This document shows, in pieces, positions 1 to 64,000 of a stretch of DNA of 64,000 nucleotides. The number at the start of each line of letters is the position of its first letter. Position 1 is the first letter of the stretch. The stretch is from Prochlorococcus sp. AG-355-J09 (GTDB taxonomy: Bacteria; Cyanobacteriota; Cyanobacteriia; PCC-6307; Cyanobiaceae), in assembly GCA_003278735.1 (NCBI GenBank), contig QCDO01000001.1, forward strand, positions 1 through 64,000, in the 5' to 3' direction. A program made the translations under genes and the position numbers. Under the pieces are notes generated by a model that was given only the letters and a program-made list of their open reading frames with translations, did not search any database and was not told where the DNA came from.

Positions 1-1
1 T

Positions 2-1762
2 ATGGCTTTACTAGTAAAAAAATTTGGCGGTACTTCTGTCGGTGATATTAAAAAAATTAAAAATATTGCAAGTAGCATTTGTCAAAGTAAAGAAGCAGGG
101 AATGAAATTGTCGTAGTTGTCTCTGCGATGGGGCAAACTACAGATGATTTAAATTGTTTAGCGGAATCAATTAGTAAAAATCCTAATCGAAGAGAATTGG
201 ATATGCTTCTCTCTACTGGAGAGCAAGTAACCATAGCTCTTCTTTCAATGGCATTAAATGAATACGGAATACCTGCAATTTCAATGACTGGTAGCCAGGT
301 TGGAATTATTACTGAATCAATTCATGGGAAAGCGAGAATTCTGGATATTAAAACAGAAAGGATCCAAAATTATTTAAATCAGGGTTTTGTAGTTGTCGTG
401 GCTGGATTTCAAGGAACAACATTAAGCCATACGGGTTCAATGGAAATTACAACTTTGGGTAGAGGTGGTTCAGATACTTCCGCAGTAGCTTTATCAACAG
501 CTTTAGGAGCTGAGACTTGCGAAATTTATACAGACGTTCCAGGGGTTCTTACTACTGATCCAAGGATTGTTCCTAATGCAAAACTCTTAGATGAAATTAG
601 CTGCGAGGAAATGCTTGAACTTGCTAGCGTCGGTGCTTCAGTTCTGCATCCAAGAGCAGTAGAAATTGCTCGCAATTATGGAATTAAATTGTGTGTCAAA
701 TCAAGCCAAAGTGACTCCAGTGGGACTCTCCTAGAAAGTCAAATCCAACCTCTCCCCCTAAAAAGAGGAAGCTTAGAATTAACAAAAACTGTCAATAGTC
801 TTGAAGTATTAGAAAACCAAGCAGTATTCAGTCTCTCAAATATTCCTGATAGGCCTGGGATTGCTGCGCAAATATTTGAAAAACTTTCAGAAGCAAGTAT
901 TAACGTAGATTTAATAATACAAGCGACAAATGATGGAAATAAAAACGATATTACATTTACTGTTGGTGAATTAGAAGTAAAAAAGACTGCAGAACAATGT
1001 GAACTTATAACTAGTCAATTAGGGGGAGAATTTAACTTAAAAACCAACATGACTAAATTAAGTATTCAAGGAGCAGGCATTATGGGCAGACCTAGTGTTT
1101 CAGCTGATTTATTTGATACTTTATCTCAAGCGAATATAAATGTTAGGTTAATAGCTACTAGTGAAATTAAAGTCAGCTGTGTAATTGAAATAAATAATAT
1201 ACCAAAAGCTATTAGATTCGTTGCTGAGAAATTTAAGTTATCCGATACACAAATTTTTGTTAATCCAATCAATGAAAAACAAGATCAACCTGAAGTAAGA
1301 GGAATTGCATTAGATAAAAACCAAGTTCAGGTAAGCTTTAGAAAACTACCTGATCGTCCAGGTGTAGCAGCATCGATATGTTTAGCATTAGCTGAAAATA
1401 ATTTGCTTATCGATACTATTGTTCAGTCTGAAAGAATTTCCTCTTTAAAAACTAAGGATATTAGTCTTACAATGAATAAACAAGATAGAGAAAAAGCTAA
1501 CTTAGTTTTTGAGGCCTTAACAAAAAAATTACCCGGATCATACATTGAAGATGGCCCTGCAATAGCAAAAGTAAGTACTGTAGGAGCGGGAATGGCATTT
1601 AAGGTTGGGACGGCTGGAAAAATATTTAGAGCATTAGCTGACCAAAATATCAATATTGAAATGATTGCCACGAGTGAAATTAGGACTTCATGTATTGTCT
1701 TAGAAAAAGATTGTGACAAAGCAGTTAATGCGATTCATAGTCATTTCGAATTAGAAAAATAA
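2..1762 (+). CDS. lysC: Aspartate kinase with four ACT domains
   Basis: Phosphorylates aspartate, the first committed step to lysine, threonine and methionine. The amino-acid kinase domain covers about residues 1-245, with KKFGGTSVG at 6-14, TLGRGGSDTS at 151-160 and TDVPGVLTTDPR at 177-188. It is followed by about 340 residues holding two pairs of ACT domains; the repeated DRPG(I/V)AA motif marks the first domain of each pair. Four ACT domains (586 aa) are typical of cyanobacterial aspartokinases, which are feedback-inhibited by lysine and threonine; the inhibition is family knowledge. The ATG is one base inside the window and the N-terminus matches the family, so the gene is complete, but its promoter lies outside. 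It converges on uvrB with a 7-base gap. Confidence 0.97.
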   Translation: MALLVKKFGGTSVGDIKKIKNIASSICQSKEAGNEIVVVVSAMGQTTDDLNCLAESISKNPNRRELDMLLSTGEQVTIALLSMALNEYGIPAISMTGSQVGIITESIHGKARILDIKTERIQNYLNQGFVVVVAGFQGTTLSHTGSMEITTLGRGGSDTSAVALSTALGAETCEIYTDVPGVLTTDPRIVPNAKLLDEISCEEMLELASVGASVLHPRAVEIARNYGIKLCVKSSQSDSSGTLLESQIQPLPLKRGSLELTKTVNSLEVLENQAVFSLSNIPDRPGIAAQIFEKLSEASINVDLIIQATNDGNKNDITFTVGELEVKKTAEQCELITSQLGGEFNLKTNMTKLSIQGAGIMGRPSVSADLFDTLSQANINVRLIATSEIKVSCVIEINNIPKAIRFVAEKFKLSDTQIFVNPINEKQDQPEVRGIALDKNQVQVSFRKLPDRPGVAASICLALAENNLLIDTIVQSERISSLKTKDISLTMNKQDREKANLVFEALTKKLPGSYIEDGPAIAKVSTVGAGMAFKVGTAGKIFRALADQNINIEMIATSEIRTSCIVLEKDCDKAVNAIHSHFELEK

Positions 1763-1769
1763 GTTCTTT

Positions 1770-3809
1770 TTAATTATTTCTTGCCAATTTTTGTCTTAAT
1801 TTTTTGATTCTATCCCTCAAATTTGCTGCTTCTTCAAAATTTAACTCTTTTGCAGCATCTTTCATTTTAATTTCTAACTTTTCTATTAAGTCAGGCAATT
1901 CTTCGAGCAAACATTGATTATCCATGGAACTGAGAATGGCGTCAGTTTTGTTATTAACTATATTTATTAAATCTTTAGATAAACCACCAGCATCTAGTTT
2001 TCTGGAAAGTTCTAGAAATGATAATATTGAATTTTCTATTTTTTTGCCTGCAGGTTTTGGAGTAATACCATTGACTTGGTTATATTTTTTTTGAATAGTT
2101 CTTCTTCTTTCAGTTTCAGATATTGCTCTTTTCATTGAATCTGTGAAGTTATCTGCATAAAGCAAGGCAACACCTTCAACATGTCTTGCAGCTCTTCCTA
2201 TTGTTTGAATCAATGACCTTTCTGCCCTCAGAAAACCTTCTTTATCAGCATCTAAAATGGCGACTAAAGATACTTCAGGGAGATCTAGTCCCTCTCTTAA
2301 TAAATTAACTCCTACCAAAACATCATATTCGCCCAGTCTAAGGTCTTGAATAATTTCAATTCTTTCAATTGAATGAATTTCGGAATGCAAATATCTAACT
2401 CTTACTTTATTTTCAGATAAAAAATCAGTTAGATCTTCAGCCATTCTCTTTGTAAGTGTTGTCACAAGCACTCTTTGATTCTTTTCAGCTCGAATTCTTA
2501 TTTCAGATAACAGATCTTCTATTTGGCCTTCACTAGGTCTTACATCAATTACAGGATCTAATACTCCAGTTGGTCTTATAACTTGCTCAATAAATTCACC
2601 ATCACATTGATCTAATTCCCATTGACCGGGGGTTGCACTTATAAATAATGTCTGTTTTGATTTTTCCCAAAACTCTTCACATTTTAAAGGTCTATTATCT
2701 GCAGCACTTGGCAATCTAAAACCATGATCTATTAAAACTTTTTTTCTAGATTGATCACCATTGTACATCGCATGAAGTTGAGGACATGTTACGTGACTCT
2801 CATCAACTACCAACAACCAATCTTTGGGAAAGTAATCTATTAAGCATTCTGGCGGTGAACCTTCCTCTCTACCTGATAAATGACGGGCATAATTCTCAAC
2901 TCCATTACAATAACCAACCTCTTTAAGCATTTCTAAATCATATTTTGTACGTTGTTCTAGACGTTGAGCCTCTAATAATTTTCCTTCGTATGTAAATTTA
3001 TCGAGTTGAGTTTTTAATTCACTTCTGATTGCACTTATTGCACTCTCAAGTCTTTCTTTTGGAGTCACAAAATGCTTCGCTGGGTAAACGCTAACTTGTT
3101 GCAAACTTTCAAGTATTTCTCCTGTAGTTGGGTCAACATATCTAATAGCCTCGACTTCATCACCAAATAACTCAATTCTTATTAATCTATCTTCATAAGC
3201 TGGACCGATTTCAAAAACATCACCTTTAATTCTGAATCTACCTCGAGTAATTTCAATATCATTTCTAGTATATTGATTTTCAACGAGAGATCTCAAAGAA
3301 GAACGTAGATTTATTGATTTTCCCACTTCAAATTTAACTGCAGCTTTTAAATACTCACTCGGTATACCAAGACCATAAATACAACTTATTGAGGCTACAA
3401 CAATTACATCTTTTCTTTCAAATAATGAGCGTGTTGCAGAATGCCTAAGCATATCTATTTCTTCATTAATTGAAGCAGTTTTGGCTATGTAAGTATCACT
3501 TACAGGTACATAAGCTTCAGGTTGATAATAATCGTAGTAAGAAATGAAGTACTCAACAGCATTTTTTGGAAAAAATTCCCTTAATTCATTACATAGTTGT
3601 GCAGCCAACGTTTTGTTATGGGCTAAAACAAGTGCTGGTCTTCCTGTTTGTTGAATAACATTGGCAATGGTAAATGTTTTGCCAGTTCCGGTAGCTCCTA
3701 AAAGAGTCTGAAACTGTTTACCATTATTTACGCCTTTAACTAATTTTTTAATAGCTTCTGGTTGATCTCCATTTGGTTCGTAAGGAGCTTGAAGTTTATA
3801 GTTGTTCAT
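1770..3809 (-). CDS. uvrB: UvrABC excinuclease subunit B
   Basis: DNA-damage recognition helicase of nucleotide excision repair: it is loaded by UvrA, verifies the lesion and recruits UvrC. Visible are Walker A GATGTGKT near residues 38-45, the aromatic beta-hairpin region ([10 protein letters not shown], around 91-100) that probes the DNA, a DESH Walker B box near 335, helicase motifs around [16 protein letters not shown], and a C-terminal UVR coiled coil over the last 40 residues that contacts UvrC. The 679 aa length is normal. A TTG lies one codon upstream at 3812, but the ATG at 3809 gives the usual start. The gene sits 29 bases behind the ycf23-like gene on the same strand and is probably co-transcribed with it. 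I saw no obvious LexA box. Confidence 0.97.
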
Positions 3810-3838
3810 CAAGCTAGTAGCTAAAGGTTGTTGCTATA

Positions 3839-4615
3839 CTAAGAGATTTTTTCTCCAATTATTGAATTTTTCAAAGATTCTTTTAAGCCCCTTACAACCG
3901 CAATCATTGATATTAAATCATCTAATTTATTAACCACAGATCCAACGCCAACTGCTGAGGCTCCAGAGTATATTGCTAGTGGACAAGTTACTTGGCTTAA
4001 TCCAGAGGCACTCATAATTGGTATATTCAGAGATTGTTTCTTAAATTCTTGATGAATAGCATAGGTAGCTGCAAGAGTTGGTATTGATTTTTCAAAAAAA
4101 CCTTGAATTCCTGGAGAGTAAGGTGTAGAACTTGTACCACCTTCTGTTTGAATAATATCAACGCCTTCTTCCACTAGCTTTACAGCAAGATCAACTTGTT
4201 TATCAATAGGCATAGTATGAGGAACAGTTACTGATAAAGGAAAATTAGGCAATAAATCCCTCGTCTCTTTTGTAATGTTTAAAACTTTTCTATCTGAAAA
4301 ATGAATGCCTTTTTCATAAAAAGTATCGTAATTTCCTATTTCAATTAATGATGCTCCTGCTTTTACACAATCTTGAAAAGATCGAGGCACTACTGAACTA
4401 ACACAAACGGGTAGTGTTGAATTCTTAAGTGCTAAATCAACGAGTTCAGGTTTGCAAGCAATATCGACAAGATCTGCACCTCCTAATGAAGCAGCCTCAA
4501 CAATTATTTTCACAGACTGAACATCGAAATTATTCAATCCAGAAATAACTTTGAGTAAGGATTTGCTTCTTAACTCTTCTTTGATTTTTTGTGGCAAAAG
4601 ATTAATCAGACTCAT
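3839..4615 (-). CDS. Ycf23-like protein (DUF561), TIM-barrel fold expected
   Basis: Resembles the Ycf23/DUF561 family of cyanobacteria and plastids, which has no firmly established reaction. The 258 aa sequence reads as an alpha/beta barrel with alternating hydrophobic strands. Recognisable pieces are KVISGLNNFD near residues 22-31, GGADLVDIAC near 45-54, a central EGVDIIQTEGG and a C-terminal GASAVGVGSVVNKL, which looks like a phosphate-binding loop. There is no signal peptide or membrane segment. It starts at an ATG and is divergent from tilS across 85 bases. uvrB follows on the same strand, so a two-gene unit with a repair gene is likely; whether this reflects function is unknown. Confidence 0.85.
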   Translation of the reverse strand: MSLINLLPQKIKEELRSKSLLKVISGLNNFDVQSVKIIVEAASLGGADLVDIACKPELVDLALKNSTLPVCVSSVVPRSFQDCVKAGASLIEIGNYDTFYEKGIHFSDRKVLNITKETRDLLPNFPLSVTVPHTMPIDKQVDLAVKLVEEGVDIIQTEGGTSSTPYSPGIQGFFEKSIPTLAATYAIHQEFKKQSLNIPIMSASGLSQVTCPLAIYSGASAVGVGSVVNKLDDLISMIAVVRGLKESLKNSIIGEKIS

Positions 4616-4700
4616 TTACTTAATGAATTTATTACCCGATTGTGACATTGTTTTAGTAAAACAGTGCATTTTTTAAAAAATATTATCTGAGCAACACAAA

Positions 4701-5711
4701 ATGACTGATAAAAAATTAAGTCAGAAAAATTGGTCATCATGGCATCATCAGCTTCATAAGGAGATTCTTACCAAAAAAATATTAATTCCAAAAGGATCCA
4801 ATATTTTAATAAGTGTTTCGGGGGGTCAAGACTCAATGGCCTTATTAACCCTAATTAATGATCTAAAAAAACTACATAATTGGTCTATTAGTGTTTGGCA
4901 TGGTGATCATCAGTGGCACGAAAAATCATCACTATATGCTCTTGAATTAAAAGATTATTGCGAAGATAAAAATATTTCATTCTCTTTTGATCAAGCAAAT
5001 AAAGAAAGTATTTCTTCAGAAGAAAAAGCACGAGAATGGAGATATAAAAAATTATGTGAAAGAGCCAAAACTTTATTAAATAAAAACCAGCAAAAACATA
5101 ATATTTATTTGTTAACTGGTCACACGAGTAGTGATAATGCAGAAACATTTATCCTCAATTTATCTAGAGGAAGCAATTTTGGAGGTCTGAGTAATATTGA
5201 GAGTAAAAGATTAATAGAAAATCAAATTTATTTAATAAGACCAATATTAATTTTCAGCAGGAAAGATACAAAACAATTTTGCAATGATATGAATATCCCA
5301 GTCTGGGAAGATCCTACAAATTCAGATCTTAAATTAAAAAGAAATTTAGTAAGAAAAAAAATTATTCCTACCTTAGAAGTTATCTATCCTGGTTGTTCTG
5401 AAAGGATAAATAATTTTTCCCAAAAAATGAGCAAATACAATAATGAACGTAATGATCTTAGTGAACTAGCGTATTTATATTGTAAAGATATTAAAGGTAT
5501 CGATAGGAATCTCCTAAATCGTATGTGTATTGAAGCGAGGTGCACAATTTTAAATAGATTTTTAAAAGAAATAGCTGCAAAGCAATGTAGTTCTAAAAAT
5601 CTGACAAAATTAGCAACTTCAATTTATGAAAAAAATAAAGGTCAAATTAATCTGCAAGAGTTTTTAAAAATTGTTTGGGATAAAAACTATATCAATTTTG
5701 AAAAAAGTTAA
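4701..5711 (+). CDS. tilS: tRNA(Ile)-lysidine synthase
   Basis: Joins lysine to C34 of the tRNA-Ile with anticodon CAU, changing both its codon reading and its charging identity, so it should be essential. The PP-loop ATP-binding motif SGGQDS lies at residues 40-45, with the later family signatures GHTSSDNAET and RNLVRKKIIP. At 336 aa it has the catalytic N-terminal domain and a short helical extension but lacks the full C-terminal domain of the longer (about 430 aa) enzymes from E. coli, as is common for cyanobacterial TilS. The last four bases overlap the 3' end of the convergent rnj gene. Confidence 0.93.
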   Translation: MTDKKLSQKNWSSWHHQLHKEILTKKILIPKGSNILISVSGGQDSMALLTLINDLKKLHNWSISVWHGDHQWHEKSSLYALELKDYCEDKNISFSFDQANKESISSEEKAREWRYKKLCERAKTLLNKNQQKHNIYLLTGHTSSDNAETFILNLSRGSNFGGLSNIESKRLIENQIYLIRPILIFSRKDTKQFCNDMNIPVWEDPTNSDLKLKRNLVRKKIIPTLEVIYPGCSERINNFSQKMSKYNNERNDLSELAYLYCKDIKGIDRNLLNRMCIEARCTILNRFLKEIAAKQCSSKNLTKLATSIYEKNKGQINLQEFLKIVWDKNYINFEKS

Positions 5712-7693
5712 GATGTTACAGCAGATCTTCTTCTTCTTGTTCTACCTTCAAATGAATCTTCTATAGCAGTCTCAGCGGATGGATTCTGTGAAACTTTTGG
5801 ACTTTTTTGGTTATTTTGTTGGTTATTTGAACTATTAGGATGATTATTGTTAGATTTCTTATGGAAATTATTATTATTTCTATTTCTATGGGAGAAATTT
5901 TGCTCTTCGGTAATCTTTGGAATATAAGCACGAGTTCCACTTGGAGCAGGTTGAACTAAACACAAAATAAGTGGTTCAACTTGTAATTCTCTTCTCATTC
6001 TTCTCGATAAACCATTTTCAATTTCTCTTTGTACACCTATCCAATCTACCTCAAAATTATTGGGCCCAGTTTGTCTGGATAATTGTTTCCATCTATTTTC
6101 TAAGACCCAGCTTATTTCTCGTTCTGTCCACATAGACATTTTTCTTGGCTCTGCAGTAGTAACAACTCCTCTTAAATTAACTCTAGGAGGCGCAACCATC
6201 TTCCCATCTGTACTAATAGGAGCTAAAACAGTCACTACACCATCCCCAGCTAATTGCTGCCTTTCCTTTAATACTCGAGCATCTACTATCCCATTTCGTG
6301 AGTTATCAAGCAGTTCAACACCAGCTTTTACAGGATCACCCTTTTGAATAGAATTAGGTGTTAATTCAACTACATCTCCATTTTCAATAATTAAGATATT
6401 GTCCTTTGGAACCCCCATAGTTTGTGCACTCTTCCCATGACAAACAAGCATTCTATGTTCTCCATGAACAGGAACAAAAAACTTAGGTTTTGCAAGTGCC
6501 AACATTAACTTTTGATCTTCTTGAAAACCATGACCAGAAACATGAATATTCTCACCCTTTCCATAAACAACCTTTGCTCCGAGTTTCATTAATCTATCTA
6601 TTGTATTAACAACGGAAATAGTATTACCAGGAATTGGGCTGGCTGAAAATATTACAGTGTCAGTAGTCTTAAGACGAACATGCTGATGTTCACCACGAGA
6701 GATTCTGCTTAACGCTGCTAGGGGTTCTCCTTGACTACCAGTCATTAATAATAAGGTCTCCCTATCTGGTAAATCTCTAATTTGCTTGATAGGAACAAAC
6801 AAATCATCTGGGCATTTCATATAACCAATATCTCTTGCCTTAGCAATAACATTTATCATCGATCTACCTAACAAACCGACCTTTCTTCCATGTTTCATGG
6901 CCAATTCTAAGATCATTGTCACTCTATGCACAGAACTAGCAAAAGTGGTAAGGATAACTCGTTCTTTTGCCTCTGCAATATGTTTTTCTAAAGAGGGATA
7001 GATAGTCTTCTCAGAAGGACAAAAACCTGGAAGTTCGGCATTAGTAGAATCACTGAACATACATAAAACACCCTTTTCTCCGTAATGCACCATTCTTTCA
7101 ATATCAAATTGCTCTCCATCTACAGGCATATGATCAAACTTAAAATCTCCAGTGAAAATAATTGTGCCAACAGGTGTTGTAACTGCTAAAGAAAAGCTAT
7201 CGCAAATAGAGTGGGTATTTCGAATAAATTCAACAGAAAAATGTTGTCCTACTTTTACAACATCTCTTGGATTTACTGTCTGTATAGTTGTTCTATCAGA
7301 TACCCCTGCTTCCTCCATTTTTCCTCTAAGCATTGACATTGCCAGTCTTGGGCCATAAATAATGGGAATATTAAAATGCTTTAGATGATGAGAAATACCT
7401 CCAATGTGATCTTCATGCCCGTGAGTGACAATCATCCCTTTTATTCTTCTTTGATTTTCTTTTAAAAAAGTAGTATCAGGCATAACAACGTTTACGCCAT
7501 GCATACCATCAGATGGGAAAGCAAGGCCAGCATCAACCAGCATTAATTCATCACCATATTCAAAAACGCAAGTGTTTTTTCCTATTTCATGTAGTCCTCC
7601 GAGAGGTATTACTCGTAGAGCTGGCGTATTACTTTTAGATCTAGATGAATCATGAGAAGATCTATTGATAGTTGAATTTGTACTTGATTGCAT
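5708..7693 (-). CDS. rnj: Ribonuclease J with Asn-rich C-terminal tail
   Basis: Metallo-beta-lactamase/beta-CASP ribonuclease with 5'-3' exo and endo activity, used in RNA maturation and decay. The zinc-binding HGHEDH is at residues 91-96, TGDFKFD near 183-189 and the RMMBL motif PVHGEHRML near 410. A non-conserved, Ser-rich stretch of about 25 residues precedes the catalytic core. From about residue 600 the protein becomes low-complexity, rich in Asn, Gln and Ser, and ends with a basic GRTRRRR patch; the tail is probably disordered and may bind RNA or partners (inference). The gene follows dapA after 80 bases on the same strand and overlaps tilS tail to tail. Confidence 0.95.
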   Translation of the reverse strand: MQSSTNSTINRSSHDSSRSKSNTPALRVIPLGGLHEIGKNTCVFEYGDELMLVDAGLAFPSDGMHGVNVVMPDTTFLKENQRRIKGMIVTHGHEDHIGGISHHLKHFNIPIIYGPRLAMSMLRGKMEEAGVSDRTTIQTVNPRDVVKVGQHFSVEFIRNTHSICDSFSLAVTTPVGTIIFTGDFKFDHMPVDGEQFDIERMVHYGEKGVLCMFSDSTNAELPGFCPSEKTIYPSLEKHIAEAKERVILTTFASSVHRVTMILELAMKHGRKVGLLGRSMINVIAKARDIGYMKCPDDLFVPIKQIRDLPDRETLLLMTGSQGEPLAALSRISRGEHQHVRLKTTDTVIFSASPIPGNTISVVNTIDRLMKLGAKVVYGKGENIHVSGHGFQEDQKLMLALAKPKFFVPVHGEHRMLVCHGKSAQTMGVPKDNILIIENGDVVELTPNSIQKGDPVKAGVELLDNSRNGIVDARVLKERQQLAGDGVVTVLAPISTDGKMVAPPRVNLRGVVTTAEPRKMSMWTEREISWVLENRWKQLSRQTGPNNFEVDWIGVQREIENGLSRRMRRELQVEPLILCLVQPAPSGTRAYIPKITEEQNFSHRNRNNNNFHKKSNNNHPNSSNNQQNNQKSPKVSQNPSAETAIEDSFEGRTRRRRSAVTS

Positions 7694-7773
7694 AATTTTG
7701 AAATTTATGGAGGCCTACTTGTAATCAAATAAGGTTTATTTAAATTTAATTATCAAGTTAAATATAATCCCTT

Positions 7774-8676
7774 TTATAAGGAATTCAGGATAAAAGATAG
7801 TTGCTTTTTCATGTCATTGGTTAAAGGTGACAAAGGACTTCTAGGATTACCTACATCCCATCCCGATAGCTCCAAAGCAGCCTTAATTGGGATAGGATTA
7901 GTAGTCATAAAGAGTGCTTTGAAAAGAGGCTGAAGTTTTTCATGAATAGCAAGAGCGTTGGAAACCTTTCCACTTTGAAAAGAATGAATCATCTCTTTCA
8001 ATTGCAATCCAACTAAATGACTTGCAACACTTACTACTCCTACAGCACCTACAGATAACATTGGAAGCAACAATGAATCGTCGCCACTATATACAGATAG
8101 TTCGGAGCCACAAATAGCTCTTAGTTCTGTTACTTCTTCTATTCTACCGCTTGCAGCTTTAATACTGAGAATATTTGAGAAATCCATAAGTTTCTTCACA
8201 GTATCAGGTAATAAATTGCATCCAGTCCTGCCAGGAATGTTATAGAGCATAAGAGGTAAATCCTTTGCAGATTCAGCAATAGAGCTGAAATGTTTATAGA
8301 GACCTTCTTGAGGCGGCTTATTGTAATAAGGAACAACTACCAAAGCACCGTCGGCACCAGAGTCGTAAGCTTTTTTTGTAGCTTCCACAGCTTCGCTTGT
8401 ACAATTGCTACCAGTGCCAACTATTACTTTACAGCTTGCATCCAAAGATCCTTTTACCGCAATAAATAAATCATGCTGTTCCGCCCATGAAAGAGTCGGA
8501 GATTCTCCAGTAGTGCCGCACAACACAATTCCATCGGAACCGTTCTCAAAAAGATAATTAGAAAGTTTTATTGCTAGTTCATAATCTACATCTCCATTAT
8601 CAGTGAATGGAGTAACCATTGCAGTCAATATTCTTCCAAATAGTGGATTATTACATTCAGTTTTGTCTGTAATCAT
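7774..8676 (-). CDS. dapA: 4-hydroxy-tetrahydrodipicolinate synthase
   Basis: Condenses pyruvate with aspartate semialdehyde, the branch point to diaminopimelate and lysine. TIM-barrel protein of 300 aa, the usual length. The signatures are [10 protein letters not shown] at 54-63, YNIPGRTG at 145-152 with the catalytic Tyr, and Lys173 in SIKAASG, which forms the Schiff base with pyruvate. Its ATG overlaps the last 4 bases of asd, so the two are translationally coupled, and this enzyme uses the product of asd directly. rnj follows downstream on the same strand. Confidence 0.96.
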
Positions 8677-9704
8677 TTTTTTGGAATTAATAACTCAGCT
8701 ATTTGAACAGCATTCAGAGCTGCTCCTTTTCTTATTTGATCTCCACATAACCATAATTCTAATCCATGAGACTGACTTATATCAGTTCTTAGCCTGCCAA
8801 CAGCAACATTATCCCTTCCCATAACATCATTTGGCATAGGAAATCTATTATTTTTGTAATCCTCAATAACTTCAATTCCAGGAGATTTTTTTAATTCTTC
8901 AAGAGCATCTTTGGGCTCAACTACATCGGCAAATTCAATATTGATCGATTCAGAATGTGCTCTCAGTACTGGGACTCGAACACATGTAGCAGAGAGCTTT
9001 AAATCAGCAATATTTAATATTTTCCTTGTCTCATTAACCATTTTCATCTCTTCTTCGCAGTAATTATTTGAAAGCATAGGGGAATTATGTAAAAACAAAT
9101 TAAAAGCAAGGGAATATGGCAAAACTTCACTTTTTTGAGGATTTCCTTGAAGATATCGTTCAGTTAAAAGTTTTAGTTCCTCCATCGCCAGTTGGCCTGC
9201 ACCACTGACAGATTGATATGTTGAGACAATAACTCTTTGAATAGTCGAAAGTTTGTTTAATGGAGCTAAAACTAATGTCAACAAAATGGTAGTGCAGTTT
9301 GGATTCGCTATTACCCCATCATGATTAAGTACGTCACTAGCATTAACTTCTGGGACTATAAGAGGAACGTTCTTATCTAATCTGAAAGCACTTGAATTAT
9401 CTATCAGTAAAGCATTTTGATCAATAATGGTAGACAACCATTTTTTTGAAATACTTCCGCCAGCTGAAGCAAAAACTAAATCAAGATTTTTAAATTCTTC
9501 CTTAGTAGTTTTTTTTGTAACTAATTCTTCATCCTTCCAAATAATTTTTTTTCCTTCTGACCGCTCTGATGAAAGCAAGATCAATTCTGAAATTGGGAAA
9601 TCACGTTGTTCAAGAATTTTTAGTAACTCAGATCCCACAGCACCTGAAGAACCTAAAACAGCAACTTTTAATGGCCTATTAGGCAAATACGGAGATTGTC
9701 TCAC
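8673..9704 (-). CDS. asd: Aspartate-semialdehyde dehydrogenase
   Basis: Reduces aspartyl phosphate to aspartate semialdehyde with NADPH, the step after LysC, whose gene is 7 kb away on the other strand. It has an NADP-binding loop GSSGAVG at 18-24, NSSAFR near 103-108, and the catalytic Cys137 in NPNCTT. At 343 aa it is full length. The start used is the GTG at 9704; a leader of about ten residues precedes the first beta strand, as is common in this family. Its first gene position in the asd-dapA-rnj strand block suggests that the promoter lies in the 124-base divergent region shared with tig. Confidence 0.95.
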
Positions 9705-9775
9705 ACTTTAAAATGATTTTTATAAATAGATTGACTATTTTTTTTACTTTATCAAAAAATTAACTTTCAAGGAAA

Positions 9776-9788
9776 TCACATAATGTGA
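9776..9788. promoter_or_regulatory. 13-bp palindrome between asd and tig
   Basis: The bases TCACATAATGTGA form a perfect inverted repeat (6-bp arms, 1-base centre) 40 bases before the tig ATG, inside the region shared with the divergent asd gene. It could be an operator or a -10-like promoter element. It does not match the NtcA spacing (GTA-N8-TAC) and its half-sites are in the opposite order from the CRP consensus. I cannot assign a protein to it, and in AT-rich DNA it may be chance. Confidence 0.2.
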
Positions 9789-9828
9789 AATAATTAAGAT
9801 TCGGCTCATAGTAATAACTTAGAAAAAC

Positions 9829-11232
9829 ATGGCTAAAGATGCACTAATAGTCAAAACAACTCCTCTGCCTCAAAGTAGAATTTCATTCGAATTAGAAATA
9901 CCATCTGAGACATGCAAAACGTGTGTAAATGAAACAATCAGTTCTATCAGTCGTTCGGCTAAAATTCCGGGATTTAGACTTGGTAAGATTCCTAAACAAG
10001 TCTTAATCCAAAGAATTGGCATCACACAATTACATGCTTCTGCTCTAGAAAAAATTATTGATAAATCATGGCAAGAAGCGTTAAAAATAAAATCTATAGA
10101 GCCACTAAGTGAGCCAGAATTGGTAGATGGATTTGAATCTTTACTTGCAAAGTTTAGTCCTGAAAAATCACTTAAGGTTACCCTTCAAACTGATGTTGCC
10201 CCAGAATTAAAACTTAAAAAATCCAAAGGACTAAGTGTTGAAATATCAAAGACAAAGTTTGATCCTAAGTCAATAGATGAAGCGCTAGAAAAATCTAGAA
10301 ATCAGTTTGCAAACATTATTCCAGTTACCAATAGAGCAGCAAAATTAGGAGATATTGCTGTAGTTAGTTTCAAAGGAAAATATAAAGATTCTGGTAAAGA
10401 GATTGATGGTGGATCAAGTGAATCAATGGATCTTGAGTTAGAAAAAAACAAAATGATTCCCGGTTTCGTTGAGGGAATCGTAAAGATGAAAATTGGTGAT
10501 ACTAAAACACTTAACCTTAAATTTCCTGATGATTATTCTCATGAGGATTCAAGAGACAAAGAAGCAATTTTTGAAGTAAATCTTAAGGATCTTAAGGAAA
10601 AAGAATTGCCTGAACTTAATGACGATTTTGCAAAACAGTCTGGCAACAAAGAATCATTAAAAGAGTTAAAGAAAGATATTGAAAAGCAACTTAGAGACAA
10701 TTTTGAAAAAACTCAAAAAGATATCAAAATTGAAGCTTTATTAGATGCCTTAACAAACGAATTGGTTGCTGAAATACCAAAATCTATGATTGATATAGAA
10801 GTGAGGAATAATATTGAACAAACCGCTCAAAGATTTGCTCAACAAGGTCTTGATGTAAAGTCTACTTTCACTCCGGAATTAGTTAAGTCATTAGCAGAGT
10901 CCACAAGGCCTCAAGCTGAAAAAAATGTTCAAAGAAATTTAGCTTTGAAAGCATTAGCTGAAACAGAAAACATAAAAGTCGAGAAAGATGAAATTGATTT
11001 AAAAATGAAAGATTATGAAGATGCAATCTATCAATCTTCAAAACAAATAGATATTAAAAGATTAACAGAAGTAGTAAGTAACGATCTACTCAAAGAAAAA
11101 TTAATAATTTGGCTTGAAGAAAATTCTGAAGTAAAAGAAAAAACTGCAAAAACTTCTAAAGCTTCCAAAACCTCCAAAACAACAAAAGCCACAAAAACTC
11201 CAAAAACTCAAAATAAAAAAGAAAAAAAATAA
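9829..11232 (+). CDS. tig: Trigger factor (ribosome-associated chaperone and prolyl isomerase)
   Basis: Binds nascent chains at the ribosome exit tunnel. The ribosome-docking signature GFRLGKIPK is at residues 48-56. An FKBP-type prolyl isomerase domain occupies about 165-250 (AVVSFKGKY through ATF-like strands), followed by the long alpha-helical chaperone arms to about 425. The last 40 residues are a low-complexity tail of Lys, Thr, Ser and Ala in an irregular K-T/S repeat, not part of the conserved fold. Total length is 467 aa. The gene heads the tig-clpP-clpX order common in bacteria and is followed by clpP after 65 bases, so folding and degradation genes are together. Confidence 0.95.
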   Translation: MAKDALIVKTTPLPQSRISFELEIPSETCKTCVNETISSISRSAKIPGFRLGKIPKQVLIQRIGITQLHASALEKIIDKSWQEALKIKSIEPLSEPELVDGFESLLAKFSPEKSLKVTLQTDVAPELKLKKSKGLSVEISKTKFDPKSIDEALEKSRNQFANIIPVTNRAAKLGDIAVVSFKGKYKDSGKEIDGGSSESMDLELEKNKMIPGFVEGIVKMKIGDTKTLNLKFPDDYSHEDSRDKEAIFEVNLKDLKEKELPELNDDFAKQSGNKESLKELKKDIEKQLRDNFEKTQKDIKIEALLDALTNELVAEIPKSMIDIEVRNNIEQTAQRFAQQGLDVKSTFTPELVKSLAESTRPQAEKNVQRNLALKALAETENIKVEKDEIDLKMKDYEDAIYQSSKQIDIKRLTEVVSNDLLKEKLIIWLEENSEVKEKTAKTSKASKTSKTTKATKTPKTQNKKEKK

Positions 11233-11297
11233 TTTATGAAATTTCCTACTAATTAAACAAAAACCCCTTAAATTATTTATAAGACGAAAACTAATTT

Positions 11298-11942
11298 GTG
11301 AACTCAGAAAAAAAACATTTAATCCAAAGCTCAATAAGTTCTTACGAAAGTAATAATAAAACTATTGCTGCTGTTCCTACTGTTGTAGAACAATCAGGTA
11401 GAGGAGAAAGAGCTTTTGATATTTATTCAAGACTACTGAGGGAGAGAATAATTTTTTTAGGTACTGGAATTAATGATCAAGTATCTGATTCACTTGTTGC
11501 ACAATTATTATTTCTTGAAGCGGAAGATCCCGAAAAAGACATCCAAATATATATAAATTCTCCTGGAGGCTCAGTAACTGCAGGAATGGCAATATACGAT
11601 ACTATGCAGCAAATATCCCCTGATGTAGTGACAATATGCTTTGGAGTAGCAGCAAGTATGGGGGCATTTCTACTTTCTGGAGGAGCAAAGGGGAAAAGAT
11701 TGGCTTTACCTAATTCTAGGATTATGATTCATCAACCTCTGGGAGGTGCACAAGGTCAAGCAGTAGAGATTGAAATACAAGCTAAAGAAATACTTTTTCT
11801 CAAGAAAACATTAAATTCGCTTTTAGCAGAACATACTGGTCAACCTTTAGAAAAAATTAATGAAGATACAGAAAGAGATTACTTTTTATCTCCCTCAGAA
11901 GCAGTCGAATATGGATTAATTGATAAAGTTATCAAAAAGTGA
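11298..11942 (+). CDS. clpP: ATP-dependent Clp protease proteolytic subunit
   Basis: Serine protease of the Clp complex, forming barrels that degrade substrates fed by ClpX or ClpC. The catalytic triad is visible: Ser120 in GVAASMGAF, His145 in [10 protein letters not shown] and Asp194 in DTERDYF. The chosen start is a GTG, giving 214 aa with about 25 residues before the conserved IPTVVEQ-like start of the mature protein (AVPTVVEQ at 25-32). A propeptide is usual for ClpP. Placed next to clpX, this is the copy expected to work with ClpX. Cyanobacteria carry several ClpP paralogues; the others are not in this window. Confidence 0.94.
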
Positions 11943-12047
11943 CAAGGAATACTGATTTTTTAAGAATATGATGACGAATCGATATTTATAAGCAATCCTA
12001 GTGAATAGGGAATATTTAACACCTTTCACTTTTAAAACTTATAATCG

Positions 12048-13415
12048 ATGGCTAAATTCGACGCCCATCTTAAATGTTCATTTTGCGGTAAATCACAAGA
12101 CCAAGTAAGAAAGCTTATCGCTGGTCCTGGGGTTTATATTTGTGATGAGTGCATAGATCTTTGTAATGAAATTCTGGATGAAGAATTACTTGATAATCAA
12201 GCAAACACAAACCACTCTCCGCAAGTAAAAAAGAAATTACCAACTGATAATCCAAAAAAATCTGTTCCTTTAGAATTAACCTCAATTCCTAAGCCATTAG
12301 AAATTAAAAGTTTTCTAGATAATCAAGTTGTTGGACAAGAATCTGCAAAAAAAATATTATCAGTAGCCGTATACAATCACTACAAGCGATTAGCTTGGAA
12401 ATTTAAAGAAGATAGTAAAAATAACAATTCAATCGATTCACAAGCAACTAAATTACAAAAATCAAATATTTTACTCATAGGCCCTACTGGAAGTGGAAAA
12501 ACATTATTGGCGCAGACTTTAGCAGAGTTTTTGGATGTTCCTTTTGCAGTAGCTGATGCAACAACTTTGACAGAAGCTGGATATGTTGGGGAGGATGTTG
12601 AAAACATACTTTTAAGACTTCTACAGAAATCAGAAATGAATGTAGAACTAGCTCAAAAAGGAATTATTTATATTGATGAAATAGATAAAATTGCAAGAAA
12701 AAGTGAGAATCCTTCAATTACTAGAGATGTCTCTGGTGAAGGAGTACAGCAAGCATTATTAAAAATGCTTGAAGGAACAATTGCCAATGTGCCACCACAA
12801 GGGGGAAGAAAACATCCTTATCATGACTGCATCCAAATTGATACAAGTCAAATATTATTTATTTGCGGCGGAGCTTTTATAGGTTTAGAAGATATCGTTC
12901 AAAAGCGTATGGGTAAACATTCTATAGGATTTACCACGAATACAGATCAAAACAAAGTTGATACAAAAAAAATAGTAGACTCAAGAGATTCCTTGAAAAA
13001 TTTAGAATTAGATGACTTAGTGAAATATGGCCTAATTCCAGAATTTATTGGAAGAATTCCGGTTTGTGCTGTATTAGATCGTCTCACTAAAGAAACTTTA
13101 GAATCAATTTTGACTCAACCAAGAGATGCATTAGTAAAGCAATTCAAAACTTTGCTAAGTATGGATAATGTTGAATTATCATTTGAGCCTGATTCTGTTG
13201 AAGCGATAGCAAATGAAGCATATAAAAGAAAAACAGGTGCCAGAGCATTAAGATCAATAATTGAAGAGCTAATGCTAGACATAATGTATACTTTGCCTTC
13301 TGAAGAAAATGTAAAAGAATTCACAATTACAAAAAAAATGGTAGATACTTTGTTCTCATCTAAAATTGTTAAACTACCTTCAGGATCAAAAAGAATCATT
13401 AAAGAGTCTGCATAA
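12048..13415 (+). CDS. clpX: Clp protease ATP-binding subunit ClpX
   Basis: AAA+ unfoldase that delivers tagged proteins to ClpP. The N-terminal zinc-binding domain has Cys10, Cys13, Cys32 and Cys35. Walker A GPTGSGKT is at 145-152, the pore loop GYVG at 178-181, Walker B YIDEIDK at 208-214, and the sensor-2 region [10 protein letters not shown] is near the C-terminus. At 455 aa it is slightly longer than the E. coli protein, the difference lying mainly in the linker at residues 45-85 and an Asn/Ser-rich insert near 121-137. It lies 105 bases after clpP on the same strand. An AT-only hairpin with a T run follows its stop codon. Confidence 0.96.
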
Positions 13416-13435
13416 AATTAAAGTTTAATTTTTTT
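13415..13435 (+). terminator. Weak candidate terminator after clpX
   Basis: Starting at the last base of the clpX stop codon, AAATTA and TAATTT can pair around a 5-base loop, followed by four more T residues. The shape fits an intrinsic terminator but the stem has no G-C pairs, so it would be weak and could be chance. dnaX starts 39 bases later. Confidence 0.25.
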
Positions 13436-13473
13436 AATTGAATCCCGAATTTTTCTAAATTAATGAAAAATAA

Positions 13474-15237
13474 ATGCCAAATATACATAAGCCTTTTCAT
13501 CAAAAATATAGACCAAACAACTTAGATGAACTGGTTGGACAAAAATTTATATCCATTACACTCAAACAAGCACTATTAACAAAAAAAATTGTTCCTGCAT
13601 ATCTTTTTAATGGTCCAAGAGGGACTGGAAAAACATCAAGTGCAAGAATATTTGCAAAATCTCTAAATTGCCAGGCATTCGACCAACCTACGATAACTCC
13701 TTGTTGTAAATGTGACTTATGTAGACAAATTACAGATGGGAGCGCTCTAGATATTATCGAGATTGATGCAGCATCAAATACAGGAGTAGAAAATATAAGA
13801 GAAATTATAGAAAGAGCGAGATTTGCACCTACTCAAGCGAGATGGAAAGTATATGTTATTGATGAATGTCATATGCTTTCAACGGCAGCTTCAAATGCTT
13901 TACTAAAAACTATTGAAGAACCGCCCTCAAGAGTTGTATTTATTCTTGCGACGACAAATCCTGAGAGAGTATTAAATACAATAAAAAGTAGATGCCAAAA
14001 GTTTGATTTTAGAAGAATAAGCCCAAGTGATATTTTTCAACATTTATCAGAAATCGCCGAAAACGAATCCATTGAGTATGAAGTGCAGGCCTTAAAAATG
14101 ATTGCAAAAAGATCTAATGGAGGTATGAGAGATGCACAAAGCCTCCTTGAACAATTGAATCTTTTACCAGAAGGAATAACAGTTAACAATATCCAAAACC
14201 TCCTAGGAGAAGTATCTGAAAGTGAATTGACAAATCTGATTAAATCATTAGTTGAGAATAATCCTGAGTCATTAATTATCACCTGCAACAAACTATATGA
14301 TGCAGGAAACGAACCTCTTCAAATAATTATCGGATTATTAAATATTACAAGAGATCTACTATTACACACTGCAAATAATAAATATTCAGATCTTTATTAT
14401 ACGTCTGATGAATTTCAAGATGAATTGAATAAAATCTCAAAAACAATAAATAAATCAACAATAATCAATTGGCACAATAATCTAAGAAATATTGAATATC
14501 AAATCAAATCAAGTGATAATCCAAGGCTTTGGTTTGAAATACATTTAACTGGGCTTCTAGGTAATCAAGAGATAAATAGTTTTAAAAATAAGCAAGAAAG
14601 TAAAAATAATACGACTGAAGAGAATCTTGAAATTAGAAAAAACATTGGAATTATTAATAAAGAAAATATTTCTAATGAAAGTCAAAAACCAAGTATCAAA
14701 AATGAGATAGCTCGTGATGAATTGATCGAAAAAAAAGACAAAAAATTAGAGAAATTTGCAGTTCTTGAAAAAGAAAGTATTGAAAATATTTCTGACAATA
14801 ACCAAAAAAATCCTGGATCAAATAATTTAAAAGATAAATGGGAATTAATTCTTTCTAAAGTAGAGTTACCATCAACAAGAATGTTACTTTCACAACAAGC
14901 CGAACTTGAAAGTTTTGATTCGGAGAAAATAACAATTGCATTATCTCCAAACTGGGAAAATATGATTAAAAGCAGAAAAGTTATAATTGAAAATACTGTA
15001 AAAAAGATATTTGGAGATGGAATAATACTTAATTTCTCAACCAAAAATTTAAATAAAAGTAACCCAACAAATACTCAAGAAATGACCCAAAATGAAGTAA
15101 ATAATTTTCGACCACTAAAAAAAATAGAACCAAAAACTAATTCATCACCGAAAATATCTAATGAGGAGACTTATGATGATAGCTCAAAAAACTTAGCAAA
15201 TTTTTTTAATGGAGAAATTATAGACCTTGATGAATAA
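13474..15237 (+). CDS. dnaX: DNA polymerase III subunit gamma/tau
   Basis: ATPase of the clamp loader that places the beta clamp on primed DNA and links polymerase cores to the replisome. Walker A GPRGTGKT is at 47-54, a zinc module has Cys77, Cys78, Cys80 and Cys83, and the Walker B DECHM lies at 130-134. AAA+ domains extend to about residue 360. A charged, Lys/Asn/Glu-rich linker follows (about 365-450), then a globular tau-like region of about 100 residues and a final low-complexity stretch. I did not find a clear slippery site plus hairpin for a shorter gamma form. The gene ends one base before the end of the convergent glycosyltransferase gene. Confidence 0.94.
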   Translation: MPNIHKPFHQKYRPNNLDELVGQKFISITLKQALLTKKIVPAYLFNGPRGTGKTSSARIFAKSLNCQAFDQPTITPCCKCDLCRQITDGSALDIIEIDAASNTGVENIREIIERARFAPTQARWKVYVIDECHMLSTAASNALLKTIEEPPSRVVFILATTNPERVLNTIKSRCQKFDFRRISPSDIFQHLSEIAENESIEYEVQALKMIAKRSNGGMRDAQSLLEQLNLLPEGITVNNIQNLLGEVSESELTNLIKSLVENNPESLIITCNKLYDAGNEPLQIIIGLLNITRDLLLHTANNKYSDLYYTSDEFQDELNKISKTINKSTIINWHNNLRNIEYQIKSSDNPRLWFEIHLTGLLGNQEINSFKNKQESKNNTTEENLEIRKNIGIINKENISNESQKPSIKNEIARDELIEKKDKKLEKFAVLEKESIENISDNNQKNPGSNNLKDKWELILSKVELPSTRMLLSQQAELESFDSEKITIALSPNWENMIKSRKVIIENTVKKIFGDGIILNFSTKNLNKSNPTNTQEMTQNEVNNFRPLKKIEPKTNSSPKISNEETYDDSSKNLANFFNGEIIDLDE

Positions 15238-15238
15238 A

Positions 15239-16540
15239 TTAAACTCCAGTATGAAGAGTCTTTCGCCAGAGTATCTTTTTGGGAAAAATAGACATCTTTA
15301 TAGTTACCCAAGGGATTACTAAAAACCAATGTGATAAATAAAAAACCGATACAAATACCATCAAAAAATTGCTTTTTTGCAATACGGGTACTTCACTTTT
15401 ACAAGAAGAACCGTACCAAAAAGCAATTCCAGATAACATAAAAGCTGTAAATGAAATAGGCCAGTAAATTGGTGAATCTAAAGAAGCAATACTGAAAACT
15501 AAATCAAAAATAGAAATGATTGGTAATGCATATTGCAAGATGAAAAAGTAAGTTAAATCAAATTTCTGCAAATAATCAATTTTTTTAGTAAATAATTGAT
15601 CTCCATAATCGAAGAATCTTTGCAACCCCCCCTCTGCCCATCTTTGCCTTTGCGCTAATAAAGCATTTAAATTCTCAACTGCCTCCTCCATGACTGGAGG
15701 ATCCCATAAGATTCCAATTCTAGATTTTGATAATAATAATCTTAAACTCAAATCAAGATCATCTGTAACTGTATCTTCATTAAAAGAACCACATGCTAAT
15801 AATGTTTCTTTCTTAATTAATTGACCATTTCCCCTTAATTCGGAAACTCCAGCAACTGATAATCTTCCATATTGAAAGATTGCATCCATAGCCATCTCCA
15901 TTGACTGACAGGAAGTTAAAAAATTCTTACTTACATTTGTTACTGATTTTCTTAGTTGAACTGCAGACCAATCACCCTCTTCTACAAAACTAAATAACCT
16001 TATCAAAGAATCTTGTTTTAATTCAGCATCAGCATCCAATACTAATAACCATTCACCATGGGTAAATTTCAAGGCATAATTCAAAGCTCCTGACTTTCCT
16101 CCTCCTGCATTTGGAGAACGACTTATGACTTTTAGCTTGTCATATTGTTTAGATAATCGATCTAAAATTAAAGGTGTCTTATCAGAACTACCATCATCGA
16201 TTATGTAAATATTTAATTTATTTGTTGGATAATCTAAACTAAATAATCTTTCCACTAATCTTGATATGACATTTTCTTCATCTCTAGCTGCGACTAAAAT
16301 ATCAAGCACAGGTAAATCTTTATTGCTAATTCTTCTACTTACAGAATTTAAAACGTTGTTCCTTTTGAAATTTCTAGAAATAACTATTAAACCGTAAAAA
16401 ATAATCACAAAAGAAAGAGTCAACAATATGTAAAAGAAATTTTCGATATTGTTAGCATGAGGAATAAAAGCTACTGAAAAACAAGTACTAAGAAATATAA
16501 ACGACTTCAATCTTCGATTTTTATAAAAACCCTTACTCAT
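15239..16540 (-). CDS. Membrane family 2 glycosyltransferase
   Basis: Processive-type GT2 enzyme related to cellulose synthase and hyaluronan synthase catalytic domains. Two hydrophobic helices at about residues 12-28 and 35-55 precede the GT-A domain, which has VAARDEEN at 83-90, the DDGSSD loop near 115-120, the metal-binding DAD at 169-171, the catalytic TDDLDL at 259-264 and QRQRW at 297-301. Several further membrane helices follow from about 325 to 420. The sugar and product are unknown. It begins 8 bases after the stop of the SpoIID-domain gene on the same strand, so both probably act in envelope polysaccharide or peptidoglycan metabolism (inference). Confidence 0.85.
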   Translation of the reverse strand: MSKGFYKNRRLKSFIFLSTCFSVAFIPHANNIENFFYILLTLSFVIIFYGLIVISRNFKRNNVLNSVSRRISNKDLPVLDILVAARDEENVISRLVERLFSLDYPTNKLNIYIIDDGSSDKTPLILDRLSKQYDKLKVISRSPNAGGGKSGALNYALKFTHGEWLLVLDADAELKQDSLIRLFSFVEEGDWSAVQLRKSVTNVSKNFLTSCQSMEMAMDAIFQYGRLSVAGVSELRGNGQLIKKETLLACGSFNEDTVTDDLDLSLRLLLSKSRIGILWDPPVMEEAVENLNALLAQRQRWAEGGLQRFFDYGDQLFTKKIDYLQKFDLTYFFILQYALPIISIFDLVFSIASLDSPIYWPISFTAFMLSGIAFWYGSSCKSEVPVLQKSNFLMVFVSVFYLSHWFLVIPWVTIKMSIFPKKILWRKTLHTGV

Positions 16541-16548
16541 AAAAATTG

Positions 16549-18102
16549 TTAATTACTTAACTTCCATTGAGACAATATCTCAAATTTTTTTAGTTTTGCA
16601 TTTCGATAGTAATGATTCAATATTTGTTCATAAGAGAATCCTAATTTAGCCATTTCAATTGCTCCTGACTGAGATAAACCTACACCATGACCGAAGCCCC
16701 CTCCTCTCAAAAGCCATAAATCATCATTTAATTTATTAATAGTAAACAAATTACTAGGTATAAAATTTAATACCCGTCGAATATCATCTTTAACAAGAAC
16801 AATAGATTTATTACCCTTGTCCGTTTGTATTTCCAATTTTGTCACTCTGCCACTAGACCCACGTTCAATAGAATTTAAATCCAAAACATCTTCATTAATA
16901 TTTATAAGTTTGTTTTTAATTAACTTTTCCTTAATTTCAAGATTAGAAATTTTCTTATTCCATCGAAAAAGAGAATGATTACTCCCATAAAATTGTTCTT
17001 TATCAAAATCTAAAAAATTATTTAAATAAGATTCATTTGTAATTGGAAGTTTAAAAATTTTACTTAATGATTTAGAACCATCAATAATTGAATTGAAATA
17101 AGAATAATCTTGAATTTGCCAAGACTCACCTGCAGTAGCAGATACTCCACCATTAGAACCATGGTAAAAAGCATTTATTGGTTGATTTTCATGAGTGAGA
17201 ATTAAATTTGAAGTTTCGTCTATGGCTTTTTGTACGTTTTTATATGAAATCTCAGAAGGCTTATAAACTTGGCATTGAGTGCTTATACATAAATGATATT
17301 TATCCATATTAAATCTATCAGAATTAAATATGCCCCAAGTTCTTGCAATAACTGCTTGAGCCTTGAGTGCTTCTAAAGGAGAATTCGGTCCAATTTCATA
17401 TGGCAAAACACCTGCCAAATAGTCATCAAATTCAATTTTTTGAACTAAGGTCCAAGTTCCATATAAATCCTTTATTAAATAAAAATTTTTGCCAAAATTA
17501 ACACCATTTATTTTTATTTTCTCTTCAGAATAAATATATATAGGACCTTCAAGTTTTATACCACTGTAGTCATTTCTAAGAACAGGAGTAATTTGAAAAT
17601 TTTTTATTTTTCTGAAAATTTTATTTTTTAATTCAAACTCTGGCAGATCATCTTGAAATGGAATCCATACTTCCCAATTTTTAGGGTAGGCAACAGTCGT
17701 CTCAAATCCTTTATCTCTTAATTTCTCTGATTGTTTTTTTGCCGATTCATAGCTAGCAAAAGGACCAAAAACAATTCTTGCAATTGTTTTTGGATTTTTG
17801 ACGGGAATATCCGCCCAGGTAATATTTATCTGTTTTGATTTATGTTTAATACCGTTGGACGATATTAAGTTTAAAAAACCTTTATTAGTTGTAAAGTTTA
17901 TATTCTTTTTCTCCGAAAAACTATCATTCTCTCCGCCTAAATATTGCTTTAAACCAATTAAAAATTTTCCTTTTTTAATTTCATTATTGAGTTCAACCTT
18001 TAGCAATTCTTCTCCTTTTGCATTTGAAATAAATTTAGTGTTTATTATTAAAAGAGAAATGCAGCCTAAAAATAAGTTTAAAAAGGCAAATTTAAGTTTC
18101 AT
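16549..18102 (-). CDS. SPOR and SpoIID/LytB domain secreted protein
   Basis: A basic start and hydrophobic helix over the first 28 residues look like a signal peptide or anchor. A SPOR-like, probably peptidoglycan-binding segment occupies about 100-150 (IVFGPFASYESAKK pattern). The SpoIID/LytB domain runs from about 215 to 505, with DDYLAGVLPYE, EALKAQAVIARTW, FYHGSNGG and GGGFGHGVGLSQ, all family signatures. In sporulating bacteria SpoIID is a lytic transglycosylase on denuded glycan strands. Cyanobacteria do not sporulate, so a role in wall remodelling is the likely analogue. At 517 aa it is longer than Bacillus SpoIID because of the N-terminal half. It is the first gene of a pair with the GT2 gene. 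Confidence 0.86.
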   Translation of the reverse strand: MKLKFAFLNLFLGCISLLIINTKFISNAKGEELLKVELNNEIKKGKFLIGLKQYLGGENDSFSEKKNINFTTNKGFLNLISSNGIKHKSKQINITWADIPVKNPKTIARIVFGPFASYESAKKQSEKLRDKGFETTVAYPKNWEVWIPFQDDLPEFELKNKIFRKIKNFQITPVLRNDYSGIKLEGPIYIYSEEKIKINGVNFGKNFYLIKDLYGTWTLVQKIEFDDYLAGVLPYEIGPNSPLEALKAQAVIARTWGIFNSDRFNMDKYHLCISTQCQVYKPSEISYKNVQKAIDETSNLILTHENQPINAFYHGSNGGVSATAGESWQIQDYSYFNSIIDGSKSLSKIFKLPITNESYLNNFLDFDKEQFYGSNHSLFRWNKKISNLEIKEKLIKNKLININEDVLDLNSIERGSSGRVTKLEIQTDKGNKSIVLVKDDIRRVLNFIPSNLFTINKLNDDLWLLRGGGFGHGVGLSQSGAIEMAKLGFSYEQILNHYYRNAKLKKFEILSQWKLSN

Positions 18103-18193
18103 AAATTAGAACTTTCCTTATCAATTAAAAACTTTAATTTGCACCAATGCGTATAAAGGTTTAGATTATCCTAATTAAACACATTTGACTTAA

Positions 18194-18391
18194 ATGTCTA
18201 AACTAAAAACTCGTAAATCAGCTGCCAAAAGATTTAAAGCTACTGCGACAGGTAAATTCATGAGAAGAAGAGCTTTCCATAATCATTTACTTGATCATAA
18301 AAGCTCAAAATTAAAAAGACATCTATCAACAAAAGCCGTAGTTGATGAAAGAGATGCTGATAATGTAAGATTAATGATTCCATACGCATAA
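18194..18391 (+). CDS. rpmI: Ribosomal protein bL35
   Basis: Large-subunit protein of 65 aa, the usual size. It starts [15 protein letters not shown], is highly basic and shows the family pattern [17 protein letters not shown] followed by K-x-x-x-L near the C-terminus. It lies 28 bases before rplT, the standard partner, so the two form the common rpmI-rplT unit. No infC lies upstream here; the upstream neighbour is the divergent SpoIID gene, so the promoter must be in the 91-base gap. Confidence 0.97.
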
Positions 18392-18419
18392 ATCTTTAAC
18401 CAATTTTTATTAGATATTC

Positions 18420-18767
18420 ATGGCACGAGTAAAAAGAGGCAACATAGCCAGAAAAAGAAGAAACAAAATCTTAAATCTTGCAAAAGGTTTTAGAGGCGGC
18501 AACAAAAATCTTTTCAGAACCGCAAATCAAAGAGTGATGAAAGCTCTTTGTAATGCTTATAGGGATAGAAGAAGAAGAAAAAGAGATTTTAGAAGACTTT
18601 GGATCTCTAGAATTAACGCTTCTGCGAGGATAAATGGAACAAACTATAGCAAGTTAATAAATGGGATGAAAAATTCAGAAATTATCATCAACAGAAAAAT
18701 GCTTGCTCAATTAGCCTTAAATGATCCTAAGTGTTTTGAAAAAATTGTTTCTTCCGTTAGTCAGTAG
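18420..18767 (+). CDS. rplT: Ribosomal protein bL20
   Basis: Early-binding 23S rRNA assembly protein of the large subunit, 115 aa. The N-terminal basic extension [18 protein letters not shown] and the [20 protein letters not shown] region are diagnostic. L20 autoregulates the rpmI-rplT message in several bacteria; I see no clear pseudoknot in the short leader here, so that cannot be claimed. The TPR-protein gene starts 36 bases downstream on the same strand and may be read through. Confidence 0.97.
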
Positions 18768-18803
18768 AAAACAGAATATAATCTAGAAAAGTAATTATAA
18801 ATA

Positions 18804-19361
18804 ATGGAAATATCTTCCTTTCAATCTTATTTAATAATACTTTTTGTTGTATTAATAATAATTTCTATTTTTGTATTCAGACAATTTATAAAAACAAGAA
18901 GTGAAGAATTAAATTTAGTAAAATTCGAGCAGAAAGGTTTAGATTCTCTCTCTCAAGCTGCAGAATTATATGAATTTGGGTCTATTCAGATAAAAAAAAG
19001 ATTATATTCTGAAGCTACTAAAACTTTTTTAAAAGCAATTGAAAATTATGAAAATGAACCTGATGAAGCCAAAGCGATAATCAATAATGCTTTAGGATTT
19101 TCCTATGCTGCTCAAAATGAATTTAAGAAAGCAATTAAACACTATAAATCTGCAATAAAATCACTTCCAGAATATCCGATAGCCCTAAATAACCTGGCAT
19201 CAGCACAACAGCGTTTACTTGAGTACGACTTGGCATATGAAACTTATCAAAAGGTTTTGATGATAGATCCAAAAAACAAAACAGCAATTAAAAAAAGTAA
19301 GGAGTTAGAAAAAAGAAACAATTATGAACCTTATAGAGGTATTAAAGATAAGGGATTCTAA
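18804..19361 (+). CDS. Membrane-anchored TPR protein
   Basis: One strong hydrophobic helix at about residues 9-28 anchors the protein. The rest, about residues 48-170, holds three or so tetratricopeptide repeats, with the A-x-x-x-Y/F and alanine/proline spacing of TPR pairs ([43 protein letters not shown]). TPR domains bind other proteins, and in cyanobacteria small anchored TPR proteins often assist photosystem or membrane-complex assembly. Nothing in the sequence fixes the partner. The stop is 2 bases before the thiG ATG, so the two are co-transcribed. Confidence 0.75.
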
Positions 19362-19363
19362 AT

Positions 19364-20158
19364 ATGGAAAATTTTTCTTCTTTATTAATTGGTGGAAAAC
19401 AATTTTCAAGTAGATTAATGGTTGGTACTGGCAAATACAAATCTACTCAAGATATGGTGGAAAGTTTGTCAAATGCTGAAACGGAAATTATAACTGTCGC
19501 TATTAGAAGAATTAAAAATGATCAGACCGGAGAAAATTTACTCGAAAAGATCAACTGGGAAAAATACTGGATGCTTCCTAATACAGCTGGTTGTGTTAAT
19601 TCCGATGAGGCCGTCAGAATAGCAATTTTAGGTAGAGAACTTGCAAAATTATCTGGTCAAGAAGAAAATAATTTTGTGAAGTTAGAAGTTATTCCTGACA
19701 AAAAGTATTTGCTACCAGATCCAATAGAAACTCTTAAAGCAGCAGAAATTTTAATAAAAAAGGGTTTCGCTGTACTACCTTATATAAATGCAGATCCTAT
19801 TCTTGCAAAAAGACTAGAAGAAATAGGTTGTGCAACTGTAATGCCATTGGGCTCTCCCATAGGCTCCGGGCAAGGTTTGTTAAATTTATCAAATATAAGG
19901 ATTATTATTGAGAATGCAAAAGTGCCAGTAATAATTGACGCAGGAATTGGGGTGCCTAGTGAAGCTTCTCAAGCCATGGAAATTGGAGCTGATGGTGTTT
20001 TAATCAATAGTGCAATAGCACAAGCTGCTAATCCTCCTCTAATGGCTCAAGCGATAAATTATAGTGTGAAAGCTGGCAGGCAAGCTTTTCTGGCAGGAAG
20101 AATTAAAAAACAAGACTTTGCAGTAGCAAGTTCTCCGGAAAAAAATATATCTAATTAA
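19364..20158 (+). CDS. thiG: Thiazole synthase
   Basis: Builds the thiazole phosphate of thiamine from DXP, ThiS-thiocarboxylate and dehydroglycine. The 264 aa TIM barrel has MVGTGKY at 19-25, NTAGC at 73-77, Lys106 in VKLEVI as the expected Schiff-base lysine, [17 protein letters not shown] in the centre and [21 protein letters not shown] in the C-terminal phosphate-binding part. It follows the TPR gene by 2 bases. No thiS or thiO is adjacent and I see no TPP riboswitch in front of it. It is followed by about 170 bases without a gene before sqdB. Confidence 0.96.
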
Positions 20159-20328
20159 TTCTCTAAATTGAGAAAAGTTTAAAAAGAAAGTAAAAATTTA
20201 TTATTTGCTTTTATTCATCGTATTAAGAAAGAAGATTTGAAACTATTTACAATGTTTTTTCGCAAAGTGGAAGCACGCTGTAGTAATTTAATAAATATAT
20301 TATGAATCTTTTAATTCTGGAGTTCTGA

Positions 20329-21523
20329 GTGAAAGTTATTGTTCTAGGTGGAGATGGTTTTTGCGGTTGGCCTTGTGCGGTGAATTTAGCAGAGCAAAAG
20401 CATGATGTAATTATTGTCGACAATTTAAGTCGTAGAAAAAATTGATATTGATCTAGAGGTAGAATCTTTAACTCCAATTTCTTCCATAACAGAACGACTT
20501 TCTGCATGGGAAGAGACTGGAGGCAAGCCTATGAGATTTCTTAACATGGATATCTCTAAGCAATATCAAAAATTACTCAATTTGCTCATTGATGAAAAAC
20601 CAGATTCCGTGATCCATTTTGCAGAACAAAGAGCAGCACCATACTCGATGAAATCCAGTTTCACCAAAAGATATACAGTGGATAATAATGTTAATGGCAC
20701 CCACAACCTACTTGCTGCGATAGTAGAGAGTAATTTAGATATTCATGTTGTTCATTTAGGAACAATGGGAGTTTACGGATATGGATCACATAGAGGTGCA
20801 ACAATTCCAGAAGGTTATCTAAAAGTTGAAGTTCCACAACCTGATGGAAGCCGCTTTGAAGAAGAAATATTACACCCTGCAAGCCCAGGTAGTGTCTACC
20901 ATATGACTAAAACTTTAGATCAATTATTATTTCTTTACTACAACAAAAATGATCTTGTAAGGATCACCGATCTACATCAAGGCATTGTTTGGGGAACAAA
21001 TACAGAAGCAACTTTAAAAGATCCTAGATTAACAAACCGATTTGACTATGACGGAGATTATGGAACTGTTTTAAACAGATTTCTAATGCAAGCTGCAATT
21101 GGATATCCATTAAGTGTTCATGGGACAGGAGGGCAAACAAGAGCATTTATACATATAAAAGACTCTGTAAAGTGCGTACAACTTGCTCTTGAAAATCCTC
21201 CAAAATCTGGAGAACGAGTCAAAATCTTTAATCAAATGACTGAGAGTCATCAAGTTGGAGAACTAGCTAAAAAAGTTGCTTCTCTTACTGGAGCTGATAT
21301 CAATTATTTACCAAATCCAAGGAATGAAGCAGTAGAAAATGATCTAATTGTTGATAATAAATGCTTTATAGAATTAGGTTTAAACCCAACTACTCTTGAT
21401 AATGGCTTATTAGAAGAAGTTGTTGAAGTTGCTAAAAAATACTCCAATAGATGTGATCTTAATCGCATACCTTGTGTTTCATCCTGGACAAAAAAACAAG
21501 CTGAGGCTATAAAGACTAATTAA
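20329..21523 (+). pseudogene. sqdB: UDP-sulfoquinovose synthase, interrupted by a +1 frameshift
   Basis: SqdB converts UDP-glucose and sulfite to UDP-sulfoquinovose, the head-group donor for the thylakoid sulfolipid SQDG. Translation from the GTG at 20329 gives MKVIVLGGDGFCGWP, the NAD-binding N-terminus, then reaches TGA at 20443-20445 after 38 codons. The rest of the protein continues in the next frame (IDIDLEVES onward) to the stop at 21523. Removing one A from the A6 run at 20436-20441 restores one reading frame of 397 codons plus stop, close to the family's normal length. The downstream part keeps TMGVYGYG, YHMTK with the catalytic Tyr-Lys, and intact codons throughout, so decay is recent or the extra base is a sequencing error. 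The ATG at 20531 is only an internal Met. sqdX follows after 27 bases. Confidence 0.9.
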
Positions 21524-21550
21524 AATTTGTGAAAAAGTTACCTTAAGAAA

Positions 21551-22684
21551 GTGAAAATTGCATTGTTTACTGAAACTTTTTTACCTAAAGTTGACGGCAT
21601 AGTCACAAGACTGACTAAAACAATTGAATTTTTAATAAAAAATGGTGATGAAGTCATAATTTTTTGTCCAGAGGGGTGTCCAGAATCATATATGGGAGCA
21701 ACTGTAGTGGGAGTTGCTGCAATGCCATTACCCTTATACCCAGAGTTGAAGCTTGGTTTGCCAGGTCCTGCAGTCTCAGAAAAGTTAGAAAAATTTAACC
21801 CAGATTTGATACATGTTGTTAATCCAGCTGTACTTGGCTTAGGTGGCATATGGTTGGCGAAAACTAATAATATTCCTTTAATTGCTAGCTACCATACTCA
21901 TCTTCCGAAATATCTGGAACATTACGGTATGGGTATGCTAGAGCCACTTTTGTGGGAATTACTTAAAGCAGCTCATAATCAAGCCTTGTTAAATTTGTGT
22001 ACTTCTACCGCTATGGTCAATGAATTACAAGATAAAGGTATTCAAAGAACTGCTCTTTGGCAAAGAGGAGTAGATACTTACAGTTTCAGACCAGATTTAA
22101 GAAGTGAGAAAATGAGAGATAAATTATTTGGAGAATATAAAGATGCTAATTATTTATTGATTTATGTAGGAAGATTATCAGCAGAAAAACAAATTGAGAG
22201 AATTAAACCAGTCTTAGAAAGTATCCCTAATGCTTGTCTAGCGCTTGTAGGTGACGGACCGTATAGAAACCAACTTGAAAAAATCTTCGAAAATACCAAG
22301 ACTAATTTCATAGGATATTTATCTGGTGATGAACTTGCTAGCGCCTATGCCTCTGGAGATATATTTTTATTTCCCTCTAGTACAGAAACACTTGGTTTGG
22401 TTTTACTAGAAGCAATGGCCGCAGGATGTCCAGTTATCGGAGCCAATAAGGGGGGGATTCCAGATATAATTAGCGATGGGATTAATGGTTGTTTATATGA
22501 TCCAGATGAAAAAGATAATGGGGTACAAAGTTTGATTGAAGCAACAAAAAAAATTCTAGAGAATGAAGATAAAAGAGAAATAATGAGAAAAGAGGCACGA
22601 AAAGAAGCAGAAAAATGGAATTGGAATCAAGCAACGTTACAACTGCAAAATTATTATTCAGATACGCTCAAAGAAATAGATTAA
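21551..22684 (+). CDS. sqdX: Sulfolipid synthase, SqdX-type glycosyltransferase
   Basis: Transfers sulfoquinovose from UDP-sulfoquinovose to diacylglycerol, completing SQDG. It is a GT-B family 4 protein of 377 aa. The N-terminal domain opens with MKIALFTETFLPKVDGIV and has the HVVNPAVLG and SYHTHLP loops. The C-terminal nucleotide-binding domain has YVGRLSAEKQI, LVGDGPYR and PSSTETLGLVLLEAMAAGCP with the E-x7-E pair. The start is a GTG; no earlier start fits the family N-terminus. It sits 27 bases behind sqdB, its metabolic partner, on the same strand, so loss of SqdB by the upstream frameshift would leave this enzyme without donor. Confidence 0.93.
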   Translation: MKIALFTETFLPKVDGIVTRLTKTIEFLIKNGDEVIIFCPEGCPESYMGATVVGVAAMPLPLYPELKLGLPGPAVSEKLEKFNPDLIHVVNPAVLGLGGIWLAKTNNIPLIASYHTHLPKYLEHYGMGMLEPLLWELLKAAHNQALLNLCTSTAMVNELQDKGIQRTALWQRGVDTYSFRPDLRSEKMRDKLFGEYKDANYLLIYVGRLSAEKQIERIKPVLESIPNACLALVGDGPYRNQLEKIFENTKTNFIGYLSGDELASAYASGDIFLFPSSTETLGLVLLEAMAAGCPVIGANKGGIPDIISDGINGCLYDPDEKDNGVQSLIEATKKILENEDKREIMRKEARKEAEKWNWNQATLQLQNYYSDTLKEID

Positions 22685-22698
22685 ATTTGATCTAAATT

Positions 22699-22947
22699 TT
22701 ATGCTACGTGTGGGGGCGTAGGATTACTATATGAACTTAAAGGAAGTATTAGAGTAGCTATATTTTGATTCTTTTCAGGCCTTTTTTTCTTTGAGAATTT
22801 TTTACCAAAAGGTACTCTTATGACATTAGTCCCCTCTATGGAACAAATATTTGAGTTATCTCCAGAAAAATTATTTACAAAATTTGGTAAGTTGACGTTT
22901 TTAATTGGCAATTGCTTAACGTTACCAGATTTAAAATCCTTGGTCAT
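22699..22947 (-). CDS. Small hypothetical protein, 82 aa
   Basis: I do not recognise this protein. It occupies most of the 392-base stretch between sqdX and gcvP. The sequence is basic in the middle (KKFSKKKRPEK) and ends in a Pro/Thr/Ser-rich tail (NPTPPHVA), with no membrane helix. Residues ahead of the Met could extend it in frame, so the true start is uncertain. A competing plus-strand frame (22820-23002, 60 aa) overlaps it. The minus frame has a less biased composition and reads more like a protein, but neither has a clear ribosome-binding site. It is offered as a possible small gene only. Conservation in related genomes would decide. Confidence 0.4.
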   Translation of the reverse strand: MTKDFKSGNVKQLPIKNVNLPNFVNNFSGDNSNICSIEGTNVIRVPFGKKFSKKKRPEKNQNIATLILPLSSYSNPTPPHVA

Positions 22948-23058
22948 AGCTTCAAATACCCCAAAAAATTTGATGCTCGAATATTTTAATAAAAAAATTT
23001 AAAAAATTTCTATAAGAAAATATTAAATTTTTATTCACATTGATAATAACTAAATAAA

Positions 23059-23079
23059 TAAAGGGATGCTAGTCCTTTA
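23059..23079 (-). terminator. Candidate terminator of the gcv unit
   Basis: On the minus strand, beginning exactly at the gcvP stop codon, TAAAGG pairs with CCTTTA around a 9-base loop and is followed by TTTATTTAG. A 6-bp stem with two G-C pairs and a T-rich tail is a reasonable, if modest, intrinsic terminator for the four-gene unit that ends with gcvP. Confidence 0.4.
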
Positions 23080-25986
23080 AGCACATTTTTTTTCTTCTAA
23101 AGTCTCATCTTGATTTATATTGCAAGAACAAATTAAATTTCGATCGCCATATGCATTATTGATCCTAGAAACTGAAGACCAAAACTTAATAGTTGTTGGA
23201 GTTTTATAAGGGAAAGAAGCCTTTTCTTTTGAATAAGGATATTGCCAATTATCAGCAATTAACTCTTTCATCGTATGGGGAGCATTGATTATTACATTAT
23301 TATTTTTTAATTCATGATTATTTTCTATTTCACTGATTTCTTCTCCAATCAATAGCATAGCCTCACAAAATCTATCTACTTCTGCCAAACTTTCACTTTC
23401 AGTAGGCTCAATCATTATGGTTTCTGGAACAGGCCAACTAATAGTTGGGGCATGAAAACTATAATCAATTAATCGTTTAGCTAAATCATTGACACTCAAT
23501 CCTGTTTTGGATTTTAAATCTCTAAAATCTAAAATACATTCATGTGCGACAAAATTATTTTTTCCTTTATAGAGAATCTTGAATTTATGTTTTAAGGAAT
23601 GCGCAATATAATTTGCAGATAAAATTGCCTGCGAAGTTGCTTTCCTTAAACCACTAAGACCTGCCATTTTTATATACATCCAACTTATTGGAAGAATACT
23701 TGCACTCCCATGCTTAGCAGAAGATACAAAATTAAAACTATTAGATAAATTATTATCCATTAAAGAATGAGTAGGAAGGTATGGGCTTAAAGTTTCTGAT
23801 GCAGCAACTGGACCTACTCCTGGACCACCACCTCCATGTGGAATGCAGAATGTTTTATGTAAATTCAAATGACAAACATCAACACCATAGTTTCCAGGTT
23901 TGCATAATCCAACCTGAGCGTTCAAATTTGCTCCATCTAAATAGACAAATCCTCCCACAGAATGAATTAAATCACATATCTTTCTGATTTGTAATTCAAA
24001 AACTCCATGAGTAGAGGGATAAGTCAACATAAGAGCCCCTATTTGGTTATCAAATTTCTTGACCTTGATTGACAAATCTTGATAATCAATATTTCCTTCG
24101 TCATCACATTCAACAGTTAACACGTCAAAACCTGCCATAACTGCACTAGCAGGATTTGTTCCATGAGCACTTTTTGGAATTAAACATTTTTTTCTTAACA
24201 GTTCGCCTTTTGATTCAAAATAAGAATTGATTGCCAATAAACCTGCAAACTCTCCTTGAGAGCCTGCATTTGGTTGAAAAGAAACTGATTTTAAACCAAC
24301 AATCTCACTTATCCATTTTTCTAGGTCAGATATAATTTTTGAATAGCCTCTAGTTTGATCTGGTGGGGAAAAAGGATGCATGGAAGATAAATTAGCCCAA
24401 GAGACTGGATTTAACTCTGCTGCAGAATTTAACTTCATGGTACAGCTTCCCAATGGCATCATCCCATCTACCAACGAAAAATCTTTTTCTGCAAGTCGAA
24501 ATATATATCTCATTAATTCAGTTTCACTTTGATAATTTGTAAATATATCTTGCTGCATCCAAGCACTGGATCTCAAAGCTAAACTTTCAAGATGAAATTC
24601 TTTATCAAATTTTATATGCTCTAAATCTTTTGCTTTTTCTATAAGGTTTGCTATGAGAGTCAAAATATCTTTTATTTCTTTTTCATTACTAAGCTCATCT
24701 AAAGAGATCCCAAAGCCAGTTGAATTTTCAATAGTTGATCCCAACGGCAAAATTCTTAAGTTATAGCCATTTTTTAAAGCTTCATTATGAATCCTCTGGG
24801 AGTGCTCAGAATAAACATCAACACTATCAAATCTAATCCCATCAGGAATATCAAAACCTAAAGCAGCTAAACTTGATTCTAAATTTATTCTCAACTCTAC
24901 TAATCTCTTAGCAATTTGCGTTAATCCAGAGGGTCCATGATAAATAGCATAAAAAGAAGAAATTATGGCTAACAAAGATTGAGCAGTACAAATATTACTA
25001 GTGGCCTTTTCCCTTCTAATATGTTGCTCTCTTGTTTGCAATGCTAGTCTTAGAGACTTTTCTCCATTTTTAGATAAAGTTTGCCCAACAATTCTTCCGG
25101 GTACCAGCCTTTTATATTTTTCGCTACAAGCAAAATATGCTGCATGGGGGCCACCAAAACCCATTGGAACACCAAATCTTTGCATACTTCCCACTGCTAC
25201 ATCAACACCAAATTCAGAAATTGGTTTAATCAAAACTTGTGCTAGTGGATCAATACATGCCGTAACAATAATTTCTGATCTATGTGCTTGGGATATTAAA
25301 AATGTGGGATCATATAATTCCCCATTTTTGCCAGGTAATTGCAACAACATTCCAAAAACATCATCATGATTAGAAAGGTTGCTTTGAGTAAAGCGTTTTA
25401 AGGATATTCCCAAAGGTTTTGCTCTGGTTTGTAGAACATTAAAAGTATGATCAAAAACATTTGATTCCACTAAGTACACTTTTGAAGATTTATTTTTTCT
25501 TGCGGAAAAACTCATGGCCATTGCTTCTGCAGCAGCAGTACCCTCATCCAACAAAGATGCATTGGCGACAGGGAATCCTGTTAGTTCACAAACAATAGTC
25601 TGAAAATTAAATAGAGCTTCTAATCTTCCTTGTGCAATTTCTGCTTGATATGGAGTATAAGACGTGTACCATCTTGGATTTTCAAAAACATGTCTTTGGA
25701 TTACTTTAGGCATGTGATTGGCATAATAACCAAGGCCTATAAGTGATCTAATTTTAGTATTTTTATTCGCAATCTCTTCTAATTCATTTAAAGCCTCAAT
25801 TTCTGAACAACCTTGGGGCAATATTTCTGAAGATTTATCTTTAATCTGAATATCTTCAGGAATAACTTGATTTATAAATTGATCAATATTATTAAAACCA
25901 AGCTTGTTCAGCATAATTTTTTCATCATTATCTCCTAACCCAAGATGCCTATCTATAAACAAATCAGACCCAAATTTGGATGTCAT
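23077..25986 (-). CDS. gcvP: Glycine dehydrogenase (P-protein of glycine cleavage)
   Basis: PLP enzyme that decarboxylates glycine and passes the aminomethyl group to the lipoyl arm of GcvH; in cyanobacteria the system also clears photorespiratory glycine. At 969 aa it is the single-chain, tandem form. The N-terminal half opens with DRHLGLGDNDE and the C-terminal half contains LGSCTMKLN and the PLP Lys711 in LNLHKTFCIPHGGGGPG, a glycine-rich loop typical of the family. gcvH lies 45 bases upstream on the same strand, so the two are a unit, while gcvT is 18 kb away. Confidence 0.97.
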   Translation of the reverse strand: MTSKFGSDLFIDRHLGLGDNDEKIMLNKLGFNNIDQFINQVIPEDIQIKDKSSEILPQGCSEIEALNELEEIANKNTKIRSLIGLGYYANHMPKVIQRHVFENPRWYTSYTPYQAEIAQGRLEALFNFQTIVCELTGFPVANASLLDEGTAAAEAMAMSFSARKNKSSKVYLVESNVFDHTFNVLQTRAKPLGISLKRFTQSNLSNHDDVFGMLLQLPGKNGELYDPTFLISQAHRSEIIVTACIDPLAQVLIKPISEFGVDVAVGSMQRFGVPMGFGGPHAAYFACSEKYKRLVPGRIVGQTLSKNGEKSLRLALQTREQHIRREKATSNICTAQSLLAIISSFYAIYHGPSGLTQIAKRLVELRINLESSLAALGFDIPDGIRFDSVDVYSEHSQRIHNEALKNGYNLRILPLGSTIENSTGFGISLDELSNEKEIKDILTLIANLIEKAKDLEHIKFDKEFHLESLALRSSAWMQQDIFTNYQSETELMRYIFRLAEKDFSLVDGMMPLGSCTMKLNSAAELNPVSWANLSSMHPFSPPDQTRGYSKIISDLEKWISEIVGLKSVSFQPNAGSQGEFAGLLAINSYFESKGELLRKKCLIPKSAHGTNPASAVMAGFDVLTVECDDEGNIDYQDLSIKVKKFDNQIGALMLTYPSTHGVFELQIRKICDLIHSVGGFVYLDGANLNAQVGLCKPGNYGVDVCHLNLHKTFCIPHGGGGPGVGPVAASETLSPYLPTHSLMDNNLSNSFNFVSSAKHGSASILPISWMYIKMAGLSGLRKATSQAILSANYIAHSLKHKFKILYKGKNNFVAHECILDFRDLKSKTGLSVNDLAKRLIDYSFHAPTISWPVPETIMIEPTESESLAEVDRFCEAMLLIGEEISEIENNHELKNNNVIINAPHTMKELIADNWQYPYSKEKASFPYKTPTTIKFWSSVSRINNAYGDRNLICSCNINQDETLEEKKCA

Positions 25987-26031
25987 ATTAAAATATTTTT
26001 CTTTAAAATAGCTCTTTTTAAAAAGTTTGCC

Positions 26032-26421
26032 TTATTTTGGTACAACCTTTGATTGATATTCCTCAGAAGTCATCAAATCAGCAATTGATGCTTTTGATTC
26101 TGGTTTCAAAATGACTAACCAACCGTCTCCAATCGAATCATTCTGTAAAAGCTCAGGGTTCTCAATAACACTTTCATTTACAGATACTATTTCCCCTGAA
26201 AAAGGCAGATAGACTTCCTCAACGGCCTTAACAGATTCTATTGTTCCAAAAGTCTCGCCTTTCTCTAAAGTCGCTCCTTCATCAGCTAATTCAACAAAAA
26301 CAATATCTCCTAATTGATCTATAGCGAATTCACTAACTCCAATTTTTAATAATCCATTTTCTTCCAAGACATATTCATGAGTATCAGCATAGTTGAGGTT
26401 GTCTGGAAACTTATAAGACAT
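26032..26421 (-). CDS. gcvH: Glycine cleavage system H protein
   Basis: Carries the lipoyl arm that shuttles the aminomethyl intermediate between the P, T and L proteins. It is 129 aa, the usual size, with the lipoylation Lys65 in GTIESVKAVEEVYLP, the GDIVFVELADEG strand before it and NDSIGDGWLV near the C-terminus. Its ATG is 2 bases after the stop of the PLP-lyase gene, and gcvP follows after 45 bases, indicating one transcript. Confidence 0.97.
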   Translation of the reverse strand: MSYKFPDNLNYADTHEYVLEENGLLKIGVSEFAIDQLGDIVFVELADEGATLEKGETFGTIESVKAVEEVYLPFSGEIVSVNESVIENPELLQNDSIGDGWLVILKPESKASIADLMTSEEYQSKVVPK

Positions 26422-26423
26422 GA

Positions 26424-27716
26424 TTAAGTGGATAAAGGAAGTAGAGAATCCTTTGAAATTAATTTTTCCTCTAATAGTTCAGATAATAATCGAATTAATG
26501 CAATTTTGATGTGAGCTATGTGAGAACCACCTTGAATAAAAATATTGTAAGGATCTCTTAGAGGAGCATCAGCAGAAAATTCACTTGTACTACCTTCAAT
26601 AAAGGTGCCTCCTGCCATTAATAATTTTGAATCATATCCATCCATTGATGATGGAACAACATTCAGAAAAGAATCTACTGGTGAAGAATTTTGAAAAGAT
26701 TGACAAACTTTTTGTACCAAATCAGAATTATTCAATCTTACTGACTGAATAACATCAGATCTATAAGTTGCTGGCTCTGGTAAAACCTTAAATCCCAAAT
26801 TTTTAAAGACTGCTGCAACCATATCAGCCCCTTTTAGTGATTCGTGAACAATTTGTGGTGCTAAAAACAAACCCTGCAAAATTAATCTTCCTAGTCCAAA
26901 ATTTATTCCTGCAGAAGAGCCAATGCCTGGTGAGGTTAATCTAGAACATGCCATCTCAACCAACTCTGCATCTCCTGCAACGTACCCACCAGTAGGAACT
27001 ATTGTTCCTCCCAAATTTTTAATTAATGATCCAGCAATTATATTTGCCCCTTTAGAAATTGGTTCACTATCTTCAACAAGCTCCCCGTAACAGTTATCAA
27101 CAAAACATATACAGTTAGGATCAAGAGAATGAATAAGACTACAAATTTTCTCTATCTGATGATTCGTAAGAGACTTTCTCCAACTATATCCACAACTTTT
27201 TTGTATGAATACTAATTTGAATGAATTTTCTTTAAAAAACTGAACAATATTTTCTTCAAAAGAATCATTATTCTCGCAGATATTTACTTGCTTATATTCA
27301 ATTTCAAAATCTTTAAGTGATCCTTTTCCTCCTCCCCTTATTCCTATGACTTCTTCCAAAGTATCATATGGTTGTCCTGTGAGAGATAACATTACATCTC
27401 CAGGTCGAAGAATTCCAAATAAGACCGAACTTATTGCATGGGTTCCACTTACAAATTGCATCCTCACAGCAGCCTTTTCAGCAAGAAAAAATCTTGCAAA
27501 AACCGCGTCAATCTTTTCTCTAGATATATCATCGTGACCACTACCTGAAGATTGATTGAAATGACTAGTGGAAACTTTTTCTTCCTTAAAAATTGTCAAA
27601 ATATTTTCTAATTTCTGGAAAACCTGATTGGACCTTTCTTGGAAAACTTTACTTAAACTCTCTTCGACAGAAAAAACAACGTTTTCAGCCAGTTTTAAGT
27701 TATTGTCAAGAGTCAT
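26424..27716 (-). CDS. Methionine gamma-lyase family PLP protein ('aluminium resistance' type)
   Basis: Belongs to the Met_gamma_lyase/aluminium-resistance group of fold-type I PLP enzymes, distinct from the classical Cys/Met metabolism family. Features are QSSGSGHDD near 55-63, FVSGTHAISSVLFG near 88-101, Asp207 in CFVDNCYGE, which should contact the PLP ring nitrogen, and Lys233 in GSLIKNLGGT as the Schiff-base lysine. It has 430 aa. The substrate is not established for cyanobacterial members; carbon-sulfur lyase activity is assumed from the family. It lies between the HTH-like gene (18 bases upstream) and gcvH (2 bases downstream), so a link to serine, glycine or sulfur amino acids is possible (inference). 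Confidence 0.85.
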   Translation of the reverse strand: MTLDNNLKLAENVVFSVEESLSKVFQERSNQVFQKLENILTIFKEEKVSTSHFNQSSGSGHDDISREKIDAVFARFFLAEKAAVRMQFVSGTHAISSVLFGILRPGDVMLSLTGQPYDTLEEVIGIRGGGKGSLKDFEIEYKQVNICENNDSFEENIVQFFKENSFKLVFIQKSCGYSWRKSLTNHQIEKICSLIHSLDPNCICFVDNCYGELVEDSEPISKGANIIAGSLIKNLGGTIVPTGGYVAGDAELVEMACSRLTSPGIGSSAGINFGLGRLILQGLFLAPQIVHESLKGADMVAAVFKNLGFKVLPEPATYRSDVIQSVRLNNSDLVQKVCQSFQNSSPVDSFLNVVPSSMDGYDSKLLMAGGTFIEGSTSEFSADAPLRDPYNIFIQGGSHIAHIKIALIRLLSELLEEKLISKDSLLPLST

Positions 27717-27734
27717 TTATTATGAAAATTAATG

Positions 27735-28433
27735 TTATTTTTCAGAAGCTAAATTTCTTAATTCTGCAAGGAAAGCATTAGGTCCCCTGCCCTGAAAATA
27801 AGAAAGTTTTTTTGAAGCCTCATATAAATCAAGAAGTTCTCCATCTAATTCTTCTGCCGTATAATCTCTAATTCCTGCAATTACCTCAGCAAAACGTTCT
27901 CTACGGGCAGATTTATTGACAGCATAGGCTTCCATCACCTGCATTTTACATGATCTCCAAGCCTTATTCTGACAAAAATGTACTGAAAGAGCATCACTTA
28001 AAGCAGAAGCTTCTTCATCTTCTATGTACCAGTCGAAAGATGAAGGTAGAGGTTTTAATCCTGAAAATATCTCGAATAACTCCCCGGCCGATAATGGTTT
28101 ACCAGAATCATTTTTTAGGGGTACTGCTGACTCTTCCAAAGATTTCCATAGCTCTGGGTAATCACTATCAAAACGATCCCTGATTTTTTCTATACCTTGA
28201 TCAAGAATCGTATTAACTTGAGCCAAAGCAAGAAAAACTTCAGGACCTGGGGAAGATAACTTACCGTTCCTAAGATTAGAAATTTGCGAATTATGAACTT
28301 TACCTAAATCAAGAACTTCAGAAAGTAATGGCAATACTCTGTGAGACCATCCATTTCTTTCATGCCAGAGGTGTATCAAATGAGCCATAGCCCTTCGACC
28401 TCTAGATAATTTATCGCGATATCCGAGACTCAC
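27735..28433 (-). CDS. HTH-like conserved protein, 232 aa, function unknown
   Basis: I recognise no named family. Residues 45-75 (VHNSQISNLRNGKL then PGPEVFLALAQVN) resemble the recognition and following helices of an XRE/Cro-type helix-turn-helix, so DNA binding is possible. The protein is highly charged and helical, with a C-terminal helical half (RRERFAEVIAGI, ELLDLYEASKKL) and no membrane segment. It starts at a GTG at 28433 and heads a minus-strand unit with the PLP-lyase, gcvH and gcvP genes. The start faces the desC gene across 75 bases of very AT-rich DNA, where both promoters must lie. It could be a regulator of its own unit, but this is inference. Confidence 0.7.
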   Translation of the reverse strand: MSLGYRDKLSRGRRAMAHLIHLWHERNGWSHRVLPLLSEVLDLGKVHNSQISNLRNGKLSSPGPEVFLALAQVNTILDQGIEKIRDRFDSDYPELWKSLEESAVPLKNDSGKPLSAGELFEIFSGLKPLPSSFDWYIEDEEASALSDALSVHFCQNKAWRSCKMQVMEAYAVNKSARRERFAEVIAGIRDYTAEELDGELLDLYEASKKLSYFQGRGPNAFLAELRNLASEK

Positions 28434-28508
28434 AAATAATTAAACTTATCAATAGTATAGTATGATAATATTACATATCGGTAATTTTGAAAATAGTATT
28501 TCAATATC
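28434..28508. promoter_or_regulatory. Divergent promoter region for the gcv unit and desC
   Basis: The 75 bases between two divergent starts contain several -10-like hexamers on both strands (TATAGT, TATGATAAT on plus; TATCAT, TATACT on minus). A near-palindrome GTA-N9-TAC lies at 28460-28474, one base longer than the NtcA consensus spacing. The region must hold start sites for both genes, but I cannot place them exactly. Confidence 0.35.
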
Positions 28509-29447
28509 ATGAATTCAGTAATTTTCCAAAAAACAGCAAAATTAAAAAAACCTGTTCCAGCTGAAAAAGTTGTAGAACTCTCAGAAAAATTACTGGAACC
28601 TTCCAGGCATTCAAAAAGATATCCTCCAAGGCTACATAAAACGTGGGGAACAATAGTTTTTATGGTTACAATACATATTCTTTCTCTTGTAGCTATACAA
28701 CCAAAATTTTGGAGTCTCCCTACAGTCACTTCATTGTTATTTTTTTACTGGGTAACTGCTTGTTTAGGAGTCACCCTTGGATATCACAGATTGTTATCAC
28801 ACAGATCGTTCGTTGTACCAATATGGTTAGAAAGATTTTTTGCTACTTGTGGAGCCATAAGTTGCCAGCATGGGCCAATTGATTGGGTAGGTTTACATAG
28901 GCATCACCACTCTTTTTCAGATACTGAAGTAGATCATCACAATAGCAAAAAAGGGTTTTGGTGGAGTCATATGGGTTGGATGTTTAAAGACGTAGAAGCA
29001 CTAAAAGCTGTTCCCAAACTAAGTGCAGATTTAATCAAGGATCCATACTATAGATTTTTAAATAAATATTTTTTATTCTTACAAATTCCTATTGGACTTT
29101 CTTTGTACGCAATAGGTCAAAAATTAGGAGTTGGAGGCTGGGCTCTAGTCCTTTGGGGAATTCCATTAAGGCTTGTGGTTGTTTATCACATAACTTGGCT
29201 AGTCAACTCCGCGACGCATTGTTGGGGTAAAGCACCATTTGAAAGTGGTGATTCATCTAAAAACAATGCTTGGGTTGCTGCATTAACTTTTGGAGAAGGT
29301 TGGCATAATAATCATCATGCATTTCCCAATTCGGCAAAACAAGGATTATTTAGAGGTCAGATAGATATAACATGGGAACATATTAAGATTCTTGCGAAAT
29401 TTGGTCTTGCAAAAAAAGTAAAGTTACCCTCTAGGTCTTATTATTAA
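28509..29447 (+). CDS. desC: Acyl-lipid delta-9 type fatty acid desaturase
   Basis: Introduces the first double bond into acyl chains of membrane glycerolipids, using ferredoxin as electron donor in cyanobacteria. The three histidine boxes that bind the di-iron centre are HRLLSH at 93-98, HRHHH at 130-134 and HNNHH at 266-270, the spacing of the DesC/stearoyl-CoA desaturase group. Hydrophobic helices flank them at about 47-64, 74-90, 185-203 and 211-232. Length is 312 aa. A soluble N-terminal stretch of about 40 residues precedes the first helix. Regiospecificity is inferred from the family. rplI follows after 20 bases. Confidence 0.92.
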
Positions 29448-29467
29448 CTATATTGTTTAATATTTTC

Positions 29468-29923
29468 ATGGCTAAAAGAGTACAAGTCGCATTAACTGAA
29501 TCAATCGCATCACTTGGTAAAGAGGGAGATCTAGTTGAAGTAGCACCTGGATACGCAAGAAATTTTCTATTACCTTATGGCAAGGCAATGAATGTAACAC
29601 CAGCAGTCCTTAAACAAATTGAAAGGAAGAAAGAAAAAGAAAAAATCGCTGCTGATAAAATAAAGCAAGAAGCTTTAGATTTCCAAACTGCATTATCTAC
29701 AATAGGTAGGTTCACTATTAAAAAACAGGTTGGAGAAGATGGAGTTCTTTTTGGAACGGTTACCAATGGGGATGTTGCCGAAGCAATAGAAGCGGCAACT
29801 AAAAAAGAAATTGATAGAAGAAACATTACTGTTCCTGATATTCATAATTTAGGTTCCTTTACTGCAAAAATAAAATTACATACAGAAGTAAATGCAGAAA
29901 TAAATATTGAAGTAACAAGTTGA
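29468..29923 (+). CDS. rplI: Ribosomal protein bL9
   Basis: Large-subunit protein that binds 23S rRNA near the L1 stalk. The 151 aa protein begins [25 protein letters not shown], followed by [13 protein letters not shown], the N-domain signature, then the long connecting helix ([19 protein letters not shown]) and the C-domain with [17 protein letters not shown] five codons upstream at 29453 would also be open, but the ATG at 29468 gives the family N-terminus. dnaB follows after 58 bases, the rplI-dnaB order known from many bacteria. Confidence 0.97.
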
Positions 29924-29981
29924 TCAATTTGTTGCATTATTTTGAAAAGTAGCCAGAGTATATATCTAAGCAATTAAAGAT

Positions 29982-31364
29982 ATGGTTTCCGTACCTTTTC
30001 CAAATAATGGGCAAAATAAAAATTTTAAAAAGGATTTTAGTAGTGAAAATTCTGGATTAGTTCCTCCTCAAAACGTTCAAGCAGAGGAAGCTGTTCTTGG
30101 TGGCATACTTCTTGATCCAGACGCGATCGGAAGAATTGCAGACTTAATTAAACCTGAAGCTTTTTATATAAATGCCCATCAAGAGATTTATAGAACAGCA
30201 TTAATGTTGCATACCCAGGGTAAACCAACTGATTTAACTTCAATGAGTGCTTGGTTAGCAGATAATGGATCACTAGAAAAAATTGGAGGAAACAGCAAAC
30301 TGGTAGAACTAGTTGAAAATGTTTCCTCTACAGCTTCAATAGAACAAGTTGCTAATTTAATTAACGACAAATTTATGAGAAGGCAACTTATCAGATCTGG
30401 AAATGAAGTGGTTCAACTAGGTTTTGATCAAACTCAAGATACTAATGAAGTTCTAGATAAAGCAGAGCAAAAAATATTTGAAATCAGTCAAGAAAAACCT
30501 TCAAAAGGTCTGACTCAAGCAGCTGAAATCCTTACAAGTACTTTCAACGAAATAGAGTCAAGATCATTAGGTACTTCAGTAGCTGGAATTCCTGTCAATT
30601 TCTACGATCTTGATGCGATGACTCAAGGTTTTCAAAGAAGTGATTTGATAATTGTTGCCGGAAGACCTTCAATGGGGAAAACTTCAATGGTTCTTAATCT
30701 GGCAAAAAATGTTGCACAATCTCAAGATTTACCTGTGTGTGTATTTAGCCTTGAAATGAGTAAAGAACAGTTGACATATAGATTACTCTCTATGGAAGTT
30801 GGAATCGAGAGTGGCAGGCTAAGAACAGGAAGATTACAACAAGATGAATGGCCGTTACTCGGAGAAGGTATCAATTCACTAGGTCAATTACCAATATTTA
30901 TAGATGACAAGCCTAACTTAAGTGTTTTAGAGATGAGATCTCTGTGCAGAAGATTAATAGCTGAACAAAAAAAAGAACTTGGATTAATTGTGATTGATTA
31001 CCTGCAGTTGATGGAAGGATCAACCCCTGATAATAGAGTGCAAGAACTTTCACGAATAACAAGAGGTCTTAAAAGCATGGCTAGAGAATTAAAAGTACCA
31101 GTAGTTGCTTTATCTCAGCTTAGTAGGGGGGTAGAGTCTAGAACAAATAAAAGACCAATGTTAAGCGATCTAAGAGAATCAGGATCTATTGAACAAGACG
31201 CAGATTTAGTATTAATGATTTACAGAGATGAATACTATAATCCAGAGACTGAAGATAGAGGAATTACAGAAATCATTGTCACTAAACATAGAAATGGACC
31301 CGTAGGAACTGTTAAATTATTATTTGAACCTCAATTTACGAGATTTAGGAATTTAGCTAATTAA
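29982..31364 (+). CDS. dnaB: Replicative DNA helicase DnaB
   Basis: Hexameric 5'-3' helicase that opens the replication fork. The N-terminal primase-interacting domain starts at PPQNVQAEEAVLGGILLD, about residue 28. The RecA-like motor has Walker A GRPSMGKTS at 227-235, the Walker B stretch LIVIDYLQLM near 337-344 and SQLSRGVESR, with DLRESGSIEQDAD near 400. At 460 aa it has no intein, unlike DnaB of some other cyanobacteria. mnmG starts 12 bases later on the same strand. Confidence 0.97.
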   Translation: MVSVPFPNNGQNKNFKKDFSSENSGLVPPQNVQAEEAVLGGILLDPDAIGRIADLIKPEAFYINAHQEIYRTALMLHTQGKPTDLTSMSAWLADNGSLEKIGGNSKLVELVENVSSTASIEQVANLINDKFMRRQLIRSGNEVVQLGFDQTQDTNEVLDKAEQKIFEISQEKPSKGLTQAAEILTSTFNEIESRSLGTSVAGIPVNFYDLDAMTQGFQRSDLIIVAGRPSMGKTSMVLNLAKNVAQSQDLPVCVFSLEMSKEQLTYRLLSMEVGIESGRLRTGRLQQDEWPLLGEGINSLGQLPIFIDDKPNLSVLEMRSLCRRLIAEQKKELGLIVIDYLQLMEGSTPDNRVQELSRITRGLKSMARELKVPVVALSQLSRGVESRTNKRPMLSDLRESGSIEQDADLVLMIYRDEYYNPETEDRGITEIIVTKHRNGPVGTVKLLFEPQFTRFRNLAN

Positions 31365-31376
31365 ATCAATCCTAAA

Positions 31377-33344
31377 ATGCAAGATCATAACTCAATAAAT
31401 GAATCTTTTGATGTCATCGTTATTGGTGGAGGACATGCAGGATGTGAAGCCGCTATAACAACAGCAAAATTAGGATTTTCTACAGCCTTATTTACAATCA
31501 ATTTAGATAGGATTGCTTGGCAACCTTGCAACCCTGCTGTTGGCGGCCCGGCAAAAAGTCAGTTGGTACATGAAGTTGATGCATTAGGTGGAATTATTGG
31601 TAAATTAGCTGATGAGACAGCTATACAAAAAAGAATATTAAATGCAAGTAGAGGTCCAGCTGTTTGGGCATTAAGAGCTCAGACAGATAAAAGAGAATAC
31701 TCAAAAAAGATGATTGAAATACTACAAAATACAGATAATTTATCATTAAAAGAAGCAATGATTACCGAACTAGATATCGGAAAAACTGAAGAAATTGGAT
31801 TAAATTCAAAAAAAATCGTAAAAAAAAGAATAAAGGGTGTAAGGACCTTCTTTGGTAGTTATTATTCAGCAAAATCAGTTATCATTACAGCTGGTACATT
31901 TTTAGAAGGAAGAATATGGATAGGAAATAAATCAATGTCAGCTGGTAGATCGGGCGAACAAGCAGCAAAAGGTCTGACTCAAAATTTACACGAAATTGGT
32001 ATCAAAACAGAACGTTTAAAAACAGGAACTCCAGCAAGAGTTGATAAAAGAAGTATCATTTTTGATGAATTAGATATTCAGCCAAGTACTGCAGCAGATA
32101 AATATTTTTCGTTTGATCCAGATATCAAAAATAATATGACCCAAGTTAGTTGTCATATCACAAGAACAACTACCAAAACACATCAACTAATTCGAGACAA
32201 TTTACATTTAACTCCTATTTACGGCGGTTTTATTGATAGTAAGGGGCCAAGGTATTGTCCATCGATTGAAGATAAAATCGTTAAATTTGCAGATAAAGAA
32301 TCACATCAAATTTTCTTAGAACCAGAAGGAATTAATACCCCTGAAATATATGTTCAAGGATTCTCTACGGGTTTACCTGAAAATATTCAATTAAAACTTC
32401 TAAGAACCTTACCTGGATTAAATGAATGTAAAATGTTGCGACCAGCTTATGCTGTCGAGTATGACTATATACCTGCAACACAACTCCAAACATCACTCGA
32501 AACGAAAGAAATTGAATATTTATTTAGCGCTGGACAAATTAATGGAACTACTGGTTATGAAGAAGCAGCAGCACAAGGATTAGTAGCCGGAGTCAATGCG
32601 ACAAGAAAACTAAACAAAAAAGATCCAATAATCTTCAATAGAGAAAGCAGCTATATAGGAACAATGATCAATGATTTAATTACCAAAGATCTCAAAGAAC
32701 CATATAGAGTTCTTACTAGTAGAAGTGAATACAGGCTGACCCTTAGAGGAGATAATGCAGATAGGCGATTAACCCCATTAGGTTATGAAATAGGGCTAAT
32801 TGATGAGAAAAGATGGTCTGTCTATCAAGAAAAAATGAAACTCCTTGAAGAAGAGAAATTAAGATTAAACAACACTCGTTTAAAAAACACGGATGAAATA
32901 TCAAAAAAACTAGAATCAGCCACGGGATTAAAAATCAAAGGCTCAACAACTTTGAAAGAACTCTTAAAAAGACCAAACTTTCATTATTCAGATTTAATTA
33001 AATATAATTTGATTGAAAAAAATATAGCTTCTTCTATACAAGAAGGTGTTGAAATAGATATTAAATACGAGGGTTATCTTAAAAGACAAAAAAATAACAT
33101 TGAACAAATAAATCGTCAAAGCTGTAAATCTCTGCCTCAAGAAATAAATTATGAAAAGATAGATACATTATCTTTAGAAGCTAGAGAAAATTTGAATAAG
33201 ATAAAGCCAAAAAATTTTGGTGATGCTTCAAAAATTCCTGGGGTTAGCAAAGCTGATTTAACTGCTTTACTTGTTTGGCTAAAAATAAGAGAGATAAAAA
33301 AAGATAAGGCAAATATTTTCGCTGAAAAAAAGTTATCATCTTAA
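31377..33344 (+). CDS. mnmG: tRNA uridine-34 5-carboxymethylaminomethyl modification enzyme
   Basis: FAD protein that with MnmE modifies the wobble uridine of several tRNAs. The FAD-binding loop [11 protein letters not shown] is at 16-26, followed by [21 protein letters not shown] near 52-72 and [11 protein letters not shown] near 176-186. The second signature region [17 protein letters not shown] lies near 387-403. The C-terminal helical domain ends with [17 protein letters not shown], the family's tRNA/MnmE-binding end. Length 655 aa is normal. It follows dnaB by 12 bases; mnmE is not in this window. Confidence 0.96.
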
Positions 33345-33425
33345 AAGCACTTCGTCAGAGCACTGATTAATAAACTTTTTAACTCTCCAAAAATTTTATG
33401 GGAAGAAAAAGCCTCTAATTTTTTA

Positions 33426-33971
33426 GTGAAGAATTCACTACCAAAAATATCTGGTCCATGGAAATTAATGCTGCTTGGGGATGGAAGTCCAACTAGACAT
33501 CTGCAGCTTTTAACTAATCAAGAGACAAAAATTAAATTAATTTCAATGCAATTAGATCCTTTATCCACTCAAGAAGGGCCTACAGAATTGAATCAGTTAA
33601 ATGGCCCTTTAATTAGAAGACAAGTATGGATCAAAAGCAATAATAAAAACCTAGCTTGGGCAGAAAGTTGGTGGAATGCAGATCAAGTGAGTGAAAATTT
33701 AAAAGCCAAAGAAGAGCCAATTTGGAAGAATTTGACACAAGATAGATCAGAATTATTTAGAGAAGTTGATCGTATTTCACTAGTCAATGCAAAATGGTTA
33801 GAAGATCAATTTTGCTTTAAAGGTCCATTCTGGTCAAGAAATTACAGATTTTTTCGAGATAAAAAACCCTTAACAATCATAAGGGAAGTTTTCAATCCAA
33901 ATTTAGAAACTTTATTGGGTTATTCAGGAATTAAAGAATTTACTAAACTATACTCTTCTTCTTCTTCTTGA
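33426..33971 (+). CDS. Chorismate lyase (Ycf21/DUF98 type)
   Basis: Resembles the cyanobacterial chorismate pyruvate-lyase family, which forms 4-hydroxybenzoate, the ring precursor of plastoquinone. Signatures are LLGDGSPTRHLQLLT near residues 15-29, GPLIRRQVWI near 59-68, AESWWN near 77-82 and FWSRNYRFFRDKKPL near 137-151. Length 181 aa is usual. The start is a GTG, as no ATG is available upstream in frame. The last five codons before the stop are TCT repeats, giving a Ser tail; these bases are also the end of the gene on the other strand. It uses the chorismate supplied through DAHP synthase. Confidence 0.85.
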   Translation: MKNSLPKISGPWKLMLLGDGSPTRHLQLLTNQETKIKLISMQLDPLSTQEGPTELNQLNGPLIRRQVWIKSNNKNLAWAESWWNADQVSENLKAKEEPIWKNLTQDRSELFREVDRISLVNAKWLEDQFCFKGPFWSRNYRFFRDKKPLTIIREVFNPNLETLLGYSGIKEFTKLYSSSSS

Positions 33972-34514
33972 TCTGGGAAGATTTCTTGATTTTGATTGAA
34001 CTTGTTGGATTGATTGATCTCTAGAAGTATTATTCTCATTTTCTGAAGCTCTTTGCCATCTTTCAACTTTGAAATCCATTTCATCTGGCCAATCTTCTTC
34101 CTTACTCTCTTTCAAATAAGGTAATTTTTTTTGCTCAGTTGTCTGTAAATTTTTTGGTTGCCTTAAAGATATTGCTTCTAAAGGTCTTTTTGAATGCTTT
34201 GTAGTAGATTCATAAGAATTTGATTCTCTGGAAAATGTCTTAATATCGCTTTGATCATCGTAAAAGTTCTCATCATTCCAATCATCATTTTCTTCATCAA
34301 AAAATAAATCCACTTTTTCAGATACCCATCTTCCTACTTTTTTAACACTTTTACTTGTTATTCCTTGAAAATCTGAGTTCCTTCTTTTACCTGGCCTAGC
34401 ACCAGATACTCCATCAACGAATTGTCTTCCAGTTTCAAAAATTTTATCAACTTGTTTATCAACAATATTTCTATCAAAACTATTTCTAAGATTTCTAGTT
34501 CTCCTTGAATCCAT
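33948..34514 (-). CDS. Conserved hydrophilic protein with GARPGKRR motif, 188 aa
   Basis: I do not recognise a characterised family. The N-terminal third is basic and contains VDKIFETGRQFVDGVSGARPGKRR (residues 22-45 in part), which looks conserved-protein-like, then VGRWVSEKVDLFFDEE near 60-75. The remainder is hydrophilic and probably disordered, with acidic patches (DEENDDWNDEN), a WPDEMDFKVERW segment near 140 and a run of five Arg before the final Val. There is no signal peptide or membrane helix. The basic and acidic blocks suggest nucleic-acid or protein binding, without proof. It converges on the chorismate lyase gene and overlaps it by 24 bases inside a CTT/AAG repeat. Confidence 0.65.
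   Translation of the reverse strand: MDSRRTRNLRNSFDRNIVDKQVDKIFETGRQFVDGVSGARPGKRRNSDFQGITSKSVKKVGRWVSEKVDLFFDEENDDWNDENFYDDQSDIKTFSRESNSYESTTKHSKRPLEAISLRQPKNLQTTEQKKLPYLKESKEEDWPDEMDFKVERWQRASENENNTSRDQSIQQVQSKSRNLPRSRRRRRV
33955..33969. repeat. (CTT)5 trinucleotide repeat at two gene ends
   Basis: Five CTT units form the shared end of two convergent genes. Read on the plus strand they give TCT serine codons of the chorismate lyase, and on the minus strand AGA arginine codons of the 188-aa protein, in matching register. The last T is the first base of the lyase stop codon TGA. A change of one unit would lengthen or shorten both proteins by one residue without shifting either frame. Confidence 0.85.
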
Positions 34515-34598
34515 AAATTATTGTTCTTTTTAAAATATAAACTACATTAAAAAAATAAATAATTCCAAAAATAGAAACAAAAAAACGTTAAATTATTT

Positions 34599-35126
34599 CT
34601 AATCAAACAAAATTAAACACTTTTTATTCCATGATCCATTAAAGAAATTTACACAACATTTTTTGCAGGCTATATTCTTTATTCTTTTTCTATAAAAAAA
34701 TTTCTCACCACAATGTTGACAAGTTCCTATATATTTTAATTCTCTCCTTTCTATAGGAAATGAGTGCCTTACAGCAATTTGAAAATTCTTCTCTTTTGAA
34801 TTAATTTCATGCATCTTTTCTAGGAAATTTGGACCATGTATCTCATTTTTCTTTAATATCCTATCTACCCATGCATGAATCATTTCATGACATAAAGTAC
34901 TGTTTATTTCACTAGTGGATAATGTACTCAAGATAGGTTTCGATAAGATAATTTCAGAATCTATAAGACCATTAATACGTTTTCTTTTATAAAAACCAGC
35001 AGTAGTTTTTAATCTATTATCACTCCATCTAACTTTTACTAAAGGATGATTATTAACCGTTAAAGAATTTTCAAAATATTGGCTATTAAATCTATGAAAT
35101 AAGGGTAAAAGAGGAATTACGGGCAT
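34599..35126 (-). CDS. SprT-like zinc metallopeptidase family protein
   Basis: The SprT/Spartan fold is shown by the gluzincin motif HEMIH at 80-84 (Glu81 catalytic), a hydrophobic N-terminal helical stretch with FNSQYF near 13-18 that starts the domain, and a C-terminal zinc ribbon with Cys136, Cys139, Cys154 and Cys157. Related eukaryotic proteins digest DNA-protein crosslinks; bacterial SprT-like members are poorly studied, so that role is only a possibility. Length is 175 aa. It is divergent from the 139-aa gene across 84 bases and stands alone on its strand, 84 bases upstream of the 188-aa gene. Confidence 0.82.
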   Translation of the reverse strand: MPVIPLLPLFHRFNSQYFENSLTVNNHPLVKVRWSDNRLKTTAGFYKRKRINGLIDSEIILSKPILSTLSTSEINSTLCHEMIHAWVDRILKKNEIHGPNFLEKMHEINSKEKNFQIAVRHSFPIERRELKYIGTCQHCGEKFFYRKRIKNIACKKCCVNFFNGSWNKKCLILFD

Positions 35127-35178
35127 TATGGATTAAATTTAGTATTATTTTGACAAAAAAGCCATCAAAAATGATTTC

Positions 35179-35197
35179 TTTTCTTAAAGTAAGAAAA
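35179..35197. promoter_or_regulatory. Hairpin just upstream of the 139-aa gene
   Basis: TTTTCTTA and TAAGAAAA can form an 8-bp stem with a 3-base loop, ending 13 bases before the ATG at 35211. In an mRNA starting upstream it would lie next to the start codon and might affect translation. The stem has one G-C pair, so it is weak and may be chance. Confidence 0.2.
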
Positions 35198-35210
35198 AAC
35201 GCAAATTGAC

Positions 35211-35630
35211 ATGGATGCAACACTAGTTAAAGATATCGGAATTAAAGCATTATTAGTTGGCGGTGCTATACTAGTTTCTTTTTGGACTTTTAATGCAGTC
35301 AAATTAGTTATAAGCGCCAGAGGAATTAATCCATTAGTAAGAAAGTTTTTCGATCAAATAGCTGCAGGCAGAATTGATGCAGCTTATGGTTTGACTACAA
35401 AAACTTATAAAACTCATGTAAAACGACAAGATTTTCTTAAATTTTTAGCTAGTTTAAACCTCAATAAATATAGAAATTTAAAATCAGGAAGACCTAGAGT
35501 CCAAGAAGACCAAATCATAATAACTTTGAATTTAAAATCAGAAAACAAACAAGATGAGCTCCCATTAGACTTTACTTTTTCAAAAACTGACAATGATTGG
35601 AAAATAGACAGAATATCTAAAGTAAATTAA
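35211..35630 (+). CDS. Membrane-anchored protein with NTF2-like C-terminal region, 139 aa
   Basis: A hydrophobic helix at about residues 12-30 (ALLVGGAILVSFWTFNAV) anchors the protein. The rest, from about 40, has a pattern of helix then strands: FDQIAAGRIDAAYGLTTKTYK, RQDFLKFLASLNLNKY, and a final DFTFSKTDNDWKIDRI strand pair. That is the layout of DUF4864/NTF2-like domains, which bind small ligands or partners. I cannot name a function. It lies 23 bases upstream of the DNA ligase gene on the same strand and may be co-transcribed with it, though a shared role is not obvious. Confidence 0.65.
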   Translation: MDATLVKDIGIKALLVGGAILVSFWTFNAVKLVISARGINPLVRKFFDQIAAGRIDAAYGLTTKTYKTHVKRQDFLKFLASLNLNKYRNLKSGRPRVQEDQIIITLNLKSENKQDELPLDFTFSKTDNDWKIDRISKVN

Positions 35631-35653
35631 TAATTTCTTGTGAGGTAAAAGAA

Positions 35654-36967
35654 TTGTTTAAAGAAGAAATAATACATCAATTAGAATTAAACCCAAGTAG
35701 ATTAGAAAAAGAAAAAATCATCTCAAAAGCAATGGAAGATGATCTAGATGATTTTTTTGAAGGTATACGCATGGCACTTGATCCGTTGGTAACTTTTGGT
35801 GTAAAAATTGTCCCTGAGAAAGAAACTGAAAAAAGTCAAAATTTTTTATGGGAAGATTTTAGAAAATTAGCTAATAAGCTTATTCAACGAGAACTTACTG
35901 GTCATGCTGCTCGCGATGCAATTCTTTCAGCTATGGAATCTGCAACAAAAGAAGAGTGGAATGGATTTTATAGACGAGTTTTAATTAAAGATCTTAGATG
36001 TGGTGTATCTGAAAAAACAATCAACAAAATAGCAAAGAAATTTCCTAAATATGCTATTCCTATTTTTTCTTGTCCATTAGCTCATGACAGTGCAAATCAT
36101 GAAAAAAAAATGATAGGAAAAAAGCAAATTGAAATCAAATTAGATGGTGTGCGTGTCTTAACTATTATTAGACAAAATAAAGTAGAAATGTTTTCTCGTA
36201 ATGGGAAACAATTCCATAATTTTGGTCATATTATCTCAGAGATAGAAAACGCCTTAAAAGAAGACCCAGTACCTTATGACTTAGTACTCGATGGTGAAGT
36301 GATGAGCGCTAACTTTCAAGATTTAATGAAACAGGTACATAGAAAAGATGGCAAACAAACCAAAGACGCAGTTCTCCACCTATTTGATTTATGTCCACTT
36401 GAAAACTTTAAAAAAGGGAGATGGAACACTAGTCAAACAAAAAGAAGTTTATTAGTAAAAGAATGGGTGGCAAAACATTCTATGCTTCTAAAACATATAC
36501 AAACACTTGAATGGGAAAATGTAGATCTCGATACTATTGAAGGACAAAAAAGATTTGTAGAGCTGAATAAATATGCTGTAGACGGTGGATATGAAGGAGT
36601 AATGATTAAAGATCCTGATGCTATGTATGAATGTAAAAGAACACACAGTTGGTTAAAAGCAAAACCTTTCATTGAAGTCACTTTAAAAGTTGTATCGGTT
36701 GAGGAAGGTACAGGTCGCAACAAAGGACGACTGGGAGCAATCCTGGTAGAAGGAGAAGATGATGGGTATGAATACAGTCTTAGTTGCGGAAGCGGATTTA
36801 GTGATATCCAACGTGAAGAATATTGGTCAAAACGTAATCATCTCGTTGGTCAACTTGTAGAAATCAGAGCTGATGCTAAAACTAAATCCAAGGATGCAGT
36901 GGCTTTTAGTCTTAGGTTTCCTAGATTTAAATGCTTTAGAGGATTTAAAGATGGAGAAAAGGTTTAA
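35654..36967 (+). CDS. ATP-dependent DNA ligase, T4-like
   Basis: Seals nicks using ATP. The adenylated Lys162 is in IKLDGVR (161-167), motif III LDGEVM is at 212-217, motif IV EGVMIK at 314-319, motif V WLKAKP at 333-338 and a C-terminal OB fold ends near RFPRF at 421-425. The N-terminal helical domain has the run LIQRELTGHAA ... RRVLIKDLRCGVS, which from memory closely parallels the start of phage T4 ligase (RKLTGNAA ... RRVMMRDLECGAS). The start is a TTG with GAGGT 7 bases before it. Bacteria normally rely on the NAD-dependent LigA for replication, so this is an accessory enzyme, perhaps of phage origin (inference). At 437 aa it is slightly shorter than T4 ligase. Confidence 0.9.
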   Translation: MFKEEIIHQLELNPSRLEKEKIISKAMEDDLDDFFEGIRMALDPLVTFGVKIVPEKETEKSQNFLWEDFRKLANKLIQRELTGHAARDAILSAMESATKEEWNGFYRRVLIKDLRCGVSEKTINKIAKKFPKYAIPIFSCPLAHDSANHEKKMIGKKQIEIKLDGVRVLTIIRQNKVEMFSRNGKQFHNFGHIISEIENALKEDPVPYDLVLDGEVMSANFQDLMKQVHRKDGKQTKDAVLHLFDLCPLENFKKGRWNTSQTKRSLLVKEWVAKHSMLLKHIQTLEWENVDLDTIEGQKRFVELNKYAVDGGYEGVMIKDPDAMYECKRTHSWLKAKPFIEVTLKVVSVEEGTGRNKGRLGAILVEGEDDGYEYSLSCGSGFSDIQREEYWSKRNHLVGQLVEIRADAKTKSKDAVAFSLRFPRFKCFRGFKDGEKV

Positions 36968-37041
36968 ATTTTAAAAATAATATTCAACAAAGTAGTCAAA
37001 GAAAAATGTGGTTTTTAAATAAAAAAAATAAAAATCTTGGC

Positions 37042-37049
37042 TATAAAAT
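37042..37049 (+). promoter_or_regulatory. Candidate -10 element before a 50-codon ORF
   Basis: TATAAAAT lies 34 bases before the ATG of the small ORF at 37084 and is close to the sigma-70 -10 consensus. No convincing -35 hexamer is visible at the right distance, so the call is weak. Confidence 0.25.
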
Positions 37050-37083
37050 ATAAGAATAATTATCAGGACTTTTTGAAAGACTT

Positions 37084-37236
37084 ATGACGAAGAAAACAGT
37101 TTTCAACTTCATAAAAACACCTTGTGGACAAGCAAAATATATCGAATTAGAAGCCAACAAAACCCTACTAGGTAAATTTAGGCTTTTGTGGTTTATCTTA
37201 ATTGCATCTATTAGAGATTGGAATATTAAAGAGTAA
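37084..37236 (+). CDS. Possible small protein, 50 aa
   Basis: This reading frame begins MTKKTVFNFIKTPCGQAKYIE and ends IRDWNIKE. It has a basic N-terminus, one Cys and a hydrophobic stretch near residues 33-43 (FRLLWFILIA) that could be a short membrane helix. A purine-rich GAAAGA lies 4 bases before the ATG and a TATAAAAT box farther up. It sits between the ligase gene and the convergent TVP38 gene, where the DNA would otherwise be empty for 273 bases. I recognise no family. The balanced codon content and good start context favour a real small gene, without proof. Confidence 0.5.
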   Translation: MTKKTVFNFIKTPCGQAKYIELEANKTLLGKFRLLWFILIASIRDWNIKE

Positions 37237-37240
37237 ATTC

Positions 37241-37837
37241 TTAGGATTTTTCAAAATATTCCCTGGAATATTTAGCTGAGAAATATACAACTAAAAAAGT
37301 TGAAATAATGCCAACGATAGTCATATATAAGTTATTTGGTGATTGGACATTTTTTAGCTCCCGAATATTTTTTGCCAAACTACCTATTGAACAATAAAGA
37401 AAAGTTCCTGGAATTATTCCAAGAAGACCAATAGCGAAATCTCGAAATTTAACATTATTCAAACCATAAAAATAATTAAGAATACTGAAGGGAAATATCG
37501 GAGATAATCTTGCTAAAAAAATTAATTTAAGTCCGCCTTTTTCTACTACTTTTTCCATAACACTTAATTTTGGATAACGACTAAAAAGATTTTTTAGCTT
37601 TTTTGCAAAAAAACTTTTTGATACAAAAAAAGCAACTGATGCTCCTAAGGAAGCGGAGAAAAAAACGATGATTGATCCTAAATATGAGCCATATAAAAAA
37701 CCTGATAATAAAGATAACCAAGAAGCTGGGAGTATTAATAAAACAATTAAAATATAAATGCAAACAAACGAAAATATCCCAATTCCAGTATTAAAAAAAA
37801 AAGATAAATTATAAATATTTTCAAGAAATATATTCAT
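37241..37837 (-). CDS. TVP38/TMEM64 family membrane protein
   Basis: Member of the SNARE-associated/DedA-like membrane protein superfamily; the related proteins are thought to move lipids across membranes or to act with ion gradients, but the substrate here is unknown. It has 198 aa with about five hydrophobic stretches. The central conserved part is LIFLARLSPIFPFSILNYFYGL near residues 100-121 followed by FRDFAIGLLGIIPGTFLY, the family core. The ATG at 37837 is preferred; a TTG two codons upstream would overlap the valS stop codon. It follows valS by 2 bases on the same strand. Confidence 0.85.
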   Translation of the reverse strand: MNIFLENIYNLSFFFNTGIGIFSFVCIYILIVLLILPASWLSLLSGFLYGSYLGSIIVFFSASLGASVAFFVSKSFFAKKLKNLFSRYPKLSVMEKVVEKGGLKLIFLARLSPIFPFSILNYFYGLNNVKFRDFAIGLLGIIPGTFLYCSIGSLAKNIRELKNVQSPNNLYMTIVGIISTFLVVYFSAKYSREYFEKS

Positions 37838-37839
37838 TC

Positions 37840-40596
37840 TCAATTCAAAAGTTCAAGTTTTTTAGTAATTCTCTCCATTTGTACCGAACCCTCATTTAAT
37901 TTAAATCTACATTCATCAACAATATCTTTTGGAGCCTTATCCACGAAATTTTTATTAGATAATCTCTTATTTAAATTATCTAACTCAATAGTCACTTTTT
38001 TTAAATCCTTGTTTAACCTTTCCTTTAATGCATCTATATTTACAAAATCCTGAAAAGGTAAGTAAACCTCCAAATCACTAATTATCCCAGAAAAAGATTT
38101 AGCAAACTCTTTTTTATCAACAGCATTAGGTTTAAAAATAAATAATTCAGAAGATTTAGTTAAGGTTTGAATATCATCAACTAAAATTTTTAGAAAATCA
38201 ATCAATTCATCATTATCTGAAATCAAGTAAACAGGAACTTTTTCTAATGGCTTGAGGCCTAATTCAGCTCTCAAATTTCTAATCAATCTAATAATTTCAA
38301 AGAGTTGTTGAAAGGAATTATCAAGCTTATTATCAACAAATTTATTTTCTTGGGTTGGCCATTTTTGAAGAGATAATAATTCTTTATCTGATTTAAGTTG
38401 AAGTACATGCCAAAGTTCTTCAGTAATGTGCGGCATAAAAGGATGAATCATCACCAAAATATCATTGAGCACCTTTATTAAAACCTTTTCAGATATTTGT
38501 CTATTATTAGTCTCTTTATTATTAAACCTTTGTTTAGCAAATTCTACATACCAGTCACAAAAATCATTCCACGTAAATTCATATAGAAGTTTCGCAGATT
38601 CTCCCAATTTATATTCTTTCAACAAATCAGCGACTTTTATATTTACTTGATTCAATTTCGATAAAATCCACTTATCACATAACTCTAAAGAAGTTTCATC
38701 ACTCTCATTAAGCGAATAATTATTATTAGAAGTTTTATTAATTAACACAAATTTAGTTGCATTCCATAATTTATTCGCAAAATTTCTTGAAGCTTCAACA
38801 GTTGAAGATGTATCTTTTTTCCTATCAAAATCAAGCCGGATATCTTGTCCAGCGCCTGCAACTTCTCGAATTAAAGCAAATCGTAAAGCATCAGAACCAT
38901 ATTTATCAATTAATAGTATTGGATCAATACCATTACCTGAACTTTTACTCATTTTTTTATTATTTTCATCTCGAACGAGACCATGAATATAAACATCCTT
39001 AAAAGGAATATTATTTGTAAAAGTATTCCCCATCATTGTCATTCTTGCCACCCAGAAGAAAATAATATCGAAACCAGTAACAAGAACATTATTTGGATAC
39101 CATTTTTTAAAATCCGGATCATTTGTATTTGGCCAACCAAGGGTTGAGAAAGGCCATAAACCACTTGAAAACCATGTATCCAAAACATCCTTATCACGAA
39201 CCAATTTAATATTTAATCCAAATTTTTTATTAGCTTCGATTAAGGCATCTTGTTCATTTCTTGCAACGATATATGGAGTATTTTGTTCTATTGAGTCTTG
39301 ATATTCATCTAAAACATACCATGCTGGTATTTGGTGTCCCCACCACAATTGACGACTGATACACCAATCATTAATATTCTCCAACCAATCCTTATAAACT
39401 TTCTCCCAGCGTGGCGGAATAAACGATGGTTTTTTAGAACCAATTTCATTAAGACATCCTTGTGATATATCATCCATTTTCAAAAACCATTGTGTTGACA
39501 ATAAAGGTTCAATTGGAACCTTACCTCTATCAGAAAAAGGAACAGTATGTTTATAATCCTCTATCTTTGTCAAAAGGCCTAAATTATCCAATTCTTTGAT
39601 AATTTTCTTTCTAGCCTCATATCTATTTAAATTTTGAAAAATACCTGCATTAATATTTAAAGTTCCATCTTTGTTCATTACATTAATCTGTTTTAAATTA
39701 TGCCTTTTTCCTATGGCAAAATCATTTGGATCATGGGCTGGAGTAACCTTTACACAACCTGTACCAAAATCTTTATCAACATGTGAATCAGCGATAATAG
39801 GTATTTCTCTATCAACGAAAGGGACTTTTACTTTGTCACCAATAAATTCTTTATATCTATCATCATCAGGATTAACTGCAACAGCAGTATCACCCAATAG
39901 AGTTTCTGGTCTTGTTGTTGCAACTTCTAAGTACTTATCTAACTGTTCACCACTTGCCGAAATTAAAGGGTATTTAAAATGCCATAAATGACCATTTACT
40001 TCTTGCATTTCAACTTCAAGATCACTTACGGCAGATTGAGATTCAGGACACCAATTAACCAAATATTCGCCTCTATAAATTAAATTCTTTTTATAGAGAA
40101 TATTAAAAGCCTCAATAACTGCTTCATTCAATTTTTGATCTAGAGTAAATCTTTCTCTAGTCCAGTCAACTGAATATCCTATCCTTTTTAATTGAGAAAC
40201 TATTCTTCCACCACTTTGTTCTTTCCAGCTCCATGCTCTTGTAAGAAATTCATCTCTTCCAATATCCTCGCTTGTTTTGCCTTCACTTTTTAATTGTTTT
40301 TCAAGAATAGTTTGAACGGCTATTGAAGCATGATCAGTTCCTGGTAAGCACAAAACATTTTTACCTAAAAGTCTTTGAAAACGTACTACAACATCTATCA
40401 AAGCCGTATTAAATGCATGCCCCATATGCAAAGATCCAGTTACATTTGGTGGCGGAATAACAACACAAAAAGGCTCCCCAGCATCCTCAGGGTTAGGACT
40501 AAACGCCTTTAGACTTTCCCATTTTTCTTGCCACTTTTTCTCTATTTCAAAAGGTGAATAATTCGCTAAAGATAATTGATCATTCATCTCTGTCAT
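37840..40596 (-). CDS. valS: Valine--tRNA ligase
   Basis: Charges tRNA-Val. Class I signatures are HMGH at 57-60 within PPPNVTGSLHMGHAFN and KMSKSSGNG around residue 555. The editing domain lies between them (TTRPETLLGDTAVAVNP, a CP1 signature). The C-terminus carries the Val-specific coiled-coil arm of about 65 residues. Length 918 aa is normal. A TTG and an in-frame ATG precede or follow the chosen start (40602, 40587); the ATG at 40596 was taken as the most usual. A tRNA-Val gene lies only about 450 bases upstream on the same strand, with the IscA-like gene between. Confidence 0.96.
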   Translation of the reverse strand: MTEMNDQLSLANYSPFEIEKKWQEKWESLKAFSPNPEDAGEPFCVVIPPPNVTGSLHMGHAFNTALIDVVVRFQRLLGKNVLCLPGTDHASIAVQTILEKQLKSEGKTSEDIGRDEFLTRAWSWKEQSGGRIVSQLKRIGYSVDWTRERFTLDQKLNEAVIEAFNILYKKNLIYRGEYLVNWCPESQSAVSDLEVEMQEVNGHLWHFKYPLISASGEQLDKYLEVATTRPETLLGDTAVAVNPDDDRYKEFIGDKVKVPFVDREIPIIADSHVDKDFGTGCVKVTPAHDPNDFAIGKRHNLKQINVMNKDGTLNINAGIFQNLNRYEARKKIIKELDNLGLLTKIEDYKHTVPFSDRGKVPIEPLLSTQWFLKMDDISQGCLNEIGSKKPSFIPPRWEKVYKDWLENINDWCISRQLWWGHQIPAWYVLDEYQDSIEQNTPYIVARNEQDALIEANKKFGLNIKLVRDKDVLDTWFSSGLWPFSTLGWPNTNDPDFKKWYPNNVLVTGFDIIFFWVARMTMMGNTFTNNIPFKDVYIHGLVRDENNKKMSKSSGNGIDPILLIDKYGSDALRFALIREVAGAGQDIRLDFDRKKDTSSTVEASRNFANKLWNATKFVLINKTSNNNYSLNESDETSLELCDKWILSKLNQVNIKVADLLKEYKLGESAKLLYEFTWNDFCDWYVEFAKQRFNNKETNNRQISEKVLIKVLNDILVMIHPFMPHITEELWHVLQLKSDKELLSLQKWPTQENKFVDNKLDNSFQQLFEIIRLIRNLRAELGLKPLEKVPVYLISDNDELIDFLKILVDDIQTLTKSSELFIFKPNAVDKKEFAKSFSGIISDLEVYLPFQDFVNIDALKERLNKDLKKVTIELDNLNKRLSNKNFVDKAPKDIVDECRFKLNEGSVQMERITKKLELLN

Positions 40597-40693
40597 GTCC
40601 AAATTTTATTTCAATAAACTTTTTATTTATTTTATCTTGAGAGCAGCCAATTAATGAAAATAATATTAGTTTGCAAAAAAAGAAACATACATT

Positions 40694-41035
40694 CTACAAA
40701 AGTTTGAAGCCAGAACCGCAAGAACAACGTTTTGCATTTTTTGGTGTTGAAATAAGAAATCCACCACCGCTCAAATCACCGTAATAATCTAATTTTAAAT
40801 CTTTAAGTAAATTAAACTTTTTTACATCCGCATATAAAGTTACTCCTTCAGTTCTTGAAATAGGGGATCCATTAAATGTACCCGGCCTTAATTTAATATG
40901 CATCCATCCTTCGGAACAATTTTTATCCTCTACCAAATCAATCGACATTTCTCCTGGAGAACCTCCAAAAGAAGCTTGCCTAGATAGTTCTGAAGCAGCG
41001 CTTTGACTGATTGAAAGATTGACGATCTCAGTCAT
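40694..41035 (-). CDS. HesB/IscA-like protein
   Basis: A-type iron-sulfur carrier or scaffold family. The 113 aa protein has the three cysteines expected: Cys40 in EDKNCSEGW, and Cys104 and Cys106 in the C-terminal CSCGSGF. It starts ISQSAASELSRQ and has the strand pattern MHIKLRPGTF ... GVTLYADVKK of the fold. The reading frame continues upstream without a stop into the tRNA-Val gene, so the ATG at 41035 (MTEIVNLSIS) is used as start. The first cysteine is flanked differently from classical IscA, so the exact subgroup is unsure. It lies 15 bases downstream of tRNA-Val on the same strand. Confidence 0.82.
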   Translation of the reverse strand: MTEIVNLSISQSAASELSRQASFGGSPGEMSIDLVEDKNCSEGWMHIKLRPGTFNGSPISRTEGVTLYADVKKFNLLKDLKLDYYGDLSGGGFLISTPKNAKRCSCGSGFKLL

Positions 41036-41050
41036 TAGAAAAATAATAAA

Positions 41051-41122
<72 letters not shown>

Positions 41123-41219
41123 TATAATAAATCATTCTAATAGATGAAGTTGAAATATTTATACTAAGTATTTAAATATTTCATGATTGAGGCAAAATTA
41201 AATAAATAAAATATATCCT

Positions 41220-42065
41220 ATGTCCTCAAACGATAGACATAACGTACAAAAAAATTCCGATTTAGAGACTTTAGAAAACTTTAAAATTTTAATATCTAAT
41301 ATCAAATCATTAAAAGATAAAACTTGGGGATGCCCTTGGCAGAAAATACAGTCTCATAAATCGTTGATCCCATTTTTACATGAAGAAAGTAATGAATTTA
41401 TAGATGCGATATATGAAAAAAAGGCGGATAACATATGTGAAGAGTTAGGAGATCTTTTATTACAAGTAATGCTTCATGCTGAAATCGGTTACGAAAAAAA
41501 AGAATTTGAACTAAATGATGTTATAAAAAATCTAAACAAGAAAATTATTAATAGACATCCATATATTTTTAAAAAAAAAGAAAAAGTATCTCTAGAAAAA
41601 TCGCAACAGATTTGGGAAAACATTAAAAATTCAGAAGAAGAAACACCTCATATGGAATCATCAATTAGTAAAAATTTAAATTGGAAAATCAAAAATTTAC
41701 CATCAATGGTTGGAACAGATAAAATCACAAATGTTGTTAAAGAATATGGTTTTAAATGGGAGAGTACCGATCAGATTTTTGAAAAGTTAGAAGAAGAGAT
41801 TAATGAATTAAAGGAAGCAATTAAAAGCAATAATGATTCAGAAATAAAAAATGAATTTGGGGATATTTACTTTACCCTTCTGAATCTCTCAAACTTTTTA
41901 AAAATAAATCCTGAATCAGCTCTGCAAAAAACCAATAAAAAATTTTTAGACAGATTTTCAATCATTGAACATCATGCAGGCGATAATATAAAAAAACAAA
42001 CTCCTAAAGACTTTCAACGGCTTTGGCAAATAGCCAAACGAAAACTTAAAAGAAAAAATTCTTAA
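41220..42065 (+). CDS. mazG: Nucleoside triphosphate pyrophosphohydrolase MazG
   Basis: Hydrolyses NTPs or dNTPs to monophosphates and pyrophosphate, and in some bacteria lowers ppGpp. Two tandem MazG domains are visible: the first at about residues 30-125 (WGCPWQKIQSHKSLIPFLHEES, EELGDLLLQVMLHAEIG), the second at about 165-260 (EELNELKEAI-like helix and EFGDIYFTLLNLSNFL). Acidic helix pairs carrying the metal-binding E-x-x-E and E/D residues are present in both. Length 281 aa. The ATG is preceded by 97 bases after the divergent tRNA. speE begins 7 bases after its stop. Confidence 0.92.
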   Translation: MSSNDRHNVQKNSDLETLENFKILISNIKSLKDKTWGCPWQKIQSHKSLIPFLHEESNEFIDAIYEKKADNICEELGDLLLQVMLHAEIGYEKKEFELNDVIKNLNKKIINRHPYIFKKKEKVSLEKSQQIWENIKNSEEETPHMESSISKNLNWKIKNLPSMVGTDKITNVVKEYGFKWESTDQIFEKLEEEINELKEAIKSNNDSEIKNEFGDIYFTLLNLSNFLKINPESALQKTNKKFLDRFSIIEHHAGDNIKKQTPKDFQRLWQIAKRKLKRKNS

Positions 42066-42072
42066 AAAGCAA

Positions 42073-42921
42073 ATGACTAATATTTCAACATGGATAGATG
42101 AATATCATAAAGGCTCAAGATTCGGTCTAAATGGAGATGTTTTAATTAAACAAAAATCACAATATCAAGAAATTATTGTTATCGAAAATGAATACTATGG
42201 CAGAGCTTTAATGCTTGATGGTTGTTGGATGACATCACTAAAAGACGAGAAATATTATCATGAGTGTCTTGTGCATCCAGCATTAAGTAGCATTGACGAA
42301 AAATCTAATGTACTAATTATTGGTGGAGGAGACGGCGGTACAGCAAGAGAATGCGTTAAATATTCTCAAATATCGAAAATTGATCTAGTAGAAATTGACG
42401 AGGAGGTAATCAAAATATCTAAAAAATTTTTAAAAGAAATTGGAGGCGAAGCATGGAATGACAAAAGATTAGAAATACATGTTGATGATGGTGTTAAATG
42501 GGTAAAAAAAACAAGAGATAATTTTTACGACGTTATTTTTATAGATTGTTCAGATCCCTCAGAATTTTCAAATTTATTATTTTCAGATTCTTTTTATAAA
42601 GAATGTAAAAGAATACTTACACCAAAGGGGATATTAGCAACGCAAAGCGAATCTCCTGAATCCTTCAAAAATATTCACATAAATATTTTGAAAACCCTAA
42701 AAAATATATTTAAAGTTTCTGAAACTATGTATTCCTTTGTGCCTATATATCCAAGCGGGATTTGGAGTTGGACATTCGCTTCTTCAGAAGATCTAAATTT
42801 ATCAAAGCAAAATTGTGATGAAGTCCTAAAAATAGAAAAAGGATGTGAAATTTGGAATTTAAATTTTCAAAATGCAGCATTCAAAATGATGCCAAATAAA
42901 ATTGTAAAAGAACTAAATTAA
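42073..42921 (+). CDS. speE: Spermidine synthase
   Basis: Transfers the aminopropyl group from decarboxylated SAM to putrescine. The nucleotide loop is GGGDGGTARE at 84-93, with YYHECLVHPAL near 61-71 and FIDCSDP near 156-162, holding the substrate-binding acidic residues. Length 282 aa is typical. The putrescine expected from agmatinase, encoded 4 bases downstream, is its substrate, so the pair is a compact polyamine unit together with mazG upstream and gcvT downstream. Confidence 0.94.
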   Translation: MTNISTWIDEYHKGSRFGLNGDVLIKQKSQYQEIIVIENEYYGRALMLDGCWMTSLKDEKYYHECLVHPALSSIDEKSNVLIIGGGDGGTARECVKYSQISKIDLVEIDEEVIKISKKFLKEIGGEAWNDKRLEIHVDDGVKWVKKTRDNFYDVIFIDCSDPSEFSNLLFSDSFYKECKRILTPKGILATQSESPESFKNIHINILKTLKNIFKVSETMYSFVPIYPSGIWSWTFASSEDLNLSKQNCDEVLKIEKGCEIWNLNFQNAAFKMMPNKIVKELN

Positions 42922-42925
42922 TAAG

Positions 42926-43807
42926 ATGACAAAAAATTTATTTGATAACGAAAATTCAATTTATATGGGAGCAAAAAGAAGTCCCGAGAATTGCTCAATT
43001 GGTATATTTGGAGTTAATTATGATGGGACATGTTCGTTTAAACCAGGAGCAAGATTTGGTCCAGAAGCAATAAGACAAGTCAGTTCTTGTTTAGAAACAT
43101 ATTGTCCAAAAATAAAAAAAGACTTAGAGGATATTATTTATGTTGATTTTGGATCAATACTAATTGATAAAAATGACTCAAAGTCCGTTATTGAATCAGT
43201 TAAATCAGCAACAAATTATTTAATTAATAAACGTCTTAGTCCTATTATGCTTGGAGGCGAACACTCTATTACAAGAGGTGCTATTGAAGCATTAGTAAAA
43301 AAATATCCAGATTTGATATTGGTTCAACTTGATGCTCATGCAGATTTAAGAGAATCATATATAGGAAATGAACATAGTCATGCTTGTACCATGAAAAGAT
43401 GCTTAGAAGTGCTACCTGAAAAGAAAATTTTACAAGTAGGAATTAGAAGTGGGACTAAGGAGGAATTTGAAATTATGCATAACAACAACCAATTAGTTAA
43501 CTTTTGTCCAGGCGGAAATGCACATGAGTTAAAACAAGCTCTTCTACCATTCGCTAAGTCTCCAATCTATTTAACAATAGATTTAGATTGGTTTGATCCC
43601 AGTTTATTAGCAGGGACGGGCACTCCAGAACCAGGCGGATTTTTTTGGAATGATTTTGAAGAAATACTGAAAACTTTAAAAGACTTTAGAATTGTGGCTT
43701 CAGACATTGTGGAATTATCTCCAGAAATTGATAAAAGCGGAGTAAGTAGCATAGTTGCAGCCAAAGTACTTAGAAGCTTAATTTTGTCATTAGAAAATAT
43801 GCAATAA
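42926..43807 (+). CDS. speB: Agmatinase family protein
   Basis: Ureohydrolase family with a di-manganese centre. Metal ligands are His113 in GGEHSI, Asp136, His138 and Asp140 in DAHADLRE, and Asp219 and Asp221 in TIDLDWFDP. It has 293 aa. Agmatinase makes putrescine from agmatine, which fits the adjacent speE; arginase or guanidinobutyrase activity cannot be excluded from the sequence alone. It starts 4 bases after speE on the same strand, and gcvT follows after 50 bases. Confidence 0.9.
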   Translation: MTKNLFDNENSIYMGAKRSPENCSIGIFGVNYDGTCSFKPGARFGPEAIRQVSSCLETYCPKIKKDLEDIIYVDFGSILIDKNDSKSVIESVKSATNYLINKRLSPIMLGGEHSITRGAIEALVKKYPDLILVQLDAHADLRESYIGNEHSHACTMKRCLEVLPEKKILQVGIRSGTKEEFEIMHNNNQLVNFCPGGNAHELKQALLPFAKSPIYLTIDLDWFDPSLLAGTGTPEPGGFFWNDFEEILKTLKDFRIVASDIVELSPEIDKSGVSSIVAAKVLRSLILSLENMQ

Positions 43808-43857
43808 AAAATTTCTAAACTACAGTGTAAAAATACTAAATACAAACTAAATATTTC

Positions 43858-44970
43858 ATGGATTTGATAAAAAGTCCTCTTTATTCAAAATATGTTGAAG
43901 CCAATGCAAAATTAGTGGATTTTGCAGGTTGGGAAATGCCCATATCATTTTCAGGATTAATTAAAGAGCATGAATCAGTTAGATCATCAGCAGGATTATT
44001 TGATATTTCTCACATGGGGGTGATTTCTATCAAGGGAATCAATCCAAAGGATTATCTTCAAAAACTTTTTCCTACAAATTTATATTCCTTTTCTGAAGGT
44101 CAAGGGCTTTATACAGTAATGCTCAATGATAAAGGAGGAATAATAGATGACTTAATAATTTATGACCTTGGTATACAAGAAAATGACATATCAGAATTAT
44201 TATTAATAGTTAATGCAAGTAGATATGAAGAAGATTTTCAGTGGATAAAAAATAATTTAAATAAATATGAAATTTCGATAACAAACTTTAAAAAAGACAA
44301 AGTACTTTTAGCACTACAGGGAAAAAACTCATTCGATTTATTTGAAGAATGGATTGAATCTTCGATCTCACATATCCCTAACTTTGGATGCGAATATAAA
44401 ATTTTTGAACATATTTCGCCTAAAGAAAAAATTTTCTTTTCAAAGACAGGATATACAGGGGAAAATGGTCTAGAAATACTTTTATCTAAAAAAGCAGCAA
44501 TTAATTTATGGGATTTCTCAATTTCCAAAAATGTTGCACCTTGTGGTTTAGGAGCTAGAGATACTCTGAGACTTGAAGCAGGCATGCATCTTTATGGTCA
44601 AGATATAAATGAAGAAACTTCTCCATATGAAGCAGGGTTAGGCTGGCTAGTAAATCTAGAAAATAATCATGAATTCTTTGGAAGAAGATTTCTTGAAGAA
44701 CAGTCAAGATTAGGTATTCAAAAAAAGTTAGTTGGTCTCTCTATAGAGGGTAAAGCAATAGGAAGAAAAGGTTGCTCAGTTCTTAAAGGTGAAGAAAATA
44801 TTGGGACTATAACAAGCGGCAGTTGGTCTCCAACTAAACAACAAGCTATAGCTTTTGCTTACATCAATACTTCGCATGCCTTAATAAATAATGAAGTTCA
44901 AATATTAATAAGAGGCAAAAAATTCAAAGGGGTTATAACAAAAAGAGCGTTTTATAAAAAAAATTATTAA
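43858..44970 (+). CDS. gcvT: Aminomethyltransferase (T-protein of glycine cleavage)
   Basis: Moves the methylene group from the GcvH lipoyl arm to tetrahydrofolate and releases ammonia. The 370 aa protein starts with [16 protein letters not shown] and [17 protein letters not shown] near residues 40-55, followed by the folate-binding region [18 protein letters not shown] near 230-247, with the family C-terminal barrel. It is 18 kb from gcvP and gcvH, on the other strand, so the complex is encoded at two loci. I see no glycine riboswitch in the 50 bases before it. Confidence 0.95.
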
Positions 44971-45025
44971 CTAAATTTACCCTTAAAGAATTATTATAAG
45001 TTATTGATAAATAAATCATACTTAG

Positions 45026-46822
45026 ATGAGAAACAAAATTTGCGAAGAACTCAATAATTCAGATATTGGTAAATTAGTTAATTTATGCGGATGGGTAGAT
45101 AGAAGAAGAGATCATGGTGGTGTAATTTTTATTGATTTAAGAGACCATAGTGGATTCCTACAAATAACAATTAACCCCGATGATGGTGCAGATCTATTTA
45201 AACAGGCAGAAACTCTAAGAAATGAAACAGTAATAATGGTTAGCGGAATTATTAACGAAAGGCCAAAAGATTCAATAAATAAAAATTTAAGTACTGGAGA
45301 GTTAGAGCTTAAAGTTAAAGATTTGCAAATTCTCAACCAAATTAAAAAAAACCTACCTTTTCCAGTATCTATCCATGATTATGAAAATACAAAAGAGGAA
45401 CTCAGATTAAAATATAGATACCTTGATTTAAGAAGAGGCAAATTACTAGAAAATTTAAAAACAAGACATAAAATTATTAAAGTTGCTAGAGAATTTCTTG
45501 ATAATTTTGGATTTACAGAAGTAGAGACTCCATTACTTACAAAATCAACTCCAGAAGGCGCTCGCGATTTTCTTGTTCCTGCTCGTCTTTCGAATGGAGA
45601 ATTTTTTGCTCTACCGCAATCCCCACAACTATTTAAACAACTTTTAATGGTGGGAGGCTTAGATAAGTATTATCAAATCGCAAAATGTTTCCGTGATGAA
45701 GACTTAAGGGCAGATAGACAGCCAGAGTTTACGCAATTAGATATTGAAATGAGCTTTATTAGTGAAGAAGAAATAATCTCTTTTAATGAAAGTCTTATAA
45801 AAAAAATATGGAAAGAAGTATTAAATATTGATTTTGATAATGCTTTTCCAAGAATGTCATGGCAAGCAGCAATGGATAATTACGGCACTGATAGACCAGA
45901 TACAAGATATCAAATGTTATTAAAAGATTTAGGAGAGGTATTAGGTGATATTGGCTTTAATATTTTCACCAAGGCAATTAAGTCTGGAGGTTCTATAAAA
46001 TCCATAACAGTCAAAGGAGGTAATTTAAGTATTAGCAACGTAAGAATTAAACCCGGAGGTGATATCTTCCAAGTAGCTCAAGATGCAGGAGCTGGTGGTT
46101 TGGCCTTTATAAGGGTCAAAGGAGATGAGCTTGAGACTATTGGGGCAATTAAAAATAATCTAAATAAAGACCATATAGCCGATATTTTGAGAATCACCGA
46201 AGCTAAAGATGGAGACTTAATTCTCTTGGGTGCTGGAGATAAACAAATTGTCAACCAGTCATTAGATAGAGTGAGACAATACATTGCAAAAGACTTAAAT
46301 CTCATAGATAAAAGTAAATGGAATTTCTTATGGGTAACTGATTTCCCGATGTTTGAGAGAAATGAAGAGGAAAATAGATATGAAGCTTTACATCATCCTT
46401 TTTGTTCTCCAAAAAATATAAAATCTAAAGTTCCTGAAAACTTGCAAAAAGAAATAGAGGACTCTACAGCAAATGCTTATGACTTAGTTCTTAATGGCTT
46501 GGAATTAGGAGGTGGCTCTTTGCGTATTCATGAAGCAAACTTGCAAAGAGAGGTTTTGAAAACGGTAGGACTTACTACTAAAGAGATTAATGAAAAATTT
46601 GGATTTTTAATAGAAGCCTTAGAAATGGGTGCTCCTCCTCATGGTGGAATAGCGTTTGGATTAGATCGTATTACCATGCTGATCATAGGTGCAGATTCAA
46701 TTAGAGAAACAATTGCGTTTCCAAAAAATCAACAAGCAAAATGTCTTCTCACAAATGCCCCTTCAAATGTCTCAGAATCACAATTAAAAGAATTAGATAT
46801 TGAAATAACAATTGATGAATAA
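45026..46822 (+). CDS. aspS: Aspartate--tRNA ligase
   Basis: Class II synthetase. An N-terminal OB fold reads the anticodon ([24 protein letters not shown]), followed by the catalytic domain with motif 2 [14 protein letters not shown] near 220-235, an inserted GAD domain near 290-410 and motif 3 at [10 protein letters not shown] near the C-terminus. Length is 598 aa. Bacterial-type, possibly also charging tRNA-Asn if no AsnRS or if the GatCAB route is used; this window does not decide. pyrG follows after 75 bases. Confidence 0.95.
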
Positions 46823-46867
46823 GAATATATATGGATGTACTAAAAGTTTTTTGTTTAAATAAAATAT

Positions 46868-46888
46868 AAGGAGGAAGTGCTTAATTAA
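46868..46888 (+). promoter_or_regulatory. Displaced Shine-Dalgarno and mini-ORF before pyrG
   Basis: AAGGAGG at 46868-46874 is a near-perfect ribosome-binding sequence, unusual in this AT-rich genome, but it is 23 bases before the pyrG ATG, too far for normal use. It is followed by a GTG-CTT-AAT-TAA frame at 46877-46888, in phase with pyrG. It could be a leader element or chance; see findings. Confidence 0.25.
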
Positions 46889-46897
46889 AAATATTCA

Positions 46898-48508
46898 ATG
46901 TCAAAATTTGTTTTTGTCACCGGAGGAGTAGTTTCTAGCATTGGTAAAGGAATTGTAGCTGCAAGCCTAGGCAGATTATTAAAGTCTAGAGGATATAGTG
47001 TTTCAATATTAAAACTAGATCCGTATCTAAATGTTGATCCAGGCACAATGAGCCCTTTTCAACATGGAGAAGTATTTGTAACCGAAGATGGGGCTGAAAC
47101 CGATCTAGATTTAGGTCACTATGAAAGATTTACTGATACAGCAATGACTAGGTTGAATAGTGTAACAACGGGATCTATTTATCAAGCAGTTATTAATAAA
47201 GAAAGAAGAGGTAATTATAATGGTGGGACTGTGCAAGTAATACCTCATATAACGGGAGAAATTAGAGAAAGGATTCATAGAGTAGCCGCTAACAGTAATG
47301 CAGATATTATTATTACTGAAATTGGTGGAACAGTTGGTGATATTGAATCTCTTCCTTTTTTAGAGGCAATAAGAGAATTCAAAAATGATGTCAATAGGAA
47401 CGATGTTGCATACATACACGTAACATTACTTCCTTACATCAAAACATCTGGCGAAATAAAAACTAAACCAACACAACATTCAGTGAAAGAATTAAGATCA
47501 ATTGGAATTCAGCCAGATTTACTTGTATGCCGAAGTGATAAATCTATCAATGAAGCTCTTAAAAAAAAGCTGAGTGGTTTTTGCGGTGTAAGTATCAACT
47601 CAGTAATTGAAGCTTTAGACGCAGACAGTATTTATTCTGTACCTCTTTCTTTAAAAAAAGAAGGTTTATGCAAAGAAACCCTCAAGTATTTAGACCTTGA
47701 AGATAAAAAATGTGATTTGAAAAATTGGGAACAACTAATACACAACCTAAGAAATCCTGGAGATCCAATAAAAGTTGCCCTTGTAGGCAAATATATTGAA
47801 CTTGGAGATGCATATTTATCCGTTGTTGAAGCTTTAAGACATGCATGCATTGAACAAAAGGCTTTATTAGATTTACATTGGGTAAGTGCTGAAATGATAG
47901 AAAAAAATTCAGCAGAAACTTACTTAAATGAAGTTCATGCAATTGTCGTACCCGGGGGATTTGGCAATAGAGGAGTCAATGGAAAAATTTCGGCTATAAA
48001 ATTCGCAAGAGAAAATAAAATTCCTTTTTTAGGTTTGTGCCTTGGTATGCAATGTGCAGTTATAGAATGGGCCAGAAATGTAGCTAAACTTCCAGATGCA
48101 TCTAGTTCAGAACTAGACCCAAACACTCCAAATCCAGTGATACATTTATTACCAGAACAAGAAGATGTAGTTGATTTAGGTGGGACAATGAGACTTGGAG
48201 TTTATCCATGTAGATTGACAAAAAATACAACTGGAAAAAACTTATATGATGAGGATGTTATTTATGAGAGACATCGACATAGATACGAATTTAATAATTA
48301 CTACAAACAAAGTTTTTTAGATTCTGGATACAAAATTAGTGGCACATCACCAGATGGCAGATTAGTTGAGTTAATTGAGTTAGAAAATCATCCATACTTC
48401 TTAGCATGTCAATATCATCCTGAGTTTTTATCACGACCTGGCAAACCTCATCCTTTATTTAAAGGATTAATAAAAGCCTCTCAAGATAAGTTAACTCAAT
48501 CAAATTAA
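46898..48508 (+). CDS. pyrG: CTP synthase
   Basis: Aminates UTP to CTP with glutamine. The N-terminal synthetase domain starts [23 protein letters not shown] and has [25 protein letters not shown]. The class I glutamine amidotransferase domain has Cys381 in GLCLGMQC and the His-Glu pair in [11 protein letters not shown] near the C-terminus. Length 536 aa is normal. The start codon has an in-frame stop just upstream, so it cannot be extended. An unusual strong Shine-Dalgarno lies 23 bases upstream. queE follows after 18 bases. Confidence 0.96.
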
Positions 48509-48526
48509 TATTCTTTATTTTTTTGA

Positions 48527-49204
48527 ATGAAAATGACAAATTTTTTACCCTTAGTCGAACAATTTCATTCATTACAAGGTGAAGGTTATCACGCTGGAAA
48601 AAGTGCTTTTTTTGTCAGATTAGCCGGATGTAAAGTTGGATGTTCGTGGTGCGATACCAAAAATTCATGGGACGAAAAAAAACATCCTTCTATATCAATT
48701 GAAAAAATAATAGATCGCATAAAAATTGCTAGAAAAAAAGGAGCATCTTTTTGCGTTATTACAGGTGGAGAACCTTTACAACATAACTTGGATAATTTTT
48801 GCAAAGCCATAAAAAAAATGACGATGGGAGAAGAACAAAAGCCAATGAAGATTCATATTGAGACAAGTGGAGTTAATTCGATATCAGGAAGCTATGACTG
48901 GATTACTTTATCTCCTAAAAGACACTCACCTCCAAAAAATTATTTTTTAAAAAACTGTAATGAAATCAAAATAATCATAAATGAAATAGAAGATGTTGAA
49001 TTTGCTATTCAAATAAAAAATGAAACTTTAAAACAATATCAACTCTCTAAAAGCGAAGATGACTTAAAAAAAGAAGATAAAATTTTTTATTTACAGCCAG
49101 CATGGAATAATGCAAATGGTTTCTCTCTTGCTATTGATTTCGTAAAACATAACCCCGATTGGAAATTGAGCCTTCAAACTCACAAATACTTAAAAATCAA
49201 TTGA
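48527..49204 (+). CDS. queE: 7-carboxy-7-deazaguanine synthase
   Basis: Radical SAM enzyme that makes the 7-deazaguanine core for queuosine. The cluster cysteines are Cys35, Cys39 and Cys42 in CKVGCSWCDT, with ITGGEPLQH near 78-86 as the GGE motif and HIETSGVNS near 105-113. Length is 225 aa. The first ATG is used; a second Met two codons later is also possible. The stop is 6 bases before the queC ATG, and together they make the last two steps towards preQ0 in one unit. Confidence 0.95.
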   Translation: MKMTNFLPLVEQFHSLQGEGYHAGKSAFFVRLAGCKVGCSWCDTKNSWDEKKHPSISIEKIIDRIKIARKKGASFCVITGGEPLQHNLDNFCKAIKKMTMGEEQKPMKIHIETSGVNSISGSYDWITLSPKRHSPPKNYFLKNCNEIKIIINEIEDVEFAIQIKNETLKQYQLSKSEDDLKKEDKIFYLQPAWNNANGFSLAIDFVKHNPDWKLSLQTHKYLKIN

Positions 49205-49210
49205 AATCAT

Positions 49211-49885
49211 ATGACTTTTAAAAATAAATCGATAGTAGTTTTATTATCTGGAGGTTTAGATTCTTCTACAGTTACTGGTATCGCCAAAAAATCCGAAGCT
49301 AAAATTTTTGGCCTTTCATTTGACTACGGTCAACGCCATAAGAAAGAATTAAATTCTGCATCAATAATTGCAGAACACTTTGATATCGAAGAATTTAAAA
49401 TAATTAAGCTTGACTTATCTTTATGGGGAGGGTCCTCATTAACTGATACCAAAAAAAATATTCCAATAGAAGGAGTACAAACTAATAAAATTCCTAATAC
49501 TTATGTACCTGGGAGAAATACTATATTTATTTCCGTTGCACTAAGTTATGCCGAAGCAATAGATGCTGATTTTATAGGATTAGGAGTTAATGCACTAGAT
49601 TATTCTGGTTATCCAGATTGCAGACCTGACTACATTAAAAAATTTCAAGAATTAGCAGATTTAGCCAATAAAAGAGGAAGAGAAAATAATCCAATAAAAC
49701 TTTGGACACCACTATTAGATTTAAATAAAGAGGAAATTATTAAATTAGCTTTTGATAATCATGTCCCTTTAGATAAAACATGGAGTTGTTATTCGGGTAA
49801 TTCAAAACCATGCGGTAAGTGTGATAGCTGCAGAATTAGAAATGCCGCTTATGAAAAATGGCTTAATAACAATAATAAAAAATGA
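49211..49885 (+). CDS. queC: 7-cyano-7-deazaguanine (preQ0) synthase
   Basis: ATP-dependent conversion of CDG to preQ0. The PP-loop SGGLDSST is at 13-20, PGRNTIFIS near 98-106 and a zinc-binding Cys cluster in CYSGNSKPCGKCDSC near 193-207. Length is 224 aa. Its last 4 bases overlap the start of pabB. queE is 6 bases upstream. The final queuosine steps (queD, queF, tgt) are not in this window. Confidence 0.95.
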   Translation: MTFKNKSIVVLLSGGLDSSTVTGIAKKSEAKIFGLSFDYGQRHKKELNSASIIAEHFDIEEFKIIKLDLSLWGGSSLTDTKKNIPIEGVQTNKIPNTYVPGRNTIFISVALSYAEAIDADFIGLGVNALDYSGYPDCRPDYIKKFQELADLANKRGRENNPIKLWTPLLDLNKEEIIKLAFDNHVPLDKTWSCYSGNSKPCGKCDSCRIRNAAYEKWLNNNNKK

Positions 49886-51195
49886 AAATAAAAAAAATAA
49901 TTCTAGAAAAATGGATAGATCCAGCATTAATTACGCATCATCTAACAAAAAAATTCGGAAATAAAGGATTAGCTTGGCTAGACAGTGATGGCAAAGAAAA
50001 TGGGGAATGGTCAATAATAGGAATTAAACCTAAAAAAATAATTCAATCAAGAAATATCAATAACTTAGACGAAACTAATAATCCATTTAACAACTTAAAA
50101 AATATTGAAAAAGGATTTTGGATCGGATGGTTAAGTTATGAAGCTGGAGTATTCATAGAACCCAAAAACCCATGGCGAAAATCTAATATGGCAACTTTAT
50201 GGATTGCATCATATGATCCAATCATTAAATGTAATCTAATAAAAAAAGAAATAATTATCGAAGGCACAAACTCATCTGAACTGATGAACTATAAAAACAT
50301 AATCAATAATATTAAAAATATTGAAGAAGAAATTATTAAAACAAATTTGAATTTTGATTTTTCAAAAATCAATTTGGACGAAATGGCTGAAAAATTTCAG
50401 AAAAATATTCTAAAATTAAAAAAATTAATTTCCTTAGGGGATATATTTCAAGCAAACCTAACAACTAAATGCGAAATTGAATCTTCCAAACACTATAATC
50501 CTCTAGATATTTATTTGAAAATAAGAAGGAAATTAAGAGCTCCCTTTGGAGGAATAATAATAAATAATGATAATTATAAAGAGGCTGTATTATCTACCTC
50601 GCCAGAAAGATTTATAAAAATAGATAATAAAAATTTTGTAGAATCAAGACCAATCAAAGGAACTAGATCCAGAGATAAGGATTTAAATCAAGATGCACTT
50701 AATGCTATCGATTTAATAACCAACGAAAAAGATAGAGCAGAAAATATTATGATTGTTGACCTAATAAGAAATGATTTAAGTAAAGTTTGCGAAACAGGAA
50801 GTATTCTGGTGCCAGAAATATTAAAGCTTGAAAGTTTCTTAAAAGTTCATCATCTAACTTCAGTAATCAGAGGCAAATTAAAAAAAGAGAAAAACTGGAT
50901 TGATTTACTTAAAGCTTGTTGGCCTGGGGGCTCTATAACTGGAGCACCTAAATTAAGATCATGCCAGAGACTTTTTGAATTAGAAGAATATGAACGTGGA
51001 CCATACTGTGGCTCATTTTTAAAGCTTGACTGGAATGGAGAGTTTGACAGCAATATACTAATAAGATCATTTTTAATTAAAGACAAAAAAATCAATATAT
51101 ATGCTGGTTGCGGAATAGTTATTGACTCAAACCCTGAAGAGGAAACTAATGAACTAAAGTGGAAACTTTTACCGTTAATTGATTCACTCAAATGA
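49882..51195 (+). CDS. pabB: Aminodeoxychorismate synthase component I
   Basis: Converts chorismate to 4-amino-4-deoxychorismate for folate, using ammonia from a PabA/TrpG-type glutaminase not seen here. The chorismate-binding domain spans about residues 165-435, with SLGDIFQANLT near 184-194, SRPIKGTRSR near 254-263, VDLIRNDLSKVCE near 292-304 and GGSITGAPK near 348-356. Length is 437 aa with no fused glutaminase. It overlaps queC by 4 bases and pabC by 4 bases. PabB is chosen over anthranilate synthase because of the adjacent pabC. Confidence 0.9.
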   Translation: MKIKKIILEKWIDPALITHHLTKKFGNKGLAWLDSDGKENGEWSIIGIKPKKIIQSRNINNLDETNNPFNNLKNIEKGFWIGWLSYEAGVFIEPKNPWRKSNMATLWIASYDPIIKCNLIKKEIIIEGTNSSELMNYKNIINNIKNIEEEIIKTNLNFDFSKINLDEMAEKFQKNILKLKKLISLGDIFQANLTTKCEIESSKHYNPLDIYLKIRRKLRAPFGGIIINNDNYKEAVLSTSPERFIKIDNKNFVESRPIKGTRSRDKDLNQDALNAIDLITNEKDRAENIMIVDLIRNDLSKVCETGSILVPEILKLESFLKVHHLTSVIRGKLKKEKNWIDLLKACWPGGSITGAPKLRSCQRLFELEEYERGPYCGSFLKLDWNGEFDSNILIRSFLIKDKKINIYAGCGIVIDSNPEEETNELKWKLLPLIDSLK

Positions 51196-52019
51196 TTGAA
51201 ACATTAGGCTGGCACAAGGATCAATGGTTGGATATTGATAGAATATTTATTGCTGCTAATAATAGAGGATTAAAATTTGCTGATGGTATATTTGAGACCA
51301 TTTTGATAAAAGAAAACAAACCTATTCTTTTTGATGAACATCTGAAAAGGTTAGAAAAAAGTAGCAAGATTTTAAATTTTAATCTCAAAATAAATAAATT
51401 AACTTTGAGACAACTTATTGAAGATGGAATTAAAAAGTTATCGCTTAAAAATGATCAATTTGCTTCAGTAAGAATAAACTATAGTCGAGGAACTAATGAA
51501 GGTCGAACCCTAACAATTGATAACACTTCAGAGACAAAAGATTTGGATAATATATGGCTTGAGTTCTATAGAATCAAACCAAACTTTAATCCAATAAGCG
51601 TTTCCATTAGTCAAACAGAAAAAATAAATGAATTCAGTCTTATAAGTAAATGCAAAACATTTTCATATAATCAGGCAATACAAGTTTTGACAGAAGCTAA
51701 TGAAAAATCATTTGATGATTCTATCCTTTTGAATACGTCAGGTGAACTTTGTTGTGGAAGTACATTTAATCTTCTAATTAAACGAAATAATCAATGGATA
51801 ACTCCTAGAAAAGAGAGCGGCTGTTTAGAGGGGATTATGATTTCTAAAGCTTTAAAATTGAAAATTGTAAAAGAAGAATTAATTCCTCCAAAATTTCAAA
51901 ATGATGACATAATAATTGCAATTAATAGCTTATCTTGCAGACAAATTAATCAAGTTAATGATTTAAAGCTTAAACCTAAATTCAATCCAATTTATTTTTG
52001 GGATTTATTATATAGTTGA
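51192..52019 (+). CDS. pabC: Aminotransferase class IV, probable 4-amino-4-deoxychorismate lyase
   Basis: PLP fold-type IV enzyme of 275 aa. The N-terminal part has NRGLKFADGIFETILIKENKPILFDEHLKRL near residues 24-55, the PLP-site region with the reactive Lys is expected in CKTFSYNQAI near 153-162, and a later NTSGELCCGSTFNLLI strand near 179-194. PabC releases pyruvate to give pABA. D-amino acid or branched-chain aminotransferases share the fold, but its 4-base overlap with pabB makes PabC the best call. Its last 28 bases overlap the convergent cobA gene. Confidence 0.87.
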   Translation: MIETLGWHKDQWLDIDRIFIAANNRGLKFADGIFETILIKENKPILFDEHLKRLEKSSKILNFNLKINKLTLRQLIEDGIKKLSLKNDQFASVRINYSRGTNEGRTLTIDNTSETKDLDNIWLEFYRIKPNFNPISVSISQTEKINEFSLISKCKTFSYNQAIQVLTEANEKSFDDSILLNTSGELCCGSTFNLLIKRNNQWITPRKESGCLEGIMISKALKLKIVKEELIPPKFQNDDIIIAINSLSCRQINQVNDLKLKPKFNPIYFWDLLYS

Positions 52020-52807
52020 ACTTTATTAATATCTGGCAAATAGACATCAGAAACTTTAGTAATATTGTTATTAACTTTAAATTCAACAATTTTTCCAATA
52101 ATGATAATTGATGGAGCTAAAAATTCTTTATCTTTGATTTTAGCTGGAAGATTATCTAATTTCTCAATCAAACATTTTTGATTTTTTAAAGTAGCTTCTT
52201 GAATCACAGCGCATTTAGTATTCTTATCTAAACCACCTAAAATTAATTCTTCTACAATATATTCAATATTTTTTATACCCATAAAAATTACTAAACTATC
52301 TGATGATTTAGCTAAATCTCTCCAATTCACTGTCTTTTTTTCCTTATCTACACGCTCATGTCCAGTGACGAAAGTTACGGAACTAGCAGCATCTCTATGG
52401 GTTAATGGAATACCAAAATATGTGGGGGCAGCTATCCCAGAAGTAATACCAGGAACGATTTCAACTGAAATTCCATTTTTTTCTAAAATCGATACCTCTT
52501 CACCACCTCTAGAAAAAACAAATGGATCTCCCCCTTTAAGCCTTACGACATTTTTGCCTTCTTTTGCCAATTTCAAAATAAGATCATTAGTTTCAGCCTG
52601 AGGTACAGAACACTTCCCAGCTCTTTTGCCTACATGGAAAATTTCTGTATTTTTTCCTGCCTCTTTTGTTATTTCATCCGGGATTAAAGCATCATGAACT
52701 AATGCATCACAGTTTTTTATTAGACGTAAAGCTTTAAGAGTTAAAAGCTCAGGGTCACCAGGACCTGCTCCAACTAAATAAACAATGCCGGGCACAATAA
52801 TCTCCAT
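51992..52807 (-). CDS. cobA: Uroporphyrinogen-III C-methyltransferase
   Basis: Makes precorrin-2 from uroporphyrinogen III by two SAM-dependent methylations, leading to cobalamin and siroheme. Signatures are VGAGPGDPELLT near 12-23, RLKGGDPFVFSRGGEE near 90-105 and the EIVPGITSGIAAPTYFGIPLTHRD region. The 271 aa form is the single-domain enzyme without a CysG dehydrogenase. The ATG at 52807 is used; a TTG two codons upstream is also open. It overlaps pabC tail to tail by 28 bases and is divergent from the MFS gene with only 30 bases between. Confidence 0.93.
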   Translation of the reverse strand: MEIIVPGIVYLVGAGPGDPELLTLKALRLIKNCDALVHDALIPDEITKEAGKNTEIFHVGKRAGKCSVPQAETNDLILKLAKEGKNVVRLKGGDPFVFSRGGEEVSILEKNGISVEIVPGITSGIAAPTYFGIPLTHRDAASSVTFVTGHERVDKEKKTVNWRDLAKSSDSLVIFMGIKNIEYIVEELILGGLDKNTKCAVIQEATLKNQKCLIEKLDNLPAKIKDKEFLAPSIIIIGKIVEFKVNNNITKVSDVYLPDINKVQLYNKSQK

Positions 52808-52837
52808 TAACAAGTATGGTAGTAAAAGTTAATCGCA

Positions 52838-54124
52838 ATGAAGGTAAATATTGTGAAAGAAAGTTTATTAAAACCAAATAAAAAATTTACTCTCCTTAGT
52901 GCGTTTATCACTCTTCTAAATGATCGTTTAAGTGAAAGTATATTGTTACCCATATTACCCTCTTTTGTTTTACTTTTTGACTCTAAAGCAAGTACATATG
53001 GTTTATTATCATGCACTTACCAATTAGCTCAATTTACAGCTTCTCCTTTTATAGGACTTATGAGTGATAGATATGGAAGAAGACCTGTCACTCTTTTTTG
53101 TATTACTGGTTCAGTAATAGGAATATCAATATTATCTTTTACAGTTCTTTTTAATTGGTCAAATTCAATAGCCACTATCCCGTTATTTTTATTATTTTTA
53201 GCGAGACTTATTGACGGTTTAAGTGGAGGGACTGCAGCTACTGCAACAACAATTCTTGCAGATATTTCAAGCCCTGAAAAAAGAGCAAAAACATTTGGTC
53301 TTATTGGTGTAGCTTTTGGCTTAAGTTTTTTCTTAGGTAATATTTTTGTTGTAATTTTTGCAAGAAATACAAATAATAATTTTATTATTCCAGTTTTGAT
53401 AGCCTCAATCATTCCAATAATAAATTTTCTTCTTGTATTTTTTTACTTACCAGAAACCAAGCCTAATAGTTCAATTAATAAATCAAAAACTGCTTTAAAA
53501 AACCCTTTAAAAGCTTTATTTACAGTTTTCAAAGAAGAAAAGATTAAAAAATTATCATTAGCTTTCTTTATTTACTTTATTGCTTTTACTGGATTGACAA
53601 ATATCCTTATATTTTTCCTCCAAGAATCTTTAAACTGGACGACCAAAGCATCAAGCGGAACTCTTGTTGTAGTAGGAATCATTGCGATTATCGTTCAAGG
53701 AGGATTAATTGGGCCTCTGGTTAAGCAATTTGGCGAAATGCGATTAACACTTATCGGATCAGGCTTTATTCTTGTGGCGTGTGCTCTTTTAATAACTGCT
53801 CCAAAAGAAAATGCGACAATTAATATTTATTCAGCTGTTTCATTTTTAGCTGTTGGGGCAGGATTAATTACACCCACGTTAAGAGCACTAATATCAAAGA
53901 AATTAGACGTTGATAAACAAGGCTCAATTCTAAGTAACCTTCAAGGTCTGCAAAGTCTTGGAGGGGTTTTAGGAATTGCAATGGCAGGAAGGGTTTATGA
54001 TAGTTTCGGTCCTAAATCACCTTTTATAGCTGGTTCCGTTATCTTACTTTTCATGATATACCTTATTGCAGAGGGTAAAAATAATAATTCTTTTAACAAT
54101 CAAAATTCAAAAGTATCTGAATGA
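52838..54124 (+). CDS. Major facilitator superfamily transporter
   Basis: Twelve hydrophobic segments in two blocks of six, with a charged loop of about 40 residues near 195-235. Motif A appears as GLMSDRYGRRPVT near residues 68-80 and a second copy-like GPLVKQFGEMRL lies near 288-299. Length is 428 aa. The arrangement resembles drug or metabolite efflux MFS proteins of the TetA type (ADISSPEKRAKTFGL), but the substrate cannot be read from the sequence. Its last 4 bases overlap the ppk start, so they are co-transcribed, which may or may not mean a link to phosphate metabolism. Confidence 0.88.
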   Translation: MKVNIVKESLLKPNKKFTLLSAFITLLNDRLSESILLPILPSFVLLFDSKASTYGLLSCTYQLAQFTASPFIGLMSDRYGRRPVTLFCITGSVIGISILSFTVLFNWSNSIATIPLFLLFLARLIDGLSGGTAATATTILADISSPEKRAKTFGLIGVAFGLSFFLGNIFVVIFARNTNNNFIIPVLIASIIPIINFLLVFFYLPETKPNSSINKSKTALKNPLKALFTVFKEEKIKKLSLAFFIYFIAFTGLTNILIFFLQESLNWTTKASSGTLVVVGIIAIIVQGGLIGPLVKQFGEMRLTLIGSGFILVACALLITAPKENATINIYSAVSFLAVGAGLITPTLRALISKKLDVDKQGSILSNLQGLQSLGGVLGIAMAGRVYDSFGPKSPFIAGSVILLFMIYLIAEGKNNNSFNNQNSKVSE

Positions 54125-56205
54125 AAAACCAGGTTGATGTTTTTATTAATAGAGAATTAAGTTGGATTGAATTCAATAAAAGAGTACTCCTAACTGGTAT
54201 GGAAAAGGAGTACAAAATCCTAGATAAAGTAAAATTTTGTTCAATTTTTAGTAATAATCTAGATGAATTTTTTATGGTAAGGGTAGCTTCCTTAAAGGCT
54301 CAAGTTGAAGCAGGAATTACTAAAAAAAGTATTGATGGACTTACCCCTAAAGAGCAATTAACAAAAATAAATAAAGAAGTAAAGAATTTAACTATTCTTC
54401 AAGAAAACTATGTAAATAATGAATTAAAAAATGAATTAAAAGAAAAAGGTATAATTTTAAAAAAATATAAGCACCTAAGTGAAAATCAAAGGAATTGGTG
54501 TAATAACTTCTTTACAACATCTATTTTCCCTTTATTAACTCCATTAGTTGTTGATCCGGCACATCCATTTCCTTTTATAAGTAATTTAAGTCTAAATTTA
54601 GCAGCTTTAATAAAGGATGAGGAGGATTCTAAAAATCAGTTTGTCAGAGTAAAAATACCAACAAAAAATATACCCCGATTTATACGAATTCCCAATGAAA
54701 TTAATCAACTTAGTGATGAAAGTTCTCACTGTTTCATAATTGTTGAAGATTTAATTGGGAATAATATAAATACTTTATTTAATGGAATGGAATGTATAAA
54801 TTACTCTTTTTTTAGAGTGACAAGAGATGCAGATTTAGAATTAAAAGAACTTGAAGCTGATGATCTACTTTTAGCTGTTGAACAAAGTTTGCAAAAAAGA
54901 AGATTAGGTGGAGACGTAGTTAGATTAGAAGTGGAGTCAGATATGCCAGAAAATATTCTAAAGTTACTTATTGAAAGTATCTCAATACAGGAAGAATATA
55001 TATACTTTTGCGAAAGTTTATTAGGCCTAGACGATTTAAATCAGCTTACAAAAATAGATAGAGAGGATTTAAAAGAAAATCTACTAATTGGAAAAACTCA
55101 CCCAGAATTAAAACATTTAGATCTGCCTTCAAACAAAAACTCTAATTCTATTTTCAAGATACTTAGAAAAAAAAATATTCTGCTTCATCATCCCTATGAC
55201 TTATTTAAAACTTCAGTTGAAGAATTTATAAACAGAGCAGCTGATGATCCACTTGTAATGGCTATAAAAATTACTTTATATCGAGTTTCCCAAGATTCCC
55301 CTATCATTGCAGCTTTAATGAGAGCTGCAGAGAATGGGAAAGAAGTAATGACTCTTGTTGAATTAAAAGCAAGATTTGATGAAGACAATAATATTCAATG
55401 GGCAAAACAACTTGAACAAGCTGGAATTCATGTTGTATATGGAATCATCGGATTTAAAACACATACAAAAATTGCCTTAATAGTAAGAAAAGAGAAAGGA
55501 CGATTAAGGAATTATTTCCATATTGGAACAGGAAATTATAACTCTAATACTTCAAAGTTTTATACAGATTTAGGATTACTTTCAACTGATCCTGATATTG
55601 CATCAGATTTACTTGAGTTATTTAACTACTTATCTGGTTTTTCTAAACAAAAAAGTTATCAAAAGTTATTAGTTTCTCCCTCATCAATGAGGGAGAAATT
55701 TATATTTCTGATTAAGAGAGAAATTAAAAATGCAGAAGAAGGCAAAAAAGCCGAAATAATTGCAAAAATGAATTCTTTAGTAGACCCAGAAATAATTAAA
55801 CTTCTTTATTTAGCTTCAAACAAAGGTGTAAAAATTCGCCTTATCGTAAGAGGTATTTGTTGCTTGTATCCCCAAAGAAAAAATTTAAGTGAAAATATTA
55901 AAGTTATAAGCATTATTGGCCATTTTCTTGAACACTCAAGAATTTTTTGGTTTTGTAATAACGGTGATAATGAGGTTTTTATTGGCAGTGCAGATTGGAT
56001 GAGGAGAAATCTTGATAGAAGAATAGAAGCTGCTACTCCTATAGAGGATTACGATTTGAAATCTAAAATATACTCGCTCTTGCAAACCTACATTACAGAT
56101 GATTACTTTTCTTGGATAATGGAGGAGGATGGTTCTTATTCGAAATATAAATTAGATTCATCGGATAATCGTTCGCAAATTGACCTCATAGAAAAACAAA
56201 ATTAA
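54121..56205 (+). CDS. ppk1: Polyphosphate kinase 1
   Basis: Reversibly polymerises the gamma-phosphate of ATP into polyphosphate. The N-terminus FINRELSWIEFNKRVL (about 8-23) is diagnostic. The central domain has the HTK of a PLD-like HxK motif at 448-450, where the phosphohistidine of this family is thought to lie, and HIGTGNYN at 467-474. The C-terminal domain has RGICCLYP near 579-586 and FIGSADWMRRNLDRRIE near 620-636. Length 694 aa is normal. It overlaps the MFS gene by 4 bases. About 200 bases without a gene follow. Confidence 0.95.
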   Translation: MKNQVDVFINRELSWIEFNKRVLLTGMEKEYKILDKVKFCSIFSNNLDEFFMVRVASLKAQVEAGITKKSIDGLTPKEQLTKINKEVKNLTILQENYVNNELKNELKEKGIILKKYKHLSENQRNWCNNFFTTSIFPLLTPLVVDPAHPFPFISNLSLNLAALIKDEEDSKNQFVRVKIPTKNIPRFIRIPNEINQLSDESSHCFIIVEDLIGNNINTLFNGMECINYSFFRVTRDADLELKELEADDLLLAVEQSLQKRRLGGDVVRLEVESDMPENILKLLIESISIQEEYIYFCESLLGLDDLNQLTKIDREDLKENLLIGKTHPELKHLDLPSNKNSNSIFKILRKKNILLHHPYDLFKTSVEEFINRAADDPLVMAIKITLYRVSQDSPIIAALMRAAENGKEVMTLVELKARFDEDNNIQWAKQLEQAGIHVVYGIIGFKTHTKIALIVRKEKGRLRNYFHIGTGNYNSNTSKFYTDLGLLSTDPDIASDLLELFNYLSGFSKQKSYQKLLVSPSSMREKFIFLIKREIKNAEEGKKAEIIAKMNSLVDPEIIKLLYLASNKGVKIRLIVRGICCLYPQRKNLSENIKVISIIGHFLEHSRIFWFCNNGDNEVFIGSADWMRRNLDRRIEAATPIEDYDLKSKIYSLLQTYITDDYFSWIMEEDGSYSKYKLDSSDNRSQIDLIEKQN

Positions 56206-56392
56206 TATTGATTTTTACAACATTTAAAAAAATACTTAATATTTTAAATTTTTTTAATTTTTATAAAAGCATCTCATATCAATGGATTTCAAGAAATAAG
56301 CATTAAATGAAAAATTTTTGTCTTTAAAATTTCAACGTAAAAGTAGTTTTTATTTCAATTTCAGTGCTAGCTTTTTAAAAAATCCATTATTT

Positions 56393-56398
56393 AGGAGG
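56393..56398 (+). promoter_or_regulatory. Strong Shine-Dalgarno of the sigma factor gene
   Basis: AGGAGG ends 8 bases before an ATG at 56407 and 5 bases before an in-phase GTG at 56404. The spacing favours the ATG. Such a complete site is rare among genes in this window. The preceding 187 bases up to ppk hold no gene that I can see and probably contain the promoter and a leader. Confidence 0.6.
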
Positions 56399-56406
56399 CC
56401 AGGGTG

Positions 56407-57426
56407 ATGGGGATCCCTCTGGAATCTGCGAAAAGCTCTTCAAAAAATAATTTTGATGAGCCAAGATTACCAAACACTGCGGGCAAGTCTCGCAAATCGA
56501 AATCCAGTCTTACGGCAAAACAAAGCCAAAAAAAATCTGGCAGACTTGCTTCAGATTCTATTGGCTATTACTTAAGTAGCATTGGAAGAGTACCTCTTTT
56601 GACTCCAGCAGAGGAAATAGAGTTAGCTCATCATGTTCAGAACATGAAAAAGTTGCTACAAATTCCTGAAAATGATAGAACCCAACGAAATCTTTATCAA
56701 ATTAAGATTGGCAAAAGAGCAAGAGATAGAATGATGGCAGCTAATCTAAGGCTTGTTGTCTCGGTTGCAAAAAAATACCAAAATCAAGGGCTTGAATTAT
56801 TAGATCTTGTCCAAGAAGGAGCTATTGGCCTTGAAAGAGCTGTAGATAAATTTGATCCTGCTATGGGATATAAATTTTCAACTTATGCTTACTGGTGGAT
56901 TAGACAAGGAATGACGAGGGCAATTGATAACAGTGCTAGAACAATCCGTTTGCCTATTCACATAAGTGAAAAACTGTCCAAAATGAGAAGAGTCTCTAGA
57001 GAATTATCACATAAATTTGGCAGACAACCTACAAGATTGGAAATGGCAACTGAGATGGGAATTGATCAAAAAGATTTAGAAGATTTAATTTCTCAAAGTG
57101 CTCCTTGTGCCTCCCTAGATGCACATGCAAGAGGGGAAGAAGACAGAAGTACTCTTGGTGAACTCATACCTGATCCAAACTGTGAAGAGCCTATGGAGGG
57201 TATGGATAGAAATATTCAAAAAGAGCATTTAGGAACTTGGCTTTCTCAATTAAATGAAAGAGAGCAAAAAATCATGAAGCTCAGATTTGGGCTAGATGGT
57301 GAGGAACCATTAACACTCGCAGAAATAGGAAGACAAATTAATGTTTCACGAGAAAGAGTAAGGCAACTAGAAGCTAAAGCAATATTAAAGCTTCGAGTAA
57401 TGACAACTCATCAAAAAGCAGCTTAA
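56407..57426 (+). CDS. RNA polymerase group 2 (type II) sigma factor
   Basis: Sigma-70 family factor of 339 aa, shorter than the principal SigA because it lacks region 1.1. Region 1.2 is near 52-75 (SIGYYLSSIGRVPLLTP), region 2 near 112-178 (NLRLVVSVAKKYQNQGLELLDLVQEG split into its parts, KFSTYAYWWIRQ), region 3 near 190-250, and region 4 with LTLAEIGRQINVSRERVRQLE near 303-323. Group 2 factors adjust transcription to light, nutrient or diel changes in cyanobacteria. The N-terminal 50 residues are basic and Ser-rich. The start is ATG 56407 or the GTG just before it. The polyprenol-kinase-like gene follows after 5 bases. Confidence 0.92.
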   Translation: MGIPLESAKSSSKNNFDEPRLPNTAGKSRKSKSSLTAKQSQKKSGRLASDSIGYYLSSIGRVPLLTPAEEIELAHHVQNMKKLLQIPENDRTQRNLYQIKIGKRARDRMMAANLRLVVSVAKKYQNQGLELLDLVQEGAIGLERAVDKFDPAMGYKFSTYAYWWIRQGMTRAIDNSARTIRLPIHISEKLSKMRRVSRELSHKFGRQPTRLEMATEMGIDQKDLEDLISQSAPCASLDAHARGEEDRSTLGELIPDPNCEEPMEGMDRNIQKEHLGTWLSQLNEREQKIMKLRFGLDGEEPLTLAEIGRQINVSRERVRQLEAKAILKLRVMTTHQKAA

Positions 57427-57431
57427 CCAAA

Positions 57432-58073
57432 TTGATAAAATTTACTGTAATTTTATTATATTTATTCTCAATTTTTTTAATATCAATAGTTTTTAAAAAA
57501 TATAATGAAGATAGCAGAGAAATCGTCAGAAAAATAATACATATTGGAATAGGACCTTTAATACCAATTGCTCAATTTTTAAAAATTAATCAAAACTCCG
57601 CTCTAATTTTTACAGGAATTGTTTCATTAATGGTTTTCATCAATTACAAATATAAATTATTTCCAACAATTGAGGATGTTGAGAGAAAAAGTTATGGGAC
57701 ATTATTTTATTGTCTAAGTTTATTTACTTTGATTTATCTTTTCTGGGATAAAGATCCATATGCACTAATTAGTGGATTTTTCATAATGACTTTTGGTGAT
57801 GGATTAGCTGGATTAATTGGAAAAAGCTTTAACTCAAAGAGTTGGATTTTTTTTAAACAAAAAAAGTCCTTATATGGAACCATAACAATGTTTTTAACAA
57901 GTTTGATAGTAGTTTGCTCAATAGGATACTCTCAACAAAATAGTCTAAGTTTAAATTATTTTATAATAGCTTTCATTGCGACTTTGCTCGAACAATTTAG
58001 TGTTCTAGGAATAGATAATTTCATTGTTCCAATCTCTTCAGCATTATTTTTTAATTTTTTAATAGCTAGCTAA
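57432..58073 (+). CDS. Dolichol/phytol kinase-like membrane protein
   Basis: Seven or so hydrophobic stretches in 213 aa. The conserved beginning IVRKIIHIGIGPLIP near residues 32-46 and the TFGDGLAGLIGKSFNS motif near 118-133 match the dolichol kinase/phosphatidate cytidylyltransferase-like family, which includes the plant and cyanobacterial phytol kinases that recycle phytol from chlorophyll breakdown for tocopherol. Phytol kinase is the most likely role in a phototroph, but not proven. It starts with TTG 5 bases after the sigma factor stop and overlaps the 3' end of the convergent DAHP synthase gene by 8 bases. Confidence 0.8.
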   Translation: MIKFTVILLYLFSIFLISIVFKKYNEDSREIVRKIIHIGIGPLIPIAQFLKINQNSALIFTGIVSLMVFINYKYKLFPTIEDVERKSYGTLFYCLSLFTLIYLFWDKDPYALISGFFIMTFGDGLAGLIGKSFNSKSWIFFKQKKSLYGTITMFLTSLIVVCSIGYSQQNSLSLNYFIIAFIATLLEQFSVLGIDNFIVPISSALFFNFLIAS

Positions 58074-59133
58074 GTGAATCGTATAAAATAGCGATTAATT
58101 CTTTTGTTGTTTCTATATCTATACATGCATCCGTAATGCTTCTGCCAAACTGGAGATCTTCTTTTTTTAAAAGTTTTTGATTTCCTTCCTTCAAATGACT
58201 TTCAAGCATAACTCCTAAAATATTTTTTTCACCATTACTAATTTGAGAAGCTACATTTTTTAGCACTTCCGACTGTTTTCGGAAATCTTTATTGGAATTT
58301 CCATGACTACAATCAATCATCACTTTATGGGGAAGATTACACTGCCTCAATTCTGCTGAAATTCTTTGTACATGATCACTTTCGAAATTTGGGCCTTTTG
58401 AACCACCCCTTAAAACTATATGTCCATCTGGATTTCCTGTAGTATTAACTATAGAAGCCATTCCATTTTCATTTACGCCTAAGAAGTGATGGGATTTTGA
58501 AGCTGACTGCATTGCATTAATTGCAGTAGTAAAAGAACCATCCGTTCCATTTTTAAAGCCTATAGGCATTGATAATCCTGAAGCCATTTCTCTATGAGTT
58601 TGACTTTCTGTAGTCCGCGCACCTATGGCTGTCCAACTTATTAAATCGGCAATGTATTGAGGAACAATTGGATCTAGTAATTCTGTAGCAGAAGGTATGC
58701 CACGAGTTGCTAAATATGAAAGCAAACTTCTTGCCCTTCTTAAACCAGTATTAATATCATAAGAATCATCTAGATGAGGATCATTTATCAATCCCTTCCA
58801 ACCAATAGTTGTTCTTGGTTTTTCAAAATATACTCTCATAATTATTTCTAATTTATCTTTATAGATTTCTCGGAATTTTTGAATATATTTTGAATATTCT
58901 TTTGCCGCCTCAAGATCATGAATTGAACATGGACCCACAATGACTAAAAGCTTCTGATCATTATGATGCAAAATATTTTGTATCGATCTTCTTGTTTTAG
59001 ATACTGTATTAGCAGAGTCGTGATCTAAAGGTATATCATTATGTAATCTGCTTGGAGGTATTAATGGACGTGTTTCAAGAACATGTAAATCTGATGTCTT
59101 TTCTAAAGCTGAATTATTTGATGATGTCGTCAT
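58066..59133 (-). CDS. 3-deoxy-7-phosphoheptulonate synthase, class I
   Basis: First step of the shikimate pathway: condenses PEP and erythrose-4-phosphate to DAHP. Class I (AroF/G/H-like) signatures are VIVGPCSIHD near 62-71, FEKPRTTIGWKGLINDP near 105-121, GARTTESQTHREMASGLSMPIGFKNGTDG near 172-200 (in parts) and the HVxxSHGNSNKD region near 276-287. Length is 355 aa. Members are feedback-inhibited by Phe or Tyr; which applies here cannot be read off. It feeds chorismate to pabB and the chorismate lyase of this window. The ATG faces the divergent acnB across 97 bases. Confidence 0.93.
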   Translation of the reverse strand: MTTSSNNSALEKTSDLHVLETRPLIPPSRLHNDIPLDHDSANTVSKTRRSIQNILHHNDQKLLVIVGPCSIHDLEAAKEYSKYIQKFREIYKDKLEIIMRVYFEKPRTTIGWKGLINDPHLDDSYDINTGLRRARSLLSYLATRGIPSATELLDPIVPQYIADLISWTAIGARTTESQTHREMASGLSMPIGFKNGTDGSFTTAINAMQSASKSHHFLGVNENGMASIVNTTGNPDGHIVLRGGSKGPNFESDHVQRISAELRQCNLPHKVMIDCSHGNSNKDFRKQSEVLKNVASQISNGEKNILGVMLESHLKEGNQKLLKKEDLQFGRSITDACIDIETTKELIAILYDSLS

Positions 59134-59230
59134 TGATTAATTATGAAGTTTGAATATTTAAAAAAGCATTTATGAATACTCTCCTTTTCAATATTAAAAA
59201 TAACAATAGATTAGGCATTAAACCTTACTA

Positions 59231-61804
59231 ATGAAGAATTTGGAAACATTGCTAAAAGATTATGCAGATCATGTAGCTGAAAGAGCTGCCAAAGGTATAC
59301 CTCCTTTACCTTTAAATGCTGAACAAACAAATTGTATTACAAAATTATTAGAACAAGATAGTACTTACGATTCATCTTATTTACTTGATTTACTAATAAA
59401 TAGAGTACCCCCAGGAGTTGATGAGGCTGCTTACATAAAAGCAAGCTGGCTTACGGCTATTGTTAATTCCGAAAAATATTGCAAATCAATTAATCCTGAA
59501 AAAGCAATTGAAATATTAGGAACAATGATAGGGGGATATAATGTAAATTCTCTGGTTGAAATACTGAAAGGGGAAAATAGTTTACTTGCTAAAAAAGCGG
59601 CAGAAGTTTTAAAAAATATTATTCTTGTTTACGACTCAGCTAATGAAATCTATGAATTATCTCAAAATAATTTTTATGCAAAAGAGGTTGTAAATAGTTG
59701 GGCAAATGCAGAATGGTTCAAAAATAAAAAAGTTCTAGAAAAAGAGATTACTTGTTTAGTGTTTAAAGTTGACGGTGAAACAAATACAGACGACTTATCT
59801 CCAGCTGTACATGCAACAACACGCCCAGATATTCCAATGCACGCATTAGCTATGTTGGAATTCAAAAAACCTGATGGACTAAAGATTCTTGATAATTTAA
59901 AAAAACAAAATTTACCAATAGCATATGTTGGTGATGTTGTTGGGACAGGCAGTTCTAGAAAATCTGCTATCAATTCACTCATTTGGCATATAGGAGAAGA
60001 TATTGCTTTTGTTCCAAACAAAAAAACAGGTGGAATAATAATTGGAAGCAAAATAGCCCCAATTTTCTTTAATACTGCACAAGATTCAGGAGCTTTACCA
60101 ATAGAAGCTGACGTATCTCAAATGAAAACAGGAGATGTTATTAAAATATATCCTTATGCAGGCATTATTAAAAAAATTGAAAAAGATTCAAATACTGAAG
60201 AATTAATAAGCAAATTCGACTTGTATCCATCAACTCTTATTGATGAGATTCAAGCTGGCGGAAGAATCAATCTTATGATTGGAAGATCTCTTACAGACAA
60301 AATTAGAAATAAATTAGATTATCAACCTAGTGAAATATTTACCAGACCACAAAATCCAACCGAAAGTAATGCCGGCTTTACTCAAGCTCAAAAAATAGTA
60401 GGCAAAGCATGCGGATTACAGGGAGTAAGGCCAGGAATGACCTGTGAGCCAATTATGACTACAGTTGGTAGTCAAGATACTACTGGACCAATGACTAGAG
60501 ATGAACTAAAAGAACTAGCTTGTTTAGGATTTACTGCAGATTTAGTGATGCAAAGTTTTTGTCATACAGCTGCATATCCTAAACCAGTAGATCTAGTTAC
60601 CCATAAAGAATTACCTGATTTTATATCTCAAAGAGGTGGAGTAGCTCTTAAGCCTGGAGACGGCATAATTCATAGTTGGCTTAATAGAATGCTTCTCCCA
60701 GATACTGTTGGCACTGGCGGAGATAGTCATACTAGATTTCCTCTTGGCATTTCATTTCCTGGAGGCTCGGGCATTGTTGCCTTTGCCGCTGCAATAGGAT
60801 CAATGCCATTAAATATGCCAGAATCTGTGCTGGTTAAATTTAAGGGAGAATTATTACCAGGAATCACTCTTAGAGATTTAGTAAATGCAATCCCTCTCTT
60901 CGCAATTAAAAAAGGACTCTTAACTGTTGAGAAAGCAAATAAGAAAAATATATTCAACGGTAAAATTATGGAAATTGAAGGATTACCAAACCTAAAACTT
61001 GAACAAGCTTTTGAACTTACTGATGCTACTGCAGAGCGCTCATGCGCTGGAAGTACCATACTCTTATCCCAAGAAACTGTACAAGAATACTTAAGAAGCA
61101 ATATTTGCCTGCTAGAAAAAATGATTGAAAGCAATTATGAAGATTCAAAATCAATTTCAAGAAGAATAAATGATATGAAAAATTGGTTAAAAAAACCATC
61201 ATTAATTCAACCAGATTCAAACGCTCAGTATGAAGAAATAATTGAAATTGATTTATCAAAAGTAACACAACCTATAGTTGCTTGCCCAAACGATCCAGAT
61301 AATGTAAAAGAAATTACTGATGTTGCAAATACAAATATTGACGAAGTTTTTATAGGTTCTTGCATGACGAATATTGGCCATTACAGGGCAGCTGCGAAAG
61401 TTCTTGAAGGTATACAAAATTTAAAAGCTAAATTATGGATTTGTCCACCAACAAAAATGGATGAAGAAACTCTAAAAGCTGAAGGTTACTATAAAATTTT
61501 CGAAGATTGCGGTGCAAGGTTAGAGTTACCAGGCTGTTCTTTATGTATGGGAAATCAAGCCAGAGTAGATGAAGGTTCCGTAGTATTTTCTACCAGTACA
61601 AGAAATTTTGACAATAGACTTGGCAAGAATGCACAAGTCTTTTTAGGCAGCGCTGAATTAGCAGCAGTTTGTGCACTGCTTGGCAAAATACCTGAAGTTG
61701 AGGAATATCAGGATATTACTAAAAATAAAATTAATCCATATTCAGATGAACTTTATCGCTATCTTCAATTTGATGAAATACACGATTTCAGCTTGACAAA
61801 GTAA
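59231..61804 (+). CDS. acnB: Aconitate hydratase B
   Basis: Interconverts citrate and isocitrate; a cyanobacterial 2-oxoglutarate supply enzyme for nitrogen assimilation. It is the B type with the N-terminal HEAT-like helical domain (about 1-155) and swivel domain in front (DGETNTDDLSPAVHATTRPDIP near 180-200). The 4Fe-4S ligands include Cys711 in GSCMTNIG and Cys769 and Cys772 in LPGCSLCMGNQ. Length 857 aa is normal. The clc gene begins 9 bases downstream on the same strand. Confidence 0.96.
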   Translation: MKNLETLLKDYADHVAERAAKGIPPLPLNAEQTNCITKLLEQDSTYDSSYLLDLLINRVPPGVDEAAYIKASWLTAIVNSEKYCKSINPEKAIEILGTMIGGYNVNSLVEILKGENSLLAKKAAEVLKNIILVYDSANEIYELSQNNFYAKEVVNSWANAEWFKNKKVLEKEITCLVFKVDGETNTDDLSPAVHATTRPDIPMHALAMLEFKKPDGLKILDNLKKQNLPIAYVGDVVGTGSSRKSAINSLIWHIGEDIAFVPNKKTGGIIIGSKIAPIFFNTAQDSGALPIEADVSQMKTGDVIKIYPYAGIIKKIEKDSNTEELISKFDLYPSTLIDEIQAGGRINLMIGRSLTDKIRNKLDYQPSEIFTRPQNPTESNAGFTQAQKIVGKACGLQGVRPGMTCEPIMTTVGSQDTTGPMTRDELKELACLGFTADLVMQSFCHTAAYPKPVDLVTHKELPDFISQRGGVALKPGDGIIHSWLNRMLLPDTVGTGGDSHTRFPLGISFPGGSGIVAFAAAIGSMPLNMPESVLVKFKGELLPGITLRDLVNAIPLFAIKKGLLTVEKANKKNIFNGKIMEIEGLPNLKLEQAFELTDATAERSCAGSTILLSQETVQEYLRSNICLLEKMIESNYEDSKSISRRINDMKNWLKKPSLIQPDSNAQYEEIIEIDLSKVTQPIVACPNDPDNVKEITDVANTNIDEVFIGSCMTNIGHYRAAAKVLEGIQNLKAKLWICPPTKMDEETLKAEGYYKIFEDCGARLELPGCSLCMGNQARVDEGSVVFSTSTRNFDNRLGKNAQVFLGSAELAAVCALLGKIPEVEEYQDITKNKINPYSDELYRYLQFDEIHDFSLTK

Positions 61805-61813
61805 TCATGGACT

Positions 61814-63172
61814 ATGCCAAACTTTATAAAAGATAATATTCAAAAAACAAGTAATAATTCTTCTCGTAGCATCAAAAAATTATTAAAACAAAGATCTCTG
61901 GTCGTTGCATTTTCGCTCTTGTTAACAGGTTTAGGAGCCTCAATTACAAGCATATCTTTTAAAACTGGAATCTATTTTATTAATAATTGGAGATTAGCAT
62001 TATTAGACCAATTCCCATCTATTGCGGTCTTACCTATTTTTGGAGCTCTAGGAGGAGCTTTTGCAGGATATTTGATCAAAAATATAGCACCTGCTGCAAA
62101 AGGTTCAGGAGTGAGTCAAATCATGGGTTTTTTAAGACATAAAAAAGTTCCAATGAATTTAAAAGTAGGCTTAGTAAAGCTAATATCAGGAATTATTGCT
62201 ATTGGTAGTGGATTCCCTTTGGGTCCAGAAGGTCCATCCGTTCAAATGGGAGGATCTGTAGCTTGGCAAATGGCTAAGTGGCTCAAGGCTCCTACAGCTT
62301 TTAGAAGAGTAATAGTAGCTGCAGGGGGTGGTGCTGGCATAGCTGCAGTATTTAGCGCTCCATTAGGAGGGTTTGTCTATGCAATAGAAGAGTTATTAAA
62401 CTCTGCAAGACCAGTAATACTGCTATTAGTAGTAATCACAACTTTCATTGCAGATTCATCTGCTGATATTATTCAAGCCTTAGGTTTAGATCCTAAAGCA
62501 GGAGGGTTTGATTTTAACCTCGGATTTTTGATACAAAAAGAATATGACCCATCAGTTTTTTTCTTACCTGAAGATTTTATTTACTTAGTTTTACTAGGAA
62601 TAATTATTGGAATATTTGCAGAATTGTACAGCAGATATGTTTTGTTGATGCAAAATCTTGGGAAAAAGTGGTATAAAAATAAATTTGTTTTAAAAATGAG
62701 TATTTGTGGACTTATTTTAGGAAGCATCTACTCTTGCTTACCCAGTACATTTCATAATTTAGATGAATTACAGAAAATAATAGCTGAACAAAATACAAGT
62801 ATTGGAATTGCTTTATTAGCAGTTTTAGTATTATTTATCACGACAGGCTTAGCTGCAGCATCTGGAGCTCCTGGAGGATTGTTCTATCCAATGCTTACTT
62901 TAGGTGGGTCAATCGGACTAATAATGGGGAGCTGGGTGGAAATTGCGACAGGACATGCACCAAGTACATACATTTTTGCAGGAATGGGAGCTTTCGTAGC
63001 AGGATGTTCGAGAACACCAATTACCGCAATGTTTTTAGCTTTCGCTTTAACAAAAAATTTATTAATAATGAAACCTGTGTTAATCAGCTGTATTGCCAGT
63101 TTCTTGATAGCAAGAGCTTTTAATGAAGAATCAATTTATGAAAGACAAATACAAATAGAATTAGAGGACTAA
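61814..63172 (+). CDS. ClC-family chloride channel or Cl-/H+ antiporter
   Basis: Polytopic membrane protein of 452 aa without a C-terminal CBS pair. The selectivity sequences are GSGVSQ at 97-102, GPEGPSVQMG at 137-146 with the gating glutamate Glu139, and GGLFYP near 354-359. The Glu pair EELL at 192-195 stands where the proton glutamate of E. coli ClC lies, suggesting an antiporter. The loop GSGVS has Ser where many members have Pro. The C-terminal inner-gate Tyr is not obvious in my rough alignment. Function as chloride or other anion transport is inferred. It begins 9 bases after acnB. Confidence 0.87.
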   Translation: MPNFIKDNIQKTSNNSSRSIKKLLKQRSLVVAFSLLLTGLGASITSISFKTGIYFINNWRLALLDQFPSIAVLPIFGALGGAFAGYLIKNIAPAAKGSGVSQIMGFLRHKKVPMNLKVGLVKLISGIIAIGSGFPLGPEGPSVQMGGSVAWQMAKWLKAPTAFRRVIVAAGGGAGIAAVFSAPLGGFVYAIEELLNSARPVILLLVVITTFIADSSADIIQALGLDPKAGGFDFNLGFLIQKEYDPSVFFLPEDFIYLVLLGIIIGIFAELYSRYVLLMQNLGKKWYKNKFVLKMSICGLILGSIYSCLPSTFHNLDELQKIIAEQNTSIGIALLAVLVLFITTGLAAASGAPGGLFYPMLTLGGSIGLIMGSWVEIATGHAPSTYIFAGMGAFVAGCSRTPITAMFLAFALTKNLLIMKPVLISCIASFLIARAFNEESIYERQIQIELED

Positions 63173-63181
63173 AAACTATCT

Positions 63182-64000
63182 TCAATCAAAAACAGCAGTT
63201 TTGCTGTTATAAACAAATACTTGATGATTCAGATGTAATCTAACTGCTCTTGCTAAAGCTATTCTTTCAATATCTCTTCCTTTTCTAATCAAATCGTCAA
63301 CTTCATCCCTATGACTTACATTAACTGTGCATTGCTCAATTATCGGGCCTTCATCAAGATCTTCAGTAACATAGTGAGCTGTAGCACCAATTAATTTAAC
63401 ACCTCTCTTCCAAGCGCGATGATATGGTTGCCCGCCCTTAAATGCAGGTAAGAAAGAATGATGAATATTTATTATTGAAGAAAACTTTTTTAAAAAAGAG
63501 TCACTCAAAATTTGCATATATTTGGCTAATACAACGAGATCAATTTCATATTCTTTTAGTAAATGTAAAAATTGATCTTCAACAATAGATTTATCAGTTT
63601 TAAAGGTATCAATATAAACAAATTTTGCATTAAAGTCATTTGCAATATTTTCAAGATCAGAATGATTTGAAATTATTAACGGGACTTTCATTTTGAGTTC
63701 TCCATTTCTTACTCGCCAAAGTAAATCAATCAAACAATGATTTTGTTTACTCACGAAAATAGCAACATTTGGGATTTCATCTGAATAATTTACGTTAAAT
63801 TTTCCATTTACTTTATTTGCAATTTTTTGAAATTCTTTATAAATTTCATCTCTATTAAAAAAGGCATTTTTACTATTCCATTCAATTCGACTAAGAAACA
63901 AACCGGCATCTTGATCTGTATGATGATCAGAATGTTTTATGTTTCCACCGTAATTTGAAATCCAACCTGTAAGTAAACTCACAAGGCCAGGACGATCGGG
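63182..64000 (-). CDS. purU: Formyltetrahydrofolate deformylase, cut by the window edge
   Basis: Hydrolyses 10-formyl-THF to THF and formate, balancing one-carbon units. The N-terminal ACT domain begins beyond the window; the last visible bases give PDRPGLVSLLTGW, the usual ACT start, so a GTG internal to the gene is not the true start. The catalytic domain has ISNHSDLENIA, VLAKYMQILSDSF and NIHHSFLPAFKGGQPYHRAWKRGVKLIGATAHYV (in parts) with the His and Asp of formyl-transfer enzymes. About 272 residues are present of an expected 285 or so. It is convergent with the ClC gene with a 9-base gap, and it belongs functionally with gcvT and gcvP. Confidence 0.93.
   Translation of the reverse strand, partial: PDRPGLVSLLTGWISNYGGNIKHSDHHTDQDAGLFLSRIEWNSKNAFFNRDEIYKEFQKIANKVNGKFNVNYSDEIPNVAIFVSKQNHCLIDLLWRVRNGELKMKVPLIISNHSDLENIANDFNAKFVYIDTFKTDKSIVEDQFLHLLKEYEIDLVVLAKYMQILSDSFLKKFSSIINIHHSFLPAFKGGQPYHRAWKRGVKLIGATAHYVTEDLDEGPIIEQCTVNVSHRDEVDDLIRKGRDIERIALARAVRLHLNHQVFVYNSKTAVFD
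63188..63208 (-). terminator. Candidate terminator inside the end of purU
   Basis: On the minus strand AACAGCA, an AAAC loop and TGCTGTT form a 7-bp stem with three G-C pairs, followed by TTT. The hairpin is within the last codons of purU (it encodes N-S-K-T-A-V) and ends a few bases before its stop. Its shape fits an intrinsic terminator, with a T run of five counting the two at the end of the stem. Confidence 0.45.

Follow-up and report, generated by a model that had tools for sequence, protein, structure and literature searches.

A one-base insertion splits sqdB in a draft Prochlorococcus genome and probably reflects amplification, sequencing or assembly error

Among described systems, SqdB is most directly compared with the plant sulfolipid enzyme SQD1, for which solved structures are available (PDB 1QRR, 1I24 and 1I2B). 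The sulfolipid SQDG has been described as a main membrane lipid of Prochlorococcus (PMC9298688), and accounts of its physiological role in other cyanobacteria point in two directions. It is reported to be needed for growth in Synechocystis PCC 6803 (PMC3311599) but not to be essential in Synechococcus PCC 7942 and PCC 7002 (PMC5638391), so that a null mutation of sqdB need not be lethal. Among the papers found that mention both Prochlorococcus and sqdB, none deals with sqdB loss, judged by title.

A second body of work that bears on the present locus concerns the accuracy of genomes assembled from single cells. A workflow described for Prochlorococcus single cells retained contigs over 2,000 bases and gave a mean of 3.0 indels per 100 kb on benchmark cultures (PMC6122165), and identical workflow figures are given in PMC8443664. 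In a separate benchmark, single-cell assemblies of E. coli were reported to be no worse than those of isolates, while indels were 3-9 times as numerous in two other species (PMC4287102).

The window analysed here, the first 64,000 nucleotides of contig QCDO01000001.1 of Prochlorococcus sp. AG-355-J09, contains an sqdB gene whose reading frame is broken close to its 5' end. On the forward strand, the frame that begins at GTG 20329 closes at TGA 20443-20445 after 38 amino acids, as given by the list of open reading frames. This 5' piece (20329..20445, 38 codons and then TGA) carries the NAD-binding motif GGDGFCGW and corresponds in alignment to the beginning of SQD1. The A run, read directly from the sequence, has six As, one more than in the copies of relatives, and occupies exactly 20436..20441 of the same strand. 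Beyond it, the remainder of the gene (20435..21523, forward strand), comprising SqdB residues 36-397 and a TAA stop at 21521-21523, lies in the +1 frame. In a protein search with the 397-residue SqdB of a relative, the match was accordingly split between two frames: residues 1-37 fall at 20329-20439, with 97% identity, and residues 36-397 fall at 20435-21520, with 99% identity, neither piece having an internal stop. Codon comparison showed that omitting one A yields 397 amino acids followed by a stop. The initial annotation had proposed the early stop, the continuation in the +1 frame and the restoration of a 397-codon gene by one A less, and each was reproduced; the frame break is a correct observation of a one-base insertion.

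The identity of the gene, and the open sqdX-like gene that had been proposed downstream of it, were also borne out. An intact SqdB from the relative G022 aligns over residues 2-388 with SQD1 (PDB 1QRR, E 4.8e-88), that is, over the whole length, and the same copy is matched by the two pieces of the window gene at 97% and 99% identity. A chance effect of open reading frames was ruled out, since the protein of the interrupted gene matches solved SQD1 structures with E about 5e-88. The window copy thus resembles SqdB and SQD1 in having all of the aligned residues 2-388, distributed over two frames, and differs in that its frame is broken after residue 37 and no single open reading frame covers the protein; the extra A separates the 38-residue frame with the NAD-binding motif from the +1 frame with the catalytic part. 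The upstream neighbour, thiG (19364..20158, forward strand), is intact (PF05690 ThiG, E 8.3e-107). Immediately downstream is an open gene for a family-4 glycosyltransferase of 377 amino acids (21551..22684, forward strand, from the list of open reading frames; PF00534 and PF13439), which we take to be sqdX from its position and from general knowledge of the pathway; among the NCBIfam matches listed for it, none reached a curated cut-off. The claim that sqdB has no second copy also held across the genome, where the sole protein matches at E <= 0.001 were the two pieces of the one gene.

The NCBIfam equivalog for this enzyme, NF041015, has a curated cut-off of 575 bits, and even the intact copy of a relative (L004:1501-2691) scored only 325.4 bits, indicating that the cut-off is unsuited to this group; a 330-residue piece of the window gene scored 256.7 bits. 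Naming by NF041015 would miss this group of Prochlorococcus SqdB proteins.

The comparison of A-run length with close relatives that the initial annotation had suggested was carried out, and it sets the window apart: relatives' copies have at most five As, against six here. In a genus sample of 266 genomes, the exact six-A string was found in one, the present genome; an exact pattern would miss relatives with altered flanking bases, a gap that is filled in part by loci that were read directly. When the window was aligned with each of four relatives (G012, G022, G032 and G043, 95.4-96.5% identical at the DNA level), it had one extra A relative to every one of them. Removal of 7 duplicates from 109 relative loci left 102 distinct ones; the named relatives are mostly Prochlorococcus (for example AAA795-I06 and MIT 9401). 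The gene is open through the site in 99 of the 102, two others lack their start because a contig ends there and one carries an unrelated nonsense codon, and the longest A run at the site, across 100 relative loci with the motif, is five. More broadly, 205 of the other 265 genus genomes have an SqdB match at E <= 1.3e-257 (hand count); among the matches listed, sqdB is open over essentially the entire query, a small frame break being possible in matches beyond these. The annotation had also considered that relatives might have six As together with a different working start, and this was not seen: with five As or fewer, they are open from the same start region. The variant is therefore absent from the relatives found while the gene is otherwise constrained, the pattern expected of an error.

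The one unrelated interruption among the relative loci belongs to another single-cell genome, AG-363-N20 (L109), in which a TGG codon is changed to TGA after residue 220, at about locus positions 2987-2992. This change may be real or may be an amplification error.

Apart from the extra A, the window copy shows no sign of decay. It differs from the nearest copy of the same length by 12 synonymous codons and 1 non-synonymous codon, it has no private amino-acid changes relative to 83 relatives (a flag at residue 36 is the frame junction itself), and no further stop or change of frame was found within it. Neither additional disabling changes nor relaxed constraint, as would mark an established pseudogene, are apparent. 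A broken copy in this state implies that the break, if real, is very recent. Like a recent frameshift pseudogene, the gene has a premature stop, brought about by one base added to a homopolymer run; unlike one, it shows no more damage, and the allele was not found in any second lineage.

The break is also isolated within the window. With 25 residues at the N terminus and 12 at the C terminus left free to differ, the other 53 genes of the window read in a single frame throughout in all four aligned relatives. Systematic miscalling of homopolymers was rejected on this ground, since the 54 listed genes (61 kb) contain 300 homopolymer runs of six or more. An isolated break points to one lone event and away from a platform that often miscalls homopolymers. 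Within genes, sqdB is the only place with a net indel common to all four relatives; between genes, such indels occur at 13416-13473, 16541-16548, 22685-23076 and 41081-41219, the last with one further base of difference in G032. Small indels at gene ends were seen in the tail of 41220-42065 (relative to G043 and G012; in G022 there are two, which cancel in count), at 48530 (relative to G012) and at 63171 (relative to G012 and G043). A repeat-rich tract at 11136-11209, near the 3' end of the gene 9829-11232, varies in length among the four relatives, and the alignment with G043 is split there.

A wider comparison with G022 covered 204 kb of a 224-kb sample of this genome (six 100-base pieces aside), a 20-kb stretch of contig C4 (L133) being excluded for want of an anchor in G022. 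When 209 open reading frames of G022 were placed on this genome, 172 ran through and 26 had no match; of the rest, 6 received a flag and 5 matched in part, 4 of these lying at the ends of stretches and 1 being different only in its first 20 residues. Four of the six flags, along with five from the reverse direction, were stops in the first 43 or last two residues and were taken as differences in starts or ends. The remaining two were sqdB itself and a two-base gap near 8657 of contig C2, close to the 5' end of a small protein without an NCBIfam match, which was not counted as a clear break because the true start of the protein is unsure. No second clear break was found in the 204 kb compared.

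The genome comprises 1.58 Mb in 46 contigs at 94% completeness. Among six of its higher-numbered contigs, the shortest has 2,089 bases, which fits the filter of over 2,000 bases in the Prochlorococcus single-cell workflow and suggests that this assembly is a single-cell genome from such a workflow. At 3.0 indels per 100 kb, about 1.9 would be expected by calculation per 64 kb, and about 7 indel-bearing copies of sqdB in some 206; a single frameshift was found. Errors in such genomes thus appear to be rarer than the benchmark mean, nearer 0.4 per 100 kb as estimated from this one gene, and even at that rate several errors per genome would be expected.

Taken together, these comparisons favour the reading that sqdB is ordinary in this genome but for an A introduced in error, and to this reading a probability of about 0.78 can be assigned. 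Whole-genome amplification, sequencing or assembly would have added one A to sqdB, and the living cell would have had five As and made a normal UDP-sulfoquinovose synthase. Such an origin would match what is known of one-base indel errors in single-cell assemblies in that there is a single, private event in an undecayed core gene, and in that the draft is fragmented, with shortest contigs only slightly above 2,000 bases; the difference is that the error in the window is itself deduced from sequence comparison. Of the three explanations that the initial annotation had put forward, sequencing or assembly error has the strongest support, the change being private, lone and undecayed, while real loss and useful slippage gained no positive evidence. 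As it stands, the locus is mainly a caution: where a core gene of a draft or single-cell assembly has a lone frame break, reads are needed before gene loss is concluded.

The most serious competitor to an error is that the extra A is real, a very recent one-base slippage in this cell or its immediate lineage having inactivated sqdB, stopped sulfolipid synthesis and stranded the sqdX product without substrate. Slippage on an A run is an ordinary mutation, the isolation of the event means that it is no symptom of generally poor sequence, and the assembly has no second sqdB. SQDG is, besides, not essential in the two Synechococcus strains, and the nonsense codon of AG-363-N20, likewise real or an error, provides another single-cell genome with an interrupted sqdB. 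Against this stand the undecayed state of the copy, the absence of the six-A allele (as an exact pattern) from the other 265 genus genomes, the place of SQDG as a main membrane lipid of Prochlorococcus and its requirement for growth in Synechocystis; moreover, a wild population of large size should only very rarely contain a true null of a gene for a main membrane lipid. A real inactivation of this kind is therefore regarded as improbable, at somewhat under one-quarter the weight of the error, and it is marginally less probable that one-base slippage truly deprived a wild Prochlorococcus cell of sulfolipid synthesis. If it did, Prochlorococcus, with its sulfolipid-rich membranes, would offer a natural sulfolipid null, and one of the most abundant phototrophs in the ocean would be shown to manage without SQDG, at least temporarily.

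Two further possibilities would leave the six-A run real and some enzyme activity intact. The run might be bypassed, either through slippage in transcription or on the ribosome, where Lys-tRNA would slip by +1 between AAA codons, giving some full-length SqdB. The sequence does permit one-base re-pairing on AAA ahead of the stop, and on paper a +1 slip brings the frame back; a review (PMC5009743) covers slippage on runs of nine As or Ts as well as cases in Buchnera and Blochmannia. That said, six As make a short run, and a genome-wide study of transcription is reported to have found deletions rarely tied to homopolymer runs and to have detected no frame-restoring error (PMC5574713). Nor is there a conserved recoding site, as a programmed frameshift would have, since the run is private, the six-A form is in no relative found, and the relatives' copies need no slip to stay in frame (99 of the 102 loci). 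Useful slippage at this run is unlikely, and production of full-length SqdB by such means is rated as very remote. Alternatively, the 330-residue protein encoded from the internal ATG at 20531 (20531..21523, forward strand) might be a working enzyme with a new start, its reading frame being open and matching the Pfam Epimerase family (PF01370) above the Pfam cut-off. The match begins only at profile position 47, and the protein is without SqdB residues 1-67, among them the GGDGFCGW motif aligned with SQD1; the relatives have one continuous frame from the upstream start. This new start appears more remote still.

Absence of sqdB elsewhere in the genus was also surveyed. Across the 266 genomes, 22 had no match, 26 had weak paralogue matches only and 12 had a partial gene (the latter two by hand count). 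Three genomes of 93-99% estimated completeness (G124, G160 and G170) are without both sqdB and sqdX. In G160, contigs stop exactly at both sides of the sqdB locus, which points to a gap rather than a loss, and in G124 and G170 the matching contig also ends at the locus, on the one side that matched. Natural loss in these three was accordingly set aside in favour of assembly gaps, a reading that covers them and not the other 45 genomes without sqdB. All 12 partial genes were examined, and 11 begin or stop at contig ends, judged by coordinates. In the genome G242 (L141, G242:C13), sqdB breaks off after residue 311 and continues into an inverted stretch whose place in the window is about 3 kb away, a junction that looks like an amplification chimera.
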